Part shown: positions 1-50,976 of the stretch, piece after piece
Layout of the letters: every line of letters starts with the position of its first letter
Position numbering within the stretch: position 1 is the stretch's first letter
Source: Leptospirillum sp.
Lineage (GTDB): Bacteria; Nitrospirota; Leptospirillia; Leptospirillales; Leptospirillaceae
DNA: 50,976 nt
Direction of reading: 5' to 3'
NCBI GenBank assembly: GCA_027315205.1
Contig: DAHUYM010000010.1
Coordinates: 1-50,976, forward strand
Translations under genes and position numbers: made by a program
The notes under the pieces: model-generated
What the model saw: only the letters and a program-made list of their open reading frames with translations
Database searches by the model: none
What the model was told of the DNA's origin: nothing

Positions 1-865
1 TTTCCGCCAGGTAGACCCGAAGGAGCTTGCCCTCCACCTCGGCGTTTCCCGGCTGGATCCGGTCGAGGATCCGCTGGTATCCGGCTTCCGCCTCCCCCCA
101 TCTTCCCTGCTGGGCGGCGATGTCGGCCAGGGATTCCCATCCCGGCTCGAAGCCTGGGTTCCGGGATATGGCTGTCCGGAATGCCTCTTCGGCGGCATCG
201 TAGCGTTTTTCCCTCGTGTACTCGAATCCCAGGTAGAAAGGAAGGTACGTCGACTTGGGGTTTTTCTTCACGCCGTCCTTGAGGACCTTAAAGCCGGTTT
301 CGATCTGACCCGTCCTCGCATAGAGGTCGAAGAGGGCCACATACGCCTCTTCCTTGAGCGGGTCGAGGATCAGGACCCGCTCCGTATAGATCGGGATGAT
401 GGATTTCAGCTGTTCGGTCCTGAGAGCGGGATCCTGTGTCCTGAGGGCCAGCTGCCGCCTGACGCTCGCCATTTCCATCCAGGGGGCCAGACGCGACGGA
501 AAATCCTTCGTCAATTGATTCAGGGTGCTCAGCGCCGCCTCGTCATCTCCGACCTTTTGCTCGAGACGGGCTTCCTGGAGTCTGAGCGTCATCGAATCGG
601 GCCTGTACTTGAGGGCCTTTTTTGTCTCGTCGAGAGCCAGGTAAGGGTTTTCGAGGCCGGTCGCGATGTTCGCCTGGATCTGGTGGTAATAGGACTCCCA
701 TGGACGGGGAGCATCGACCGCGCTGGTCTTGGTCGTGGAAATCCTTGTTTCCTGGCGGGGCAGGTTTCCGGACGATCCGATCGAGGCCATGCAACCCCCG
801 AACGCCAAGAGGAAAAGCGCCGGTGAGATTCGGAAAAAGCTCCGGAAGAGGTGATCCAAAGTCAA
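1..865 (-). CDS. TPR-repeat lipoprotein (3' end beyond the window)
   Basis: The minus-strand frame stays open from a TTG at 865 to the left edge, so the C-terminus is missing. The start is a hydrophobic segment ending in LLAFGGC, which resembles a lipoprotein signal with its lipidated Cys. Helical tetratricopeptide-like repeats follow; phrases such as YLGFEYTREKRYDAAEEAF and WGEAEAGYQRIL fit TPR helices. The likely role is as an envelope-anchored scaffold for protein contacts. The TTG start is chosen because AAGGAG lies five bases upstream and because TTG overlaps the upstream gene's TGA (TTGA), a sign of translational coupling. The repeat class is well supported; the specific partner is unknown. 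Confidence 0.75.
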   Translation of the reverse strand, partial: MTLDHLFRSFFRISPALFLLAFGGCMASIGSSGNLPRQETRISTTKTSAVDAPRPWESYYHQIQANIATGLENPYLALDETKKALKYRPDSMTLRLQEARLEQKVGDDEAALSTLNQLTKDFPSRLAPWMEMASVRRQLALRTQDPALRTEQLKSIIPIYTERVLILDPLKEEAYVALFDLYARTGQIETGFKVLKDGVKKNPKSTYLPFYLGFEYTREKRYDAAEEAFRTAISRNPGFEPGWESLADIAAQQGRWGEAEAGYQRILDRIQPGNAEVEGKLLRVYLAE

Positions 866-1584
866 GGCAACTCCTTCAAGACGACGTGGGTATCCCGGTC
901 GGTGAATCGTTTTCCCGGAACGCCCCATGTGCGGATGTTCGGAAAATCGCTGGCGGCTATTTCGGGCTCCATAAGCGGGTGCCTGAGATCGGGAGCGAGC
1001 GACTGGCAACGGATTTCGGTCGAACAGTAGGCAAGCGAGCCGAGCCTCCAGGCAGGGCCGACGAAGCTCGAAAAATGTTCGGGCCATTGGGCCTTGACCG
1101 TCGCCATCCTGTATTGTGAGCCGAAGTCTGTCCGGACATAAACCACGCCATGACGCAATTCCAGGAAGGCAATTTCCTTCCGGATCGGAAGCATGGCGTG
1201 AACGTGGATCTGAAGGAAGAATCCGCGGTTCCTGGAATAACCGTCAAACTCGAAAAAGAATGAAGGGCGGCCATCCCGGCACGGTTCTTTTCTCCATTTC
1301 AGGATCTCCTGATCGTCGCCCTTTGGCCAGTGGAACCCACGGCGCCTCCCGCATTCGAAATAGCCCGAAAGCGGCGTCAGGACCGCCCTTTTCCCCTCTG
1401 CCAACGTGATGTGAAACCCGCCCAGGGTCCGCTTTGGGAGAAACCATACCGGACGGACGGGACGGGACGCACACAGAAACGGCATCGAAGGAGAAGAAAC
1501 CAGGTACAGGACGAGAAAGGAATTGGGTTCGCACACCATCTCGTGAACGGACCTCACCGCACACCCCCGAATGATCCGAGTCAT
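862..1584 (-). CDS. hypothetical protein coupled to the TPR lipoprotein gene
   Basis: I do not recognise this protein of about 240 residues. The ATG at 1584 is preferred because a sigma70-like promoter lies just upstream (1598-1626); the frame stays open further upstream to 1689. A hydrophobic stretch (NSFLVLYLVSSPSMPFLC) near residues 20-40 could be a signal or membrane segment, so a slightly internal start is possible. The rest is rich in aromatic and basic residues with no motif I can name. Its TGA overlaps the TTG of the following TPR lipoprotein, so the two are probably translated together and may share an envelope function. The promoter and coupling are the main reasons to believe the gene. 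Confidence 0.5.
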   Translation of the reverse strand: MTRIIRGCAVRSVHEMVCEPNSFLVLYLVSSPSMPFLCASRPVRPVWFLPKRTLGGFHITLAEGKRAVLTPLSGYFECGRRRGFHWPKGDDQEILKWRKEPCRDGRPSFFFEFDGYSRNRGFFLQIHVHAMLPIRKEIAFLELRHGVVYVRTDFGSQYRMATVKAQWPEHFSSFVGPAWRLGSLAYCSTEIRCQSLAPDLRHPLMEPEIAASDFPNIRTWGVPGKRFTDRDTHVVLKELP

Positions 1585-1597
1585 TCCGCATCGTTCC

Positions 1598-1626
1598 AGT
1601 GTAAACGACCCGAATGAGGAATTCAA
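1598..1626 (-). promoter_or_regulatory. putative sigma70-type promoter for the 862-1584 gene
   Basis: On the minus strand, TTGAAT (1626-1621) is separated by 17 bases from TACACT (1603-1598). The predicted transcription start is near 1591, leaving a very short leader before the ATG at 1584. The match to consensus is good but not perfect, and there is no experimental support. Confidence 0.4.
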
Positions 1627-1705
1627 ATGAGAAAGCCTGCCGATGCGGCTTCCGAACCCGTTCCCCATCGGCGTCCGCAGGCATCGCATCCATCCGGAAC
1701 ACCGG

Positions 1706-2100
1706 CTAGTCCGGAGGGACGAAATAAACCAAATCCCCGTACGGCTTCAGCCAGGCATCGGATGTCAGCAGATACTGGGTTCGCTCAGGGCTTGGGAAAC
1801 AAGAAGACGGTCAAACAGATCGTTGCGATGTAAAGGGAGACTTGCGACCAAGGCCGCATGGCGCACGGAAACCGGAAGGGGCGCATATCCGTTCCGGGCA
1901 AGGATTCCGTCAAACGACAAAAGATCGAAACCCGATTCAAGTCGCCCGATGGACGCTTTTACGGCCATTTCCCATACGCTTGCCGCACTGACGTAAATCT
2001 GGGACTCGGAATTCAGGATGAGGTTGCGAGCCCCGGCAGGAAGTCTTTCCGGATCCGACGCGCACCAGATAAACATATGGGTATCGAGAAGAATGTTCAC
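1706..2100 (-). pseudogene. VapC-like PIN-domain toxin, frameshifted near its C-terminus
   Basis: This encodes a PIN-domain ribonuclease of the VapC type. The N-terminus (MNILLDTHMFIWC) carries the first catalytic Asp, VWEMAVKA the conserved Glu, and NDLFDRLLVSQAL the third acid. The intact frame stops at 1765 after 111 residues, short for the family. One frame over, the sequence continues as QYLLTSDAWLKPYGDLVYF and stops at 1706, supplying the fourth acidic residue (SD) and the usual PIN ending. Inserting one base in the GGG run at 1777-1779 would join the frames into about 131 residues. The toxin is therefore truncated, or there is a sequencing error in a short homopolymer. The start overlaps the antitoxin stop by four bases, as in toxin-antitoxin operons. 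Confidence 0.7.
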
Positions 2101-2348
2101 GTTTTTTCGTCCGAAAACCCGGGGTGTCCGTAAAATCCGTCCAGAATGTCATTTGGAAGGGGGGCATCGAAATCATCCGAAACCCGGAGTTGCCCCTCAA
2201 GGAATCCCAGGGTGACGGTCTTCGCTCCGCATGGAACGAGTTTCGTCACGGGCTTCCCCGATTTTGCGATGATGATCTCCTCACCGGAGGAGACCCGGTC
2301 AAGAAGTTTTAAGAGTTGGGTCTTGGCTTCATGAGTATTAATAATCAT
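2097..2348 (-). CDS. Phd/YefM-type antitoxin
   Basis: This is a short antitoxin of about 83 residues. The N-terminus MIINTHEAKTQLLKLLDRV matches the Phd/YefM DNA-binding fold, followed by GEEIIIAKSGKPVTKLVP, the characteristic second half of that domain. The C-terminal part (residues 50-83) would bind and neutralise the PIN toxin encoded immediately downstream. The ATG at 2348 is chosen over the one at 2363 because AAGGAG sits six bases upstream of it, while the upstream ATG lies inside an inverted repeat. Such antitoxins usually repress their own operon, which fits that repeat. The family call is confident; toxin activity in this strain is doubtful because the partner gene is frameshifted. 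Confidence 0.85.
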   Translation of the reverse strand: MIINTHEAKTQLLKLLDRVSSGEEIIIAKSGKPVTKLVPCGAKTVTLGFLEGQLRVSDDFDAPLPNDILDGFYGHPGFSDEKT

Positions 2349-2360
2349 TCTCGTCTCCTT

Positions 2361-2391
2361 CATATGGACTAAACTAAGGCTAGTCCATATG
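2361..2391. promoter_or_regulatory. 11-bp perfect inverted repeat, probable antitoxin operator
   Basis: CATATGGACTA (2361-2371) is repeated in inverse as TAGTCCATATG (2381-2391) with a nine-base spacer. It lies just upstream of the antitoxin ribosome binding site. Toxin-antitoxin complexes usually bind such repeats to repress their own operon. An 11/11 match is unlikely by chance. I see no T-run that would make it a terminator. Confidence 0.6.
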
Positions 2392-2460
2392 AAATCCGGA
2401 TGTCACCGAACCCTGCAGGCCGCACGTTCACATGGTCACCAATTCCGGGCAAGGATTCTG

Positions 2461-2982
2461 TCAGGGGGTGGAACGTCGTCCTTCGTCGAGATCGATCAGG
2501 TCGAAGGCGTTCATCGCCCCGACGTCGAACCGGGACGCCACTTCAGGATAGTTCCGTATCCGGACCGCCAGCCGGTCCGGATACGGACGGTCGGAGACGA
2601 TTTCCCGGAACCATCCGGTTTTTTCGGAATCTGTGTGCGGACGTCCGTTCCGCTCGACCCAATCGAGGACGGCCCTGTCGTCCGGAAGGGAAAGTATCGC
2701 TTCCCGCAAGGCGTCGGGACCGACGCCGGAAAATTCCATGAAGCGGCCGTCGAGAGTCCCTCTCCCCTGTTTCAGGAGGTTCTCGCGGTATTCGTCCGGA
2801 AGCCGTCCCTGTCCGGAGAGACGGACCTTGTCGATCAACCTCGGAAGGACGGCGTATCCGCCCAGGACCTCACGGGGGGAACGCAATTGCCGGGACGGAT
2901 CGAACATCAGGTATTTCTCCAGAGGATCGCCGACTGGAACCTCTCCGATCCTAGGATCTCTCGGGGGACCTGTCGGGTGCAT
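2461..2982 (-). CDS. DUF5069 domain protein
   Basis: This 173-residue soluble protein matches the DUF5069 family from memory: LRSPREVLGGYAVLPRLIDK (residues 33-52) is the family's characteristic opening, followed by LDGRFMEFSGVGPDALREAI. The biochemical role of the family is not established. The ATG at 2982 has AAGGA eight bases upstream and sits four bases after the stop of the dehydrogenase-like gene, so it is the last member of a four-gene operon. No signal peptide or membrane segment is visible. Confidence 0.75.
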   Translation of the reverse strand: MHPTGPPRDPRIGEVPVGDPLEKYLMFDPSRQLRSPREVLGGYAVLPRLIDKVRLSGQGRLPDEYRENLLKQGRGTLDGRFMEFSGVGPDALREAILSLPDDRAVLDWVERNGRPHTDSEKTGWFREIVSDRPYPDRLAVRIRNYPEVASRFDVGAMNAFDLIDLDEGRRSTP

Positions 2983-2986
2983 CGGT

Positions 2987-4111
2987 TTATTCCTTCGCCA
3001 CGGACTGTTTCCGGTTCGAGACCCCCTTCAGCTGGAGGAGCGGAGAGGGCCATATCCTTCCGTCCGTCTGGACGGACACCTCCCACATTCCCGTGAGGAC
3101 GACGGGCCACCCTTTCGAGCGACCCCAATCCAGCAGCCCTTCCCCTTCCAATCCGAACATCAGGACCGACACCCTGTTGACCGTTTCCCAGGAGGCGACT
3201 CCTTCGCATACGATCTGGACGCATTCATTGACAAGGGATAGAAGCAGATGGCCCGCGCCATCGGAACCCGTCCTGGACACGCCCTCCCCTGCCTTCACGG
3301 AAAAATCCATCCGGTCCCTGGACTCGGTGCGCCATTGGAGGAATGTGTTCCCGTAAAACCGGTGGAAGAATCCGGTGAGCCGGGAGGCCCACTTCCGGCC
3401 GACCTTGTCGATCGTGGCCCCGGGCACCGTTTCGAACCCCCTCTTCGTGAGTTCATCGTCGAGGGCGGAAAGCATTCCGCCGTCCTCCGACGCCACCGCC
3501 CTGGCCTCCGAAAAACACCGGGCCAGAAGTCGGTTCGCAATCCCGCCGGGGCCTTCTTTCGCGAACGCAGGGTACAGCTCCAGCATCCTGGCGAAGTCCG
3601 AGGCCGATTCCACGACGGAGGAACCGGTTTCGAGCCCAGCAAGGATCTCGAAGCCCGACAGGGTCCTCGGAGGAAGTCCGATGGGGCGGATTCCGAACAG
3701 GCGGTCCGGATGGAGGAGGTACGATCCGAGTTGCGTCACGGTCAGGGTGTCGAGCGAGACTCCGATTCCGGTATCGGGGGCAAGGACGGACTCGAGTTCC
3801 TTAGAGACGGCGATCTTTTCCTCGAGGTCGTCCGGGGTCGTCTCGACGACGAGATCGCACCCGGACAAGTCGATCGTCTGGGTCGTCGCCGAAAGAAGCC
3901 GGAGTTGGGCATCCTCGAGCACAGGGGCCACGAGGCCGGACGGGACGTCCGATGCGCTCTCCTTTTTAAGGAGCGCGAGGTGATTTTCAAGGGCGCCGAA
4001 ATCGCGCTCGAGCCAGACGACGGGATACCCCCTGGACAGAACCCACCGGACCAGCGGAACGCTGTACCGGTTGGCGCCGACGACACCCAGTTTATGGACG
4101 GGAGATTTCAT
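2987..4111 (-). CDS. 3-hydroxyacyl-CoA dehydrogenase-like protein with eroded NAD motif
   Basis: The 374-residue product begins like the NAD-binding domain of 3-hydroxyacyl-CoA dehydrogenases: a beta strand (HKLGVVGANRYS), a helix, then VVWLERD ending in an acidic residue. Later segments (CDLVVETTPDDLEEKIAVSKEL and LFGIRPIGLPP) match the family layout of 'VIEAVPED...K' and 'GMHFFNP'. The GxGxxG loop is degraded to GANRYS, so NAD binding is uncertain. The C-terminal half is less recognisable. The ATG at 4111 (MKSPVHK) is chosen because it places the Rossmann strand at the N-terminus; an in-frame ATG at 4204 would overlap the upstream gene. It could be a catalytically changed homologue rather than a beta-oxidation enzyme. 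Confidence 0.6.
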   Translation of the reverse strand: MKSPVHKLGVVGANRYSVPLVRWVLSRGYPVVWLERDFGALENHLALLKKESASDVPSGLVAPVLEDAQLRLLSATTQTIDLSGCDLVVETTPDDLEEKIAVSKELESVLAPDTGIGVSLDTLTVTQLGSYLLHPDRLFGIRPIGLPPRTLSGFEILAGLETGSSVVESASDFARMLELYPAFAKEGPGGIANRLLARCFSEARAVASEDGGMLSALDDELTKRGFETVPGATIDKVGRKWASRLTGFFHRFYGNTFLQWRTESRDRMDFSVKAGEGVSRTGSDGAGHLLLSLVNECVQIVCEGVASWETVNRVSVLMFGLEGEGLLDWGRSKGWPVVLTGMWEVSVQTDGRIWPSPLLQLKGVSNRKQSVAKE

Positions 4112-4124
4112 TTCGCGGAGATCG

Positions 4125-5174
4125 TCAGGTGGACGATCGCAGGCTCCGATACAGGAAGAAGCAGTCGACGAAGAAAAGGATCGGAGCGACGACAAAGGCC
4201 ACAAGGTCCATGATGAAACGCATCCGCTGGGCTTTCACCATCACGACATCCTCCGGGGCCTGGAGAACCACGATCCACGAATGATCGGTGATCCCCTGAA
4301 GATCCCCGAGGAGCGCCGAACCGAACAGGTACTTCTCCCCTTTCACGTAGTCCTTGAACCCTCCGGAGCGTCCCTGGCGGAACCGGTCGAGAACGGTCCC
4401 CAGGCCGATTTCGCTCATATTCTGGCCGACCAGGAGACGGTTCGAACTGGCGAGGATATGCCCGCCGGACGAGGCGATGTAGGACAGTCCCGGCGCATCT
4501 TTCTGCTTTGGCCGGAAGAGGTACGGGCCGAACGTCTCCGAGAAGTTTTCGACACCGACGAGGTATCCCAGGGGCGTCGTGTCCGACGCCTGTCCCGGTT
4601 TCAGGATCGGGACGGCCAGAAGGAGGAGAACCGCGTGGTTACGGAAGTTGTAGATCGGCCGGGAAATGAGGGCGGGACCGCCGCTGGCGCGGAGCCTGTC
4701 GACAATATCGCGCGTCGCGTTTTGGTACGCCCGCAGGTTCTGGCTCTCGAAACCCCCGATTTCCCGGTTCTTCGCGTCGTAGACCGACCACCCCGCAAAA
4801 TGCCCCAGGTGCCCTTTCAAGACGTACCTTCCGAGCGTGTCGTGAATTCCCGCCGGGGAACCGGACTCCGTCGCCCGGGAAAGGGTCTTTCCAAGCGTCA
4901 TGGTATCGCGGATGTCGCCGATCATCATGCGTCCCACGTCGCTCGCCATGTCCCTCGCGGACCTGGGAAGCGGGTTCCGGGTGACGTAATACGTGGCGAC
5001 AACTTCTCTGTAATAGAGGATCCCCATGACGGAACTCGGGATGATCATCATGAGGAAAATGACGAGTCCCACGTTCCAGCGCCATGCACTGGACCCGGTC
5101 TTTTTCGGCGTTCCGGGAGGTGTTTCGGCATCGGGAACACGAATCGACTGGATTTCCGGAGTGGATTCAGCCAT
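4125..5174 (-). CDS. membrane sensor-like protein with a periplasmic Cache-type domain and no output domain
   Basis: This 349-residue protein has two membrane helices, near residues 35-54 (VGLVIFLMMIIPSSVMGILYY) and near 322-343 (LVAFVVAPILFFVDCFFLY). About 270 residues lie between them, presumably in the periplasm. The internal pattern (GWSVYDAKNREIGGF, YIASSGGHILASSN, HSWIVVLQAPEDVV) resembles double-Cache sensor domains of chemoreceptors and histidine kinases. The protein ends about six residues after the second helix, so no HAMP, kinase, GGDEF or receiver domain follows. It sits between a flavoprotein gene and the dehydrogenase-like gene. The ligand is unknown, and the Cache call rests on pattern rather than alignment. 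Confidence 0.55.
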   Translation of the reverse strand: MAESTPEIQSIRVPDAETPPGTPKKTGSSAWRWNVGLVIFLMMIIPSSVMGILYYREVVATYYVTRNPLPRSARDMASDVGRMMIGDIRDTMTLGKTLSRATESGSPAGIHDTLGRYVLKGHLGHFAGWSVYDAKNREIGGFESQNLRAYQNATRDIVDRLRASGGPALISRPIYNFRNHAVLLLLAVPILKPGQASDTTPLGYLVGVENFSETFGPYLFRPKQKDAPGLSYIASSGGHILASSNRLLVGQNMSEIGLGTVLDRFRQGRSGGFKDYVKGEKYLFGSALLGDLQGITDHSWIVVLQAPEDVVMVKAQRMRFIMDLVAFVVAPILFFVDCFFLYRSLRSST

Positions 5175-5216
5175 CGACGGTCGTTCCCGTTCTCGGTGTC
5201 GGCACGGTTCCGGAAA

Positions 5217-5972
5217 TCACCATTGCTCCTTGTGGATCCGGTCCTCGGGATATCCGGCAGACTGGAAGAAGGCTTCCGTCTGACGGACCATTTCGGGGGG
5301 GCCGCACATGTAGATTTCCTCGTTGGAAAAGCCGGGAACCAGTTCGGGCAAAAGCGCCGTAATACGGCCGAACCGGCCTTTCCAGCCCGCTGGCAGACCG
5401 GGGTGGTCCCTGCCCGAAAGGGCGGTCACCAAGCGAAATCCGGAAAGGGTTTCGGCGTATTCCAAAAGTTCGCCCTCATAGATGAAGTCGTGCGCGTGGC
5501 GGAATCCGTAATAAAGATCGATGGGGACCTTCGAGCCTTCCATCAGGAGGGTCCGGATCATCCCCCGCAAGGGGGCAATTCCGGATCCAGAACCCACGAA
5601 GACGTACCGTGAAGGCTGGAGCCCGGATTTTTCCCTGAGATGAAATGCGCCATACGGACCGTCGATCAGTATCCGGTCCCCTTCCCGGCAATCGTGTATC
5701 CGGTTCGAGAAAAAACCTCCGTCCCCAACCCGGGTGATGGTCAATTCGAGGTACCCTTTCTGGAGATCCAGGGGAGATGATGCCACGGAATAGGCCCTCC
5801 GCACCGGGCGTCCCTTCGTGTTGAGAAAATCCGGTATGGAGGCCATGACGAATTGTCCCGCCTTGAACGTGAAGGGGTGGCCCATCGGAACGGACAGACG
5901 GAAGGTGAGGACTCGCGGGGTTTCGTGGATGATCTGTGTCAGGGTCGTTTCAATGACTTCCCGGGATGCCAT
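5217..5972 (-). CDS. ferredoxin-NADP reductase-like flavoprotein
   Basis: The 251-residue product has the two-domain layout of the ferredoxin-NADP+ reductase superfamily. RRAYSVASSP (about residues 58-67) is the FAD-binding RxYS motif. GSGSGIAPLRGMIRTLL (about 127-143) binds the NAD(P) pyrophosphate. MCGPPEMV near the C-terminus closes the nicotinamide site. There is no [2Fe-2S] domain, so it must pass electrons to a separate partner, perhaps a ferredoxin. It lacks a signal peptide and is probably cytoplasmic. It heads the run of four minus-strand genes ending at 2461; the physiological electron partner cannot be told from the sequence. Confidence 0.8.
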   Translation of the reverse strand: MASREVIETTLTQIIHETPRVLTFRLSVPMGHPFTFKAGQFVMASIPDFLNTKGRPVRRAYSVASSPLDLQKGYLELTITRVGDGGFFSNRIHDCREGDRILIDGPYGAFHLREKSGLQPSRYVFVGSGSGIAPLRGMIRTLLMEGSKVPIDLYYGFRHAHDFIYEGELLEYAETLSGFRLVTALSGRDHPGLPAGWKGRFGRITALLPELVPGFSNEEIYMCGPPEMVRQTEAFFQSAGYPEDRIHKEQW

Positions 5973-6030
5973 GCCTGATTATCTCTCCCCCCCTCCCGGA
6001 GTGTCAAACCGCGCGGATCCCGAATTTTCC

Positions 6031-6912
6031 TCAACTGCCGAGCTTGAGCGAAAACCCCGTGCGCCGCGCACGTTCGAGAACCCGGTGGAACAGGTAGAGA
6101 GCTCCGGAAAAATAGACCACGTCCATAAGAAAAGCCCATCCGAGTTCATTCCAGGGCAGTCCCTTGCCGTTCAGGACCGCCCTCATGCCCTCGAACACGT
6201 GGGAGGCCGGTACGAAAAAAGCCACCTGGTGGAATCCCGGGGGAAGCACCGATACCGGATTGAAGACGGCACTGACCGGTTGGAAGAGGAAGATAACGCC
6301 CCACGCCAGCACTTCCGCCTCCTGGCCGAACCTGAGAATGAGCGCGGTCGTCATGATGCCCAGTGCCCATCCCATCACGAGCAGGGCCATCACGAACGGG
6401 ATGAGGGACACCCCAAGCGAGAACAAGGAATAGGAAAAAAGGAAGTATGCGAGAACGATCGCAACTCCCGACGACAGGGCCACCTTCAGAAGACCGGTGA
6501 GCATGGCGCCGCCGATCACGTGGAACGGGGTGATCGGGGCGACCAGAAGGTTGTAGAGATTCTTGGACCAGATCTCCTCCAGGAACACAACGGAGATTCC
6601 CTGTTGCGAACGGTAGAGCATGTCCCACAGGAGAAGGCCACCCAAGAGGGCCTGGGCCGTCCCGGGAATCATGTTGGCACCCTGTCTCAGATAAAGCGTC
6701 AGGAAGCCCCAAACCAGAAGGTCCAGGAGAGGCCAGTAAAAGATTTCCATCCATCGGGGGAGGCTTCGTTTATAAAGATAGAGCTGCCTGAGCAGGATCC
6801 CGGCGATCGGACGCCAGGCCAGGAGGCCGGGAGAGGGCGACTCCCGGTCCTCTCCGGCGACGATCCCGACTTTCGAGATTCCCTGAGGACTGTTCCTGTC
6901 GATGATTTTCAC
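6031..6912 (-). CDS. ABC-2 type transporter permease
   Basis: About 293 residues with six predicted membrane helices in the usual ABC-2 arrangement. An early amphipathic region (YKRSLPRWMEIFYWPLLDLLVWGFL) leads into the first helix. The segment NLLVAPITPFHVIGGAML resembles the coupling region, and the stretch FQPVSAVFNPVSVLPPGFHQVAFFVPASHVFEG is typical of ABC-2 permeases. The GTG at 6912 is chosen because it overlaps the ATPase stop (GTGA); an ATG at 6987 would run 79 bases into the ATPase gene. It forms the membrane channel for the ATPase encoded immediately upstream and is last in the TolC-containing operon. The exported substrate is unknown. Confidence 0.85.
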   Translation of the reverse strand: MKIIDRNSPQGISKVGIVAGEDRESPSPGLLAWRPIAGILLRQLYLYKRSLPRWMEIFYWPLLDLLVWGFLTLYLRQGANMIPGTAQALLGGLLLWDMLYRSQQGISVVFLEEIWSKNLYNLLVAPITPFHVIGGAMLTGLLKVALSSGVAIVLAYFLFSYSLFSLGVSLIPFVMALLVMGWALGIMTTALILRFGQEAEVLAWGVIFLFQPVSAVFNPVSVLPPGFHQVAFFVPASHVFEGMRAVLNGKGLPWNELGWAFLMDVVYFSGALYLFHRVLERARRTGFSLKLGS

Positions 6913-7676
6913 CCCCGATTCAGTCGTGCGTGTTCCATGCTCTTGATAAACACAGTCTCGAGATCGTTCGCACCGAATCGGGCGCACAGTTCCGAAGCCG
7001 TGCCCGTCGCGACCGTTTCTCCCGATTCCAGAAGGAGTATCCGGTCGGAAAGCCGCTCGACCTCGCGCATATTGTGGGATGTGTAGACAAGCCCCATCCG
7101 GTCCCGCTTGACCCTTTCCTTCAGGAGGATACGGATCTCCTGTGCCACTTCCGGATCCAGTGTGGCGGTCGGCTCGTCCAGGAAAAGGACCTCCGGACGG
7201 GTCAAGAGGGCCTTGGCAAGGCCCAGCCGTGCGATCTGTCCCGTGGAAAGCCTGCCGACCCGGAACGAGGAGAGAGGGCCGAGGTCCAGCTCTTCCAGCA
7301 TCTCGGACACCGCTCTCTTGCGGTCGGGAAGATCGTACAGGAGTGAGAAGACCTGCAGATTTTCCTGGACGGTCAGGGAAAACGGCAAGGACAGGTCGGT
7401 TGATGCATAGTTGATGCGGTGGGCAATGCGGCGGCGGTTTTGCGTCACATCGACCCCGAAGATGCGGACCTGGCCGGAGTCCGGGACCAGAAGGCCCAGG
7501 AGGATCTGGATCAGCGTCGATTTTCCGGCTCCGTTCGGGCCGACGATCGACAGGATTTCGCCCCGGCTGACGGTGAGCGAGACACCGTCCACCGCGGGAG
7601 GGCTATCGGTCCCGAAACGCTTGACCAGTTTCACGGCCTCGAGAACGACGCAGGGGGGAGCGGACCCGTTATCCAC
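6909..7676 (-). CDS. ABC transporter ATP-binding protein
   Basis: The nucleotide-binding subunit shows Walker A GPNGAGKST, the signature LSTGQIARLGLAKALL (the second Gly of LSGGQ is Thr), Walker B VLFLDEPTATLD and a switch His in TSHNM. It energises the ABC-2 permease encoded downstream. The start is uncertain. GTG at 7676 overlaps the upstream stop by eight bases and gives about 255 residues beginning close to the conserved domain. ATG at 7757 would add 27 residues but overlap the upstream gene by 89 bases and lacks a ribosome binding site. It is part of the minus-strand operon that begins with TolC at 10510. Confidence 0.85.
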   Translation of the reverse strand: MDNGSAPPCVVLEAVKLVKRFGTDSPPAVDGVSLTVSRGEILSIVGPNGAGKSTLIQILLGLLVPDSGQVRIFGVDVTQNRRRIAHRINYASTDLSLPFSLTVQENLQVFSLLYDLPDRKRAVSEMLEELDLGPLSSFRVGRLSTGQIARLGLAKALLTRPEVLFLDEPTATLDPEVAQEIRILLKERVKRDRMGLVYTSHNMREVERLSDRILLLESGETVATGTASELCARFGANDLETVFIKSMEHARLNRG

Positions 7677-8298
7677 CCGTCCGGTCCAGTCCCAGGCCCG
7701 AAAAATGAAGGAAATACCTTTTCCCCCCGGCACTCGCTCCTCCGGTGAATCCGACATAGAGATCGAAATTGGGTGTTCGGGGCAGGACCGAAAAGTGGAC
7801 GGGGATGCTCAAGGAGTCCCCTTTCCTGAAGAGGCGCCTTTTATCCCAGTCCAGCGTTCCCTCGGATGCCCCCTGCTTCCCGTCGACCCAACGTGGCGGG
7901 CTCGAAAGGATCAGGGAAAACCCTTCGGGGGAGACCGCCGGCCCAGTGAACGTCATCGTGAGGACGAGGTCGAATCCGTTCTTCGAGCTCTCGATCCGGG
8001 AAACGCCCGCGGAAAAAAGATCGGTCCCGATCGAGGTCACCGCGACATCCGACCCCGTGGACCGGGGGAAGAGGGCGGTGGGAGGAACGGGCAGGGGAAC
8101 CTGCATCACCCCCGATCCCGAGCGCGCGGTATCGGCGGGCTTGGGAAGGGTTATGTAGAAGAAGATGGTGTAAAAGATGCCGCTCAGGAAAAGAACGGCG
8201 GCAAGTCCACCGAGGATCCAGAATAGTCGTCTGGATTTTCGGTCGAGATTCCGGTTCGAAATGCCTAGCGAATCGAGCCGGGAGCGATCTTCATCCAT
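7669..8298 (-). CDS. membrane-anchored periplasmic protein of unknown function
   Basis: I do not recognise this 209-residue protein. A basic N-terminus (NRNLDRKSRR) precedes one membrane helix, LFWILGGLAAVLFLSGIF, at about residues 28-45, so the remainder is probably periplasmic. That part looks beta-rich (DLVLTMTFTGPAVSPEGFSL, LSIPVHFSVL, NFDLYVGFTGG). Its place between an outer-membrane barrel gene and an ABC ATPase suggests a periplasmic role in the exporter, perhaps as an adaptor. However, it lacks the coiled-coil and lipoyl motifs of known membrane fusion proteins. ATG at 8298 has GGAGAG upstream. Confidence 0.6.
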   Translation of the reverse strand: MDEDRSRLDSLGISNRNLDRKSRRLFWILGGLAAVLFLSGIFYTIFFYITLPKPADTARSGSGVMQVPLPVPPTALFPRSTGSDVAVTSIGTDLFSAGVSRIESSKNGFDLVLTMTFTGPAVSPEGFSLILSSPPRWVDGKQGASEGTLDWDKRRLFRKGDSLSIPVHFSVLPRTPNFDLYVGFTGGASAGGKRYFLHFSGLGLDRTGG

Positions 8299-8336
8299 GT
8301 ATGCACTCTCCGAGAGGGTGGGCTGCCTGCCCCGGA

Positions 8337-9089
8337 TCAGAACCAGATCGTGATCCCGGAGACGAGCGGAGCAAGAAAAAGGATCTCGTTGGCAATCACA
8401 AGTCCCGTGGGATCCAGTTCCACGAAAACGCCCATCGGAAGTCCCGGAACATGCCAGGACATTCCGCCCCCGGCGTCGAGGACCATTCCGTAGGGATGGC
8501 CGGTCAGCGGTCCCGACCCCGATGCCGAGAGACTGGCCACCCCCATGTCCCCCCTGAGGTAGGGGGACAACGTTCCCCATCCGGTCAGGGAGTCCGGAAA
8601 AAGGGAACTGAAGTCCCAGCCCGCCCCAACGGTCACGATGAAGCCCGTGACGCTCGCCGAACCGGGAATCGGACCGGTGGAGGACGGGGTCGGAGTGGAC
8701 GAAAAAAAGCTTCCCGACGAGAGTTCCGTGACCAATGACGGACCGGGGGTCATCTGGAGATAGGAAAACGAAGCGATCCACCGGAAAGGCCCGGGGGTAT
8801 TCCCGGGACGATAGGAAAGCTCCGCCCCGACGCCCAGGGCGTCGTTGAACAGCGCGGCGTCTCCCGTCCCTACCGGAATATAGTACGAGAATGTGGGTGC
8901 GATCGTCCAACGATCCGTGCTTCCGGAAGGGGGCTTTTGCGCCCCGTTTTCCGATGGGGGATTCACGGGGCCGGGAATGGGCGGGAGATCGGCGCCCCAT
9001 CCCGCGGAAGGTCCCGACACGCAAACGACGAAGGCCGTGGTCAGGATCCATGCTAAGACCCGTCCGGACAAATCTTCTGGATCCTTCAA
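8337..9089 (-). CDS. small outer-membrane beta-barrel protein, efflux-associated (family copy A)
   Basis: This 250-residue protein has an N-terminal signal peptide (hydrophobic VLAWILTTAFVVCVSG), a Pro/Ser-rich linker, then alternating beta segments and a terminal ITIWF typical of outer-membrane barrels. The TTG start overlaps the TolC gene's TGA (TTGA), indicating coupling. It shares three motif blocks with the protein at 18159-18830: FNDALGVGAELSY (81-93), PYLRGDMG (176-183) and GHPYGMVLDAGGG (197-209). Both are encoded next to TolC genes in efflux operons. The barrel call is solid; a role in export is inferred from position only. Confidence 0.7.
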   Translation of the reverse strand: MKDPEDLSGRVLAWILTTAFVVCVSGPSAGWGADLPPIPGPVNPPSENGAQKPPSGSTDRWTIAPTFSYYIPVGTGDAALFNDALGVGAELSYRPGNTPGPFRWIASFSYLQMTPGPSLVTELSSGSFFSSTPTPSSTGPIPGSASVTGFIVTVGAGWDFSSLFPDSLTGWGTLSPYLRGDMGVASLSASGSGPLTGHPYGMVLDAGGGMSWHVPGLPMGVFVELDPTGLVIANEILFLAPLVSGITIWF

Positions 9090-10510
9090 GGAACACCGTC
9101 CTTCGGAAGATTCATCGTCTTGAAATCATAGTTCGTCCCCATGTCCCTCTTGAGCCGCGCCAGCGAAATGGCATAATCCGCTTCGGCCTGAACCAGGTCG
9201 GAACGGGCTTTCGCGAGATCCCGCTCGGTCTGGGTGACGGCCACCGTCGTCCCGGTGCCGACCTTGAACTGGGTCTCCGAAAGCTCCACGTTCTTCTCGG
9301 CCTGCCCGACCAGGATGCGCGCGTCCCGGATCTTCTCCCGGGCCGAACGGAGCGTATAGAGATCGGAAAGGACGCTCTGGATCACCCCCTGCCGCAAGTC
9401 TTCCCTCTGGAACTTGATTTGCGTGAGCTGTGCCCTCGCCTGACGGGTCTGCTCGACATTCAGGAAACCGTTGAAGATCGGAAGCGTCACTGTCGTAGCG
9501 ACGGCCCAGTTATAAACGAGGGGAAAGAACTCGCTGTCCAGGCTGTAGGAACCCACGGTCTGCACCGTAGGAAGGAATTGGGCCTGGTTATTCTTGACCA
9601 CCTGCTTCTGGGCCTCTTCCTGGCGATCGATCTGTTTTAGGTCCGGACGGTTGGAAAGGGCGGTCGCGATGACCTGGTCGGGAGTGAATTGGATCTTTAG
9701 CGGGGGATGGATTGTTTCGACACGATAGGGCCGCTTTCCGATCACCCCCATCGACCGGTTCAGCGTCAACAAGTCGACCCGGAACTGATTTTTATCCTGG
9801 ACTTGGGCCAAGAGGGCGTTCGACAAGTTGACGCGGGAGTTCAGCACGTCGTAGGCATTCGCCACACCGTCGTTGTAGCGGGCCAGGGCCACTTCAAGCT
9901 GCAGTCGGTAATCCGAAATCGTGAGACGGTCGACGTCCAGAAGCTTTTGGTCCTTCAGAACATTGAAATACGCTGCCTCCACGTTATAGACGATGACGGT
10001 CACCGTTCTTTCCGCCCCCTTGTGCGACGCTTCGTAAAGCGCCCGGTTCTGGGCGACCTGAGTTCGACGGCGGCCGAACGAGAAGAGTGTCTCGGTCAGG
10101 GAAAGCTGCGCCTGGTAGAAATCGAATGAAACGGGGGACTCCGGGATGGTGAACGGGAACCCTGGCTGCGGTCCGAAGTTTCCGGTTTCGCGGGTATAGG
10201 AACTGGTCCCGGCCAGGGTTGGGTAATACTGGCTTTGGGCGATCCCGATCCCGGCCTTGGCGCTATTGACTCCGGCCTTCGCGGCTCCGAGCTGCGGGTG
10301 GGTCCTTAGGGCAATCTTCAACGCGGTGGGCAAAGTCAGGACATAGCTGGACTCGCGCGTTTCCGTAGGCGGGGGTTCACCGGCCTGGACCGGAATTCGG
10401 GGATGCGACATATCCACGAGCAGGAGAAGGACGGCCGCACACCCGACCACCGACCTCAACGTGTGCGGCCGGTCAAAAATGCGGTTCGGCATCCGAAGGC
10501 TTTTAGGCAT
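9086..10510 (-). CDS. TolC family outer-membrane efflux protein
   Basis: About 474 residues with a hydrophobic signal segment (SVVGCAAVLLLLVDM). The body shows two repeats of the outer-membrane efflux fold: ALKIALRTHPQLGAAKAGV for the first coiled coil and VIATALSNRPDLKQIDRQEE for the second. The C-terminal helix ends TQTERDLAKARSDLVQAEADYAISLARL. TolC trimers form the outer-membrane exit duct of tripartite exporters. Because the downstream genes encode an ABC ATPase and permease, this copy probably serves an ABC exporter. The ATG at 10510 is preferred; an alternative at 10492 has no visible ribosome binding site. The gene diverges from a lysR-type regulator gene, a common regulatory layout. 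Confidence 0.85.
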   Translation of the reverse strand: MPKSLRMPNRIFDRPHTLRSVVGCAAVLLLLVDMSHPRIPVQAGEPPPTETRESSYVLTLPTALKIALRTHPQLGAAKAGVNSAKAGIGIAQSQYYPTLAGTSSYTRETGNFGPQPGFPFTIPESPVSFDFYQAQLSLTETLFSFGRRRTQVAQNRALYEASHKGAERTVTVIVYNVEAAYFNVLKDQKLLDVDRLTISDYRLQLEVALARYNDGVANAYDVLNSRVNLSNALLAQVQDKNQFRVDLLTLNRSMGVIGKRPYRVETIHPPLKIQFTPDQVIATALSNRPDLKQIDRQEEAQKQVVKNNQAQFLPTVQTVGSYSLDSEFFPLVYNWAVATTVTLPIFNGFLNVEQTRQARAQLTQIKFQREDLRQGVIQSVLSDLYTLRSAREKIRDARILVGQAEKNVELSETQFKVGTGTTVAVTQTERDLAKARSDLVQAEADYAISLARLKRDMGTNYDFKTMNLPKDGVP

Positions 10511-10578
10511 TTCCGGTTCGCGCTCCTGATTCGCACAACCCAACGAACCCCGTTGATCCGCAAGGAAGGTCAACTTTA

Positions 10579-10614
10579 CATATAGTTAAAAATTATGCGA
10601 CAATGAAAATTATG
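10579..10614. promoter_or_regulatory. AT-rich repeats in the TolC/LysR divergent intergenic region
   Basis: This AT-rich block lies in the 177-base gap between the divergent TolC and LysR genes. CATA (10579-10582) and TATG (10594-10597) form an inverted repeat with an 11-base spacer, the form of a LysR-type binding site. AAAATTATG occurs twice (10589-10597 and 10606-10614), 17 bases apart. These are candidate sites for the adjacent regulator and for promoters of both directions; I cannot assign a confident -10/-35 pair. Confidence 0.35.
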
Positions 10615-10687
10615 AAGAGTGTCAATGATATGTCTTTAAGTTATGACGAAAAATGATTTTCAGCCGCATGATCCTCAGGAGCATCAA

Positions 10688-11635
10688 ATGACCCTATCGC
10701 AGATACACACGTTTATCGTGGTCAGCCAGACCCTGAACTTTACTCAGGCGGCTCGTGAACTGGGCGTCACCCAGCCGGCCATCAGCACCCAGATCCAACT
10801 TCTCGAAGAAGAGTTCCAGACAAAGCTTTTCAACCGGGTGGGACGACGGGTCTACCTGAGCCAGACCGGGCTCCTGTTCCTGGAACAAGCGCGCCAGATC
10901 CTCGAAAAAGTCAACCAGAGCAGTGAAGCGATGCACCATTTTAAACCCATTTCCAAAGTGGATCCCCTCCGTCTCGGGATCGGCTTCGGCACAGGGTTTA
11001 CCTCCCAGACACCGTTCCAGAACTTCATCCGGGGCACCTACAAGACGGGAGCCGTTCAGACCCACCAGGCATCCGACCTGGATCTCGTACGGGACCTCGA
11101 AGGGAACAAGGTGGACATGGTCATCACCCAGATTCCCGAAGAGGGTTCAGCATACGACGAACTCGCAAAGAAATTCGACCTCCACCCGATCCAGAAAACC
11201 AACATCCTCGTCGTCGCGGCCCCTCATGTCGCGTCCGGAAAATGGCGCAGGGACCCCCGCGTCCTCGAAGAGTATCCCCTGATCCTTCCCTCCAGGCAAA
11301 CCTTCTTCCGGGATTACATCGACAGCATCATTGCCCGCCTGGGGCTCGATACGACCGTCACGCTCGAAACCTCGGACACCGACCTGATCCGGAAGGTTCT
11401 TCTCTCCGGAATCGGGATCGGTCTCCTTCCGGCCCTGAACATCCGGGTGGAGCTCGACGGAGGAACTCTCACCGGTCTTTCCGTCCCCGAAATTTCGAGT
11501 CCTTCGATCCTTGCGGCCCTTACCCGGAAGGGGGAGTGCGATCAGATCCCCTCCATGCTCCATCTCGCGGTAAAGATCCTGACATCCAGCTGGATGTCCC
11601 TCAATCCGGCATCCCTCGCACAAATTTCCGCCTGA
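10688..11635 (+). CDS. LysR-type transcriptional regulator
   Basis: About 315 residues. The N-terminal winged helix-turn-helix is unmistakable: TFIVVSQTLNFTQAARELGVTQPAISTQIQLLEEEFQTKLFNR covers residues 7-49 of the usual LysR start. The substrate-binding domain follows (LRLGIGFGTGF, VDMVITQIPEE, SGIGIGLLPALN). The ATG at 10688 is chosen because AGGAG lies six bases upstream and the helix-turn-helix then starts at the normal position; an upstream ATG at 10643 has no such site. Divergent from the TolC-ABC exporter operon, it most likely controls that operon and itself. The inducer is unknown. Confidence 0.9.
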   Translation: MTLSQIHTFIVVSQTLNFTQAARELGVTQPAISTQIQLLEEEFQTKLFNRVGRRVYLSQTGLLFLEQARQILEKVNQSSEAMHHFKPISKVDPLRLGIGFGTGFTSQTPFQNFIRGTYKTGAVQTHQASDLDLVRDLEGNKVDMVITQIPEEGSAYDELAKKFDLHPIQKTNILVVAAPHVASGKWRRDPRVLEEYPLILPSRQTFFRDYIDSIIARLGLDTTVTLETSDTDLIRKVLLSGIGIGLLPALNIRVELDGGTLTGLSVPEISSPSILAALTRKGECDQIPSMLHLAVKILTSSWMSLNPASLAQISA

Positions 11636-11669
11636 CGACTCTTCCCAAAGGGATGCCCCGTCCAGTCTT

Positions 11670-14600
11670 CTAGGAGGTTTCCCATTCCGCCCCTCCTTCC
11701 GACATTGCCTTGATCGGGAAACGGCGGTGGAGGGAAATATACACCGTCGGGACCAGAAGAAGCGTGAAAACCGTCGCCAGCGTCAGCCCTCCGATGACGG
11801 CCCGTGCCAGCGGAAGGCTGTTGGAACTCCCCACATCGAAGCCGAGGGCCATCGGGACCAGCCCCATGACGGTCGCCAGACTCGTCATCACAACCGGCCT
11901 CAAACGGGTCCGTCCTGCAAGAATCACCGCTTCTTCGAGCGGAAGTCCCCGTTCGCGCTGCAGCCGATTGCTGTAATCGACGAGAAGAACCCCGTTGCTG
12001 GCCGCGATCCCCACCGTCATGATAACCCCCATGAACGCGATGGTCGAGAACGGAGTTCCCGTGAGGAAAAAGATCCAGATCACCCCGACGAAGCTCATGG
12101 GAACCGAGAACATGATCACGAAGGGATCCAAAAGCGATTTGAACTGGGTCGCCAGGACCATGTAAACCAGGAGAATGGCAAAGAGGACCGCGATCGCGAG
12201 CGACAGGAACGCCCCCCTCTGCTGGGCGATCTGCCCGGAAAGACGGACCGAGAACCCTTCCGGGAGCGGTGTCCTGGCGACTAGGCTCTTCAGGTCTTTG
12301 GCGATTTCGCCCAGCGGCCGGCCCACCGGATTCGCCGAGATATTGATCAAACGGGTCATGCGTTTTCGGTCGATTTCGTTCGGTCCCGTCGATTCCCGGA
12401 TGCTCGCGATATCCCTTAGGAGGATCGGATTCCCCTGGGCATTCGTCAACAGGACGTTTTTCAGGTCTTCCAGCGAATGCCGGTGGGCGCGGTCCAGCTG
12501 AACGATGATGTTGTATTCGTTCCCGGTCGACGGATCGGTGTAGATGGAAGGCGTGTTTTCGTTCCCCACGAAACTCCAGAGGACCGACGAGGCGATCTGC
12601 TGTACCGAAAGTCCGACCACGGCCGCCTTGACCCGATCCACCTTGACATCCAGCTCGGGGTAATGGAAATCGTTCGGCAGGACCTGCACATCACCGACAC
12701 CGGGAATCTTCTTCATCCCCCTCGCGAGTTCTTCCGCCAGCCGTTCGCCTGTTCCGATGTCATATCCGAAGACTTCGACATCGATGATCCCCTGATAACC
12801 GAAATTCAGGATCCGTTCGATCAGCCCTCCCGGCATGAAATAGATTCCCACCCCCGGGAACGTTCCTTTCATCGCCTCCCTGACCCGGTCCATGAGCTGG
12901 TCGGAGGTTTCGCGCCTCTTGTCCGGATCGACCAGGCTCACCTGGACGAACCCCGTGTCCGGACCGGTGTTCGCCGTGAAGACCGACGCGGCTCCGTTCG
13001 TACCCCGTCCGGCCGTGTTCCTGAGGCCGATGTTCGACGCGATGATCCGGATATCCTTGGGGGAAAGCGTCTTGCGGACGATCGCCTCGACGTCTTTCGC
13101 GATTTCGGTCGTGATTTCAATCCGTGTCCCCGGAGGGGCCTGGATATTGATCATAAACTGGCTTTCGTCCGGGGCCGGGAAAAATTCGGTTCCAATGAAA
13201 TGGATCAGGGGGAGCGAGAGAAGGAACACGGCGAGGATTCCCAGGAAGATTTTCTTCCGGTGGCCGATGGCGAACGTAAGCTGACGGACATAGAAAGATT
13301 CGATGGCCCTGAACCCTCTTTGGAACCAGTCGAAAGGCCCTTTCAGACCCCCGAGGACCATTCGCTCGGGTTTCAGAAACCGGTAGCAGAGAAGCGGCGT
13401 CACCGTCCGCGACACGAAGAACGAGGCAAACAGGGCGAAGGTGATCGTCAGCGCCATGGGGGTGAAAAGAAGCCGTCCAACGCCTTCCATGAACAGGATC
13501 GGCAGGAAGACGATGACCGTGACTATGGTGGATGCCAGGATCGGCATCGCGACTTCCCGGGCTGCGGAAAGGAGGGCCCGTGGGCGGGGTTCGTCGTTCA
13601 GGGAGAAATGGCGGTAAATGTTTTCGAGCTCGACGATGGAGTCGTCGACGAGACGGCCGACCCCCAGGGCCAATCCTCCGAACGTGAAGATATTCAGCGT
13701 CTGGTGGGAAAAGTAAAGGAACGTGAGTGCCACGAGGGCCGAAAGGGGAATCGCCGTCCCGATGATCAGGGTCGCAGGGATATCGCCCAAAAACAAAAGG
13801 ATCACGACGATGGCCAGGATAGCGCCCTGGAGAATTTCCCGGTCGAGGCTCCGGATCGATTGGCGGATGTACTGTGACTGGTCGAAGAACGTGTCGAGAT
13901 GCGCTCCGGGCGGAATCCCGACGAGTTTGGGCAAGGCCGCCCGGACCTCGTCGACGATCCGCACCGTATTGGATCCCGGCTGCTTGTTGACGGCGAGGTA
14001 GACGGCGTTCTCCCCGTTGACCCGCACGATGTTCGTCTGTGTTTCCGCATTGTCCTCGACGGTCGCGAAATTCTTGACGAAAATCGGGATGGTACGCCCG
14101 TCAGGTGCGATTTGCGTCGAAACGGGAAGGTTCCGGATCGTATCGACCAATTCATGGGTGATCTGGTTGTTCGTGAAGAGGTTGTAATCCTTCGAACCGA
14201 TCTTGACGTCTCCCGACGGGAGGATCAGGTTCGCCGAATTGATGGCGTTCACGACCTGCATGATCGACAGGTTCCGGCCGAACAGTGCGTGGGGGTCCAC
14301 GTTGATGTTGATCTGTCGGACCTTTCCCCCGTTGACGGTGGCCTGCGAGACATTCGGAAGCTGTTCGAGCTGGGGCTCGATCACGTTGTACGCCAGGTCG
14401 TAGAGCTGGATCTGGTTCAGGTTCGGATCCGATACCGTCACCGAGACGACCGGGATGTTCGCGATATCGAATTTCAGGATGAACGGCTGCTGTATGCCCG
14501 GAGGCAGCTGGTTCAGAATCCGGCTGATCATCTGGACCGCCTGGACCATTCCCCCGTTTAGGTCTTCCCCCCAGTTAAACCAGACCTGGATGGCCGATAC

Positions 14601-14861
14601 CCCTTCCCGCGACTGGGATTGTATGTGGCTGACGTTGTCGATCGTGGCGAGGGTTTTTTCGAGGGGATAGGTGATGCTTCTCTCGACGTCGAGCGGCGAA
14701 GCCCCGGGATAAATCGTTCCGACGATCAATACCGGTACCGACAGATTCGGGAAAAGGTCGATCGGCAGCTTTGAAATCGACTGGGCGCCCACAAGGATCA
14801 GCGCGCAGGACGTCATCAGGACGCCGATCCAGTTCCTGAGGGCGAGGCGGGTCAGCCACAT
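11670..14861 (-). CDS. RND efflux pump inner-membrane subunit (HAE1/AcrB-like)
   Basis: The 1063-residue length is standard for hydrophobe/amphiphile efflux RND pumps. The first helix (NWIGVLMTSCALILVGAQSI) is followed by a large periplasmic porter loop. Helix 4 carries GVGRLVDDSIVELENIYRH with the paired aspartates of the proton relay, and a second half repeats the layout (IAVLFAILLVYMVLATQFKS). It uses the proton gradient to move substrates into the TolC duct. The carrier residues favour drugs, detergents or organics over the heavy-metal CusA type, but this is a family-level call. It is the last gene of the TetR-TolC-MFP-RND operon; the ATG at 14861 has only a weak ribosome binding site. 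Confidence 0.92.
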   Translation of the reverse strand: MWLTRLALRNWIGVLMTSCALILVGAQSISKLPIDLFPNLSVPVLIVGTIYPGASPLDVERSITYPLEKTLATIDNVSHIQSQSREGVSAIQVWFNWGEDLNGGMVQAVQMISRILNQLPPGIQQPFILKFDIANIPVVSVTVSDPNLNQIQLYDLAYNVIEPQLEQLPNVSQATVNGGKVRQININVDPHALFGRNLSIMQVVNAINSANLILPSGDVKIGSKDYNLFTNNQITHELVDTIRNLPVSTQIAPDGRTIPIFVKNFATVEDNAETQTNIVRVNGENAVYLAVNKQPGSNTVRIVDEVRAALPKLVGIPPGAHLDTFFDQSQYIRQSIRSLDREILQGAILAIVVILLFLGDIPATLIIGTAIPLSALVALTFLYFSHQTLNIFTFGGLALGVGRLVDDSIVELENIYRHFSLNDEPRPRALLSAAREVAMPILASTIVTVIVFLPILFMEGVGRLLFTPMALTITFALFASFFVSRTVTPLLCYRFLKPERMVLGGLKGPFDWFQRGFRAIESFYVRQLTFAIGHRKKIFLGILAVFLLSLPLIHFIGTEFFPAPDESQFMINIQAPPGTRIEITTEIAKDVEAIVRKTLSPKDIRIIASNIGLRNTAGRGTNGAASVFTANTGPDTGFVQVSLVDPDKRRETSDQLMDRVREAMKGTFPGVGIYFMPGGLIERILNFGYQGIIDVEVFGYDIGTGERLAEELARGMKKIPGVGDVQVLPNDFHYPELDVKVDRVKAAVVGLSVQQIASSVLWSFVGNENTPSIYTDPSTGNEYNIIVQLDRAHRHSLEDLKNVLLTNAQGNPILLRDIASIRESTGPNEIDRKRMTRLINISANPVGRPLGEIAKDLKSLVARTPLPEGFSVRLSGQIAQQRGAFLSLAIAVLFAILLVYMVLATQFKSLLDPFVIMFSVPMSFVGVIWIFFLTGTPFSTIAFMGVIMTVGIAASNGVLLVDYSNRLQRERGLPLEEAVILAGRTRLRPVVMTSLATVMGLVPMALGFDVGSSNSLPLARAVIGGLTLATVFTLLLVPTVYISLHRRFPIKAMSEGGAEWETS

Positions 14862-14877
14862 AGGTCGATGTTTTTTC

Positions 14878-15999
14878 TCAGGACTCTCGTACCTTGTCCG
14901 GAGAAAAGACGGGTACGAACGGTTTTGGGGTGACGTTCTCTCCGTCCATCAGGTGCTGCTGTCCCATGACGACGACGGAATCGGACGGACGGACACCGTC
15001 CAGAATCTGCACCGAATCCTTGTTCTGTATCCCGACGACGACTGGCACCTTGCGGACGATGTTTCCGGATTCGACCCGGTACACGAACGATTCGGATTTT
15101 CGGCTGATTACGGCATCCTTGGGGAGGACAACCGCATCCGGGATTGTCCGGAGATGAAGGTTCGCCCGGGCGAACATCCCGGGTTTCAGTGTTCCGTCGG
15201 AGTTCGGCATATCGATCTCCACGGCCAGCGTCCGGGTATTGGTATCCAGCGCCGGATTCATCCTGGTGATTTTTCCGGGAAAGACGCGGCCCGGAAACGC
15301 GTCGGCACGGATCTGGAGCTGAAGACCGGGCTTCAGGAAGCGGACGTCGCCTTCCGGAACGCTGATCACGATCTTCACAATGTGCGTGTCGACGACCGTA
15401 AACAGGGGATTCTGCGTCGACGAGACGGCACCCGTAGTCGCGGGAATGGTCGCTCCGGGGTCCACCATCCTGTTGAAGATATACCCGTCGAACGGAGCGG
15501 TGATGTTCGTATAGGTCAGCATCTTCGCGGAATAGTCGACGGCCGCCTGCGCCTGCTGGCATTGCTGGTAGGCCAGGTCGTAGGAATCGTGGGATACGAG
15601 GTTTTTGGCCAGGAGTTTCTTGTACCGCTTGGCGTTCAGGCAGGAATAGTCCCGTGACGCGACAGCTTGCTGCAGCTGGGCCCGGTAGGTCGTATCGTTG
15701 ATTTTCGCCAGGACCTGTCCTTTCTTCACGTGGTAGCCCCTACGAACCGAAATCGAATCCAGATATCCGCTCACCTGCGAGAAAATCGCCGCCTGGTTGA
15801 TCGGCTGGATATCCGCGGTGAGGGTGATCATCTGGGAAATGGGGTGGACAGACGGATGGGTCACGAAGACTTCCGCCGTCTGAACTTCATGGGGAGATTT
15901 CCCTCCCTTCATCTGGGCCCGGTGCGATACCCGATAGCCGATCAACACGACAACGCCCACGAGGACAATGGCGACGATCCATTTTCCGGCCCTATTCAT
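14878..15999 (-). CDS. RND membrane fusion protein (periplasmic adaptor)
   Basis: 373 residues with a single N-terminal membrane anchor (WIVAIVLVGVVVLIGY, residues 8-23). A barrel-sandwich half (QVSGYLDSISVRRGYHVKKGQVLAKI, about 90-115) precedes a coiled-coil hairpin. The second lipoyl half is TNITAPFDGYIFNRMVDPGATI, and the beta-barrel region includes RVFPGKITRMNPALDTNTRTLAVEIDM, which matches the MFP family closely. It bridges the RND pump and TolC. The ATG at 15999 overlaps the upstream tolC-like gene by eight bases and has AGGAAGAGG upstream. Expression is presumably controlled by the TetR gene of the same operon. Confidence 0.9.
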   Translation of the reverse strand: MNRAGKWIVAIVLVGVVVLIGYRVSHRAQMKGGKSPHEVQTAEVFVTHPSVHPISQMITLTADIQPINQAAIFSQVSGYLDSISVRRGYHVKKGQVLAKINDTTYRAQLQQAVASRDYSCLNAKRYKKLLAKNLVSHDSYDLAYQQCQQAQAAVDYSAKMLTYTNITAPFDGYIFNRMVDPGATIPATTGAVSSTQNPLFTVVDTHIVKIVISVPEGDVRFLKPGLQLQIRADAFPGRVFPGKITRMNPALDTNTRTLAVEIDMPNSDGTLKPGMFARANLHLRTIPDAVVLPKDAVISRKSESFVYRVESGNIVRKVPVVVGIQNKDSVQILDGVRPSDSVVVMGQQHLMDGENVTPKPFVPVFSPDKVRES

Positions 16000-17470
16000 G
16001 CGAGACCTCTTCCTTGCTGCGTTCCAGGAGTTTCTTGAGGGGATCCATCCCAGTATCCCGGATCAGGTTGGCCCGTGCGATCTTGTATCCGAAGACCGCC
16101 TGAACGTATTGCGCCCTGGCGGATGCGAGATCGGCTTCCGCCTGAGTCACGGCGACAGCCGATCCCACTCCCACCCGGTATTGCCCTTCGGCAAGCCGGA
16201 GGCTTTCCCTGGCCTGGGACAGGAGCGACCGCGTCGTATCGATCCTTTCCAGTGCCGTCTTCATGTTGAAGTAGTCCTGTTTGACCTGCATGACAAGGTT
16301 TTGCCGGAGGCTTTCCTGGGAATCGTTCGCCGCGGCCAGCGTCTTCTGCGCCTGGGCCACCTGGTGGACGGTCAGGAACCCCGAGAAAATCGGAACCGAT
16401 ACCGTGGCGCCCGCGAACCAGTTGTACGTAAGCGGGAAAAAAACGCTGGCGTAGGAATAGCCGGCCGTCGCCCCAATGGTAGGAAGGTAGGTGCTCTTGT
16501 AATAGAGTTCGTTCTGCCGGTCGGCCTTGCTCTGGTCGTCAGCCGATCGCAAGTCGGGCCTTTTTTCCAGGGCATAGTGCAAAAGATCGTCAATCGACAC
16601 ATTCTTGTCTGTGAAGGTAAGCCCCGTATTCACCTCGAAATGGCCTCCGTATTCAACACCCATCGCATTCAGGAGACCCACCTTCGCGATCTTGACGTTG
16701 TTCACGGCCGTGATGAGGTTCAGCTTGGCGTTGGAACGATTGACCTCCGCGTTCAAAACATCGAACTTCGATGCCGTTCCCACCTCGAATTCTCCCTGAG
16801 AGACGGCGAGCTGTTCGCTGTAATCCTTCAAAGTCCTCTTGGCGGCGTCGACCAGGAGTTCGTCCTCGGCCAGGGTATCGTATGCCACCTCGACATTTGC
16901 AAGGAGAGAATACATGGTCCACTCAGCCTGTTCGCGGGACGAGCGTGCATTGAGCTTGGCCTGGCGGACCTGGGCGACCCTCTGGCCGAAAGTGAAGATC
17001 GTCTCGGAGACGTTGACCTGTGCCTGATAATAGCTGTAGGCGGTGTTGGAAGGGGGCAGGATTTCGGAAAAAAGGGCCGGGGGAATCCCCGGAGAGATGA
17101 CAAAGTTTCCGGACTCGTACGTGTATCCGGCCCCTACGCTCACATGGGGCCAGTAATTGGAGAGGGCCTGCCCGATGATTTCCCGGTTGGCCTCGTAGGT
17201 GTGGACGGCCTGCCGATATTGTGGATGGGCCTTCAGCGTGATCATCATAGCTTCCCTCAGGGACAACCGGGGGGGGATCGGGTAGGGCACGGGCTTCGAT
17301 GATGAAGACGGAGATCTTCCGGCCGCTGAGGTATATGCGTATGGATCGGATGCGAACGCCCTTCCCCCGAAAGAAAGCATCGCGACCAAAACAAGAAAGA
17401 CCCCCGGGACGGTCCCTGCCCAGATCGATCGGTTCGGTCCGCCATCCCGGAATCTGCGGGTCGATATCAT
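15992..17470 (-). CDS. TolC family outer-membrane efflux protein, RND partner
   Basis: About 492 residues. A signal peptide (GVFLVLVAMLSFGGRAFA, about residues 24-41) precedes the efflux fold: REAMMITLKAHPQYRQAVHT and LLHYALEKRPDLRSADDQSK mark the two repeats, and the last helix is AVTQAEADLASARAQYVQAVFGY. It resembles the TolC at 9086; compare FPLTYNWFAGATVSVPIFSGFL with FPLVYNWAVATTVTLPIFNGFL. The ATG at 17470 has GGAGG seven bases upstream and overlaps the TetR stop as ATGA, so translation is probably coupled. It supplies the outer-membrane exit for the RND pump encoded by the next genes. Confidence 0.9.
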   Translation of the reverse strand: MISTRRFRDGGPNRSIWAGTVPGVFLVLVAMLSFGGRAFASDPYAYTSAAGRSPSSSSKPVPYPIPPRLSLREAMMITLKAHPQYRQAVHTYEANREIIGQALSNYWPHVSVGAGYTYESGNFVISPGIPPALFSEILPPSNTAYSYYQAQVNVSETIFTFGQRVAQVRQAKLNARSSREQAEWTMYSLLANVEVAYDTLAEDELLVDAAKRTLKDYSEQLAVSQGEFEVGTASKFDVLNAEVNRSNAKLNLITAVNNVKIAKVGLLNAMGVEYGGHFEVNTGLTFTDKNVSIDDLLHYALEKRPDLRSADDQSKADRQNELYYKSTYLPTIGATAGYSYASVFFPLTYNWFAGATVSVPIFSGFLTVHQVAQAQKTLAAANDSQESLRQNLVMQVKQDYFNMKTALERIDTTRSLLSQARESLRLAEGQYRVGVGSAVAVTQAEADLASARAQYVQAVFGYKIARANLIRDTGMDPLKKLLERSKEEVSHE

Positions 17471-18147
17471 GCTTTGCCTCCGCGGGATAAGGGAATCGGG
17501 CTTTTTGGCGTCAGGGCTCCGGTCAAAAAAAGATTCACGATTTCCTGGATCCTTTGGACAGGCCGTCCTTCGGGATCGGGGGGAAGAGACGGGAATAGGG
17601 AGTCGGCCCATAAGGCGCTGACCAGGGACTGGGAAAACAGCCAGGTATCGATGTCGGAGCGGAACACTCCCTGCCGGACTCCCTGGTCGACGGCAGCCTC
17701 GATCATCGACAGGCGTTCGCGTCGCTGCAGATGGATCTTTTCGGACTTGAGGCAGCGTTCTTTGGGCTCTTCGATGGCCATGACCCTGAAGATGTCCTGA
17801 TGAAGACGGATATAGCGTGTCATGGACCGGGCCATTTCTTGCAGTTTCTCGATAGGGCCTATGTCTTTCCGGTCACGGACTCCGCGGAGGATCTCCTGCA
17901 GATGCTCGTGTCCCAAGTCGAGAATTTGCGAATAGAGAGCTTCCTTGTTCGTGAAATACCGGTACAGGGTGCCCTTGCCGATGCCAAGGATCCGGATCAG
18001 GTCGTCGAGGGTGACCTGGTCGTACCGTTTCTCGGCGAAAAGATTGGCGGCACGTTCTATGATGCGGGTCCGGGCCTGTTCGAAACGGACCGAACGGATT
18101 TCCGGGATGGCAGGCCTGGCCTTGGGGTCCTGGAGGGGTTTGACCAC
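17467..18147 (-). CDS. TetR family transcriptional regulator
   Basis: About 226 residues. The helix-turn-helix is RIIERAANLFAEKRYDQVTLDDLIRILGIGKGTLYRYFTNKEALY at roughly residues 28-72, followed by an all-helical ligand-binding domain. TetR proteins typically repress efflux operons until an inducer binds. The GTG at 18147 is chosen because GAGGAG lies six to eight bases upstream; the open frame extends upstream to 18228 but overlaps the barrel gene. It is the second gene of the efflux operon, so autoregulation is likely, and a 14-bp palindrome at the operon promoter (18876-18889) is its probable operator. Confidence 0.9.
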   Translation of the reverse strand: MVKPLQDPKARPAIPEIRSVRFEQARTRIIERAANLFAEKRYDQVTLDDLIRILGIGKGTLYRYFTNKEALYSQILDLGHEHLQEILRGVRDRKDIGPIEKLQEMARSMTRYIRLHQDIFRVMAIEEPKERCLKSEKIHLQRRERLSMIEAAVDQGVRQGVFRSDIDTWLFSQSLVSALWADSLFPSLPPDPEGRPVQRIQEIVNLFLTGALTPKSPIPLSRGGKA

Positions 18148-18158
18148 GGCTTCTCTCC

Positions 18159-18830
18159 TCAGAAGTAAAACGTGGTACCGACGACGACCGGCAGGACCGT
18201 CACCGTGCCCGATCCGAAGAAAAACCACTGGGAACGGAATTCCCCAAAAAAACCGACCGGAAACTCGGGCGCCCTTCCTTCGATACCGACCCCCGCGTCT
18301 GCCATCGTCCCGTTAAAATGGCCATCCTGTGCCCCCGCCCCCGAAACACTGGCGCCGACCCCGCCTACATCGGCACGGATATAGGGAACCCAGGGCTGGT
18401 GCTGGAACAGTTTCGGAAAAAAGGGATTCATCGCGAGGCGTCCCCCGACGTATCCTTCCGCATAGGAAGTGGATACCGGACTGACGATTCCACTTTGTGG
18501 CGGAGAAACATGGGGGGAATTGAAGATGTACCCTCCGCCCGCGAGGATGCGGACTCCGGTGATTACTCCATAGGAAATCTCCCCCAATCCTCCGATGCCG
18601 TCCTGGTAGAAATTGATCGGCGCGGGAGTTTGCAGGACGTTAAACTGGAATCCCAGGGACAGACCGAACCGGCCGAACGTCTCGTCAAACTTGGATTCGT
18701 CGGTTTGCTCAGGATCGGAGGCGTCGGCTTGCACCGGAAGAGAGGCGGCAAAAACATGGGACGTCCGGACGGAAAGCAGGATGAGACAAACCAGGACACA
18801 CACGATGGAACGGGAAAGGAAACGATCCAC
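18159..18830 (-). CDS. small outer-membrane beta-barrel protein, efflux-associated (family copy B)
   Basis: 223 residues starting at a GTG with GGAGG five bases upstream. The signal peptide is IVCVLVCLILLSVRTSHVFA, with cleavage expected near residue 29. Beta-strand patterns fill the rest and the chain ends FYF, the usual outer-membrane assembly signal. It shares three blocks with the 8337-9089 protein: FYQDGIGGLGEISY (74-87), PYIRADVG (149-156) and GHFNGTMADAGVG (170-182). It is first in the TetR-TolC-MFP-RND operon. A passive pore, a TolC accessory or an envelope sensor of efflux are all possible; nothing in the sequence decides. Confidence 0.7.
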   Translation of the reverse strand: MDRFLSRSIVCVLVCLILLSVRTSHVFAASLPVQADASDPEQTDESKFDETFGRFGLSLGFQFNVLQTPAPINFYQDGIGGLGEISYGVITGVRILAGGGYIFNSPHVSPPQSGIVSPVSTSYAEGYVGGRLAMNPFFPKLFQHQPWVPYIRADVGGVGASVSGAGAQDGHFNGTMADAGVGIEGRAPEFPVGFFGEFRSQWFFFGSGTVTVLPVVVGTTFYF

Positions 18831-18875
18831 CCACCCTCCAAATGTTTGGCAAATGGTTCGGCCCCGAATGTTCGG

Positions 18876-18889
18876 ACTGACCGGTCAGT
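18876..18889. promoter_or_regulatory. 14-bp perfect palindrome, probable TetR operator
   Basis: ACTGACCGGTCAGT is a perfect palindrome with a CCGG centre, the form recognised by many TetR-family repressors. It sits exactly at the predicted transcription start of the minus-strand efflux operon, whose second gene encodes a TetR protein. A second, 13-base palindrome (GATTAGCCTAATC, 18893-18905) overlaps the predicted -10. Confidence 0.55.
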
Positions 18890-18896
18890 TCTGATT

Positions 18897-18926
18897 AGCC
18901 TAATCGGTCTGTTCGGACGAGGTCAA
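18897..18926 (-). promoter_or_regulatory. putative promoter of the TetR/RND efflux operon
   Basis: On the minus strand, TTGACC (18926-18921) is 18 bases from TAGGCT (18902-18897). The -35 is close to consensus and the -10 is weak, fitting a regulated promoter. Transcription would start near 18890, next to the 14-bp palindrome. Confidence 0.4.
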
Positions 18927-18980
18927 GCAAAACAAATCCCCGAAAGGCTTTCGGGTTCTCCGGAAAGACAACCGTAAGGT

Positions 18981-19010
18981 TTGACGGAAACTCCGCGTGC
19001 CGAATAGAAT
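18981..19010 (+). promoter_or_regulatory. putative purQ promoter giving a leaderless mRNA
   Basis: TTGACG (18981-18986) and TAGAAT (19005-19010) are 18 bases apart and match sigma70 hexamers 5/6 each. A start seven bases after the -10 falls on the purQ GTG at 19017, leaving no room for a ribosome binding site, and none is visible. Confidence 0.5.
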
Positions 19011-19016
19011 GAATCT

Positions 19017-19772
19017 GTGACGACTCAATCACCTCCATCGCTCCCGATATCCGCACGATTCCTCGTCGGGGTCCTACGCTTCCCCGGCACGAATTGCGAT
19101 TTCGACACATTCGAAGCGATAAGGAACGTTCCGGGCCTCGAACCCGTGTGGATCGGCCATATCGAAACCGACCTTGCGGGGATGGACGCCCTCATCCTTC
19201 CGGGAGGATTCTCCTACGGGGACTACCTCCGGACGGGAGCGGTCGCAGCACAGGCTCCGGTTATCGACGCAGTCCGGAGTTTCGCGAGGGATGGAAAGCC
19301 CGTACTCGGCATCTGCAACGGATTCCAGATCCTTGTCGAAGCCCGGATTCTTCCCGGCGTGCTCCTGGTCAACACCTCGAGGAGCTTCATCTGCGAAGAG
19401 GCCCCCCTGGTCGTGCAAAACAACTGTACACCGTTCACGTCCCTGCTCTCCGAGGGGAACCGGCTTTCCCTGCCCATCGCCCACCAGGAAGGCCGTTACT
19501 ACCTTCCGGACAAGGACCTGAAAGAACTTGAGCGAAGGGGACAAGTTGTGTTCCGCTACCTGCAGAATCCGAACGGATCGGCGAATGCCATCGCGGGCAT
19601 TTCCAATCCGGAAGGAAACGTGGTCGGCCTCATGCCCCATCCTGAACGCCGTTCCCGCTCCACGGCACCGGGGACGGGAGGCTTTCTCATCTTCGAGTCC
19701 CTTCTGTTCTCTCTTCTCCATCCTTCGGCGATTCCGTCCGGACCCGCCGGACAAAGCCTTTCGCCGGCATAA
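19017..19772 (+). CDS. purQ: phosphoribosylformylglycinamidine synthase, glutaminase subunit PurQ
   Basis: PurQ releases ammonia from glutamine for step four of purine synthesis (FGAR to FGAM). The 251-residue sequence has RFPGTNCDFD at the start of the domain, GGFSYGDYLRTG, the nucleophile elbow GICNGFQIL with its catalytic Cys, and the PHPER catalytic His/Glu near the end. An N-terminal extension of about 14 residues precedes the usual start; the GTG at 19017 is the only start codon in frame near the domain. It lies 87 bases before purL in a purQ-purL-purF operon, so the three proteins are probably co-expressed. PurS, normally needed with this two-subunit form, is not encoded nearby. Confidence 0.95.
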   Translation: MTTQSPPSLPISARFLVGVLRFPGTNCDFDTFEAIRNVPGLEPVWIGHIETDLAGMDALILPGGFSYGDYLRTGAVAAQAPVIDAVRSFARDGKPVLGICNGFQILVEARILPGVLLVNTSRSFICEEAPLVVQNNCTPFTSLLSEGNRLSLPIAHQEGRYYLPDKDLKELERRGQVVFRYLQNPNGSANAIAGISNPEGNVVGLMPHPERRSRSTAPGTGGFLIFESLLFSLLHPSAIPSGPAGQSLSPA

Positions 19773-19859
19773 TTAATAAGGACCCGGACCCTTGAACACT
19801 CCTTGCGAACAAGAGGACAGGCGATCCTCCTTCCACGGACAACCGAAGGACCAGTGCTC

Positions 19860-22079
19860 ATGAAAACCGCTTCCACCTTTCGCATCCCACCGGAAGAGAT
19901 GAATATGATCCGCGATCTTCTGGGAAAGGATCCGACGCTGACCGAAGAAGCTGTTTTCTCCGCAATGTGGAGCGAGCACTGCAGCTACAAATCCTCCCGG
20001 GTGCACCTTCGGGCCTTTTCGTCCCGCCATCCCCGCGTTGTATCCGGGCCGGGCGAAAACGCGGGGATCGTCCATCTCCGCGACGGGCTATGCCTGGCCT
20101 TCAAGATGGAAAGCCACAATCACCCCAGCTATCTCGAACCATTCCAGGGTGCCGCGACCGGCGTTGGAGGAATCCTCCGCGACATCATCGCCATGGGCGC
20201 GAGGCCGATCGCTGTGGCCAACAGCCTCGTTTTTGGCTCGCTTCGCCATCCGTTTCACCGGACGCTTTTCAGAAGGGTCGTCGAGGGAATCGCAGGCTAC
20301 GGGAATCCCATCGGGGTCCCCACCGTCGGGGGGGAAATCTGGTTCGACGACCGCTACCAGGACAACATTCTCGTCAATGTTCTGGCTATGGGTGTCGTGG
20401 AGGACCGGTCCATCATGACGGCAAAGGCCCCCAGGGAAGGGCTCCTGGCGATCTACATCGGAAACCGTACGGGAAGGGACGGGGTCTCCGGAGCGGCCAT
20501 GGCCTCCCGCGGATTCTCATCCGAAAGCGGGGACCTGAGGCCACAGGTCCAGATCGCCGACCCCTATGCCGGCAAGAACCTCATGGAGGCCACTCTGGAA
20601 ATCGCGAGACGACGGTTGGCGGAAGCCGTCCAGGATATGGGGGCCGCGGGCATTACCAGTTCGTCGACCGAAATGGCCGGAAGGGCAGGACTCGGCATGG
20701 AGATCGACGTCGAAAAAGTGCCTCTCCGGGAATTCTCGATGGAGCCATGGGAAATCCTTCTCTCGGAATCCCAGGAACGGATGCTCGTCCTGGCCGACCC
20801 GAAGAACGTCGAACCCATTCGCGACATCGCCACCCGCTGGCACCTTTCGTCGGACATCATCGGCCACACGATCACCGAACCCCATTTCATCGTCCGGAAT
20901 GGGCAACGAGTCGTCGCCGACATACCGATCGCCTTCCTGACGGACGACGCGCCGCTGTATACCCGACCGTCCACAACCTTGCCGTCGTCGCCGGACCGAC
21001 ACCCTTTCCCGCCTTCCTTTTCCGGGACACACAGTCTTTCGGACCTGTTCCGGAAGATGCTGGAAAGTCCGAACGGGGGAGATCCCCGCTGGATTTACCG
21101 CCATTTCGATTTCGAAGTGCAAACCCGGACCGTCCTGGGTCCCGGACATGATGCGTCCGTCCTGGACTTGAAAGACCGAAAGGGCTCCGCCGTCGCACTT
21201 TCCGTGGTGTCACTCCCCCACGCCTGTTCCCGCGATCCGTTCCGGGGAGGACGGCTCTCGGTCGCCAAGGCCGTTACAGAACTGGCGGCCGTGGGCGCAT
21301 TCCCCCTGGGCATGACCGATTGCCTGAACTTCGGCAATCCGGAGAACCCGGCAATCATGGGAACGTTTCAGGATGCCGTCCGGGGCATCGCATCGGCCGG
21401 AATCGCATTGGATATCCCGGTCGTTTCCGGGAACGTCAGCCTCTATAATGAAACGAACGGCAAAAGCATCCCCCCCACTCCGATGATCGGGATGACGGGA
21501 CTCCTTTCCTCTGTCCGGAACCGGATCGGGGGACGGGTGGCAGGACCGGGATTTCGACTGGCGCTCGTTGGCCGCATGGGTCCGCTCGATCTCGGGGGGT
21601 CTTACCTCGACTGGATCCTCGGAGAGGATTCCCCTGGTCCGGTCCCCGATTTCGATGCCGGCGCCTTGAACAGTCTCGTTACGTTCATGTCCGCGGCCTC
21701 GATGCACGGGAGAATCTCGGCATCGAGGGCGATCGGACGGGGAGGTCTGATCCGCTCCCTTCTACTTTTCCTGGACGGGGATCCGGCCCATGGCGTGTTC
21801 ATGGAGCTCGACGAACCCGTCGATCCCGTGAAATTCTTCTTTTCCGAAGCGCCCGGACGACTTCTTCTCGCCTACCGGCCGGAAGAGGAGTTCCCTCTTT
21901 CGGACATGGCGCTCGAGACGGGGGTTCCGTTCAAGCCCATCGGATACTCCGCATCCCACCGATGGATGATCCGATACCGGAACGTTGACCTCCAAAGAAA
22001 AGAATGGACGGAATCCTTGCACGACCTCAAGAACAGGTATCGAACCTCTCTTTCCCAATATATGGAGGAACTCCCGTGA
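19860..22079 (+). CDS. purL: phosphoribosylformylglycinamidine synthase, large subunit PurL (short type)
   Basis: PurL is the ATP-dependent synthase half of FGAM synthase. At about 739 residues it is the short form that works with PurQ and PurS, not the fused form of about 1300 residues. Visible motifs are MWSEHCSYKSSR with the active-site His, KMESHNHPSYLEPFQGAATG, VGGEIWFDDRYQDN, and in the second half DCLNFGNPENP and VSGNVSLYNE. ATG at 19860 is preferred, with GAAGGA upstream; GTG at 19854 is a close alternative and the frame is open back to 19803. The stop overlaps the purF GTG. Confidence 0.95.
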   Translation: MKTASTFRIPPEEMNMIRDLLGKDPTLTEEAVFSAMWSEHCSYKSSRVHLRAFSSRHPRVVSGPGENAGIVHLRDGLCLAFKMESHNHPSYLEPFQGAATGVGGILRDIIAMGARPIAVANSLVFGSLRHPFHRTLFRRVVEGIAGYGNPIGVPTVGGEIWFDDRYQDNILVNVLAMGVVEDRSIMTAKAPREGLLAIYIGNRTGRDGVSGAAMASRGFSSESGDLRPQVQIADPYAGKNLMEATLEIARRRLAEAVQDMGAAGITSSSTEMAGRAGLGMEIDVEKVPLREFSMEPWEILLSESQERMLVLADPKNVEPIRDIATRWHLSSDIIGHTITEPHFIVRNGQRVVADIPIAFLTDDAPLYTRPSTTLPSSPDRHPFPPSFSGTHSLSDLFRKMLESPNGGDPRWIYRHFDFEVQTRTVLGPGHDASVLDLKDRKGSAVALSVVSLPHACSRDPFRGGRLSVAKAVTELAAVGAFPLGMTDCLNFGNPENPAIMGTFQDAVRGIASAGIALDIPVVSGNVSLYNETNGKSIPPTPMIGMTGLLSSVRNRIGGRVAGPGFRLALVGRMGPLDLGGSYLDWILGEDSPGPVPDFDAGALNSLVTFMSAASMHGRISASRAIGRGGLIRSLLLFLDGDPAHGVFMELDEPVDPVKFFFSEAPGRLLLAYRPEEEFPLSDMALETGVPFKPIGYSASHRWMIRYRNVDLQRKEWTESLHDLKNRYRTSLSQYMEELP

Positions 22080-23593
22080 TCGATACCGGTTTCCGGTCAA
22101 TCCCCGTTTTCCCGGACGATCGCTTTCACGAAGAGTGCGCTGTCTTCGGGATTTTCGGTCATCCGGAAGCGTCCCGCATGACCTACCTCGGCCTCTACGC
22201 ATTGCAGCACAGGGGACAGGAAGGAACGGGAATCGCGACCATGAACGGACGCCACCTCATCCTCCGGAAAGCCCAGGCCCTGGTTTCCGAGTTTTACACG
22301 GAGACGATCCTCGACGACCTGAAAGGCAACTCCTCCGTCGGCCACAACCGTTACGCGACGGCCGGAGGGGATTCCGAACGGGATCTCCAGCCCCTGACCG
22401 CCTATTTCAGCGACGGGCCGATGGCGCTCGTTCACAACGGAAACCTGACGAACGCCGTGGAACTCAGAAAGGAACTCGAACGGGAAGGTGCCCTCTTCGC
22501 GACCGACGTCGATTCTGAGGTGCTTGTCCATTTGATCGCACGCTCCAAAGGCTCCGGGCTCGTTGAACGGATGGAGATCGCCCTGGGAGCGGTGAAAGGC
22601 TCCTATTCCCTCCTTGCCCTGTTTCCGGACGGGCTGATCGGAATCCGGGACCCGTTAGGCTTTCGTCCCCTCTCGATCGGTCGGCTCGGAAACGCGTATG
22701 TCCTGGCTTCGGAAACCTGTGCGTTCGACCTTATCGGTGCGGATTTCGTGCGCGATGTCGAACCCGGCGAGATGGTCGTCATCAACAAGGAAGGACTGGA
22801 ATCGCACCGTCTTTTTTCCCGGAGGCCCGGTGCCCCCTGCGTCTTTGAACTCGTCTATTTTTCCCGGCCGGACAGCCGGGTCTTCGGCATTCCGGTCTAC
22901 CTCGCCCGGAAAAAACTCGGATCCCGTCTGGCGAAAGACCATCCGGTCGAAGCCGACCTCGTCGTCCCGGTTCCGGATTCCGGCGTAGCGCCGGCCCTGG
23001 GTTTCGCGGAACGCTCGGGCATCCCCCTCGATATGGGGTTGATCCGAAATCATTATGTCGGACGAACGTTTATCGAACCCAAGCAGTCCATCCGGCATTT
23101 CGGGGTCAAGATCAAGCTGAATGCGGTGCCCGGACTTCTCGAGGGAAAGCGGATTGTCGTCGTCGACGATTCCATCGTGCGGGGAACCACGAGCCGGAAG
23201 ATCATATCCATGTTGCGGGGAGCCGGAGCGAAGGAAGTTCATATGCGGATTGCCTCCGCACCGATCGTTTCACCCTGTTTTTACGGGATTGACACGCCGA
23301 CACGTGGAGAGCTGATCGCTTCCACACACAAAAACGAAGAGATCCGGCGGTACGTGAAAGCGGATTCCCTGGGGTACCTGAGCGTCGAGGCCATGGAAGA
23401 GGAAATCCGGCAATGCCGGATTCCGGACGGCAGCGGACATCCGGAAGGGGACGGCTTCTGCAACGCCTGCTTCACCGGACACTACCCGATCCCGTTCTCG
23501 ACTGAAGAACGGATCCAACACGGATTATTCGATACCCTCTCTCCGATCAATCCGGCGGCGGACTCTTTCGATCACCTGGACCCCGAGGATTAA
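22076..23593 (+). CDS. purF: amidophosphoribosyltransferase PurF
   Basis: PurF makes phosphoribosylamine from PRPP and glutamine, the committed step of purine synthesis. The GTG at 22076 overlaps the purL stop (GTGA), with GGAGG eight bases upstream. A propeptide of about 20 residues precedes EECAVFGIFGHPEA, whose Cys21 becomes the N-terminal nucleophile after processing. The PRPP loop VVVDDSIVRGTTS is intact. Cysteines in APCVFEL, VSPCFYGID and CNACFTG match the [4Fe-4S] ligands of the Bacillus-type enzyme, so an oxygen-sensitive cluster is likely. The stop TAA overlaps the stop of the convergent gene at 23590. Confidence 0.95.
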   Translation: MIDTGFRSIPVFPDDRFHEECAVFGIFGHPEASRMTYLGLYALQHRGQEGTGIATMNGRHLILRKAQALVSEFYTETILDDLKGNSSVGHNRYATAGGDSERDLQPLTAYFSDGPMALVHNGNLTNAVELRKELEREGALFATDVDSEVLVHLIARSKGSGLVERMEIALGAVKGSYSLLALFPDGLIGIRDPLGFRPLSIGRLGNAYVLASETCAFDLIGADFVRDVEPGEMVVINKEGLESHRLFSRRPGAPCVFELVYFSRPDSRVFGIPVYLARKKLGSRLAKDHPVEADLVVPVPDSGVAPALGFAERSGIPLDMGLIRNHYVGRTFIEPKQSIRHFGVKIKLNAVPGLLEGKRIVVVDDSIVRGTTSRKIISMLRGAGAKEVHMRIASAPIVSPCFYGIDTPTRGELIASTHKNEEIRRYVKADSLGYLSVEAMEEEIRQCRIPDGSGHPEGDGFCNACFTGHYPIPFSTEERIQHGLFDTLSPINPAADSFDHLDPED

Positions 23594-25392
23594 GGCGCCG
23601 ACGGTTTTTCCTTCCGAACGATCCTGTCCTGTTCGACGGTCTTGTTGGGCGGAACGATGCTCACCAGGACCTGCGAGATCCTGCCGTTTTTTTCCGTCAC
23701 CGCCAGATACCCGAACGATTTCTTGAAAATAAAATAGGGAGTCCTTCCATACGGAACCACCCAGCTCGGCTTGGGGACGTCGGGGTCATTGGGATCGTAC
23801 TTGTCGCCTACGATGAACCCGCCGAGTTCCTTGGAGTTCCATTTTTTCTCGAAAATGGCATAGTAGAGAAAATTCTTGTGAAAAACGAGCCGTATGCCCC
23901 GACCTGAGTAGAACCAGAACGTTCTTCCCGGAACAACGACGGGAGGGGATTTCGGAAAACCGATCTTTTTCTGGACGCTCGCCATCGTTTCCCCCGGGAT
24001 CAGGAAAAACGACTGTTCGTTACCGCCGATTCCCCCGTGGTTCTCGCGGAAAATTTCCGGATGAACGCCCCGTATCAGAAACCGCCAACCCGGTCGGGTA
24101 GACAGGCTCCGGAAAATCGCATTCGAACGGGATTTATGTCCTTTCATATCCTCCCAAACCGCAAGATCATACTGAAGCTTGGGATCATAGGGGGCCTTTC
24201 GGAGCGCCGTTTCGAAAAGCCGTGCTCCCGTCACCAGATGCTGTCCCATGAGGAGGGAAAACGCGTAATCCGACTGATACCAGGGGGATGTATCGATCAG
24301 GTAATGGGCTCTGCGAAAAGAGTCCTGCGCTTCCTTGAACTGTCCCTTCAGGAGAAAGATCCTGGCTTTGCCGTCCAACGCGGGCGAATACGCGGGATTG
24401 AGCTTGAGGGCGATTTCCCACTCGGACTCCGCCGCGTCGAGCGCACCTATGTCCAGCGGTGTTTCCTGGGTCCGGAGGAGCGGCACCGGATCGGAAAGGA
24501 ACAAATATCGTTCCGATATGAAAGGACGGGTTTCGGAAAACGCTTGGTAGTACGCCAATCCCAGCAGGAAATGACCGCCCGAGGACAAGGGAAAACGTTG
24601 CAGGAACCGGGAAAGGTCGTAAATGGCCGTCATGTTGTGATGGACCAGGACCGCCGTCTGGCCTTCGAAGAAGTATGCCGCGCCCTTCAGGACCCGATTC
24701 TTGTTGGAGAGAAGGAGGTCTCCCGTCTTGGACAAAGCGGGATCGTTCCGTGCTTTTCCCAGGAGATGAACGGCATCGATCATGCCCTGGTAATGATACC
24801 CTGCCTGTATCATGGCGAGCGCCGCATAAAGGATCGGCCGCAGGATCGGTTTCGTCTTGGATCCGGCAGATGCGTCCGTTCCCGGAACCATGACCGATTC
24901 ACGGTTTCCGGGAGGCAGGCGGGAAAACAGCTGTTCCGCCAGCAGGTAGGAGAGGACCCCTGCCACCTGGTCCGCGCTCTCCAGTAGCCCCGAATAGACC
25001 ATACCTCGGGTCAGGACCAGCGTCTGCCCCTTCATGAGGTACGCCGCGACCTTTTCCCGGTCGAGAATGATGATTCGTATCCGGAATTCGGGGTGATCGA
25101 AGTACGGGCCCAGCCTCAGGCTGATGTCCTCGAGGGACGCGTTCACCGACCTGTTGTGGACGAGACCGTATTTCAGGATCAACGTGTTGAGCGTCGCGTC
25201 GTTCTGATTTTTCTTTTCCTTGATCTCGCCGACGACATTTTGGTCGAAAGGCGTTTCGAGGGGGCTGTCCCCCGTCGAAGCAAATACGACACCTTCATGG
25301 GAGAAGCTCAGGACAACCACCGCCATGAACCGGGCGAAGAGGCGAAGGAAGGACAAGAACCGGCCGCGTTCAGTGCTCGAGATACTGAACAT
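23590..25392 (-). CDS. M48-like (BepA-type) periplasmic TPR protein lacking the zinc motif
   Basis: About 600 residues with a signal peptide (RLFARFMAVVVLSFSHEGVVFA). Residues 100-155 follow the M48 metallopeptidase pattern: REKVAAYLMKGQTLVLTRGMVYSGLL, then ADQVAGVLSYLLAEQL where active enzymes have 'VLAHEIAH'. The HExxH His, Glu and His are replaced by Tyr149, Leu150 and Glu153, so proteolysis is not expected. TPR-like helices follow (residues 280-460, e.g. LKLNPAYSPALDGKARIFLLKGQFKEAQDSF). BepA-type proteins handle outer-membrane protein and LPS-assembly quality control; an inactive relative might keep only a binding role. The start at 25392 overlaps the upstream gene by 23 bases. Confidence 0.6.
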   Translation of the reverse strand: MFSISSTERGRFLSFLRLFARFMAVVVLSFSHEGVVFASTGDSPLETPFDQNVVGEIKEKKNQNDATLNTLILKYGLVHNRSVNASLEDISLRLGPYFDHPEFRIRIIILDREKVAAYLMKGQTLVLTRGMVYSGLLESADQVAGVLSYLLAEQLFSRLPPGNRESVMVPGTDASAGSKTKPILRPILYAALAMIQAGYHYQGMIDAVHLLGKARNDPALSKTGDLLLSNKNRVLKGAAYFFEGQTAVLVHHNMTAIYDLSRFLQRFPLSSGGHFLLGLAYYQAFSETRPFISERYLFLSDPVPLLRTQETPLDIGALDAAESEWEIALKLNPAYSPALDGKARIFLLKGQFKEAQDSFRRAHYLIDTSPWYQSDYAFSLLMGQHLVTGARLFETALRKAPYDPKLQYDLAVWEDMKGHKSRSNAIFRSLSTRPGWRFLIRGVHPEIFRENHGGIGGNEQSFFLIPGETMASVQKKIGFPKSPPVVVPGRTFWFYSGRGIRLVFHKNFLYYAIFEKKWNSKELGGFIVGDKYDPNDPDVPKPSWVVPYGRTPYFIFKKSFGYLAVTEKNGRISQVLVSIVPPNKTVEQDRIVRKEKPSAP

Positions 25393-26281
25393 AGTCCTGT
25401 ATCCCTTCGGCGACGGTAAAGCGCGGAACATATCCCAGGAGTGCACGCGCTCCCTCGATCGATGCACGAGTATGGTTCTGGTAAAAGTCATAGGGATTGT
25501 CAAAATAATCGGGGGTCATTTCGAGCTTAAGGGACTTGTTCAGGAAGTCGACAATCTCGTTGAAGGTGGTTTCGATCCCGGTTCCGATGTTCACGATCCC
25601 CGAGTGTTCCGCCGAAAGGGCGAGGATATTGGCTTCCACGACATCCTTGACGTAGACGTGATCCCGTCCCTGCTCTCCCCATTTGAAGATCCGCGGAGGT
25701 TTACCGTCGCGCATCTGCAGGTAAAGCTGGAAGATCATGCTGGCAAACTTTCCCTTGTGTCCCTCTCCCGGGCCGAACACATTGAAATACCGAAGACCGA
25801 TGACCGGAGAGGAAAGCTCCTTGGCCGCCCTGCGGGCCATGTTGTCCATGACCATTTTGGAGAAGCCGTACACATTCAACGGGTTCGGGGTCTGTTTTTC
25901 ATTCTGGGGACTCGGATTGTTCCCGTACACGGCCGCGGAAGAAGCATAGACCACCCGGCAATGGCTGGCCGACGCATATTCGAGGATGCGTCGAAACCCG
26001 CCGATATTCCTTTGGAGCATCTTCACCTGGTCGGAGACCGTCGTGTCCGTGATCGAGGCTTCGTGAATGATGGCATCAAACGGGGCCCTTCCCCTGAACA
26101 GGGAGATGAGGTCCATCTCTTCCAAGATTCCAGGGTAGAAATCTCCACGGAAAGTCGTCAGATTCTTGAACGTTCCCGAAGACATGTCGTCGATCACAGT
26201 GACATCGTGCCGATCCTTTTCGAGCCTCAGGACGATGTTGGACCCGACGAATCCCGCCCCTCCCGTTACCAGATACCGCAT
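25370..26281 (-). CDS. hldD: NAD-dependent sugar-nucleotide epimerase, HldD-like
   Basis: This is a 303-residue short-chain dehydrogenase/epimerase. The NAD motif GGAGFVGS is at residues 7-14, the catalytic pair is YGFSK, and ASSAAVYG holds the catalytic Ser. Segments GLRYFNVFGPGEGHKGKFAS, RDHVYVKDVVEANI and FTVAEGIQDYVQYL match ADP-L-glycero-D-manno-heptose 6-epimerase (HldD) better than GalE, which would suggest a role in LPS inner-core heptose synthesis. I recall the family pattern rather than having aligned it, so other epimerases remain possible. The ATG at 26281 has AAGGAG five bases upstream. Confidence 0.7.
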   Translation of the reverse strand: MRYLVTGGAGFVGSNIVLRLEKDRHDVTVIDDMSSGTFKNLTTFRGDFYPGILEEMDLISLFRGRAPFDAIIHEASITDTTVSDQVKMLQRNIGGFRRILEYASASHCRVVYASSAAVYGNNPSPQNEKQTPNPLNVYGFSKMVMDNMARRAAKELSSPVIGLRYFNVFGPGEGHKGKFASMIFQLYLQMRDGKPPRIFKWGEQGRDHVYVKDVVEANILALSAEHSGIVNIGTGIETTFNEIVDFLNKSLKLEMTPDYFDNPYDFYQNHTRASIEGARALLGYVPRFTVAEGIQDYVQYLEH

Positions 26282-26389
26282 GCCGTCTCCTTTCGCACCT
26301 CTTGGCTTTTACGTCTTTAAGGCGTGTTCCCAGCCGTTCCAGTTTAAACAAAGCGTTCAAAAATCAAAACTGTCCTTCTTCGTGTTAGG

Positions 26390-27805
26390 ATGAACCGTCT
26401 GCCAAGAACCCTTTGCCAGACAACGTCATCTGTCCGGGGACCGTTCCAACAACATAAACGGGAGGATGCGCCGACCTTGTCGACCGGAAAGCGCCCGAGA
26501 GCCTTCGTTTTCAATCTGCGATGGGAAAAGATCCTACGCAACTCCCGGTTTAAGGCGGTCATTCTCGCCCTCACTCTTACACAGATGAGCGAAGGCATGA
26601 CGCAGACGGCCCTGACTTGGATCGCCTTCCGGACGGGGCATAATAATCTCTCCCTCGTCGCGACCATCGGATTCCTGCAGACCCTCGTCCCATTCCTGAT
26701 CATCCTGCCGGGAGGCTTCCTGGCCGACCGGCTCCCCTCCTCCCCGATGCTGTCCGGGATCAACCTTTTCAAGGGGTTCACCTACAGCCTTATCCCTCTC
26801 TTTTCCCTCTTCGGTCCCGTTTCGGTCTTGAAGCTCGAAATCATCGTCATTCTTACTGCCGTTCTTTCGTCCCTTTTCGCTCCGGCCTTCAATGCTGCGC
26901 TTCCGACCTTCGTGCCTTCGGACGCCATCAAGAAAGCCAACGGGTGGATCCAGACGTTCGGGCAGGGGGGGTATCTCCTGGGGCCCCTGACCGCCGGCGG
27001 TCTTCTCTTCTACCTCAAGGCTCCATGGATCATTCTCGGAGCGGGCATAGGGTTCGTCCTGGCCGCCATGATTCTCATCGTCATCCCTGCCATGGGACCG
27101 GGACTCCCCGCCCCTGCTTCTCCCCCAGACCGAGTGTCCCCGACCCTCCTTCCGGACGAGGATCCGCCGGGATTCAGGACAGCTGTCCGAGAAATGGTCT
27201 CTTTCCTGAAACAAAAACCGTCCCTTGTCGCGGGGTTCTTGCTGATCGGACTCTTCGGACTGATCAATGCCCCCCTTCCGCTCCTCTTCCCCCTGATGGC
27301 GACACAGATGTTCGGTATGGACAAAGGATTCTATACCGTTCTCTCGTCCGCATATTTCCTTGGGCCGTTTTTCTCGGGGCTCATTGTCATCGGGAGCTCC
27401 CGACTTCCGGCCCTGTTCCTGATCCTTTCCGGATATCTTCTGTCGGGAGCAGCCCTTTTCGGCCTTTCCAAAAGCCAATCCGTCTGGACCGGGCCCACGA
27501 TGCTTGTCCTGGCCGGCGCGGGAATTTCGCTGACCCAGCCCCTGGTGACCGAATGGTTCCAGCAGAGCATCCCCAGACATTTCCTCGGAAAAGCCTTCTC
27601 TGTAAGCGGATTCCTCTTCCTCATCTTTTGCCTGGTCGGCATCAAGGGGGGAACGCTCCTCGTGCAACGATACGGCTTGCATCCGTTCCTCGAAGGAATG
27701 GGCATCTCGCTCTGCATTCTGGCAGGAGTGTTACTCCTGGCAACACAACTTTCCAGAAAAGTGTTTCCAAAGGTAACAGCCAACCCGTCCCTCCCCGACT
27801 CCTGA
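26390..27805 (+). CDS. MFS transporter (EntS/MFS_3-like), first of two
   Basis: 471 residues with about 11-12 membrane helices and the MFS loop signature GGFLADRLPSSPML between helices 2 and 3. The pattern NAALPTFVPSDAIKKANGWIQTFGQGGYLLGPLTAG is typical of the enterobactin-exporter-like subgroup. The ATG at 26390 has no proper ribosome binding site. A TTG at 26477 has GGGAGG eleven bases upstream and would remove an unstructured N-terminus, so the true start is unsure. A related transporter follows at 27919. The substrate is unknown. Confidence 0.8.
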   Translation: MNRLPRTLCQTTSSVRGPFQQHKREDAPTLSTGKRPRAFVFNLRWEKILRNSRFKAVILALTLTQMSEGMTQTALTWIAFRTGHNNLSLVATIGFLQTLVPFLIILPGGFLADRLPSSPMLSGINLFKGFTYSLIPLFSLFGPVSVLKLEIIVILTAVLSSLFAPAFNAALPTFVPSDAIKKANGWIQTFGQGGYLLGPLTAGGLLFYLKAPWIILGAGIGFVLAAMILIVIPAMGPGLPAPASPPDRVSPTLLPDEDPPGFRTAVREMVSFLKQKPSLVAGFLLIGLFGLINAPLPLLFPLMATQMFGMDKGFYTVLSSAYFLGPFFSGLIVIGSSRLPALFLILSGYLLSGAALFGLSKSQSVWTGPTMLVLAGAGISLTQPLVTEWFQQSIPRHFLGKAFSVSGFLFLIFCLVGIKGGTLLVQRYGLHPFLEGMGISLCILAGVLLLATQLSRKVFPKVTANPSLPDS

Positions 27806-27918
27806 ACCAACCAAAGACATGCTGGACAACCCTTTCCCCGATTTGACCCAGGCTCGCACAGATCTTGCGCCAATTTATCGTAAGGGTGACATTGATTCCT
27901 CTTAATCTAAGGATGGAT

Positions 27919-29205
27919 ATGCAGGATACGGTCTCACTTCTAAAAGAACGGAATTTCGGGTTTCTCATCCTTGGCCAGCTGATTTCCCAGCTGGGGGAAA
28001 ACCTGAACAAGGTGGCTCTTCTCTGGTTCGTCTACCAGATGACCCACGCCGCCGCGCCGCTTGCATGGATCGGGATTCTCCAGACCCTCCCGCCGCTTCT
28101 TTTCGGCTGGTTGACAGGTGTCGTCCTCGACCGCACGTCCAAGAAGCGCATGATGCTGGGTATCGACACCATCCGGGGACTTTTGGTTTTGGTCATTCCC
28201 ATCCTGTTTTACACGCACCATCTCACGCTTCCGGTTCTCTACGTGCTCGTCTTCCTGATTTCCGTGACCTCCGGCATTTTCGGTCCGGCCCTCTTTTCGA
28301 GCCTCCCGGACATCGTCCCCCAAGACCGGATCATCAAAGCCAACGCCCTCATGCAAACGACCGGCCAGGCGGGCATGCTTCTCGGACCCATCATCGGCGG
28401 GATCCTCGTCACGCTCTGGAACCCCCCCGCCGTCATGATCATCAACGGAATCACCTTTCTCATCTCGGCCATTTTCCTCGTCTTCATCCGGATTTCATGG
28501 ACCCCGCCAACCACGACTCTTTCCGTCGGCTCATTCTTCCGGGAAACCGGCGAAGGGTTCCGGTTCGTCTTTTCTCCCAAAACCGGATTCATGGGTCTCT
28601 TCGTCGCCATGACGCTCTACGGGCTGATCACGGGCCCCCTGAACATCATACTGCCGATCTTCGCGAAAGAAAGCATTCACGGGGGATCCCAGGCCTTCGG
28701 CGTGCTGATCGCCTCTCTCGGCGTCGGAATGATCCTGTCTTCGCTGTTTCTCACGTTCGCCCCCCTTTCGAACCTCGGACGCTGGATCCGAAATGCGTTC
28801 CTCGGCGCGGGAATCCTGCTCGGGGCACTATCGCTCGTCCACTCGGTCCCATTGGCGGTCGTCGTCCTCGGAGCCGCGGGAACGGCACTTTCCTTCGTCA
28901 ATCCACTTGTCCATTCGATGATCCAGCACCAGACTCCCCAGAACCTCCTCGCACGGACCTTCTCCACGATGAGCCTTGGGTTCCTGGTGGGAGTCATTGC
29001 CGGTATGGCCGCATTGCCGACCTTCCTGCACAAGCTCGGACCTTCCGAAACGATTCTGGCGATGGGTGCGATCCTGTTCACGGGCGCCCTCTCCCTTTCA
29101 GCACCCTTGTTGCACGTTCGCGGCAAGGCTTCGGATGGACCGGCACACAAAACCCTCGACCCCGTTTCCCTTTCAACCATCGACCCCGTGAGGAATGATT
29201 CATGA
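27919..29205 (+). CDS. MFS transporter (EntS/MFS_3-like), second of two
   Basis: About 428 residues with 11-12 membrane helices. FGPALFSSLPDIVPQDRIIKANALMQTTGQAGMLLGPIIGG corresponds to the same stretch in the preceding gene (SLFAPAFNAALPTFVPSDAIKKANG), so the two are paralogues. The loop GVVLDRTSKKRMMLGID is the MFS charged signature. ATG at 27919 is chosen for AAGGA five bases upstream; another ATG lies at 27913 and the open frame starts at 27865. The stop overlaps the glycosyltransferase ATG (ATGA), placing it in the trehalose operon. Direction and substrate of transport are unknown. Confidence 0.82.
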   Translation: MQDTVSLLKERNFGFLILGQLISQLGENLNKVALLWFVYQMTHAAAPLAWIGILQTLPPLLFGWLTGVVLDRTSKKRMMLGIDTIRGLLVLVIPILFYTHHLTLPVLYVLVFLISVTSGIFGPALFSSLPDIVPQDRIIKANALMQTTGQAGMLLGPIIGGILVTLWNPPAVMIINGITFLISAIFLVFIRISWTPPTTTLSVGSFFRETGEGFRFVFSPKTGFMGLFVAMTLYGLITGPLNIILPIFAKESIHGGSQAFGVLIASLGVGMILSSLFLTFAPLSNLGRWIRNAFLGAGILLGALSLVHSVPLAVVVLGAAGTALSFVNPLVHSMIQHQTPQNLLARTFSTMSLGFLVGVIAGMAALPTFLHKLGPSETILAMGAILFTGALSLSAPLLHVRGKASDGPAHKTLDPVSLSTIDPVRNDS

Positions 29206-30293
29206 AAATCGCTCTCGTTTCCACCCCGTTTGTTTCCGTTCCCCCCAAGAAGTATGGCGGGACAGAACTGTTTCTCTACCATCTGTCCGAGAAACTGATC
29301 GACAGGGGACATAATGTGACTCTTTTCACGACAGGGGATTCGAAAACCCGGTCTGAACTCGAGTTTCTCTTCACCCAAGGCCGCTGGCCGATCAATCCGA
29401 TGGACGAACTGGCCCACCTGTCGTTTGCCATAAAGCGGATCCGGGAACGAAACGATTTCGACATGATCCACCTCAATTCCCCCTATGCGGTACCGTTCGC
29501 CGACATGCTCGACCTTCCTTCGGTCGTTACCTTGCACCACCCGAGGACCCCAAGCTTTTCAGTCACCTACCAGCAATACCCGCAATTCCATTATGTCGCG
29601 ATCAGCGAGTCCCAGTTGCGGCAAGAGACCACCCTTCCCAATTTTTCGGTCATTCACCACGGTCTCGATCCGAACAGTTATCCCCCTTCGGAAAGACCTT
29701 CGGATTATGTGGCCTTCCTGGGCCGGTTCGCACCCGAGAAAGGGCCGGACTCCGCCATTCGTGTCGCCAAAGCGGCCGGTGTGCCCATCCACATGGCCGG
29801 AGCGGTCCATTGGGTCGATACGCATTTTTATACCCGTGAGCTCCGCACTCTGCTTTCCCTTGCGCACGTGAACTGGCTCGGAGAAGTGGACCATGTCCGG
29901 AAAGTGGCCCTGTTGCAGGGTGCCCGGGCTCTTCTCTTTCCGATCCGCTGGGAGGAGCCGTTCGGTCTGGTTATCATCGAAGCCATGCTGTGCGGGACTC
30001 CGGTGATCGCATTCCGTCGCGGATCGGCTCCGGAGCTTATCGAAGAAAATGTGACAGGTTTTCTTGTGGACACCGAGGAAGAAATGGCCGCCGTGGTTCG
30101 GGAAAAGCTTCCCGGATTCGACCGGACTGCCTGCCGGAATCAGGCCATTCGCCGTTTTTCGACGTCCGTCATGGTGAACCGATACGAGAACCTGTTCTTG
30201 TCCATCATGGAGAAATGGCGAAAGGGACGGAACATCTCTGGAATCGGGGAGTCACAGATTCTTGAAGAACCGGTTCTGACACGGTCGGCGTAA
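29202..30293 (+). CDS. GT4-family glycosyltransferase
   Basis: 363 residues with the GT-B fold of family 4. The N-terminal domain starts MKIALVSTPFVSVPPKKYGGTE, whose Gly-rich loop is typical for sugar acceptor binding. The C-terminal nucleotide-sugar site has FLGRFAPEKGPDSAIRVA and the EX7E region FPIRWEEPFGLVIIEAMLCGTPVIAFRRGSAPE. The enzyme probably retains configuration and uses a nucleotide sugar. The ATG overlaps the MFS stop, and its own TAA overlaps an ATG at 30293, so it is co-translated with the transporters and the trehalose genes. The acceptor is unknown; a glucosyl-trehalose or other compatible-solute step is only a guess. Confidence 0.82.
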   Translation: MKIALVSTPFVSVPPKKYGGTELFLYHLSEKLIDRGHNVTLFTTGDSKTRSELEFLFTQGRWPINPMDELAHLSFAIKRIRERNDFDMIHLNSPYAVPFADMLDLPSVVTLHHPRTPSFSVTYQQYPQFHYVAISESQLRQETTLPNFSVIHHGLDPNSYPPSERPSDYVAFLGRFAPEKGPDSAIRVAKAAGVPIHMAGAVHWVDTHFYTRELRTLLSLAHVNWLGEVDHVRKVALLQGARALLFPIRWEEPFGLVIIEAMLCGTPVIAFRRGSAPELIEENVTGFLVDTEEEMAAVVREKLPGFDRTACRNQAIRRFSTSVMVNRYENLFLSIMEKWRKGRNISGIGESQILEEPVLTRSA

Positions 30294-30337
30294 TGGCTTT
30301 CCGTACCCGTTCACCTTTAGACACTCGAGGAAAAGGG

Positions 30338-31882
30338 ATGGAAACGATTCGGACGTTCCGGCACACGTTGAACTTTCCTCCCGCGAGAACCTTGGAGGGG
30401 CTCAAGGTAAGGCTTCGCGCGACGATGGGAGCCGCACCACTTCTCATCGCCACCTTCCGTGAACCCGTTGTTTTGCTGAAAAACCTCGAGATGAAGCATC
30501 CGGCCGGCGGGGTCAGCCAGGCGCTACATACCCTCATGGGCCAGATCGGGGGACACTGGATCGCTGTCAAGGATTCTCCAGGTCCCGAGAGCCTTTTGAT
30601 CCACCCAGAAGGAACACTCGGATACCGGCTCCATCGCCTCAGCATCCCCCCCGATCTCCGCCAGCCTTTTTATGAGGGGTACTCGAACGGAGTTCTTTGG
30701 CCCCTCTTCCACGGGAATCTGGAACGCGTCCTGCATTGTCCTTCCGATTTCGAACACTACGATTCCGTCAACAGGATCTTCGCCCAAAAGATCCTCGAAT
30801 CCTCGCGGACGGCCCGTCCGGGCCTGATATGGGTTCACGATTATCAACTCTTCCGCGTCGGATACTGGCTGCGGAAGGAAACACGGAAACCCCTTCCTCC
30901 ATTGGCGTTTTTCTGTCACATTCCCTGGCCGGATCCGGACGAATTCTCCGTCCTTCCTGAGCACAAGGATCTTCTCGAAGGGCTTCTCTCATACGATGTG
31001 GTGGGATTCCAGACCGAAGAACACCGATCCCTGTTTCTCGACACGGTTTCGAAGGCGTTTCCCCGCGCCTCGATCGAGGAAGACGGCACCATCCGGATCA
31101 AGAAGCATGTGATTCAAACGACCGTTTCCCCGGTTGGGATCGATCCGGTGCGGTTTCGGAAAATGTCCACGTCCGACAGTAATCTGGCCGCAGCTCAAGA
31201 TTTCCTGAAGACGCTCGGGATCGCCCCCCTCTCCTCTTTCATCATTTCCGTGGACCGGATGGATTATACGAAAGGACTTCTCGAACGGATCGATATCCTG
31301 GATTCTTTTTTTACACGTTTCCCCCAATGGCGGGAGAAGATCACTTTCCTGCAGGTCGCACCCCCGACACGGACAGGACAGTCCGTCTACCGGGACTTTC
31401 AAGACCAACTGAGAGCACGCATCACGGGCTTCAATATCGCATGGTCGACGGAGGATTGGACACCCTTGCTCACCGTGGAAAAAACACTGGAGCAGAACCT
31501 CCTGTCGGGGCTTTACCGACTTGCCAATGGGGCTCTCGTCACGTCCAGCCAGGACGGGATGAATCTCGTCGCTCAGGAATTCGTGGCGTCCCAATCCAAT
31601 GGAGGCGGAACCCTTTTCCTGAGCCGGTTCGCCGGTTCCAGCCAGTTTCTCAAGAATGCCGTTCAGATCGACCCGTTCGCACCGGACGATGCGGCACGAA
31701 AGATTCAGGCCGGACTCTCGGCTCCATTCGAACAACGGCTTCTTATGAATACCTCCCTGAACAGCCAGATCGACACGAACAATATTTACCGATGGATCGC
31801 CCGATTCCTGGAATCCGTACCGACGACGGAACCACCCGCATCCGGGATCGAAACCTACCCCCGGGGAATCGTTATGGCATGA
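30338..31882 (+). CDS. otsA: trehalose-6-phosphate synthase OtsA
   Basis: GT20-family enzyme joining UDP-glucose and glucose-6-phosphate. Family motifs are present: EGYSNGVLWPLFHG, WVHDYQLFRVGYWLRKE, FCHIPWPDPDEFSVLPE, DRMDYTKGLLERID and ANGALVTSSQDGMNLVAQEF. At about 514 residues it is longer than Escherichia coli OtsA (about 470), with an N-terminal extension of about 35 residues. ATG at 30338 is chosen because GAGGA lies six bases upstream; ATG at 30293, overlapping the previous stop as TAATG, is the alternative. The stop overlaps otsB (ATGA). Trehalose would serve as an osmotic and stress protectant. Confidence 0.92.
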   Translation: METIRTFRHTLNFPPARTLEGLKVRLRATMGAAPLLIATFREPVVLLKNLEMKHPAGGVSQALHTLMGQIGGHWIAVKDSPGPESLLIHPEGTLGYRLHRLSIPPDLRQPFYEGYSNGVLWPLFHGNLERVLHCPSDFEHYDSVNRIFAQKILESSRTARPGLIWVHDYQLFRVGYWLRKETRKPLPPLAFFCHIPWPDPDEFSVLPEHKDLLEGLLSYDVVGFQTEEHRSLFLDTVSKAFPRASIEEDGTIRIKKHVIQTTVSPVGIDPVRFRKMSTSDSNLAAAQDFLKTLGIAPLSSFIISVDRMDYTKGLLERIDILDSFFTRFPQWREKITFLQVAPPTRTGQSVYRDFQDQLRARITGFNIAWSTEDWTPLLTVEKTLEQNLLSGLYRLANGALVTSSQDGMNLVAQEFVASQSNGGGTLFLSRFAGSSQFLKNAVQIDPFAPDDAARKIQAGLSAPFEQRLLMNTSLNSQIDTNNIYRWIARFLESVPTTEPPASGIETYPRGIVMA

Positions 31883-32631
31883 AACGAACGGCCCTGTTTC
31901 TCGACTTCGATGGAACGCTCGCTCCCATTCATTCCCACCCGGACGATGTCCGGCTTTCTCCAGAACGTGAAAACCTCCTGATCGACCTGTCATCCAAAAT
32001 ACCCACGATCGTGTTGTCCGGTAGAAGCCTTCCGGATCTCAGGAAAAGGCTTCCCGTACAGGCCCTCGCCGGTATTTCGGGGGACCATGGAGCCTCCCGG
32101 TTTTTTCGTGGACGGATACATGTCCCGACAGGTGCCCAAAGCGTCCGCCCGGTGGTGCGAAGGCTTGGAGAAGCCCTGAAGGAGACCTTTCTCTCCTGGG
32201 GCGGGGTTTACGTCGAGGAGAAAGAGTACAGCGTCTCGGTACATTTCCGGAACCTCGATCCGGACCACACCGATGCGTTTCGCAAAATCCTGCTCGGCAT
32301 TGTTCTTCCCGACATCGACAGGTGTTCGCTGATCGAATCGAAAGGGAAATGCGTATGGGAATACCGCCCTCCCGGCCTGAACAAAGAAGATGCGTTCACT
32401 TGGTATCTGGAGGAAATGAACAGGGGGTCGGAAAGCAAAGACGGCTTCCGTCCGGTCATGATCGGAGACGACACTACCGACTGGGAAACGGTCAAACGTT
32501 CAGTACGTATGGGAGGGGAAGGCTATTGGGTGGGGGAGAGTCTCCCGGAATTCGATGCTTCCATTACCGGTCTGCTCCGTTCTCCCGACGACGTCTGGGC
32601 ATACCTGGAAGGCCTTTACCTCTCGGTCTGA
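31879..32631 (+). CDS. otsB: trehalose-6-phosphate phosphatase OtsB
   Basis: A 250-residue HAD phosphatase that removes phosphate from trehalose-6-phosphate. Motif I is FLDFDGTLAPIHSHPDDVRL, with the nucleophile Asp; IVLSGRS is motif II; GDHGAS is the cap-side signature; and MIGDDTTDWE is motif IV. ATG at 31879 overlaps the otsA stop, so the two enzymes are made together and the free phosphate ester need not accumulate. Its TGA abuts the stop of the convergent rmlD gene. Confidence 0.93.
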   Translation: MKRTALFLDFDGTLAPIHSHPDDVRLSPERENLLIDLSSKIPTIVLSGRSLPDLRKRLPVQALAGISGDHGASRFFRGRIHVPTGAQSVRPVVRRLGEALKETFLSWGGVYVEEKEYSVSVHFRNLDPDHTDAFRKILLGIVLPDIDRCSLIESKGKCVWEYRPPGLNKEDAFTWYLEEMNRGSESKDGFRPVMIGDDTTDWETVKRSVRMGGEGYWVGESLPEFDASITGLLRSPDDVWAYLEGLYLSV

Positions 32632-33495
32632 TCAAAATGGCGAGTTCCCCAGGTACTCTTTGAGCGACATCTCCCAATGGGGCAAAGAAAGCCCCAAACC
32701 ATGAATCTTTACTTGGGACAGGACCGAATAGGAGGGCCGTTTCGCCTTCGCGCCATACTCTGCCTGAGTTACCGGAACCAACGCGGGAGCGATTCCCCGG
32801 ATCCGGAAGATCGCCGCAGCAAATTCATACCAGGAACACTCTCCGGAACTGGCCATGTGATAGATTCCTCCGGGAGGTTCGGAACCCAGGAATTCCAGGA
32901 CCGTCGCAGCGAGCGACTCTGTCGATGTGGGAGCCACGATCTGGTCGCTAACGACCCGGATCGTCTTTCCTTCTTTCCCAAGCTGAAGCATGAGGTCGAC
33001 AAAATTTTTCTTGGGCCGGGACGACCGATGGGTTCCATACAAGCCACATGTCCGAATCACGTACGCCCGGGGATCACGATTCAATACCAGACGTTCTCCC
33101 GCCCACTTCGACACCCCGTAGACGGAAAGAGGAAGCGCTTCATCGGTTTCCGTCCAGGGACGTCCATGGCCCGAAGATACGCGGTTGCCAAAAACGTAGT
33201 CGGTGGAAAACGTGACAAAGCGTATATTCCGGGCCGCACAATATGAGGAAAGCTGGACCGGGGCGAAAGCGTTCAACCGAAATGCTTCATCGGTATCCGA
33301 TTCCGCGCGATCCACATCGTTGAACGCACTCGTATTGATGAGACAATCAATGTTTTCGGAGGCAATCTGGGTTAAGCAATCTGGGTTTGTTGCATCGAAA
33401 TCCGGAAGATCGAGACCAACGACCCTTTCCATCCCGATAAGCCGCGACAAAGCGCTACCCAATTGCCCCCGACTTCCGACAATGCCAATTCTCAT
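32632..33495 (-). CDS. rmlD: dTDP-4-dehydrorhamnose reductase RmlD
   Basis: 287 residues. RmlD makes dTDP-L-rhamnose for O-antigen or exopolysaccharide, reducing the 4-keto sugar with NADPH. The cofactor loop is MRIGIVGSRGQLGSAL, STDYVFGN carries the catalytic Thr/Asp region, and YGVSKWAGE holds the catalytic YxxxK pair. NTSAFNDVDRAESD is also typical. ATG at 33495 is chosen as the RmlD start, with GGGGAA upstream; the open frame extends to 33528. No rmlA, B or C is present in the window. Confidence 0.9.
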   Translation of the reverse strand: MRIGIVGSRGQLGSALSRLIGMERVVGLDLPDFDATNPDCLTQIASENIDCLINTSAFNDVDRAESDTDEAFRLNAFAPVQLSSYCAARNIRFVTFSTDYVFGNRVSSGHGRPWTETDEALPLSVYGVSKWAGERLVLNRDPRAYVIRTCGLYGTHRSSRPKKNFVDLMLQLGKEGKTIRVVSDQIVAPTSTESLAATVLEFLGSEPPGGIYHMASSGECSWYEFAAAIFRIRGIAPALVPVTQAEYGAKAKRPSYSVLSQVKIHGLGLSLPHWEMSLKEYLGNSPF

Positions 33496-33546
33496 CTGGT
33501 TCCCCGCTTGCATATTCCGCTGAAACACACACCGCCAGACTTTCTC

Positions 33547-34047
33547 CTAGGTTTTTTTCCGCAAGGAATTAAACGTTTTCTTCTGCTCCGGCGTCAAAAC
33601 GCGATAACAATCCAGATGGGCCTTGAGGTGATCCGCGGTTGACCGTGCTTCCAGGGATCCGATCTTGTTCAGCAACCGTCGGGCTTTTCCCATGGGAGGA
33701 AACTCCTGGCTCATGATTTCCAAATACTTCTTTTTGAGGTCGTCGATTCTTGAAGTTTGCCTGAGGGTGATCGGTATGATCCGGTGGGCGATTCGGCGAA
33801 TTTTTCTCATCTGTCGGGAGGTGAGACCCAGAGCCTTGGAATTTTTCAGATAAAAGATCGGGCCGGGATGTTCTTCTAGAACTTGAGGGAGGATAAAATC
33901 CGATTTCATCTCTTCCATCAGTTTTGCCTGGACATCAACACCATTGGAGGTGTTTGAAGTATCCGACGAAAACGAGGGACTTCTTCCTGCCAATAAAACG
34001 ATCAGAACGCCAGAAGCGATCAGGGTTGCACGAGCACATCGTGTCAT
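33547..34047 (-). CDS. Spy/CpxP-like periplasmic protein
   Basis: A small protein of about 166 residues with a signal peptide (LIASGVLIVLLAGRSPSFSS) and an all-helical, charged mature part. Two LTxxQ-like motifs occur, LTSRQMRKI and LTPEQKKTF, the hallmark of the Spy/CpxP family of periplasmic chaperones and stress regulators. The ATG at 34047 has GAGG seven bases upstream. It is transcribed toward rmlD, which starts 51 bases downstream, but a shared function is not apparent. The helical part between the motifs (DLKKKYLEIMSQ) has no cysteines. Confidence in the family is moderate because the LTxxQ motif is short. Confidence 0.6.
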   Translation of the reverse strand: MTRCARATLIASGVLIVLLAGRSPSFSSDTSNTSNGVDVQAKLMEEMKSDFILPQVLEEHPGPIFYLKNSKALGLTSRQMRKIRRIAHRIIPITLRQTSRIDDLKKKYLEIMSQEFPPMGKARRLLNKIGSLEARSTADHLKAHLDCYRVLTPEQKKTFNSLRKKT

Positions 34048-34212
34048 GATCAAACCTCGTCGTTTAGAAACCGTTAAAGGCTGATAGATTCTATAAGTAA
34101 GGAACAATTTCATGTATTACAGTATGTATTGCCGAAACTTCTTCCAATCGGCACAATCATATAAGGAAAAGCCCTTCTCTGACAATCTCGAACAACCCCA
34201 TCGGAGCGAATC

Positions 34213-34830
34213 ATGTCTTTCTACAGCCGACTGTTCGCACAAGCGTATGACAGAATGACCCACGATATCGAACAAAATCTGTTTTCTCCTATACGAAAGT
34301 CCCTTCTCAAGGATGCCGAAGAACCGATTCTCGAAATTGGAAGTGGAACAGGAGCAAATATCCCCTTTTTTCCCGATGTCGAAAGCGGGAATCGTCCCAA
34401 GCGCATATATCTCGAACGATCCCCATGGATGATGGACAAATTCATGGAAAAAGGATTCGGCACAAAGGGATATCCGCTCACCGCATCAGGGTCTTCTCTT
34501 CCCTTTCGCGCCGGATCATTCCGAACCGTCATCGCAACATTGGTGCTCTGCTCGATTCAGGAGGTTGACGCCCCCCTCTCGGAAATCGTCCGGGTCCTGG
34601 AACCGGGGGGTATTTTTCTTTCGTTCGAACATGTGGCTTCGCAGAATTTATGGATGAGAGGATTGCAGGGGTTACTAACACCCGTCTGGAAATATCTTGC
34701 GGAAGGATGCCACTTGAACCGTGAAACAGATCGTGCAATCGGACAACTTTTGTCCATGAAGCGGGGCGGGATCATCACGCACTTCGGAACACCCTTCGTG
34801 TGGGGTGTGTACCAGAAGGAGAAGCCCTAG
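34213..34830 (+). CDS. class I SAM-dependent methyltransferase
   Basis: 205 residues. The SAM-binding loop ILEIGSGTGANIPFF is at about 39-53, an acidic strand-end is YLERSPWMMDKF, and motif II-like TVIATLVLCSIQEVDAPLSEIVRVLEPGG is intact. The layout matches small UbiE/METTL7-like methyltransferases acting on small molecules or lipids. ATG at 34213 has GGAG upstream. It stands alone on the plus strand with a divergent Spy-like gene upstream; its TAG stop overlaps the stop of the convergent membrane protein gene. The substrate is unknown. Confidence 0.8.
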   Translation: MSFYSRLFAQAYDRMTHDIEQNLFSPIRKSLLKDAEEPILEIGSGTGANIPFFPDVESGNRPKRIYLERSPWMMDKFMEKGFGTKGYPLTASGSSLPFRAGSFRTVIATLVLCSIQEVDAPLSEIVRVLEPGGIFLSFEHVASQNLWMRGLQGLLTPVWKYLAEGCHLNRETDRAIGQLLSMKRGGIITHFGTPFVWGVYQKEKP

Positions 34831-35279
34831 GGGCTACGGGGAAGGTCTTTGAAAACGAATGTTCCGCCATTGGTGACAACCGTGATGGGTGGTTTGTTTC
34901 CAAGATTGAAACGGTAGCGGACAAAATGGGGACGGACGTCGACGGTTTGCATCTTTCCCTGATTCTGGTGGAGGGAATTCTTGATAAGAATGAGCCGGAT
35001 CGTCGGGGGAGCATGGAACTCAAAGGTGTCCTTGCCGAGATAGAGGAGTTCCGTGTTTCGAAGGCGGTATTCTTCCTCGACGGATTTCTCCTTGATCTGC
35101 CCGGGGGTGAGTCCTTCGGCATCCAGGATGTATGCTTCGCGCTGATAGAGGAGTGTCTGGGTCTTGAGGGAGTGATGGACAAGCAGGAGGGCGATGAGGA
35201 CAAAAAGGAGAGTCAGCCCCAGAAGGACCCAAATGGTTCGAATCTGCCTTTTGACGCTCGGATCCATCGGGGGCGGCAT
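34827..35279 (-). CDS. small membrane-anchored protein downstream of rplQ
   Basis: I do not recognise this 150-residue protein. One membrane helix lies near residues 16-35 (TIWVLLGLTLLFVLIALLLVHH), and the remainder would be periplasmic, with a C-terminal beta-rich part (PITVVTNGGTFVFKDL). It starts 11 bases after rplQ, so it is probably co-transcribed with the ribosomal operon. No clear ribosome binding site precedes ATG 35279; ATG 35267 is an alternative. Its placement immediately after a ribosomal operon may be incidental. Confidence 0.55.
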   Translation of the reverse strand: MPPPMDPSVKRQIRTIWVLLGLTLLFVLIALLLVHHSLKTQTLLYQREAYILDAEGLTPGQIKEKSVEEEYRLRNTELLYLGKDTFEFHAPPTIRLILIKNSLHQNQGKMQTVDVRPHFVRYRFNLGNKPPITVVTNGGTFVFKDLPRSP

Positions 35280-35290
35280 TTGCTGACGCT

Positions 35291-35764
35291 TCAGTGAGAA
35301 TGCGTGTGAGCGCCTGCTTCTTTCTCCTTGGTTTTGGATTCTTCGGATTTTGGCTTGGTTCCCTTGGAAGCTGCTGTTTCGCCTTTCCGCTTATCCGATA
35401 GACTTCTTCCCGATTCCACCAATTCCAGAATCGCCATTTCGGCACCGTCGCCGATACGTCTCCGGGTTTTGATGATCCGGGTATACCCACCGGGGCGAGT
35501 GGAAAAACGGGGAGCCACTTCGTCAAGAAGATGGAATGCGACATCCTTGTTGCGAATGGTCTTCAAAAGGTCACGAAGGGTGTTGATATTCTTGGTCCGG
35601 GCTTTGGTGATCAGCTTTTCGACCATCGGCCGAATCTCTTTGGCCTTCATCGCCGTCGTCTCGATCCTCTCATGTTCGAAAAAAGAGGTGATCAAGGAAC
35701 GAAACATTGCCTGCCTGTGACTGGAATCCCGGCCAAACTGCCGTCCCTGCATCCTGTGTCTCAT
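35291..35764 (-). CDS. rplQ: ribosomal protein L17
   Basis: 157 residues of the large ribosomal subunit. The L17 core (MRHRMQGRQFGRDSSHRQAM, LLDEVAPRFSTRPGGYTRI, MAILELV) covers residues 1-118. A tail of about 35 charged residues (SDKRKGETAASKGTKPKSEE onwards) ending in GAHTHSH follows and is not part of the usual fold. It follows rpoA by 40 bases as the last classical gene of the alpha operon. Confidence 0.95.
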   Translation of the reverse strand: MRHRMQGRQFGRDSSHRQAMFRSLITSFFEHERIETTAMKAKEIRPMVEKLITKARTKNINTLRDLLKTIRNKDVAFHLLDEVAPRFSTRPGGYTRIIKTRRRIGDGAEMAILELVESGRSLSDKRKGETAASKGTKPKSEESKTKEKEAGAHTHSH

Positions 35765-35804
35765 CGTACCTAAACCCCTTTCCTGATTTCAGGGCATTGC
35801 ATTT

Positions 35805-36779
35805 CTATTCCTTGTGACTCAATTCCATGCCGAGATACAAACCCATATTGGTCAGCACATTTTTTATTTCATTCAAAGATTTACGTCCGAAATTCTTGGT
35901 TTTAAGAAGTTCCGACTCGGTTTTCTGGATCAAATCCCCGACGGTTCGGATGTCGGCATTCTTGAGGCAATTCGAAGCCCGCACGGAAAGCTCCAGGTCC
36001 ATGACATTCTTTCCCAGGATCTCTTGACTCAATTCCTCGATCTTCATCGCAACTTTGGGAGGATCCAGCAGGATATGTTCTGCATCTTCGATCAGGAAAA
36101 GGTCGAGATGGTCCTTCAGAATCTGGGCGGCCTGCGAGATTGCTTCTTCGGGCGTTAGGCTTCCGTCCGTCTCGATTTCGAGCGTCAGGCGATCATAATC
36201 CGTCATCCGTCCAACCCGCGTACTGTCCACGGAAAAGTTGACCTTCTTGAGGGGCGTGAAAATGGCATCGATCGGAATAACCCCGACTTCAAGATTCTCC
36301 GTCTTACCGCGATCGGCCGGAACATAACCGCGCCCGGTTTCGATCCTGAGATCAAGATCCAGGATGGCTCCCTTGTCGAGGGTCGCGATATGGTGCCCAG
36401 GATCCAGAACGTCGATGATACCGCCCGTATCGATGTCTCCCGCAGTCACGTTCTTCGGTCCGGTCACCTTGAGATGGACCCAATGGGGTTCGGATTCGTG
36501 GGCCTTCACCCGTACTTCCTTGAGATTGAGGATGATATCAGAGACATCCTCCAGAACTCCCGGAATATTGGAAAACTCATGAAATACACCACGGAAGCGA
36601 ACAGCGGTAATCGCCGCCCCCTTGATCGAGGAAAGAAGAACCCTTCTCAAGGAATTTCCCAGGGTCGTCCCATATCCCCGTTCAAACGGTTCTACGATCA
36701 CCTTCAAAAACCTGTCGGTCTGCGTTTCGCGGTCGAAGGCCAAGGACTTTGGCATTTGAAAGTCCCTCATCATGCTCAT
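35805..36779 (-). CDS. rpoA: RNA polymerase alpha subunit
   Basis: 324 residues, standard for RpoA. The N-terminal dimerisation domain (VEPFERGYGTTLGNSLRRVLLSS) assembles the polymerase core. The C-terminal domain (LSVRASNCLKNADIRTVGDL) contains the helix-hairpin-helix that binds UP elements and activators. ATG at 36779 has GAGGAG eight bases upstream. It lies between rpsD and rplQ, as expected in the alpha operon. Confidence 0.97.
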   Translation of the reverse strand: MSMMRDFQMPKSLAFDRETQTDRFLKVIVEPFERGYGTTLGNSLRRVLLSSIKGAAITAVRFRGVFHEFSNIPGVLEDVSDIILNLKEVRVKAHESEPHWVHLKVTGPKNVTAGDIDTGGIIDVLDPGHHIATLDKGAILDLDLRIETGRGYVPADRGKTENLEVGVIPIDAIFTPLKKVNFSVDSTRVGRMTDYDRLTLEIETDGSLTPEEAISQAAQILKDHLDLFLIEDAEHILLDPPKVAMKIEELSQEILGKNVMDLELSVRASNCLKNADIRTVGDLIQKTESELLKTKNFGRKSLNEIKNVLTNMGLYLGMELSHKE

Positions 36780-36834
36780 CCGCTCGTCTCCTCATCAATC
36801 AATAAAGTCAATAGCCTGCCGAACCTGAAAATCT

Positions 36835-37464
36835 TTAACGGGAATACAGCTCTACGATCAGATTCTCGGAAATCAGGATATTGATCTCCTCACGTTTAGG
36901 CTGTTCCCGAATCACTGCCTTGAACTGTTCTTTTTCCACATCGAGCCAGGAGGGGGTAACGCCTCGTGTTTCGGCATCTCGGAGGTTTTCCTTGAAGCGC
37001 CCGTTCTCGCGGGACTTCAGCCGCAACGAGACGATATCGGAAACCTTGCAATGAAAGGACGGGATGTTGACCTTCTTTCCATTGACCTCGACATGTCCGT
37101 GGGTGACCAGCATTCGGGCTTCGTTCCGGGAGGTTCCAAGACCCATCCTGTAGACGACGCTGTCGAGACGCAACTCAAGGCTTGCCAACAACGACTCACC
37201 AGTAACGCCTTTTTTCCGGGATGCTTTCTCGAAAGCATTACGGAATTGCTTTTCCAGGACACCGAAAATGCGCTTTACCTTCTGTTTTTCCCGCAACTGT
37301 AGGCCGTAATCCGAGATCTTTGCCCGACTTTGCCCGTGCTGACCCGGCGGGTATGATCTCCTGTCGATGGCGCACTTTGTGGACAAACAGCGCACTCCCT
37401 TCAAGAAAAGCTTTACTCCTTCACGTCGGCAAAATCGGCAAACCGAACCTCTGTATCGAGCCAA
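36835..37464 (-). CDS. rpsD: ribosomal protein S4
   Basis: 209 residues, a primary 16S rRNA binder and assembly nucleator. [18 protein letters not shown] and the following Cys31 give the four-cysteine zinc form (C9, C12, C26, C31). The S4 RNA-binding domain is [20 protein letters not shown]. The start is TTG at 37464 with AAGGAG upstream. S4 often represses its own operon by binding the mRNA; I did not find the specific structure here. Confidence 0.97.
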
Positions 37465-37510
37465 TCCCTTCTCCTTCTTCTCTAATCAATCGATGAGGAT
37501 CGAATAATCC

Positions 37511-37897
37511 TCACACTCTTCTGCGCTTGGGCGGACGACACCCGTTATGAGGGATAGGAGTCACATCCTTGATAAGGTTGATTTTCAACCCAAAGGCCTG
37601 TAATGCCCGGATTGCGGATTCGCGACCAGCTCCTGGCCCTTTAACAAAGACGTCACAGGTCTTCATTCCCGCATCGACAGCTTTTTTCGCAGCGACTTCG
37701 GCCGCTTTCTGTGCGGCGAATGGAGTGCTCTTCCTGGAGCCCTTGAAACCCTGAGCACCTGCACTGGACCATGCCACAACATCTCCGTTGGGATCCGAGA
37801 AGGAGATGATCGTGTTGTTGAAGGATGCATGAATATGCACGACTCCCACCGGGACATTTTTCTTTTCTTTTTTCTTTGAGGATTTCTTAGTTCCCAT
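37511..37897 (-). CDS. rpsK: ribosomal protein S11
   Basis: 128 residues of the platform of the small subunit. The core [19 protein letters not shown] and the C-terminal [16 protein letters not shown] are typical. A short Lys-rich N-terminus ([11 protein letters not shown]) precedes the fold. It lies between rpsM and rpsD in the alpha operon. Confidence 0.97.
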
Positions 37898-37958
37898 TTA
37901 TCCCCCGATATAAACCGATCCCACAACTCATTTGGATATGGACACGATCGCACATTCG

Positions 37959-38333
37959 TCAGCCCGTTTTCTTTTTGGCGCCGATCCCTTTCTTGGGACC
38001 CTTCCGAGTTCTGGCGTTGGTTTTTGTCCGTTGACCGCGAACAGGCAGACCCCTCCGGTGGCGGAGACCTTCATAACATCCGATATCCATCTTTCTCTTG
38101 ATGTTCTGGGTTACCTGGCGACGAAGATCGCCCTCAACCGTATAAGTTTTTTCGATAGCGTCACGGAGACGGGCCACCTCATCATCGGTGAGATCTTTGA
38201 CGCGACGGTCGGGATCGATTTCAGTTTTTTTAAGGATCTGGTTTGATGTCGATCGACCAATCCCGAAAATATACGTCAGCGCGATTTCGACACGCTTGTT
38301 GCGCGGAAGATCGATTCCTACGATGCGGGCCAA
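37959..38333 (-). CDS. rpsM: ribosomal protein S13
   Basis: 124 residues of the small-subunit head, contacting the large subunit and P-site t[30 protein letters not shown] and [20 protein letters not shown] are family hallmarks. The start codon is TTG at 38333 with AAGGAG eight bases upstream. It is the first gene after rpmJ in this alpha-operon arrangement. Confidence 0.97.
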
Positions 38334-38349
38334 ATTCAGACTCCTTTAT

Positions 38350-38463
38350 CTATCCTTGTCTCTGTTTGTGACGGGGGTTTTCACACTTTACCCTCAGGAT
38401 TCCCTTACGGCGAATGACCTTGCATTTTGAACAGATCGGCTTAACAGATGCACGCACCTTCAT
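38350..38463 (-). CDS. rpmJ: ribosomal protein L36
   Basis: A 37-residue protein beginning [20 protein letters not shown] and ending HKQRQG. Cys11, Cys14, Cys27 and His32 form the zinc-binding C+ version. It is found between infA and rpsM, the standard position. The ATG at 38463 has GGAAATG context and sits 14 bases after infA. Confidence 0.95.
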
Positions 38464-38477
38464 TTCCAGGCACTCCC

Positions 38478-38696
38478 CTACTTGAAGCGATAAGTGATCC
38501 GACCTCGCGTGAGATCGTACGGAGACAGTTCAAGAGTGACCTTGTCCCCAGGCAAAATCTTGATGTAATGCATTCTCATCTTGCCGGATATATGCGCAAG
38601 CACCTTATGCCCATTTTCGAGCTCGACACGAAACATTGCATTAGGCAATGTTTCAAGAACTGTTCCTTGAACTTCTATGATGTCTTCTTTGGGCAA
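38478..38696 (-). CDS. infA: translation initiation factor IF-1
   Basis: 72 residues, the usual length. The sequence [20 protein letters not shown] and [13 protein letters not shown] is almost identical to the family consensus, an OB-fold that blocks the ribosomal A site during initiation. TTG at 38696 is the start, since it gives the canonical length and has AGGAG six bases upstream; a longer frame to 38723 is not convincing. Confidence 0.96.
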
Positions 38697-38719
38697 AAGC
38701 GTCTCCTGAAGGCCAAGGA

Positions 38720-39469
38720 TCATTCGGGTCGGGTCAGGATCACGGGCCCTTCCCTCAAAATTGCAATCGTATGCTCGAAGTGGGCCGACAGTTTACGGTC
38801 TTTCGTTACGGCCGTCCAACCATCCTCGAGAATGACCGTTTCATGTGTTCCTTCGTTGATCATGGGCTCGATCGCCAAAACCAGTCCCTGTTCGAGCTTG
38901 AGACCTTTTCCCTGATTTCCATAGTTCGGAACCTGTGGTTCCTCGTGAAGACGGCGTCCGATCCCATGACCAACAAAGTTTCGTACAACGGAAAATCCAG
39001 CGGCCTCAGCGTAAGATTGAACGGCATGAGAAACATCGCCAATCCGGTTACCTGGAATCGCCTGGGCAATTCCTCGGAGCAAGGATTCTTCCGTCACCTG
39101 CATGAGCTGTTCAGCCCGAGGAGAAACCGAACCTACGGGGACGGTCATCGCTGAATCGCCATAGAAGTCGTCCAGTACGATCCCGTAGTCGATCCCGACG
39201 ATATCACCTTCCTTAAGTCGATAGTCATCGGGAATGCCATGCACAACAACATAGTTAACAGAAGTGCACAACGAAGCCGGATAGGAACGATATCCCTTGA
39301 ATGCGGGGCGACCACCAATTTCCCGCGCGTGGGACTCCGCAATCCGGTCCAGTTCTTTCAAAGTAACACCAGGAGACACCGCTGCCCGAATTTTCAGAAG
39401 ACCATTCGCTACTGCGACGGAAGCCCTTCGGATCTTATCGATTTCCTCGGCAGTCTTGAGATAGATCAT
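38720..39469 (-). CDS. map: type I methionine aminopeptidase
   Basis: 249 residues. It removes the initiator Met from nascent proteins. Metal ligands are visible in [18 protein letters not shown] (two Asp), [12 protein letters not shown] (His), AIEPMINEG (Glu) and the final Glu near [27 protein letters not shown] is a typical substrate-pocket region. It lies between adk and infA, as in many bacteria. Confidence 0.96.
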
Positions 39470-39473
39470 CTGA

Positions 39474-40133
39474 TCATTTCATCTGATCAAAGAGATTCCG
39501 AATATCCGTCAGGACCGAATCGATGGGCTTGCTGGCATCGACGGTCTTCAGAATCCCCCGATCCCTATAGTAGGAAAGCAACGGGTTCGTAGCCCCCCAA
39601 TAAACAGCCGACCGTTGACGAATGACTTTTTCATCATCATCGGTTCTCTGAACCAAGGCTGTGCCGTCCGAATCACACACCATGTCTTTCTTGGGGGGGG
39701 CGAATGATACGTGATACGTCCGTTGGCATTGGGGACAAATTCTGCGACCAGAAAGTCTCCGGATCCGGTCCTCTTCATCCATAACAAATTCAAGTGCCAA
39801 ACTAACATTATGGCACATTTTTTTTAGAATATCATCAAGGGATCGTGCCTGTGCCGTTGTTCTCGGAAAGCCATCGAGAATGAAGCCAGAAGATTGGGGA
39901 ATCGCTTGAATTTTTTCGCGTATAAGGCTCAACACAATGTCATCCGGAACCAGATGGCCCGCATCCATGAATTTCTTAGCTTCGAGTCCAAGAGGGGTGC
40001 CGTTTTTAAGGGCCTCACGCAAAAGGTCTCCCGTTGCAAACTTCGGAATCGCATATGCCTCAGAAAGTTTGGCCGCCTGTGTCCCTTTTCCAACCCCAGG
40101 GGGACCGATGAAGACAACGACAGCACCAAACAT
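39474..40133 (-). CDS. adk: adenylate kinase
   Basis: 219 residues converting AMP and ATP to ADP. The P-loop GPPGVGKGTQAAKL is at residues 10-23, and the AMP-binding site includes FATGDLLREAL. The LID carries ICPQCQRTYH and VCDSDG, so it has a zinc site like Gram-positive enzymes (three Cys and an Asp). It starts two bases after the secY stop, as in the spc operon of many bacteria. Confidence 0.96.
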   Translation of the reverse strand: MFGAVVVFIGPPGVGKGTQAAKLSEAYAIPKFATGDLLREALKNGTPLGLEAKKFMDAGHLVPDDIVLSLIREKIQAIPQSSGFILDGFPRTTAQARSLDDILKKMCHNVSLALEFVMDEEDRIRRLSGRRICPQCQRTYHVSFAPPKKDMVCDSDGTALVQRTDDDEKVIRQRSAVYWGATNPLLSYYRDRGILKTVDASKPIDSVLTDIRNLFDQMK

Positions 40134-40135
40134 GG

Positions 40136-41449
40136 TCAGGCCGTCCTCCCTTTGATCCGGGTCTTTTTCAGGAATCCCTCGTAATTGCGCGACATCATGT
40201 AGGATTCGATCTGCTGGGCAGTATCAAGAGACACACCGATAACGATCAAAAGAGATGTTCCACCAAAATAAAAAGGAACATGCAATTGATAGATCAAAAG
40301 TTCAGGGATCACACAAACTACCGAGAGATAAAGGGCGCCTACCAGTGTAATCCGATTCATAACCCGGTAGAAATATTCGACCGTTTTTGTTCCAGGGCGG
40401 ATACCCGGGACATAACCTCCGTATTTTTGCATGTTCTCAGCAATGTCCGTCGGATTCAGAACAACGGCTGTATAAAAGAAACTGAAAAAAATGATCATGA
40501 GAACGTACAAGGCCGTATAGGAAACGCTGCCCGGGGCCAGTGACTTTCCGATCCCCTGAATCCAGGGGATACTTACAAAACCTGCAATGGTCGCCGGAAA
40601 TGAAATGATGGAACTGGCAAAAATAGGAGGAATCACTCCCGCTGTATTGATTTTTAGGGGGATGTGAGTCGATTGCCCACCCATCATCTTATTGCCCACA
40701 AGCCTTTTGGCGTATTGGATAGGAACTTTTCTCCGGGCCGTCTCTATAAACACGATCGAAGAAACGATAAAAAGGATCATTACGATAAGGCCGAGGATCA
40801 GGAAACCGGAAATCTCGCCCTGGTTGTAAAGCTTGTACGTATTGATAACGGCTGCGGGAAGACGGGCTATGATACCGGAAAAAATAATAAGGCTGATGCC
40901 GTTTCCAACACCTCTCTCCGTAATCTGCTCACCGATCCACATAACGAATGTCGTTGCCGCGGTCAGGGTAATAACGACAATGAACCGAAAACTCCATCCC
41001 GGGTGCGGAACGAACTGCCCTCTGTTCATCCCCTCGAGACCGAGCGCAATGCCAAAGGCCTGGATGGATGCGATGAACACGGTCAGATAACGGGTATAGC
41101 GGGTGATGACCTTGCGCCCTCTCTCCCCTTCTTTCGCCAGCGCTTGCAGGGTTGGATGGACAACCGTCAAGAGCTGAAGGATGATCGATGCCGAAATATA
41201 TGGCATGATTCCGAGGGCAAAAATCGTGAGACGGGAAAGGGCCCCTCCCGAAAACATATCAAAAAAGCCGATCAATGCACCACCGGTCTGGTGCAGAAAC
41301 TTCGACAGAGCCGTTCCGTTCACACCCGGCGTGGGAATATAGGCCCCGATTCGGTATACGGCCAACATGCCCAGGGTGAAGAAAATACGTTGACGCAGCT
41401 CTGGAATTTTCCCAATATTTTCAAATGTTTGGAGAATTCGGGTTAGCAA
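40136..41449 (-). CDS. secY: protein translocase subunit SecY
   Basis: 437 residues with ten membrane helices, the central channel of the Sec system. The plug/helix 2 region is LSRLTIFALGIMPYISASII, with cytoplasmic loops such as KEGERGRKVITRYTRYLTV and RKVPIQYAKRLVG. The start is TTG at 41449 with only a weak ribosome binding site, so a nearby alternative is possible. It follows rplO by 24 bases. Confidence 0.96.
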   Translation of the reverse strand: MLTRILQTFENIGKIPELRQRIFFTLGMLAVYRIGAYIPTPGVNGTALSKFLHQTGGALIGFFDMFSGGALSRLTIFALGIMPYISASIILQLLTVVHPTLQALAKEGERGRKVITRYTRYLTVFIASIQAFGIALGLEGMNRGQFVPHPGWSFRFIVVITLTAATTFVMWIGEQITERGVGNGISLIIFSGIIARLPAAVINTYKLYNQGEISGFLILGLIVMILFIVSSIVFIETARRKVPIQYAKRLVGNKMMGGQSTHIPLKINTAGVIPPIFASSIISFPATIAGFVSIPWIQGIGKSLAPGSVSYTALYVLMIIFFSFFYTAVVLNPTDIAENMQKYGGYVPGIRPGTKTVEYFYRVMNRITLVGALYLSVVCVIPELLIYQLHVPFYFGGTSLLIVIGVSLDTAQQIESYMMSRNYEGFLKKTRIKGRTA

Positions 41450-41473
41450 TGCTGGATACCAAACGTAATCGGA

Positions 41474-41920
41474 TTAGTCCGAAGACAGGATACGGCCACC
41501 GGATTTCTGAATCTTTTCGCGGGCTGCCGTGCTGACTTCAAGGTCTTGGATCGTATATGCCTTCGTGGGTTCCCCGAGGGCGAGAATTTTGATCTTTTGG
41601 GCGCTGCCCTTCAGAATTCCCATTTCCAGGAGAGTTTCCCTGGAAACAAGATTGTCCGGAAACTCATGTCCTTCCAACCGATGAATATTGAAAACAATTG
41701 TTTCTTCCCTGTGGGGGTTTTTGAATCCACGCTTGGGAATCCGAAGAATCAAGGGCATCTGTCCGCCTTCAAATCCAGGGGGTTTCACTCCTCCGGAACG
41801 GGCATGCTGTCCCTTGTGACCCTTCGTCGAAGTCTTCCCATGGCCAGATCCGGGTCCGCGGCCAATCCGTTTTTTCTTTTTCGTAGATCCAAGCGCTGGA
41901 TACAGATCATGAATTTTCAT
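41474..41920 (-). CDS. rplO: ribosomal protein L15
   Basis: 148 residues of the large subunit. The basic, Gly-rich N-terminus (KKKKRIGRGPGSGHGKTSTK, HARSGGVKPPGFEGGQMPL) is characteristic of L15, which organises 23S rRNA. The C-terminal half (AQKIKILALGEPTKAYTI) is the globular domain. It lies between rpmD and secY. Confidence 0.96.
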   Translation of the reverse strand: MKIHDLYPALGSTKKKKRIGRGPGSGHGKTSTKGHKGQHARSGGVKPPGFEGGQMPLILRIPKRGFKNPHREETIVFNIHRLEGHEFPDNLVSRETLLEMGILKGSAQKIKILALGEPTKAYTIQDLEVSTAAREKIQKSGGRILSSD

Positions 41921-41934
41921 GAAACTCCCGACTT

Positions 41935-42123
41935 TTACCGTTTTTCAACACTAACAAGATGCTTGACCTTTTCGACCATTCCCAGGATCGAGGGTGTCCC
42001 CACTCTTTCAACGGTTTGATTAATATGTTTCAAACCAAGAGCCAAGGCTACCTTCTTAATCTTCAATGGAATTCCGATTAAGCTTCTTTTCAGTGTGATT
42101 TCAATTTTTTGAACTTCAGACAT
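41935..42123 (-). CDS. rpmD: ribosomal protein L30
   Basis: 62 residues, the short bacterial form. EVQKIEITLKRSLIGIPLKI and LGLKHINQTVERVGTPSILG match the family closely. It lies between rpsE and rplO, its standard position in the spc operon. L30 is lost in some lineages, so its presence is informative. Confidence 0.94.
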   Translation of the reverse strand: MSEVQKIEITLKRSLIGIPLKIKKVALALGLKHINQTVERVGTPSILGMVEKVKHLVSVEKR

Positions 42124-42150
42124 CTTTCAACGCCTCGTATTTGAGAAAAC

Positions 42151-42636
42151 TCAAGCCAGGGTCTTGCGTTCCGTTATGACATCGTGATAACTACGAAGCT
42201 TTTTCAATCCTTCGATCGTCGCTCGAACGACATTATAGGGATTGCCCGAGCCCAGAGATTTGCAAAGAATGTTCGAAACACCGAGAACCTCCATAACGGC
42301 CCGAACAGCACCTCCAGCAATCATCCCCGTTCCTTCCGACGCAGGCTTGATAAGCACATCTTCCGCGCCAAAATGGCCTATGACTTCATGGGGAACCGTC
42401 GTATGTCGCAATGGGACCGAAATCAGGTTCTTCTTGGCGCTTTCGATCGCTTTTTTGATCGCGTCTGGAACCTCGCCGGCTTTCCCTTTTCCAAATCCAA
42501 CCACACCGTTGCCATTACCAACGACAACGAGCGCTGAAAAGGAAAATCTTTTTCCGCCTTTGACAACCTTTGAAACCCGGTTGATAAAAACGACCTTGTC
42601 CTTTAACGAATTTTGATCGATCTTCTGGGTGAGCAC
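42151..42636 (-). CDS. rpsE: ribosomal protein S5
   Basis: 161 residues of the small subunit with roles in decoding accuracy and helicase activity at mRNA entry. The double-stranded RNA-binding part [20 protein letters not shown] and [19 protein letters not shown] are typical. GTG at 42636 is chosen for GGAGG five bases upstream; the open frame extends to 42669 without a better start. Confidence 0.96.
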
Positions 42637-42675
42637 CCGTTCCTCCCTAATATTTGGGAATGATCCCAAACGGTC

Positions 42676-43032
42676 TCAGAATTCGAGTCCAGCTTCCCGA
42701 GCGCCGTCGGCCAGGGCTTTAACACGACCATGGTACAAATAGCCACTCCGGTCGAAAACGACCTTCTTGATTTCCTTCTGAACCGCCAGTTGACCAATTT
42801 GCTTTCCAATTTCCTTGGCAACCGACAGAGAGTCTTTCGAACCTTCCGAGAATCCCTTCAACGACGAAACTGCGATCAGCGTTTTTCCCGCATTATCGTC
42901 GATGATTTGGGCATAAATGTATTTCAGGCTTCGAAAAACGGCGAGACGCGGTCGCTCTGGAGTCCCCTTAAGCTTCTTCCTCACACGTTGGTGTTTGTTC
43001 TTTCTTTGAAGCAGCCTAGTCTGTTTGGCCAC
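42676..43032 (-). CDS. rplR: ribosomal protein L18
   Basis: 118 residues binding 5S rRNA in the central protuberance. The [20 protein letters not shown] and [20 protein letters not shown] segments are diagnostic. The start is GTG at 43032 with AAGGGG upstream. It follows rplF in the spc operon. Confidence 0.96.
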
Positions 43033-43074
43033 GCGGCACCCCTTAAACTGTCATCGGTTCTGACTGACTACCAG

Positions 43075-43614
43075 TTACTTCTTGCCCGATTTGCCTTCTT
43101 TTCTAAGAATTTTTTCTCCGCTGTACTTGATACCCTTGCCCTTGTAAGGCTCCGGAGGCTTTGTACCGCGGACATCCGCCGCAAACTGACCCAACAATTC
43201 CTTATCCGCGGAAGACAAGGTAATGATCGTCTGTTTTTCAACAGACGCCTTGATCCCCGTAGGAAGAGGAAATTCGACGGGATGCGTGAAGCCTACGTTC
43301 AGAGTCAGTACGTTCGCGTTAAGCTGAGCGCGATAACCGACACCATTGAGCTCCAGGACTTTTTTGAAGACCTCGTGAACGCCCTGGACCTTGTTGGCGA
43401 TCAACGTTCGATGTAGCCCGTGAAAGGCTTTATCGCGAGGTTCGTCAGAAGGGCGCTTGAGCACAAGTTCGCTTCCGTTTTTTTCGATCACAAATCCCGC
43501 CGGGATCTGGTGGAAAAGCTGACCCTGAGGTCCCTTAAACGTGAGTTTACCGTCTTTCTCCGTCACCTGAACGTTCGAAGGGACTAATATCGGTTTTTTC
43601 CCAATCCGTGACAT
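43075..43614 (-). CDS. rplF: ribosomal protein L6
   Basis: 179 residues of the large subunit near the factor-binding site. MSRIGKKPILVPSNVQVTEK and GTKPPEPYKGKGIKYSGEKI are conserved L6 segments, and the two internal repeats are present. It lies between rpsH and rplR in the standard order. Confidence 0.97.
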   Translation of the reverse strand: MSRIGKKPILVPSNVQVTEKDGKLTFKGPQGQLFHQIPAGFVIEKNGSELVLKRPSDEPRDKAFHGLHRTLIANKVQGVHEVFKKVLELNGVGYRAQLNANVLTLNVGFTHPVEFPLPTGIKASVEKQTIITLSSADKELLGQFAADVRGTKPPEPYKGKGIKYSGEKILRKEGKSGKK

Positions 43615-43640
43615 CGTTTGCCACCACCCTCAATAAATGA

Positions 43641-44039
43641 TCACCAGACTTGGCAGATGACTTCCCCGCCAATCCGGAGAGATTTTGCTTTGGAATCAGT
43701 CATTACGCCCTTGGAAGTTGAGAGAATCGTGACTCCCACCCCACCCATCAAGGACTTGAACTCATCGACCTTGCGGTAAACGCGCAATCCGGGGGAAGAA
43801 ATTCTCTTGATCCCCTTCATTATTCGTTCTCGATCCCGCACAAACCGAAGCTTGATATGAATGTCCTTCTTTCCTTCCTGTTCGACGACGACGTAAGAAG
43901 AGACGAAGCCTTCCTCTACAAGGATCTTCAAAATTTCTTCCTTGATTTTGGAGTGCTGACATTCGACACGCTCATAGAGCCTCATATTTGCATTTCGAAT
44001 CCGTGTCAACATATCCGCAATCGGATCGGTCATAGACAT
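43641..44039 (-). CDS. rpsH: ribosomal protein S8
   Basis: 132 residues binding the central domain of 16S rRNA. MTDPIADMLTRIRNANM opens the protein and TILSTSKGVMTDSKAKSLRI with GGEVICQVW closes it. In many bacteria S8 represses the spc operon by binding mRNA near rplE; no claim about such a site is made here. Confidence 0.97.
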   Translation of the reverse strand: MSMTDPIADMLTRIRNANMRLYERVECQHSKIKEEILKILVEEGFVSSYVVVEQEGKKDIHIKLRFVRDRERIMKGIKRISSPGLRVYRKVDEFKSLMGGVGVTILSTSKGVMTDSKAKSLRIGGEVICQVW

Positions 44040-44067
44040 TTAGTAAAGCCTCCTAAGTTCTTTCGAC

Positions 44068-44253
44068 TTACCAAGACGATTTCGTCACGCCGGGAATATC
44101 GCCCTGCAAGGCGAAATTTCGAAAACAGATGCGGCACATCTTGAATTCCCGAATATAGCCTCGAGGCCTACCGCAAATAGCACACCGATTGTATTTGCGA
44201 ACCTTGAATTTCGGCGTTCTCTGCCATTTAACTTCCAAAGACTTGCGTGACAC
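44068..44253 (-). CDS. rpsN: ribosomal protein S14, zinc-binding type
   Basis: 61 residues, the short 'type Z' S14. [20 protein letters not shown] supplies the CxxC...CxxC zinc ligands that the longer zinc-free S14 lacks. GTG at 44253 has GGAGG seven bases upstream. It lies between rplE and rpsH. Confidence 0.96.
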
Positions 44254-44271
44254 AGCGATTCCTCCAGATTT

Positions 44272-44970
44272 TTACTTGCGGAAAGGGATGCCAAGCGATT
44301 TCAAAAGCATCCGCCCTTCCTCATCGTTTCGGGCGGTCGTGGCGAAAGTGATGTCCAGACCATGAAAAAGGGAAACTTCATCGTATTTGATCTCAGGAAA
44401 AATAATTTGTTCCCGCAAACCCGCTGTAAAGTTTCCGCGCCCATCAAAGGATTTCTCATTCAAACCCTTGAAATCCCGAATCCGAGGCAATGCTATGGAG
44501 ATAAAGCGGTCCAGAAATTCCCACATACGATCACCCCGCAAGGTCACCATTGTTCCAATGGGCATCCCTTCTCGCAACTTGAAGCCGGCAATCGATTTCC
44601 TGGCCTTCGTCTTTACCGCCTTCTGACCGCTAATCATTTCAAGTTCCTTGACCGCAGAATCCAGGAGTTTCGGGTTTGAAACAGCTTCTCCGAGTCCCAC
44701 ATTTAAAGTGATCTTGGAAAGCCGCGGGGTTTCCATGATATTTTTCAATCCCAGGGAGTCCATCAGTGATGGACGAATCTTCTCAAAATACGTTTTCTTA
44801 AGACGAGGCGCCTGTGATGCCGCTTCTTTTTTATCTTTGCTATGAGCAGATCCCTTCCGGGAAACGGGAGCCGACTCCTTGGAAGCGGCTTCCTTTTTTG
44901 CCGGGGATTTAGCTTTAGATTTGGCTGAGGCAGACTTTGAAGCACCTGCCGGTTTTTTCTTATCTTCCAT
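44272..44970 (-). CDS. rplE: ribosomal protein L5 with a lysine/alanine/serine-rich N-terminal extension
   Basis: The L5 core begins near residue 58 ([20 protein letters not shown]) and ends [11 protein letters not shown], the normal length of about 175-180 residues; it binds 5S rRNA and contacts P-site tRNA. Before it are about 55 residues dominated by Lys, Ala and Ser (e.g. [20 protein letters not shown]), predicted disordered and strongly basic. Typical L5 has no such tail. ATG at 44970 has AAGGGTG upstream; GTG at 44976 would add two residues. The tail is in frame and is not separated from the core by another good start. Confidence 0.95.
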
Positions 44971-44997
44971 TTTCACCCTTCAAAGCGGATTCGATCG

Positions 44998-45351
44998 CTA
45001 CTTATCGATGTGTTCGTCGCATTGACGACAAACCCGGACCTTACGACCGTCAGAGACTACCGAATGCCCAACGCGGGTCGGCTTATGACAACTCGGGCAA
45101 ACGAGCATGACTTTGGAAACGTTCAGAAAATTTTCTCTTTCGATAAACCCACCCTGGGGGTTCGTCTGATTGGGTTTGACCGATTTCTTGATCTTGTTGA
45201 TCTCTTCGACGATGACTCGCTGATTAGATCGATCAACCTTCAGAATTCGGCCTTCCTTCCCCTTGTCTTTCCCGGAAAGCACATGCACCCTGTCTTCTTT
45301 TCGAAGAGAAGGAAAAGAGGTTTTTCTTGACGGTCCGGTTTTAATCTTCAT
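44998..45351 (-). CDS. rplX: ribosomal protein L24
   Basis: 117 residues, an early assembly protein near the tunnel exit. The KOW motif is [36 protein letters not shown] and VCRQCDEHI form a possible CxxC...CxxC zinc site. About 15 extra residues precede the KOW region. It lies between rplN and rplE. Confidence 0.96.
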
Positions 45352-45361
45352 CCTTAACCTT

Positions 45362-45730
45362 TCAAATCACTTCAGGGGCGAGCGAAAGAATCTTCATGAA
45401 CTTACGCCGCCGGAGTTCACGGGCCACTGGACCGAAGATGCGGGTTCCGACCGGCTCACCCTGGGCATTGATCAAAACCGCGGCATTCTGGTCAAAACGG
45501 ATGTAAGATCCGTCTTCCCGACGAACTTCCTTGACAGTTCTGACCACAACCGCTTTTGCCACGTCACCCTTCTTCACGGATGAATTGGGAGTCGCTTCCT
45601 TGACGGAGACGACGATCGTATCCCCGACGGTCGCATAACGACGTCTGGAACCACCCATAATATGAAAACACATGACTCGCTTCGCGCCCGAATTGTCCGC
45701 AACTTCCAACATGGATCTCAACTGAATCAT
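45362..45730 (-). CDS. rplN: ribosomal protein L14
   Basis: 122 residues, the usual length, at the subunit interface. [20 protein letters not shown] and [20 protein letters not shown] are near consensus. It lies between rpsQ and rplX. Confidence 0.97.
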
Positions 45731-45759
45731 GACCGCACCCTTGATTTACCGTTTATGCG

Positions 45760-46047
45760 TTATCCGACGACTTTCGGCTGGGAAACAACCTTCAACACAC
45801 GGTGACTCTTTTCCTTGCTGATAGGCCTGGTCGATATAATTTGGACGACCGAACCCAATGGGATGACTTCATCCGAATGAGCCTTGATCCTGGTACGCTT
45901 GGAAACGACCTTGTGGTAGAGAGGGTGCAAAACCCTTCGACGCACTTCAACCACTACGGTTTTTGCCATCTTGTTGCTGACAACGACACCTTGCATCTGT
46001 GCGATTTTCTTGTGGGAGCTACCCGTTTCCTGTTGCGTCTCAGCCAT
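45760..46047 (-). CDS. rpsQ: ribosomal protein S17
   Basis: 95 residues. The OB-fold core (QGVVVSNKMAKTVVVEVRRR, HPLYHKVVSKRTRIKAHSDE) is typical of this primary 16S rRNA binder. An N-terminal addition of about 15 residues precedes it. The start overlaps the rpmC gene by eight bases, implying coupled translation. Confidence 0.96.
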   Translation of the reverse strand: MAETQQETGSSHKKIAQMQGVVVSNKMAKTVVVEVRRRVLHPLYHKVVSKRTRIKAHSDEVIPLGSVVQIISTRPISKEKSHRVLKVVSQPKVVG

Positions 46048-46240
46048 TGGTCGATGCTTTCCTTTCAGTCAGGATCGTCATCATACGAGCGACATCTTTT
46101 TTATGTTCCTTCAAGAGATGTGGCTTTTCCAGACGACCGTTTACGCGCTGAATCCTCAACATCAAGAGTTCCCGCTTTAGTTCCCGGATTTTGTCCGCAA
46201 TCTCGCTATCGGACATACCCCGGATATCCTTCGCAATCAC
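46040..46240 (-). CDS. rpmC: ribosomal protein L29
   Basis: 66 residues folding as a helical hairpin at the tunnel exit. [20 protein letters not shown] and [17 protein letters not shown] match the family. GTG at 46240 overlaps the rplP stop (GTGA). Confidence 0.95.
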
Positions 46241-46653
46241 AGTTCTTCTCCCCTTTTGATGATTTTGGTTGCCATAGGCATTTTATAGGCAGCCAATCTC
46301 AATGCTTCCTGAGCGATTTCAGGAGAGACTCCCTCCATTTCAAAAATAATGCGACCCGGCTTGATCACGGCAACCCAATACTCAGGATTTCCCTTTCCAG
46401 ATCCCATACGCGTTTCGGCGGGTTTTTTCGTGATAGGCTTGTCTGGGAAAACACGGATCCAAACTTTTCCGCCACGCTTGACGTAACGGGTAATCGCAAT
46501 ACGCCCGGCTTCAATTTGGCGAGCCGTCAACCAGCACGGCTCAAGGGATTTTAGCCCAAAATCTCCAAACGCCAATTCGGAACCTCGATAGGCCTTTCCC
46601 TTCAAGTTTCCTTTCATCATCTTTCGATGTTTGACTTTTTTAGGACTCAGCAT
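46237..46653 (-). CDS. rplP: ribosomal protein L16
   Basis: 138 residues near the A-site tRNA elbow. [20 protein letters not shown] and [20 protein letters not shown] are diagnostic, and [19 protein letters not shown] completes the fold. ATG at 46653 overlaps the rpsC stop (TAATG). Confidence 0.97.
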
Positions 46654-47336
46654 TAACTACGCCCCCGCCTTTCTTTCAGTTTGGGGGTCGACACTTCTTC
46701 CTGGCCCGGCAGAACATCACCGCGGTATACCCAAACCTTGACGCCAATTTTTCCAAATGTCGTTTGCGCTTCCGCAAAACCATAATCAATATCAGCACGA
46801 ATGGTATGGAGAGGGACCCGGCCTTCGCGGTACCATTCCGTCCGGGCAATCTCAGCACCTCCGAGACGACCAGCACAACAGATCTTGACACCAAGGGCTC
46901 CAAAGCGAAGTGCTGAGGATACACTTTTTTTCATAGCCCGTCTATAGGAAATGCGCTTTTCAAGCTGTGATGCAATGGATTCTGCGATAAGCTGTGACTC
47001 AAGTTCCGGCTTCTTGATTTCCTTGATATTGATCGAGACCTGAGATTTCGTCTGAGCCTCAAGATCCGCCTTAAGTTTTTCGATCTCGAGGCCTTTCTTC
47101 CCGATAATAAGTCCCGGCCTGGCCGTATGGATCGTAATCCTGGCCTGGGCATCCTTTCCGGTCCTTTCGATCTCGATTTTTGAAATCCCAGCATGGTAAA
47201 GCTTTTTCTTGACCATCTTCCGGATCTTCAAGTCCTGATGAAGAAGGTCGGCGAATCCTTTCTGGGCAAACCACCGAGAGTTCCAGGTCTTGATATAACC
47301 GAGCCGAAAGCCTAACGGATGAACTTTCTGTCCCAA
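46653..47336 (-). CDS. rpsC: ribosomal protein S3
   Basis: 227 residues at the mRNA entry channel. The KH domain carries [17 protein letters not shown], and [20 protein letters not shown] is a conserved C-domain stretch. The start codon is TTG at 47336 with AGGAG upstream. It lies between rplV and rplP. Confidence 0.97.
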
Positions 47337-47358
47337 GGGGGTCTCCTAAAATTGCTGA

Positions 47359-47691
47359 TCAGATCGAAACGACGATCGTCAAATGGGATGTTCTTTTCTT
47401 GATGGAATACGCCCGTCCCATCGCTCTTGGCTGCATGCGTTTTGCGATTGGACCGACATCCACAAAAATCTCGGATATAACGAGCTCGTTCGGATTGCCG
47501 ATCTTTTTCTCGACAGCATTACTCACAGCCGATTTCAAGGTTTTTTCTACAACACGCACGGCTCCTCGGGTCGTAACGCTCAGGATCGCCAAGGCTTCCT
47601 TGACAGATTTTCCCCGAATGGCGTTCGCCACATATCGGACCTTTCGCGGTGAAATACGAATATATCGGTGCTTTGCGATCGCCGTTGACAC
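47359..47691 (-). CDS. rplV: ribosomal protein L22
   Basis: 110 residues lining the exit tunnel. HRYIRISPRKVRYVANAIRG opens it and RMQPRAMGRAYSIKKRTSHL is the beta-hairpin region that reaches the tunnel wall. The start is GTG at 47691. The order rpsS-rplV-rpsC is standard. Confidence 0.96.
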   Translation of the reverse strand: MSTAIAKHRYIRISPRKVRYVANAIRGKSVKEALAILSVTTRGAVRVVEKTLKSAVSNAVEKKIGNPNELVISEIFVDVGPIAKRMQPRAMGRAYSIKKRTSHLTIVVSI

Positions 47692-47719
47692 TTCATCCGC
47701 TCCTTAGTGTTTCCTGTTT

Positions 47720-48004
47720 CTACTTACGGGTCGTTTTTTCCACCTTGGATCCGCCGTGAGCCTTGAACATGCGCGTCGGGGAAAACTCACCCAGCTTATG
47801 TCCCACCATATTTTCAGTCACATAGACCGGAATGAATTTTTTCCCGTTATGAACCGAAAAGGTGAATCCGATCATTTCAGGAACAATCATCGAACGCCGA
47901 GACCAGGTTTTGATGATCTTTCGGTCATTGGAAGATTGTGCTCGCTGAACCTTTTCGAGCAGGTGGCCATCAACAAACGGGCCCTTTTTAATCGATCTCG
48001 GCAT
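47720..48004 (-). CDS. rpsS: ribosomal protein S19
   Basis: 94 residues of the small-subunit head. [19 protein letters not shown] and [20 protein letters not shown] are near-invariant. It lies between rplB and rplV. Confidence 0.97.
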
Positions 48005-48021
48005 GAATTCTCCTCGCTGAA

Positions 48022-48843
48022 CTATTTCCGGCGCCGAATAATGAATGCGTCCGTACGGGGATTGGAGCGGGTCTTGAATCCTTTAGCTGGTTGCCCCCAA
48101 GGGGAACAGGGATGCCGTCCACCAGAAGACTTCCCTTCTCCACCGCCCAACGGATGGTCGACAGGATTCATGGCAACGCCCCGAACATGGGGTCTCTTCC
48201 CAAGCCATCGGGAGCGTCCTGCTTTTCCGATCGAGATGTTCTCGTGCTCAAGATTGCCAACCTGACCGATGGATGCCCTGCAGCGTCCGTGGACCCTGCG
48301 CATCTCTCCTGAAGGCATTTTGAGAATGACATAATCATCTTCCCGCCCCAGGATCTGGACACAAGCACCTGCCGTCCGAGCGATCTTGCCACCTCCTCCG
48401 ATTTTATACTCCACGTTGTGAACAATGGTTCCAACCGGAATCTGGGCGATCTCGAGCGCGTTCCCCGGCCTGATGTCGGATCCCGGTCCCGACTGGACAA
48501 TATCATTTACATTCAAGCCAACGGGGGCGAGGATATAGGCACGGGAACCATCCCTGTAGCAGATGAGAGCGATACGCGCGGAACGGTTCGGATCATATTC
48601 GATCGTTTCGACCTTGGCAGGAATCCCGTCCTTGACTCTCCGGAAGTCGATCTCGCGAAAGGCACGCTTGTGCCCTCCACCCCGATGCCGGGAAGTCAAT
48701 TTGCCGAGATTGTTTCTGCCGCCAGAGGAAATCTTTCCCTTTGTCAGCGGCTTGTACGGCTTTTCCTCGGTGATCTCGTCAAAGCTGTATCCGGTCTTGT
48801 ACCGAATGGACGGGGAAGTGGGATTATATGTTTTGATCGCCAT
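48022..48843 (-). CDS. rplB: ribosomal protein L2
   Basis: About 273 residues next to the peptidyl-transferase centre. [15 protein letters not shown] opens it, and the conserved C-terminal [20 protein letters not shown] includes the functionally important His. ATG at 48843 has GAGGGAG seven bases upstream; TTG at 48849 would add two residues. Confidence 0.97.
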
Positions 48844-48845
48844 TT

Positions 48846-49133
48846 TCAAGCTCCCTCAAAGATGTCGAGTTTTTGCCCTTCCTTAAGGGTCACCATTGCC
48901 CGCTTCCGATCTGGATACTGGCTTTCGAACCGGCCCAAACGCTTCGTTTTTCCTTTACGGATATACGTGCGCACAAATGCCACTTCGACCTTGAAGAGGG
49001 ACTCGATCGCTTGCCGGATCATGATCTTATTGGCATCTTTACGAACATGGAATTCATATGTTCTGTTTTTTTCCCGAAGATTGTCCGATTTTTCAGACTG
49101 AATCGGCCGAATGATGATATCAGAGAGATCCAT
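48846..49133 (-). CDS. rplW: ribosomal protein L23
   Basis: 95 residues at the tunnel exit, a docking site for trigger factor and [23 protein letters not shown] and the C-terminal [18 protein letters not shown] match the family. The start overlaps the end of rplD by 14 bases. Confidence 0.96.
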
Positions 49134-49773
49134 CTCCCCCTCCTTCCAGAAACCGTGAAATCAGAGGAAATGCGGCCTGGCTGATCACTAGCTTGTCTGC
49201 CAGTATAAGATCGTAAGGATTGATTTGATGGGGCAGAAGGATCTCAAGACCGGGAATATTCCGATACGAATAGTACATCTCTTCCGTCAAACTCGCATCG
49301 ACCAAGAGGATCCGTTCCATTCCTGGCTGGAAATTCCATTTCTGGAGAAGTGAGACGATTTCCTTCGTTTTCCTGGAGGAAACACCAAGAGATTCGGCGA
49401 TATGAAGCGTATCGTTTTTCAAGTGGGACCACAGAGCATGGCGGATGCCCAATACCATTTTCTTGGAAGGCTGGCGGTAGTAATAATCTCTGGGCCGAGG
49501 TCCGAAGATAATCGCTCCCCCCCTCCATTGAGGCGCACGGGTAGAACCTTGACGCGCCCTTCCAGTTCCTTTTTGGCGGTACGGCTTTCTCCCTCCCCCT
49601 GACACCTCACCCCTGGTCTTTGTGGACGCGGTTCCAGCGCGGACTCCCGCCCTTTGCATCTGAACGAGCTCGTGCAGCAAAGGAATATTCAGTGATTCCA
49701 AATCGTCGGCCTTGACCCCGATTTCCACAGATCCAGGCTTTGAGCCGCCCTGGGCTAATACTTGGATTTTCAT
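49120..49773 (-). CDS. rplD: ribosomal protein L4
   Basis: 217 residues; its extended loop (KTRGEVSGGGRKPYRQKGTG) reaches the tunnel. RQGSTRAPQWRGGAIIFGPR is the conserved core. In enteric bacteria L4 also represses the S10 operon; this is known of the family and not shown here. ATG at 49773 has AAGGA upstream. Confidence 0.97.
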   Translation of the reverse strand: MKIQVLAQGGSKPGSVEIGVKADDLESLNIPLLHELVQMQRAGVRAGTASTKTRGEVSGGGRKPYRQKGTGRARQGSTRAPQWRGGAIIFGPRPRDYYYRQPSKKMVLGIRHALWSHLKNDTLHIAESLGVSSRKTKEIVSLLQKWNFQPGMERILLVDASLTEEMYYSYRNIPGLEILLPHQINPYDLILADKLVISQAAFPLISRFLEGGGDGSL

Positions 49774-49794
49774 GATTTCCTTCCGAAGGCTCCG

Positions 49795-50409
49795 TTATAT
49801 CTTGTTCACAATTACAAGAGCGCCATTTGGGCCGGGGAGTGCGCCCTTGAGGAAAAGAAGATTGGCTTCGGGTTTGATAGCGACAACACGCAGATTCTTG
49901 ACGGTGATCTGACGGTTACCCATGTGCCCAGGAAGCTTCTTATTCTTCAGAACCCTCGATGGATAGGCCGAGGAACCGATGGAACCCGGCTCTCGATGGA
50001 ACATCGAACCATGGGTCGCGTCGCCACCCCTGAAGTGATGGCGCTTCATCACGCCCGCGAATCCTTTTCCCTTCGAACGCCCCGTTACACTCAGGGAGTC
50101 ACCTTCCTTAAAAATATCCACTGTCACGACCGCACCAGGCTCGACTTCCCCATTCTCGACAGATACTTCCCGTACGAAACGATAGAGCGATTTTGCATAT
50201 TTCTGTTGATGGGCCCGCTCGGGCTTATTCATGGACTTCAAAGTTGCAACGCTGTAACCCAACTGCGCAGCGGTATACCCGTCCTTCTCTTTTGTCTTGA
50301 TCTGCAAGACTTCACACGGACCGGCCTCGACAATCGTAACGGGAACAGCCTGACCGGTTTCCAAATAGATCTGGGTCATGCCCAGTTTTCGGCCCAAAAG
50401 CGTTTTCAC
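49795..50409 (-). CDS. rplC: ribosomal protein L3
   Basis: 204 residues organising 23S rRNA near the peptidyl-transferase centre. [20 protein letters not shown] opens it; [20 protein letters not shown] is the conserved central loop. GTG at 50409 has AGGAG upstream. It lies between rpsJ and rplD. Confidence 0.97.
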
Positions 50410-50418
50410 CCTTTACTC

Positions 50419-50724
50419 CTACAACTTGATTTCGACATCAACCCCAGACGGAAGCTCTAACTTCATCAAAGCATCAACCGTTTCGGGAGTCGGATCCAAT
50501 ATGTCCAAGAGTCTCTTGTGGGTCCGGCGCTCAAATTGTTCGCGCGATTTCTTGTCCACGTGAGGAGACCGTAAAACCGTAAATTTCTGGATCTTGGTCG
50601 GCAAAGGAATCGGGCCTTTTACTGTGGCTCCCGTTCTTTTAGCCGTCGATACAATCTCAACAAGTGACTGATCGAGCAGCCGATAATCATATCCCTTGAG
50701 CCGAATGCGAATTTTCTGGTCCAA
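50419..50724 (-). CDS. rpsJ: ribosomal protein S10
   Basis: 101 residues, the usual length. [20 protein letters not shown] and [20 protein letters not shown] are diagnostic; S10 is also NusE, a transcription antitermination factor. TTG at 50724 is chosen because AAGGAG lies five bases upstream and the length is canonical; the longer frame to 50805 runs into tuf. Confidence 0.97.
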
Positions 50725-50752
50725 GACTTCTCCTTCGCCCCTGATTCCGGTA

Positions 50753-50976
50753 TTACTGAATGACCTTGGTGATGACCCCGGCACCGACGGTCCGGCCCCC
50801 TTCACGGATCGCGAACCGCAGCCCGTCTTCCATCGCGATCGGCGTGATCAGCGTCACCTTGATCCGGACATTGTCCCCCGGCATCACCATCTCAACCCCT
50901 TCCGACAACGTCACGACACCCGTCACGTCCGTCGTCCGGAAATAAAACTGCGGCCGGTACCCGTTGAAGAACGGCG
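50753..50976 (-). CDS. tuf: elongation factor Tu, C-terminal end (5' part beyond the window)
   Basis: The last 74 codons of EF-Tu: [18 protein letters not shown], then [20 protein letters not shown] and a terminal [17 protein letters not shown]. This is domain 3, which binds aminoacyl-tRNA and EF-Ts. Its place directly upstream of rpsJ shows the usual str-S10 operon junction; the start and GTPase domain lie outside the window on the right. Confidence 0.96.

Follow-up and report, generated by a model that had tools for sequence, protein, structure and literature searches.

A family of predicted small outer-membrane barrels accompanies two sister TolC genes in the Leptospirillaceae

The bacteria considered here are acidophilic iron oxidisers used in biomining. 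Within a 50,976-nucleotide stretch of DNA from one of them, a Leptospirillum sp. (hereafter the window), lie two export operons on the minus strand, with a plus-strand LysR gene between them (Table 1). The upstream operon runs BB2, TetR, TolC2, MFP, RND, so that the barrel gene BB2 stands at its head, as a preliminary description of the locus had it; TolC2 starts with an ATG at 17470 that shares bases with the TetR stop codon (ATGA). The downstream operon begins with TolC1 and continues through BB1, TMp, the ABC ATPase and the ABC-2 permease to a flavin/NAD reductase and a membrane protein. The last two genes trail the ABC genes in all relatives with a long enough contig. TMp carries conserved VPLPVPP and PRWVD motifs, and its gene always sits on the BB1 side of the ABC ATPase, between the two. 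The open reading frames proposed for BB1 and BB2 were confirmed, each encoding an N-terminal hydrophobic signal segment and a terminal Phe. A terminal Phe is a general trait of outer-membrane barrels, where it belongs to the BAM beta-signal, and so by itself provides no evidence that BB1 and BB2 are related.

Table 1. Genes and elements of the two operons; positions are those of the window.
Feature	Positions	Strand	Remarks
Flavin/NAD reductase and two-TM membrane protein	4125-5972	-	3' of the ABC genes; membrane protein without Pfam match
ABC-2 type permease	6031..6987	-	PF01061/PF12698, weak
ABC transporter ATP-binding protein	6909..7757	-	PF00005
TMp	7672..8298	-	membrane-anchored; single TM segment at the N-terminus, periplasmic domain ~160 aa; no match in Pfam/NCBIfam
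BB1	8337..9089	-	250 aa, TTG start; signal peptide, Pro-rich linker of ~35 aa, predicted 8-stranded barrel
TolC1 outer membrane efflux protein	9086..10573	-	PF02321, 206 bits; heads the ABC operon, divergent to LysR; 10573 is the longest ORF start, the real start probably lying further downstream
LysR-type regulator	10643..11635	+	separates both operons; kept in all relatives checked
RND permease	11670..14861	-	PF00873, 782 bits
RND periplasmic adaptor (MFP)	14878..15999	-	TIGR01730 above cut-off; PF16576
TolC2 outer membrane efflux protein	15992..17470	-	PF02321; start read from the sequence
TetR regulator	17467..18147	-	PF00440; inferred GTG start ~12 bases past the BB2 stop
BB2	18159..18830	-	223 aa, GTG start; BB1 paralogue, predicted 8-stranded barrel
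Palindrome ACTGACCGGTCAGT	18876..18889	.	perfect, 14 bases; 5' of BB2; probable TetR operator

Judged by their sequences, BB1 and BB2 are true paralogues. BLASTP aligns the two across the C-terminal 75 residues (4e-11), and comparison of their family profiles with hhalign gives a P of 7e-20 over 177 columns. When the whole genome is searched, BB1 recovers itself and BB2 alone, and the family profile also finds only those two; since other outer-membrane barrels must also be encoded in this genome, the similarity is not one of generic barrel composition. The preliminary description had allowed that the two proteins might prove to align no further than barrels in general do, and the BLASTP and hhalign values show that they do align further. 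Among the three shared motif blocks that it listed, the second (PY[LI]RxD[MV]G) and the third (GHxxGxxxDAGxG) match exactly in both proteins, but the first is merely approximate in BB2, where Y stands in place of F and the second Gly has moved by one position (FNDALGVGAELSY in BB1 versus YQDGIGGLGEISY in BB2). Across the family, E90 is the sole invariant position of this first block, with G86 and S92 conserved in at least 90% of members, and the C-terminal aromatic residue F250 is invariant (33/33).

The barrel family is real and apparently restricted to the Leptospirillaceae, and both the family and its pairing with TolC appear to be undescribed, the fold itself being ordinary. At least two copies were found in 18 of the 21 Leptospirillaceae genomes (that of the window included), one copy in two genomes and none in one. 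In one genome (G018), three members (L013, L078 and L041), two of them of BB1 type, lie on separate small contigs, probably the product of a mixed assembly. The search of the phylum covered 396 Nitrospirota genomes, and no significant match emerged among the 375 from outside the family; two marginal hits there (E 0.005-0.009, one with stop codons) were taken as chance. Two strict BB1 patterns scanned against GTDB species returned Leptospirillum or Nitrospirae assemblies only, BB2 found no match among plasmids, and a PDB sequence search gave no match, though these searches could have overlooked distant relatives from other phyla. Neither BB1 nor BB2 matches Pfam or NCBIfam, and the view that the pair fits no described family stands. 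A single one of the 33 family members, a BB2 orthologue (L061), matches PF13505 (OMP_b-brl; E 6e-5, 23.7 bits), below the cut-off of 28.7 bits.

Gene order around the barrels was kept on 20 mapped stretches wherever the contig permits, with a sole exception (G009). The conserved arrangement is BB2-(TetR)-TolC2-MFP-RND, then LysR in reverse orientation, then TolC1-BB1-TMp-ABC ATPase-ABC permease-reductase-membrane protein; in one genus (g3), no TetR gene was detected in the interval from BB2 to TolC2. A tally of the neighbours of homologues, as the preliminary description had suggested, thus reveals a strong and conserved linkage to TolC genes. The genome of the window has about 10 TolC-type genes, and a barrel of this family lies beside only two of them, TolC1 and TolC2, and with none of the other eight. 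Presence and absence of the barrels also track their own export modules. The exceptional genome retains BB1 and the TolC1/ABC genes but has no BB2, TolC2 or orthologous RND gene. In a second genome (G007) there is no ABC permease, linked TMp, orthologous RND gene or barrel of either type. These assemblies are incomplete (72% for G009 and 80% for G007), so that the absences may represent missing sequence and the pattern counts as supporting evidence only. At the exceptional locus (L071; G009:C87, 7642-16611), the LysR/ABC half joins flagellar-type genes directly rather than the RND half, which marks a naturally occurring deletion or rearrangement of the cluster.

The TTGA coupling of BB1 to the TolC1 stop codon, noted earlier in the window, is borne out in its relatives: an exact 4-base NTGA overlap between the TolC1 stop and the BB1 start is present in 17/17 loci from five genera. 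Such a fixed overlap is a sign of translational coupling. The palindrome upstream of BB2 is a probable TetR operator: its motif, ACTGAC-YR-GTCAGT, precedes BB2 in 5/5 genomes that have TetR behind BB2, and it is absent within 420 bases before BB2 in the genus that has no TetR there. In two loci of that genus a related palindrome, TTGACTGATCAGTCAA, lies further upstream of BB2, inside the 420-base stretch.

The preliminary description argued from two independent associations with TolC genes to an accessory outer-membrane component of tripartite export. The linkage to TolC holds, but the argument from independence fails, and a role in the pump is something read from the linkage. In a tree built from 42 TolC-type proteins of four genomes, 34 of them neither TolC1 nor TolC2, TolC1 and TolC2 each form their own clade (support 100/100), and the two join in one clade against the 34 others (100/97); BB1 and BB2 likewise split cleanly. 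The two barrel genes form part of a single conserved Leptospirillaceae cluster, in which the TolC genes are sister paralogues. This sisterhood indicates that barrel and TolC duplicated together though their pumps differ, which places the barrel with TolC rather than with either type of pump and raises the likelihood of a barrel-TolC link. The simplest history is a single duplication of a barrel and TolC pair before the Leptospirillaceae diversified, with each copy joining another inner-membrane pump. A point against an accessory role is that gene order is unlike between the halves, with TolC1 followed by BB1 in one and BB2 followed by TetR and then TolC2 in the other.

Structure prediction, also called for in the preliminary description, gives eight-stranded barrels of the OmpA/OmpX type for both proteins. 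The AlphaFold2 models of BB1 and BB2 each contain eight strands (mean pLDDT 77 and 75), and their best matches among PDB structures are OmpX, OmpA, NspA, Ail, OprF and OmpW, with Foldseek E values of 1e-6 to 1e-4 against OmpA/OmpX/NspA/Ail-type barrels at 8-16% identity in the structural alignments. By residue alternation, one face is clearly more hydrophobic in 7/8 strands, strand 5 being weaker; a hydrophobic outward face and an invariant C-terminal aromatic residue, the two marks sought in an outer-membrane barrel, are thus both present. The six invariant charged residues (E90, R103, R179, D181, D205 and E224) all fall on the more polar face, which presumably faces inward. The OmpA barrel has a plugged interior, and invariant charges placed in a similar way argue against a wide pore.

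The case for a barrel-TolC link now draws on the co-duplication, the 4-base overlap with TolC1, the TetR operon of BB2, and the occurrence of each barrel, which parallels that of its module. Gene linkage to TolC and co-inheritance with it, as looked for in an accessory subunit, are both seen, with all of this evidence drawn from one bacterial family. We give a probability of about 0.5 to the reading that BB1 and BB2 are dedicated accessory outer-membrane proteins of TolC1 and TolC2, acting in assembly, anchoring or stability in a broad sense. Direct binding of barrel to TolC is a more doubtful proposition. Under this reading, an ancestral pair of barrel and TolC in the Leptospirillaceae would have duplicated, the TolC1-BB1 copy coming to serve the LysR-flanked ABC-2 exporter and the BB2...TolC2 copy the TetR-controlled RND tripartite pump. 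Each barrel would be made together with its own TolC and occupy the outer membrane beside the TolC trimer, its polar, plugged interior making it no large pore, and there it would aid the assembly, anchoring or stability of TolC. The periplasmic Pro-rich N-terminal arm may be what touches the TolC equatorial region. Missing TolC lipidation was considered as a reason for needing an anchoring partner and was set aside: TolC1 and TolC2 have no lipobox, yet most of the remaining TolC-type proteins in these genomes lack one too, so its absence does not discriminate. A bolder version, possible though on balance unlikely, is that the barrels represent a new class of TolC-dedicated integral partner, a small barrel beside the TolC trimer that is needed for assembly or gating; if so, the exit duct in one bacterial family would be a two-protein structure.

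Conserved operon membership is also compatible with co-regulation alone. The main rival, a minority reading that we nonetheless take seriously, is that the barrels are co-regulated OmpX/Ail-like proteins that remodel the envelope, altering the outer-membrane surface or barrier under pump-inducing stress without contacting TolC. A fold nearest OmpX, OmpA, NspA and Ail and an interior that looks closed both suit such a protein, and shared induction alone could explain the position of BB2 as first gene of a TetR-regulated operon. However, the regulators differ (BB1 is LysR-flanked, BB2 is with TetR) and both barrels were nevertheless kept with sister TolCs; moreover, the invariable TolC1/BB1 overlap and the co-duplication with TolC exceed what co-regulation needs.

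The structural matches, which include OmpW and AlkL, also bring to mind a narrow channel or diffusion path of the OmpW/AlkL/OprG type through which the export system's substrate or a counter-ion would cross the outer membrane. OmpA and OmpX types match equally well or better, however, the presumed inward face carries the invariant charges, and a passive inlet next to an exporter has no clear use; we regard this reading as quite improbable. It is more improbable again that the barrels are outer-membrane enzymes, for instance lipid A-modifying barrels like PagP or PagL, which are likewise 8-stranded and of which PagP appears far down the list of BB2 structural matches. The conserved catalytic Ser/His that would ally the family with these enzymes is wanting, as the alignment has no invariant Ser or His (H198 becomes Arg in several BB2 copies) and the polar positions that never vary hold Asp, Glu and Arg and point inward. 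Dedicated TolC accessory proteins remain our preferred reading.

Changed expression of TolC and RND genes has been observed in an NaCl transcriptome of L. ferriphilum (PMC9053815), the accessions of which are unmatched to the BB cluster. Compared with known tripartite systems, the RND half shares the canonical permease, adaptor and outer-membrane factor along with a TetR regulator, whereas the ABC half differs from tripartite ABC efflux systems in having no recognisable adaptor gene, a place that TMp may fill as a possible stand-in. Both operons differ from tripartite RND and ABC efflux systems by one additional outer-membrane barrel each. With the OmpA/OmpX/NspA/Ail barrels (PF13505 and relatives), BB1 and BB2 have eight strands, a signal peptide and a terminal aromatic residue in common, but the N-terminal Pro-rich arm and the fixed TolC neighbourhood set them apart.

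To our knowledge, TolC-type ducts have long been regarded as self-sufficient in the outer membrane. Work of 2026 on YbjP, a periplasmic lipoprotein partner of E. coli TolC that sits on the TolC equatorial domain (eLife 2026, PMC13082787; PMC13095208), provides an example of a TolC with a dedicated partner and has raised the question of whether such partners are common (PMC13082787); no barrel partner of TolC is mentioned in the titles and abstracts of the literature searched. The role proposed for BB1 and BB2 is like that of YbjP, an extra protein on the outer-membrane side dedicated to TolC. YbjP, however, is lipidated and periplasmic, whereas BB1 and BB2 are predicted integral barrels with no conserved Cys, as YbjP-type lipidation would require, among the invariant or nearly invariant columns of the family alignment, and so would be another type of protein. 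They would thus stand as a second candidate TolC partner of a different type, an integral barrel carried through duplication with its TolC, and the existence of two natural duplicates on two types of pump makes the partner question testable.
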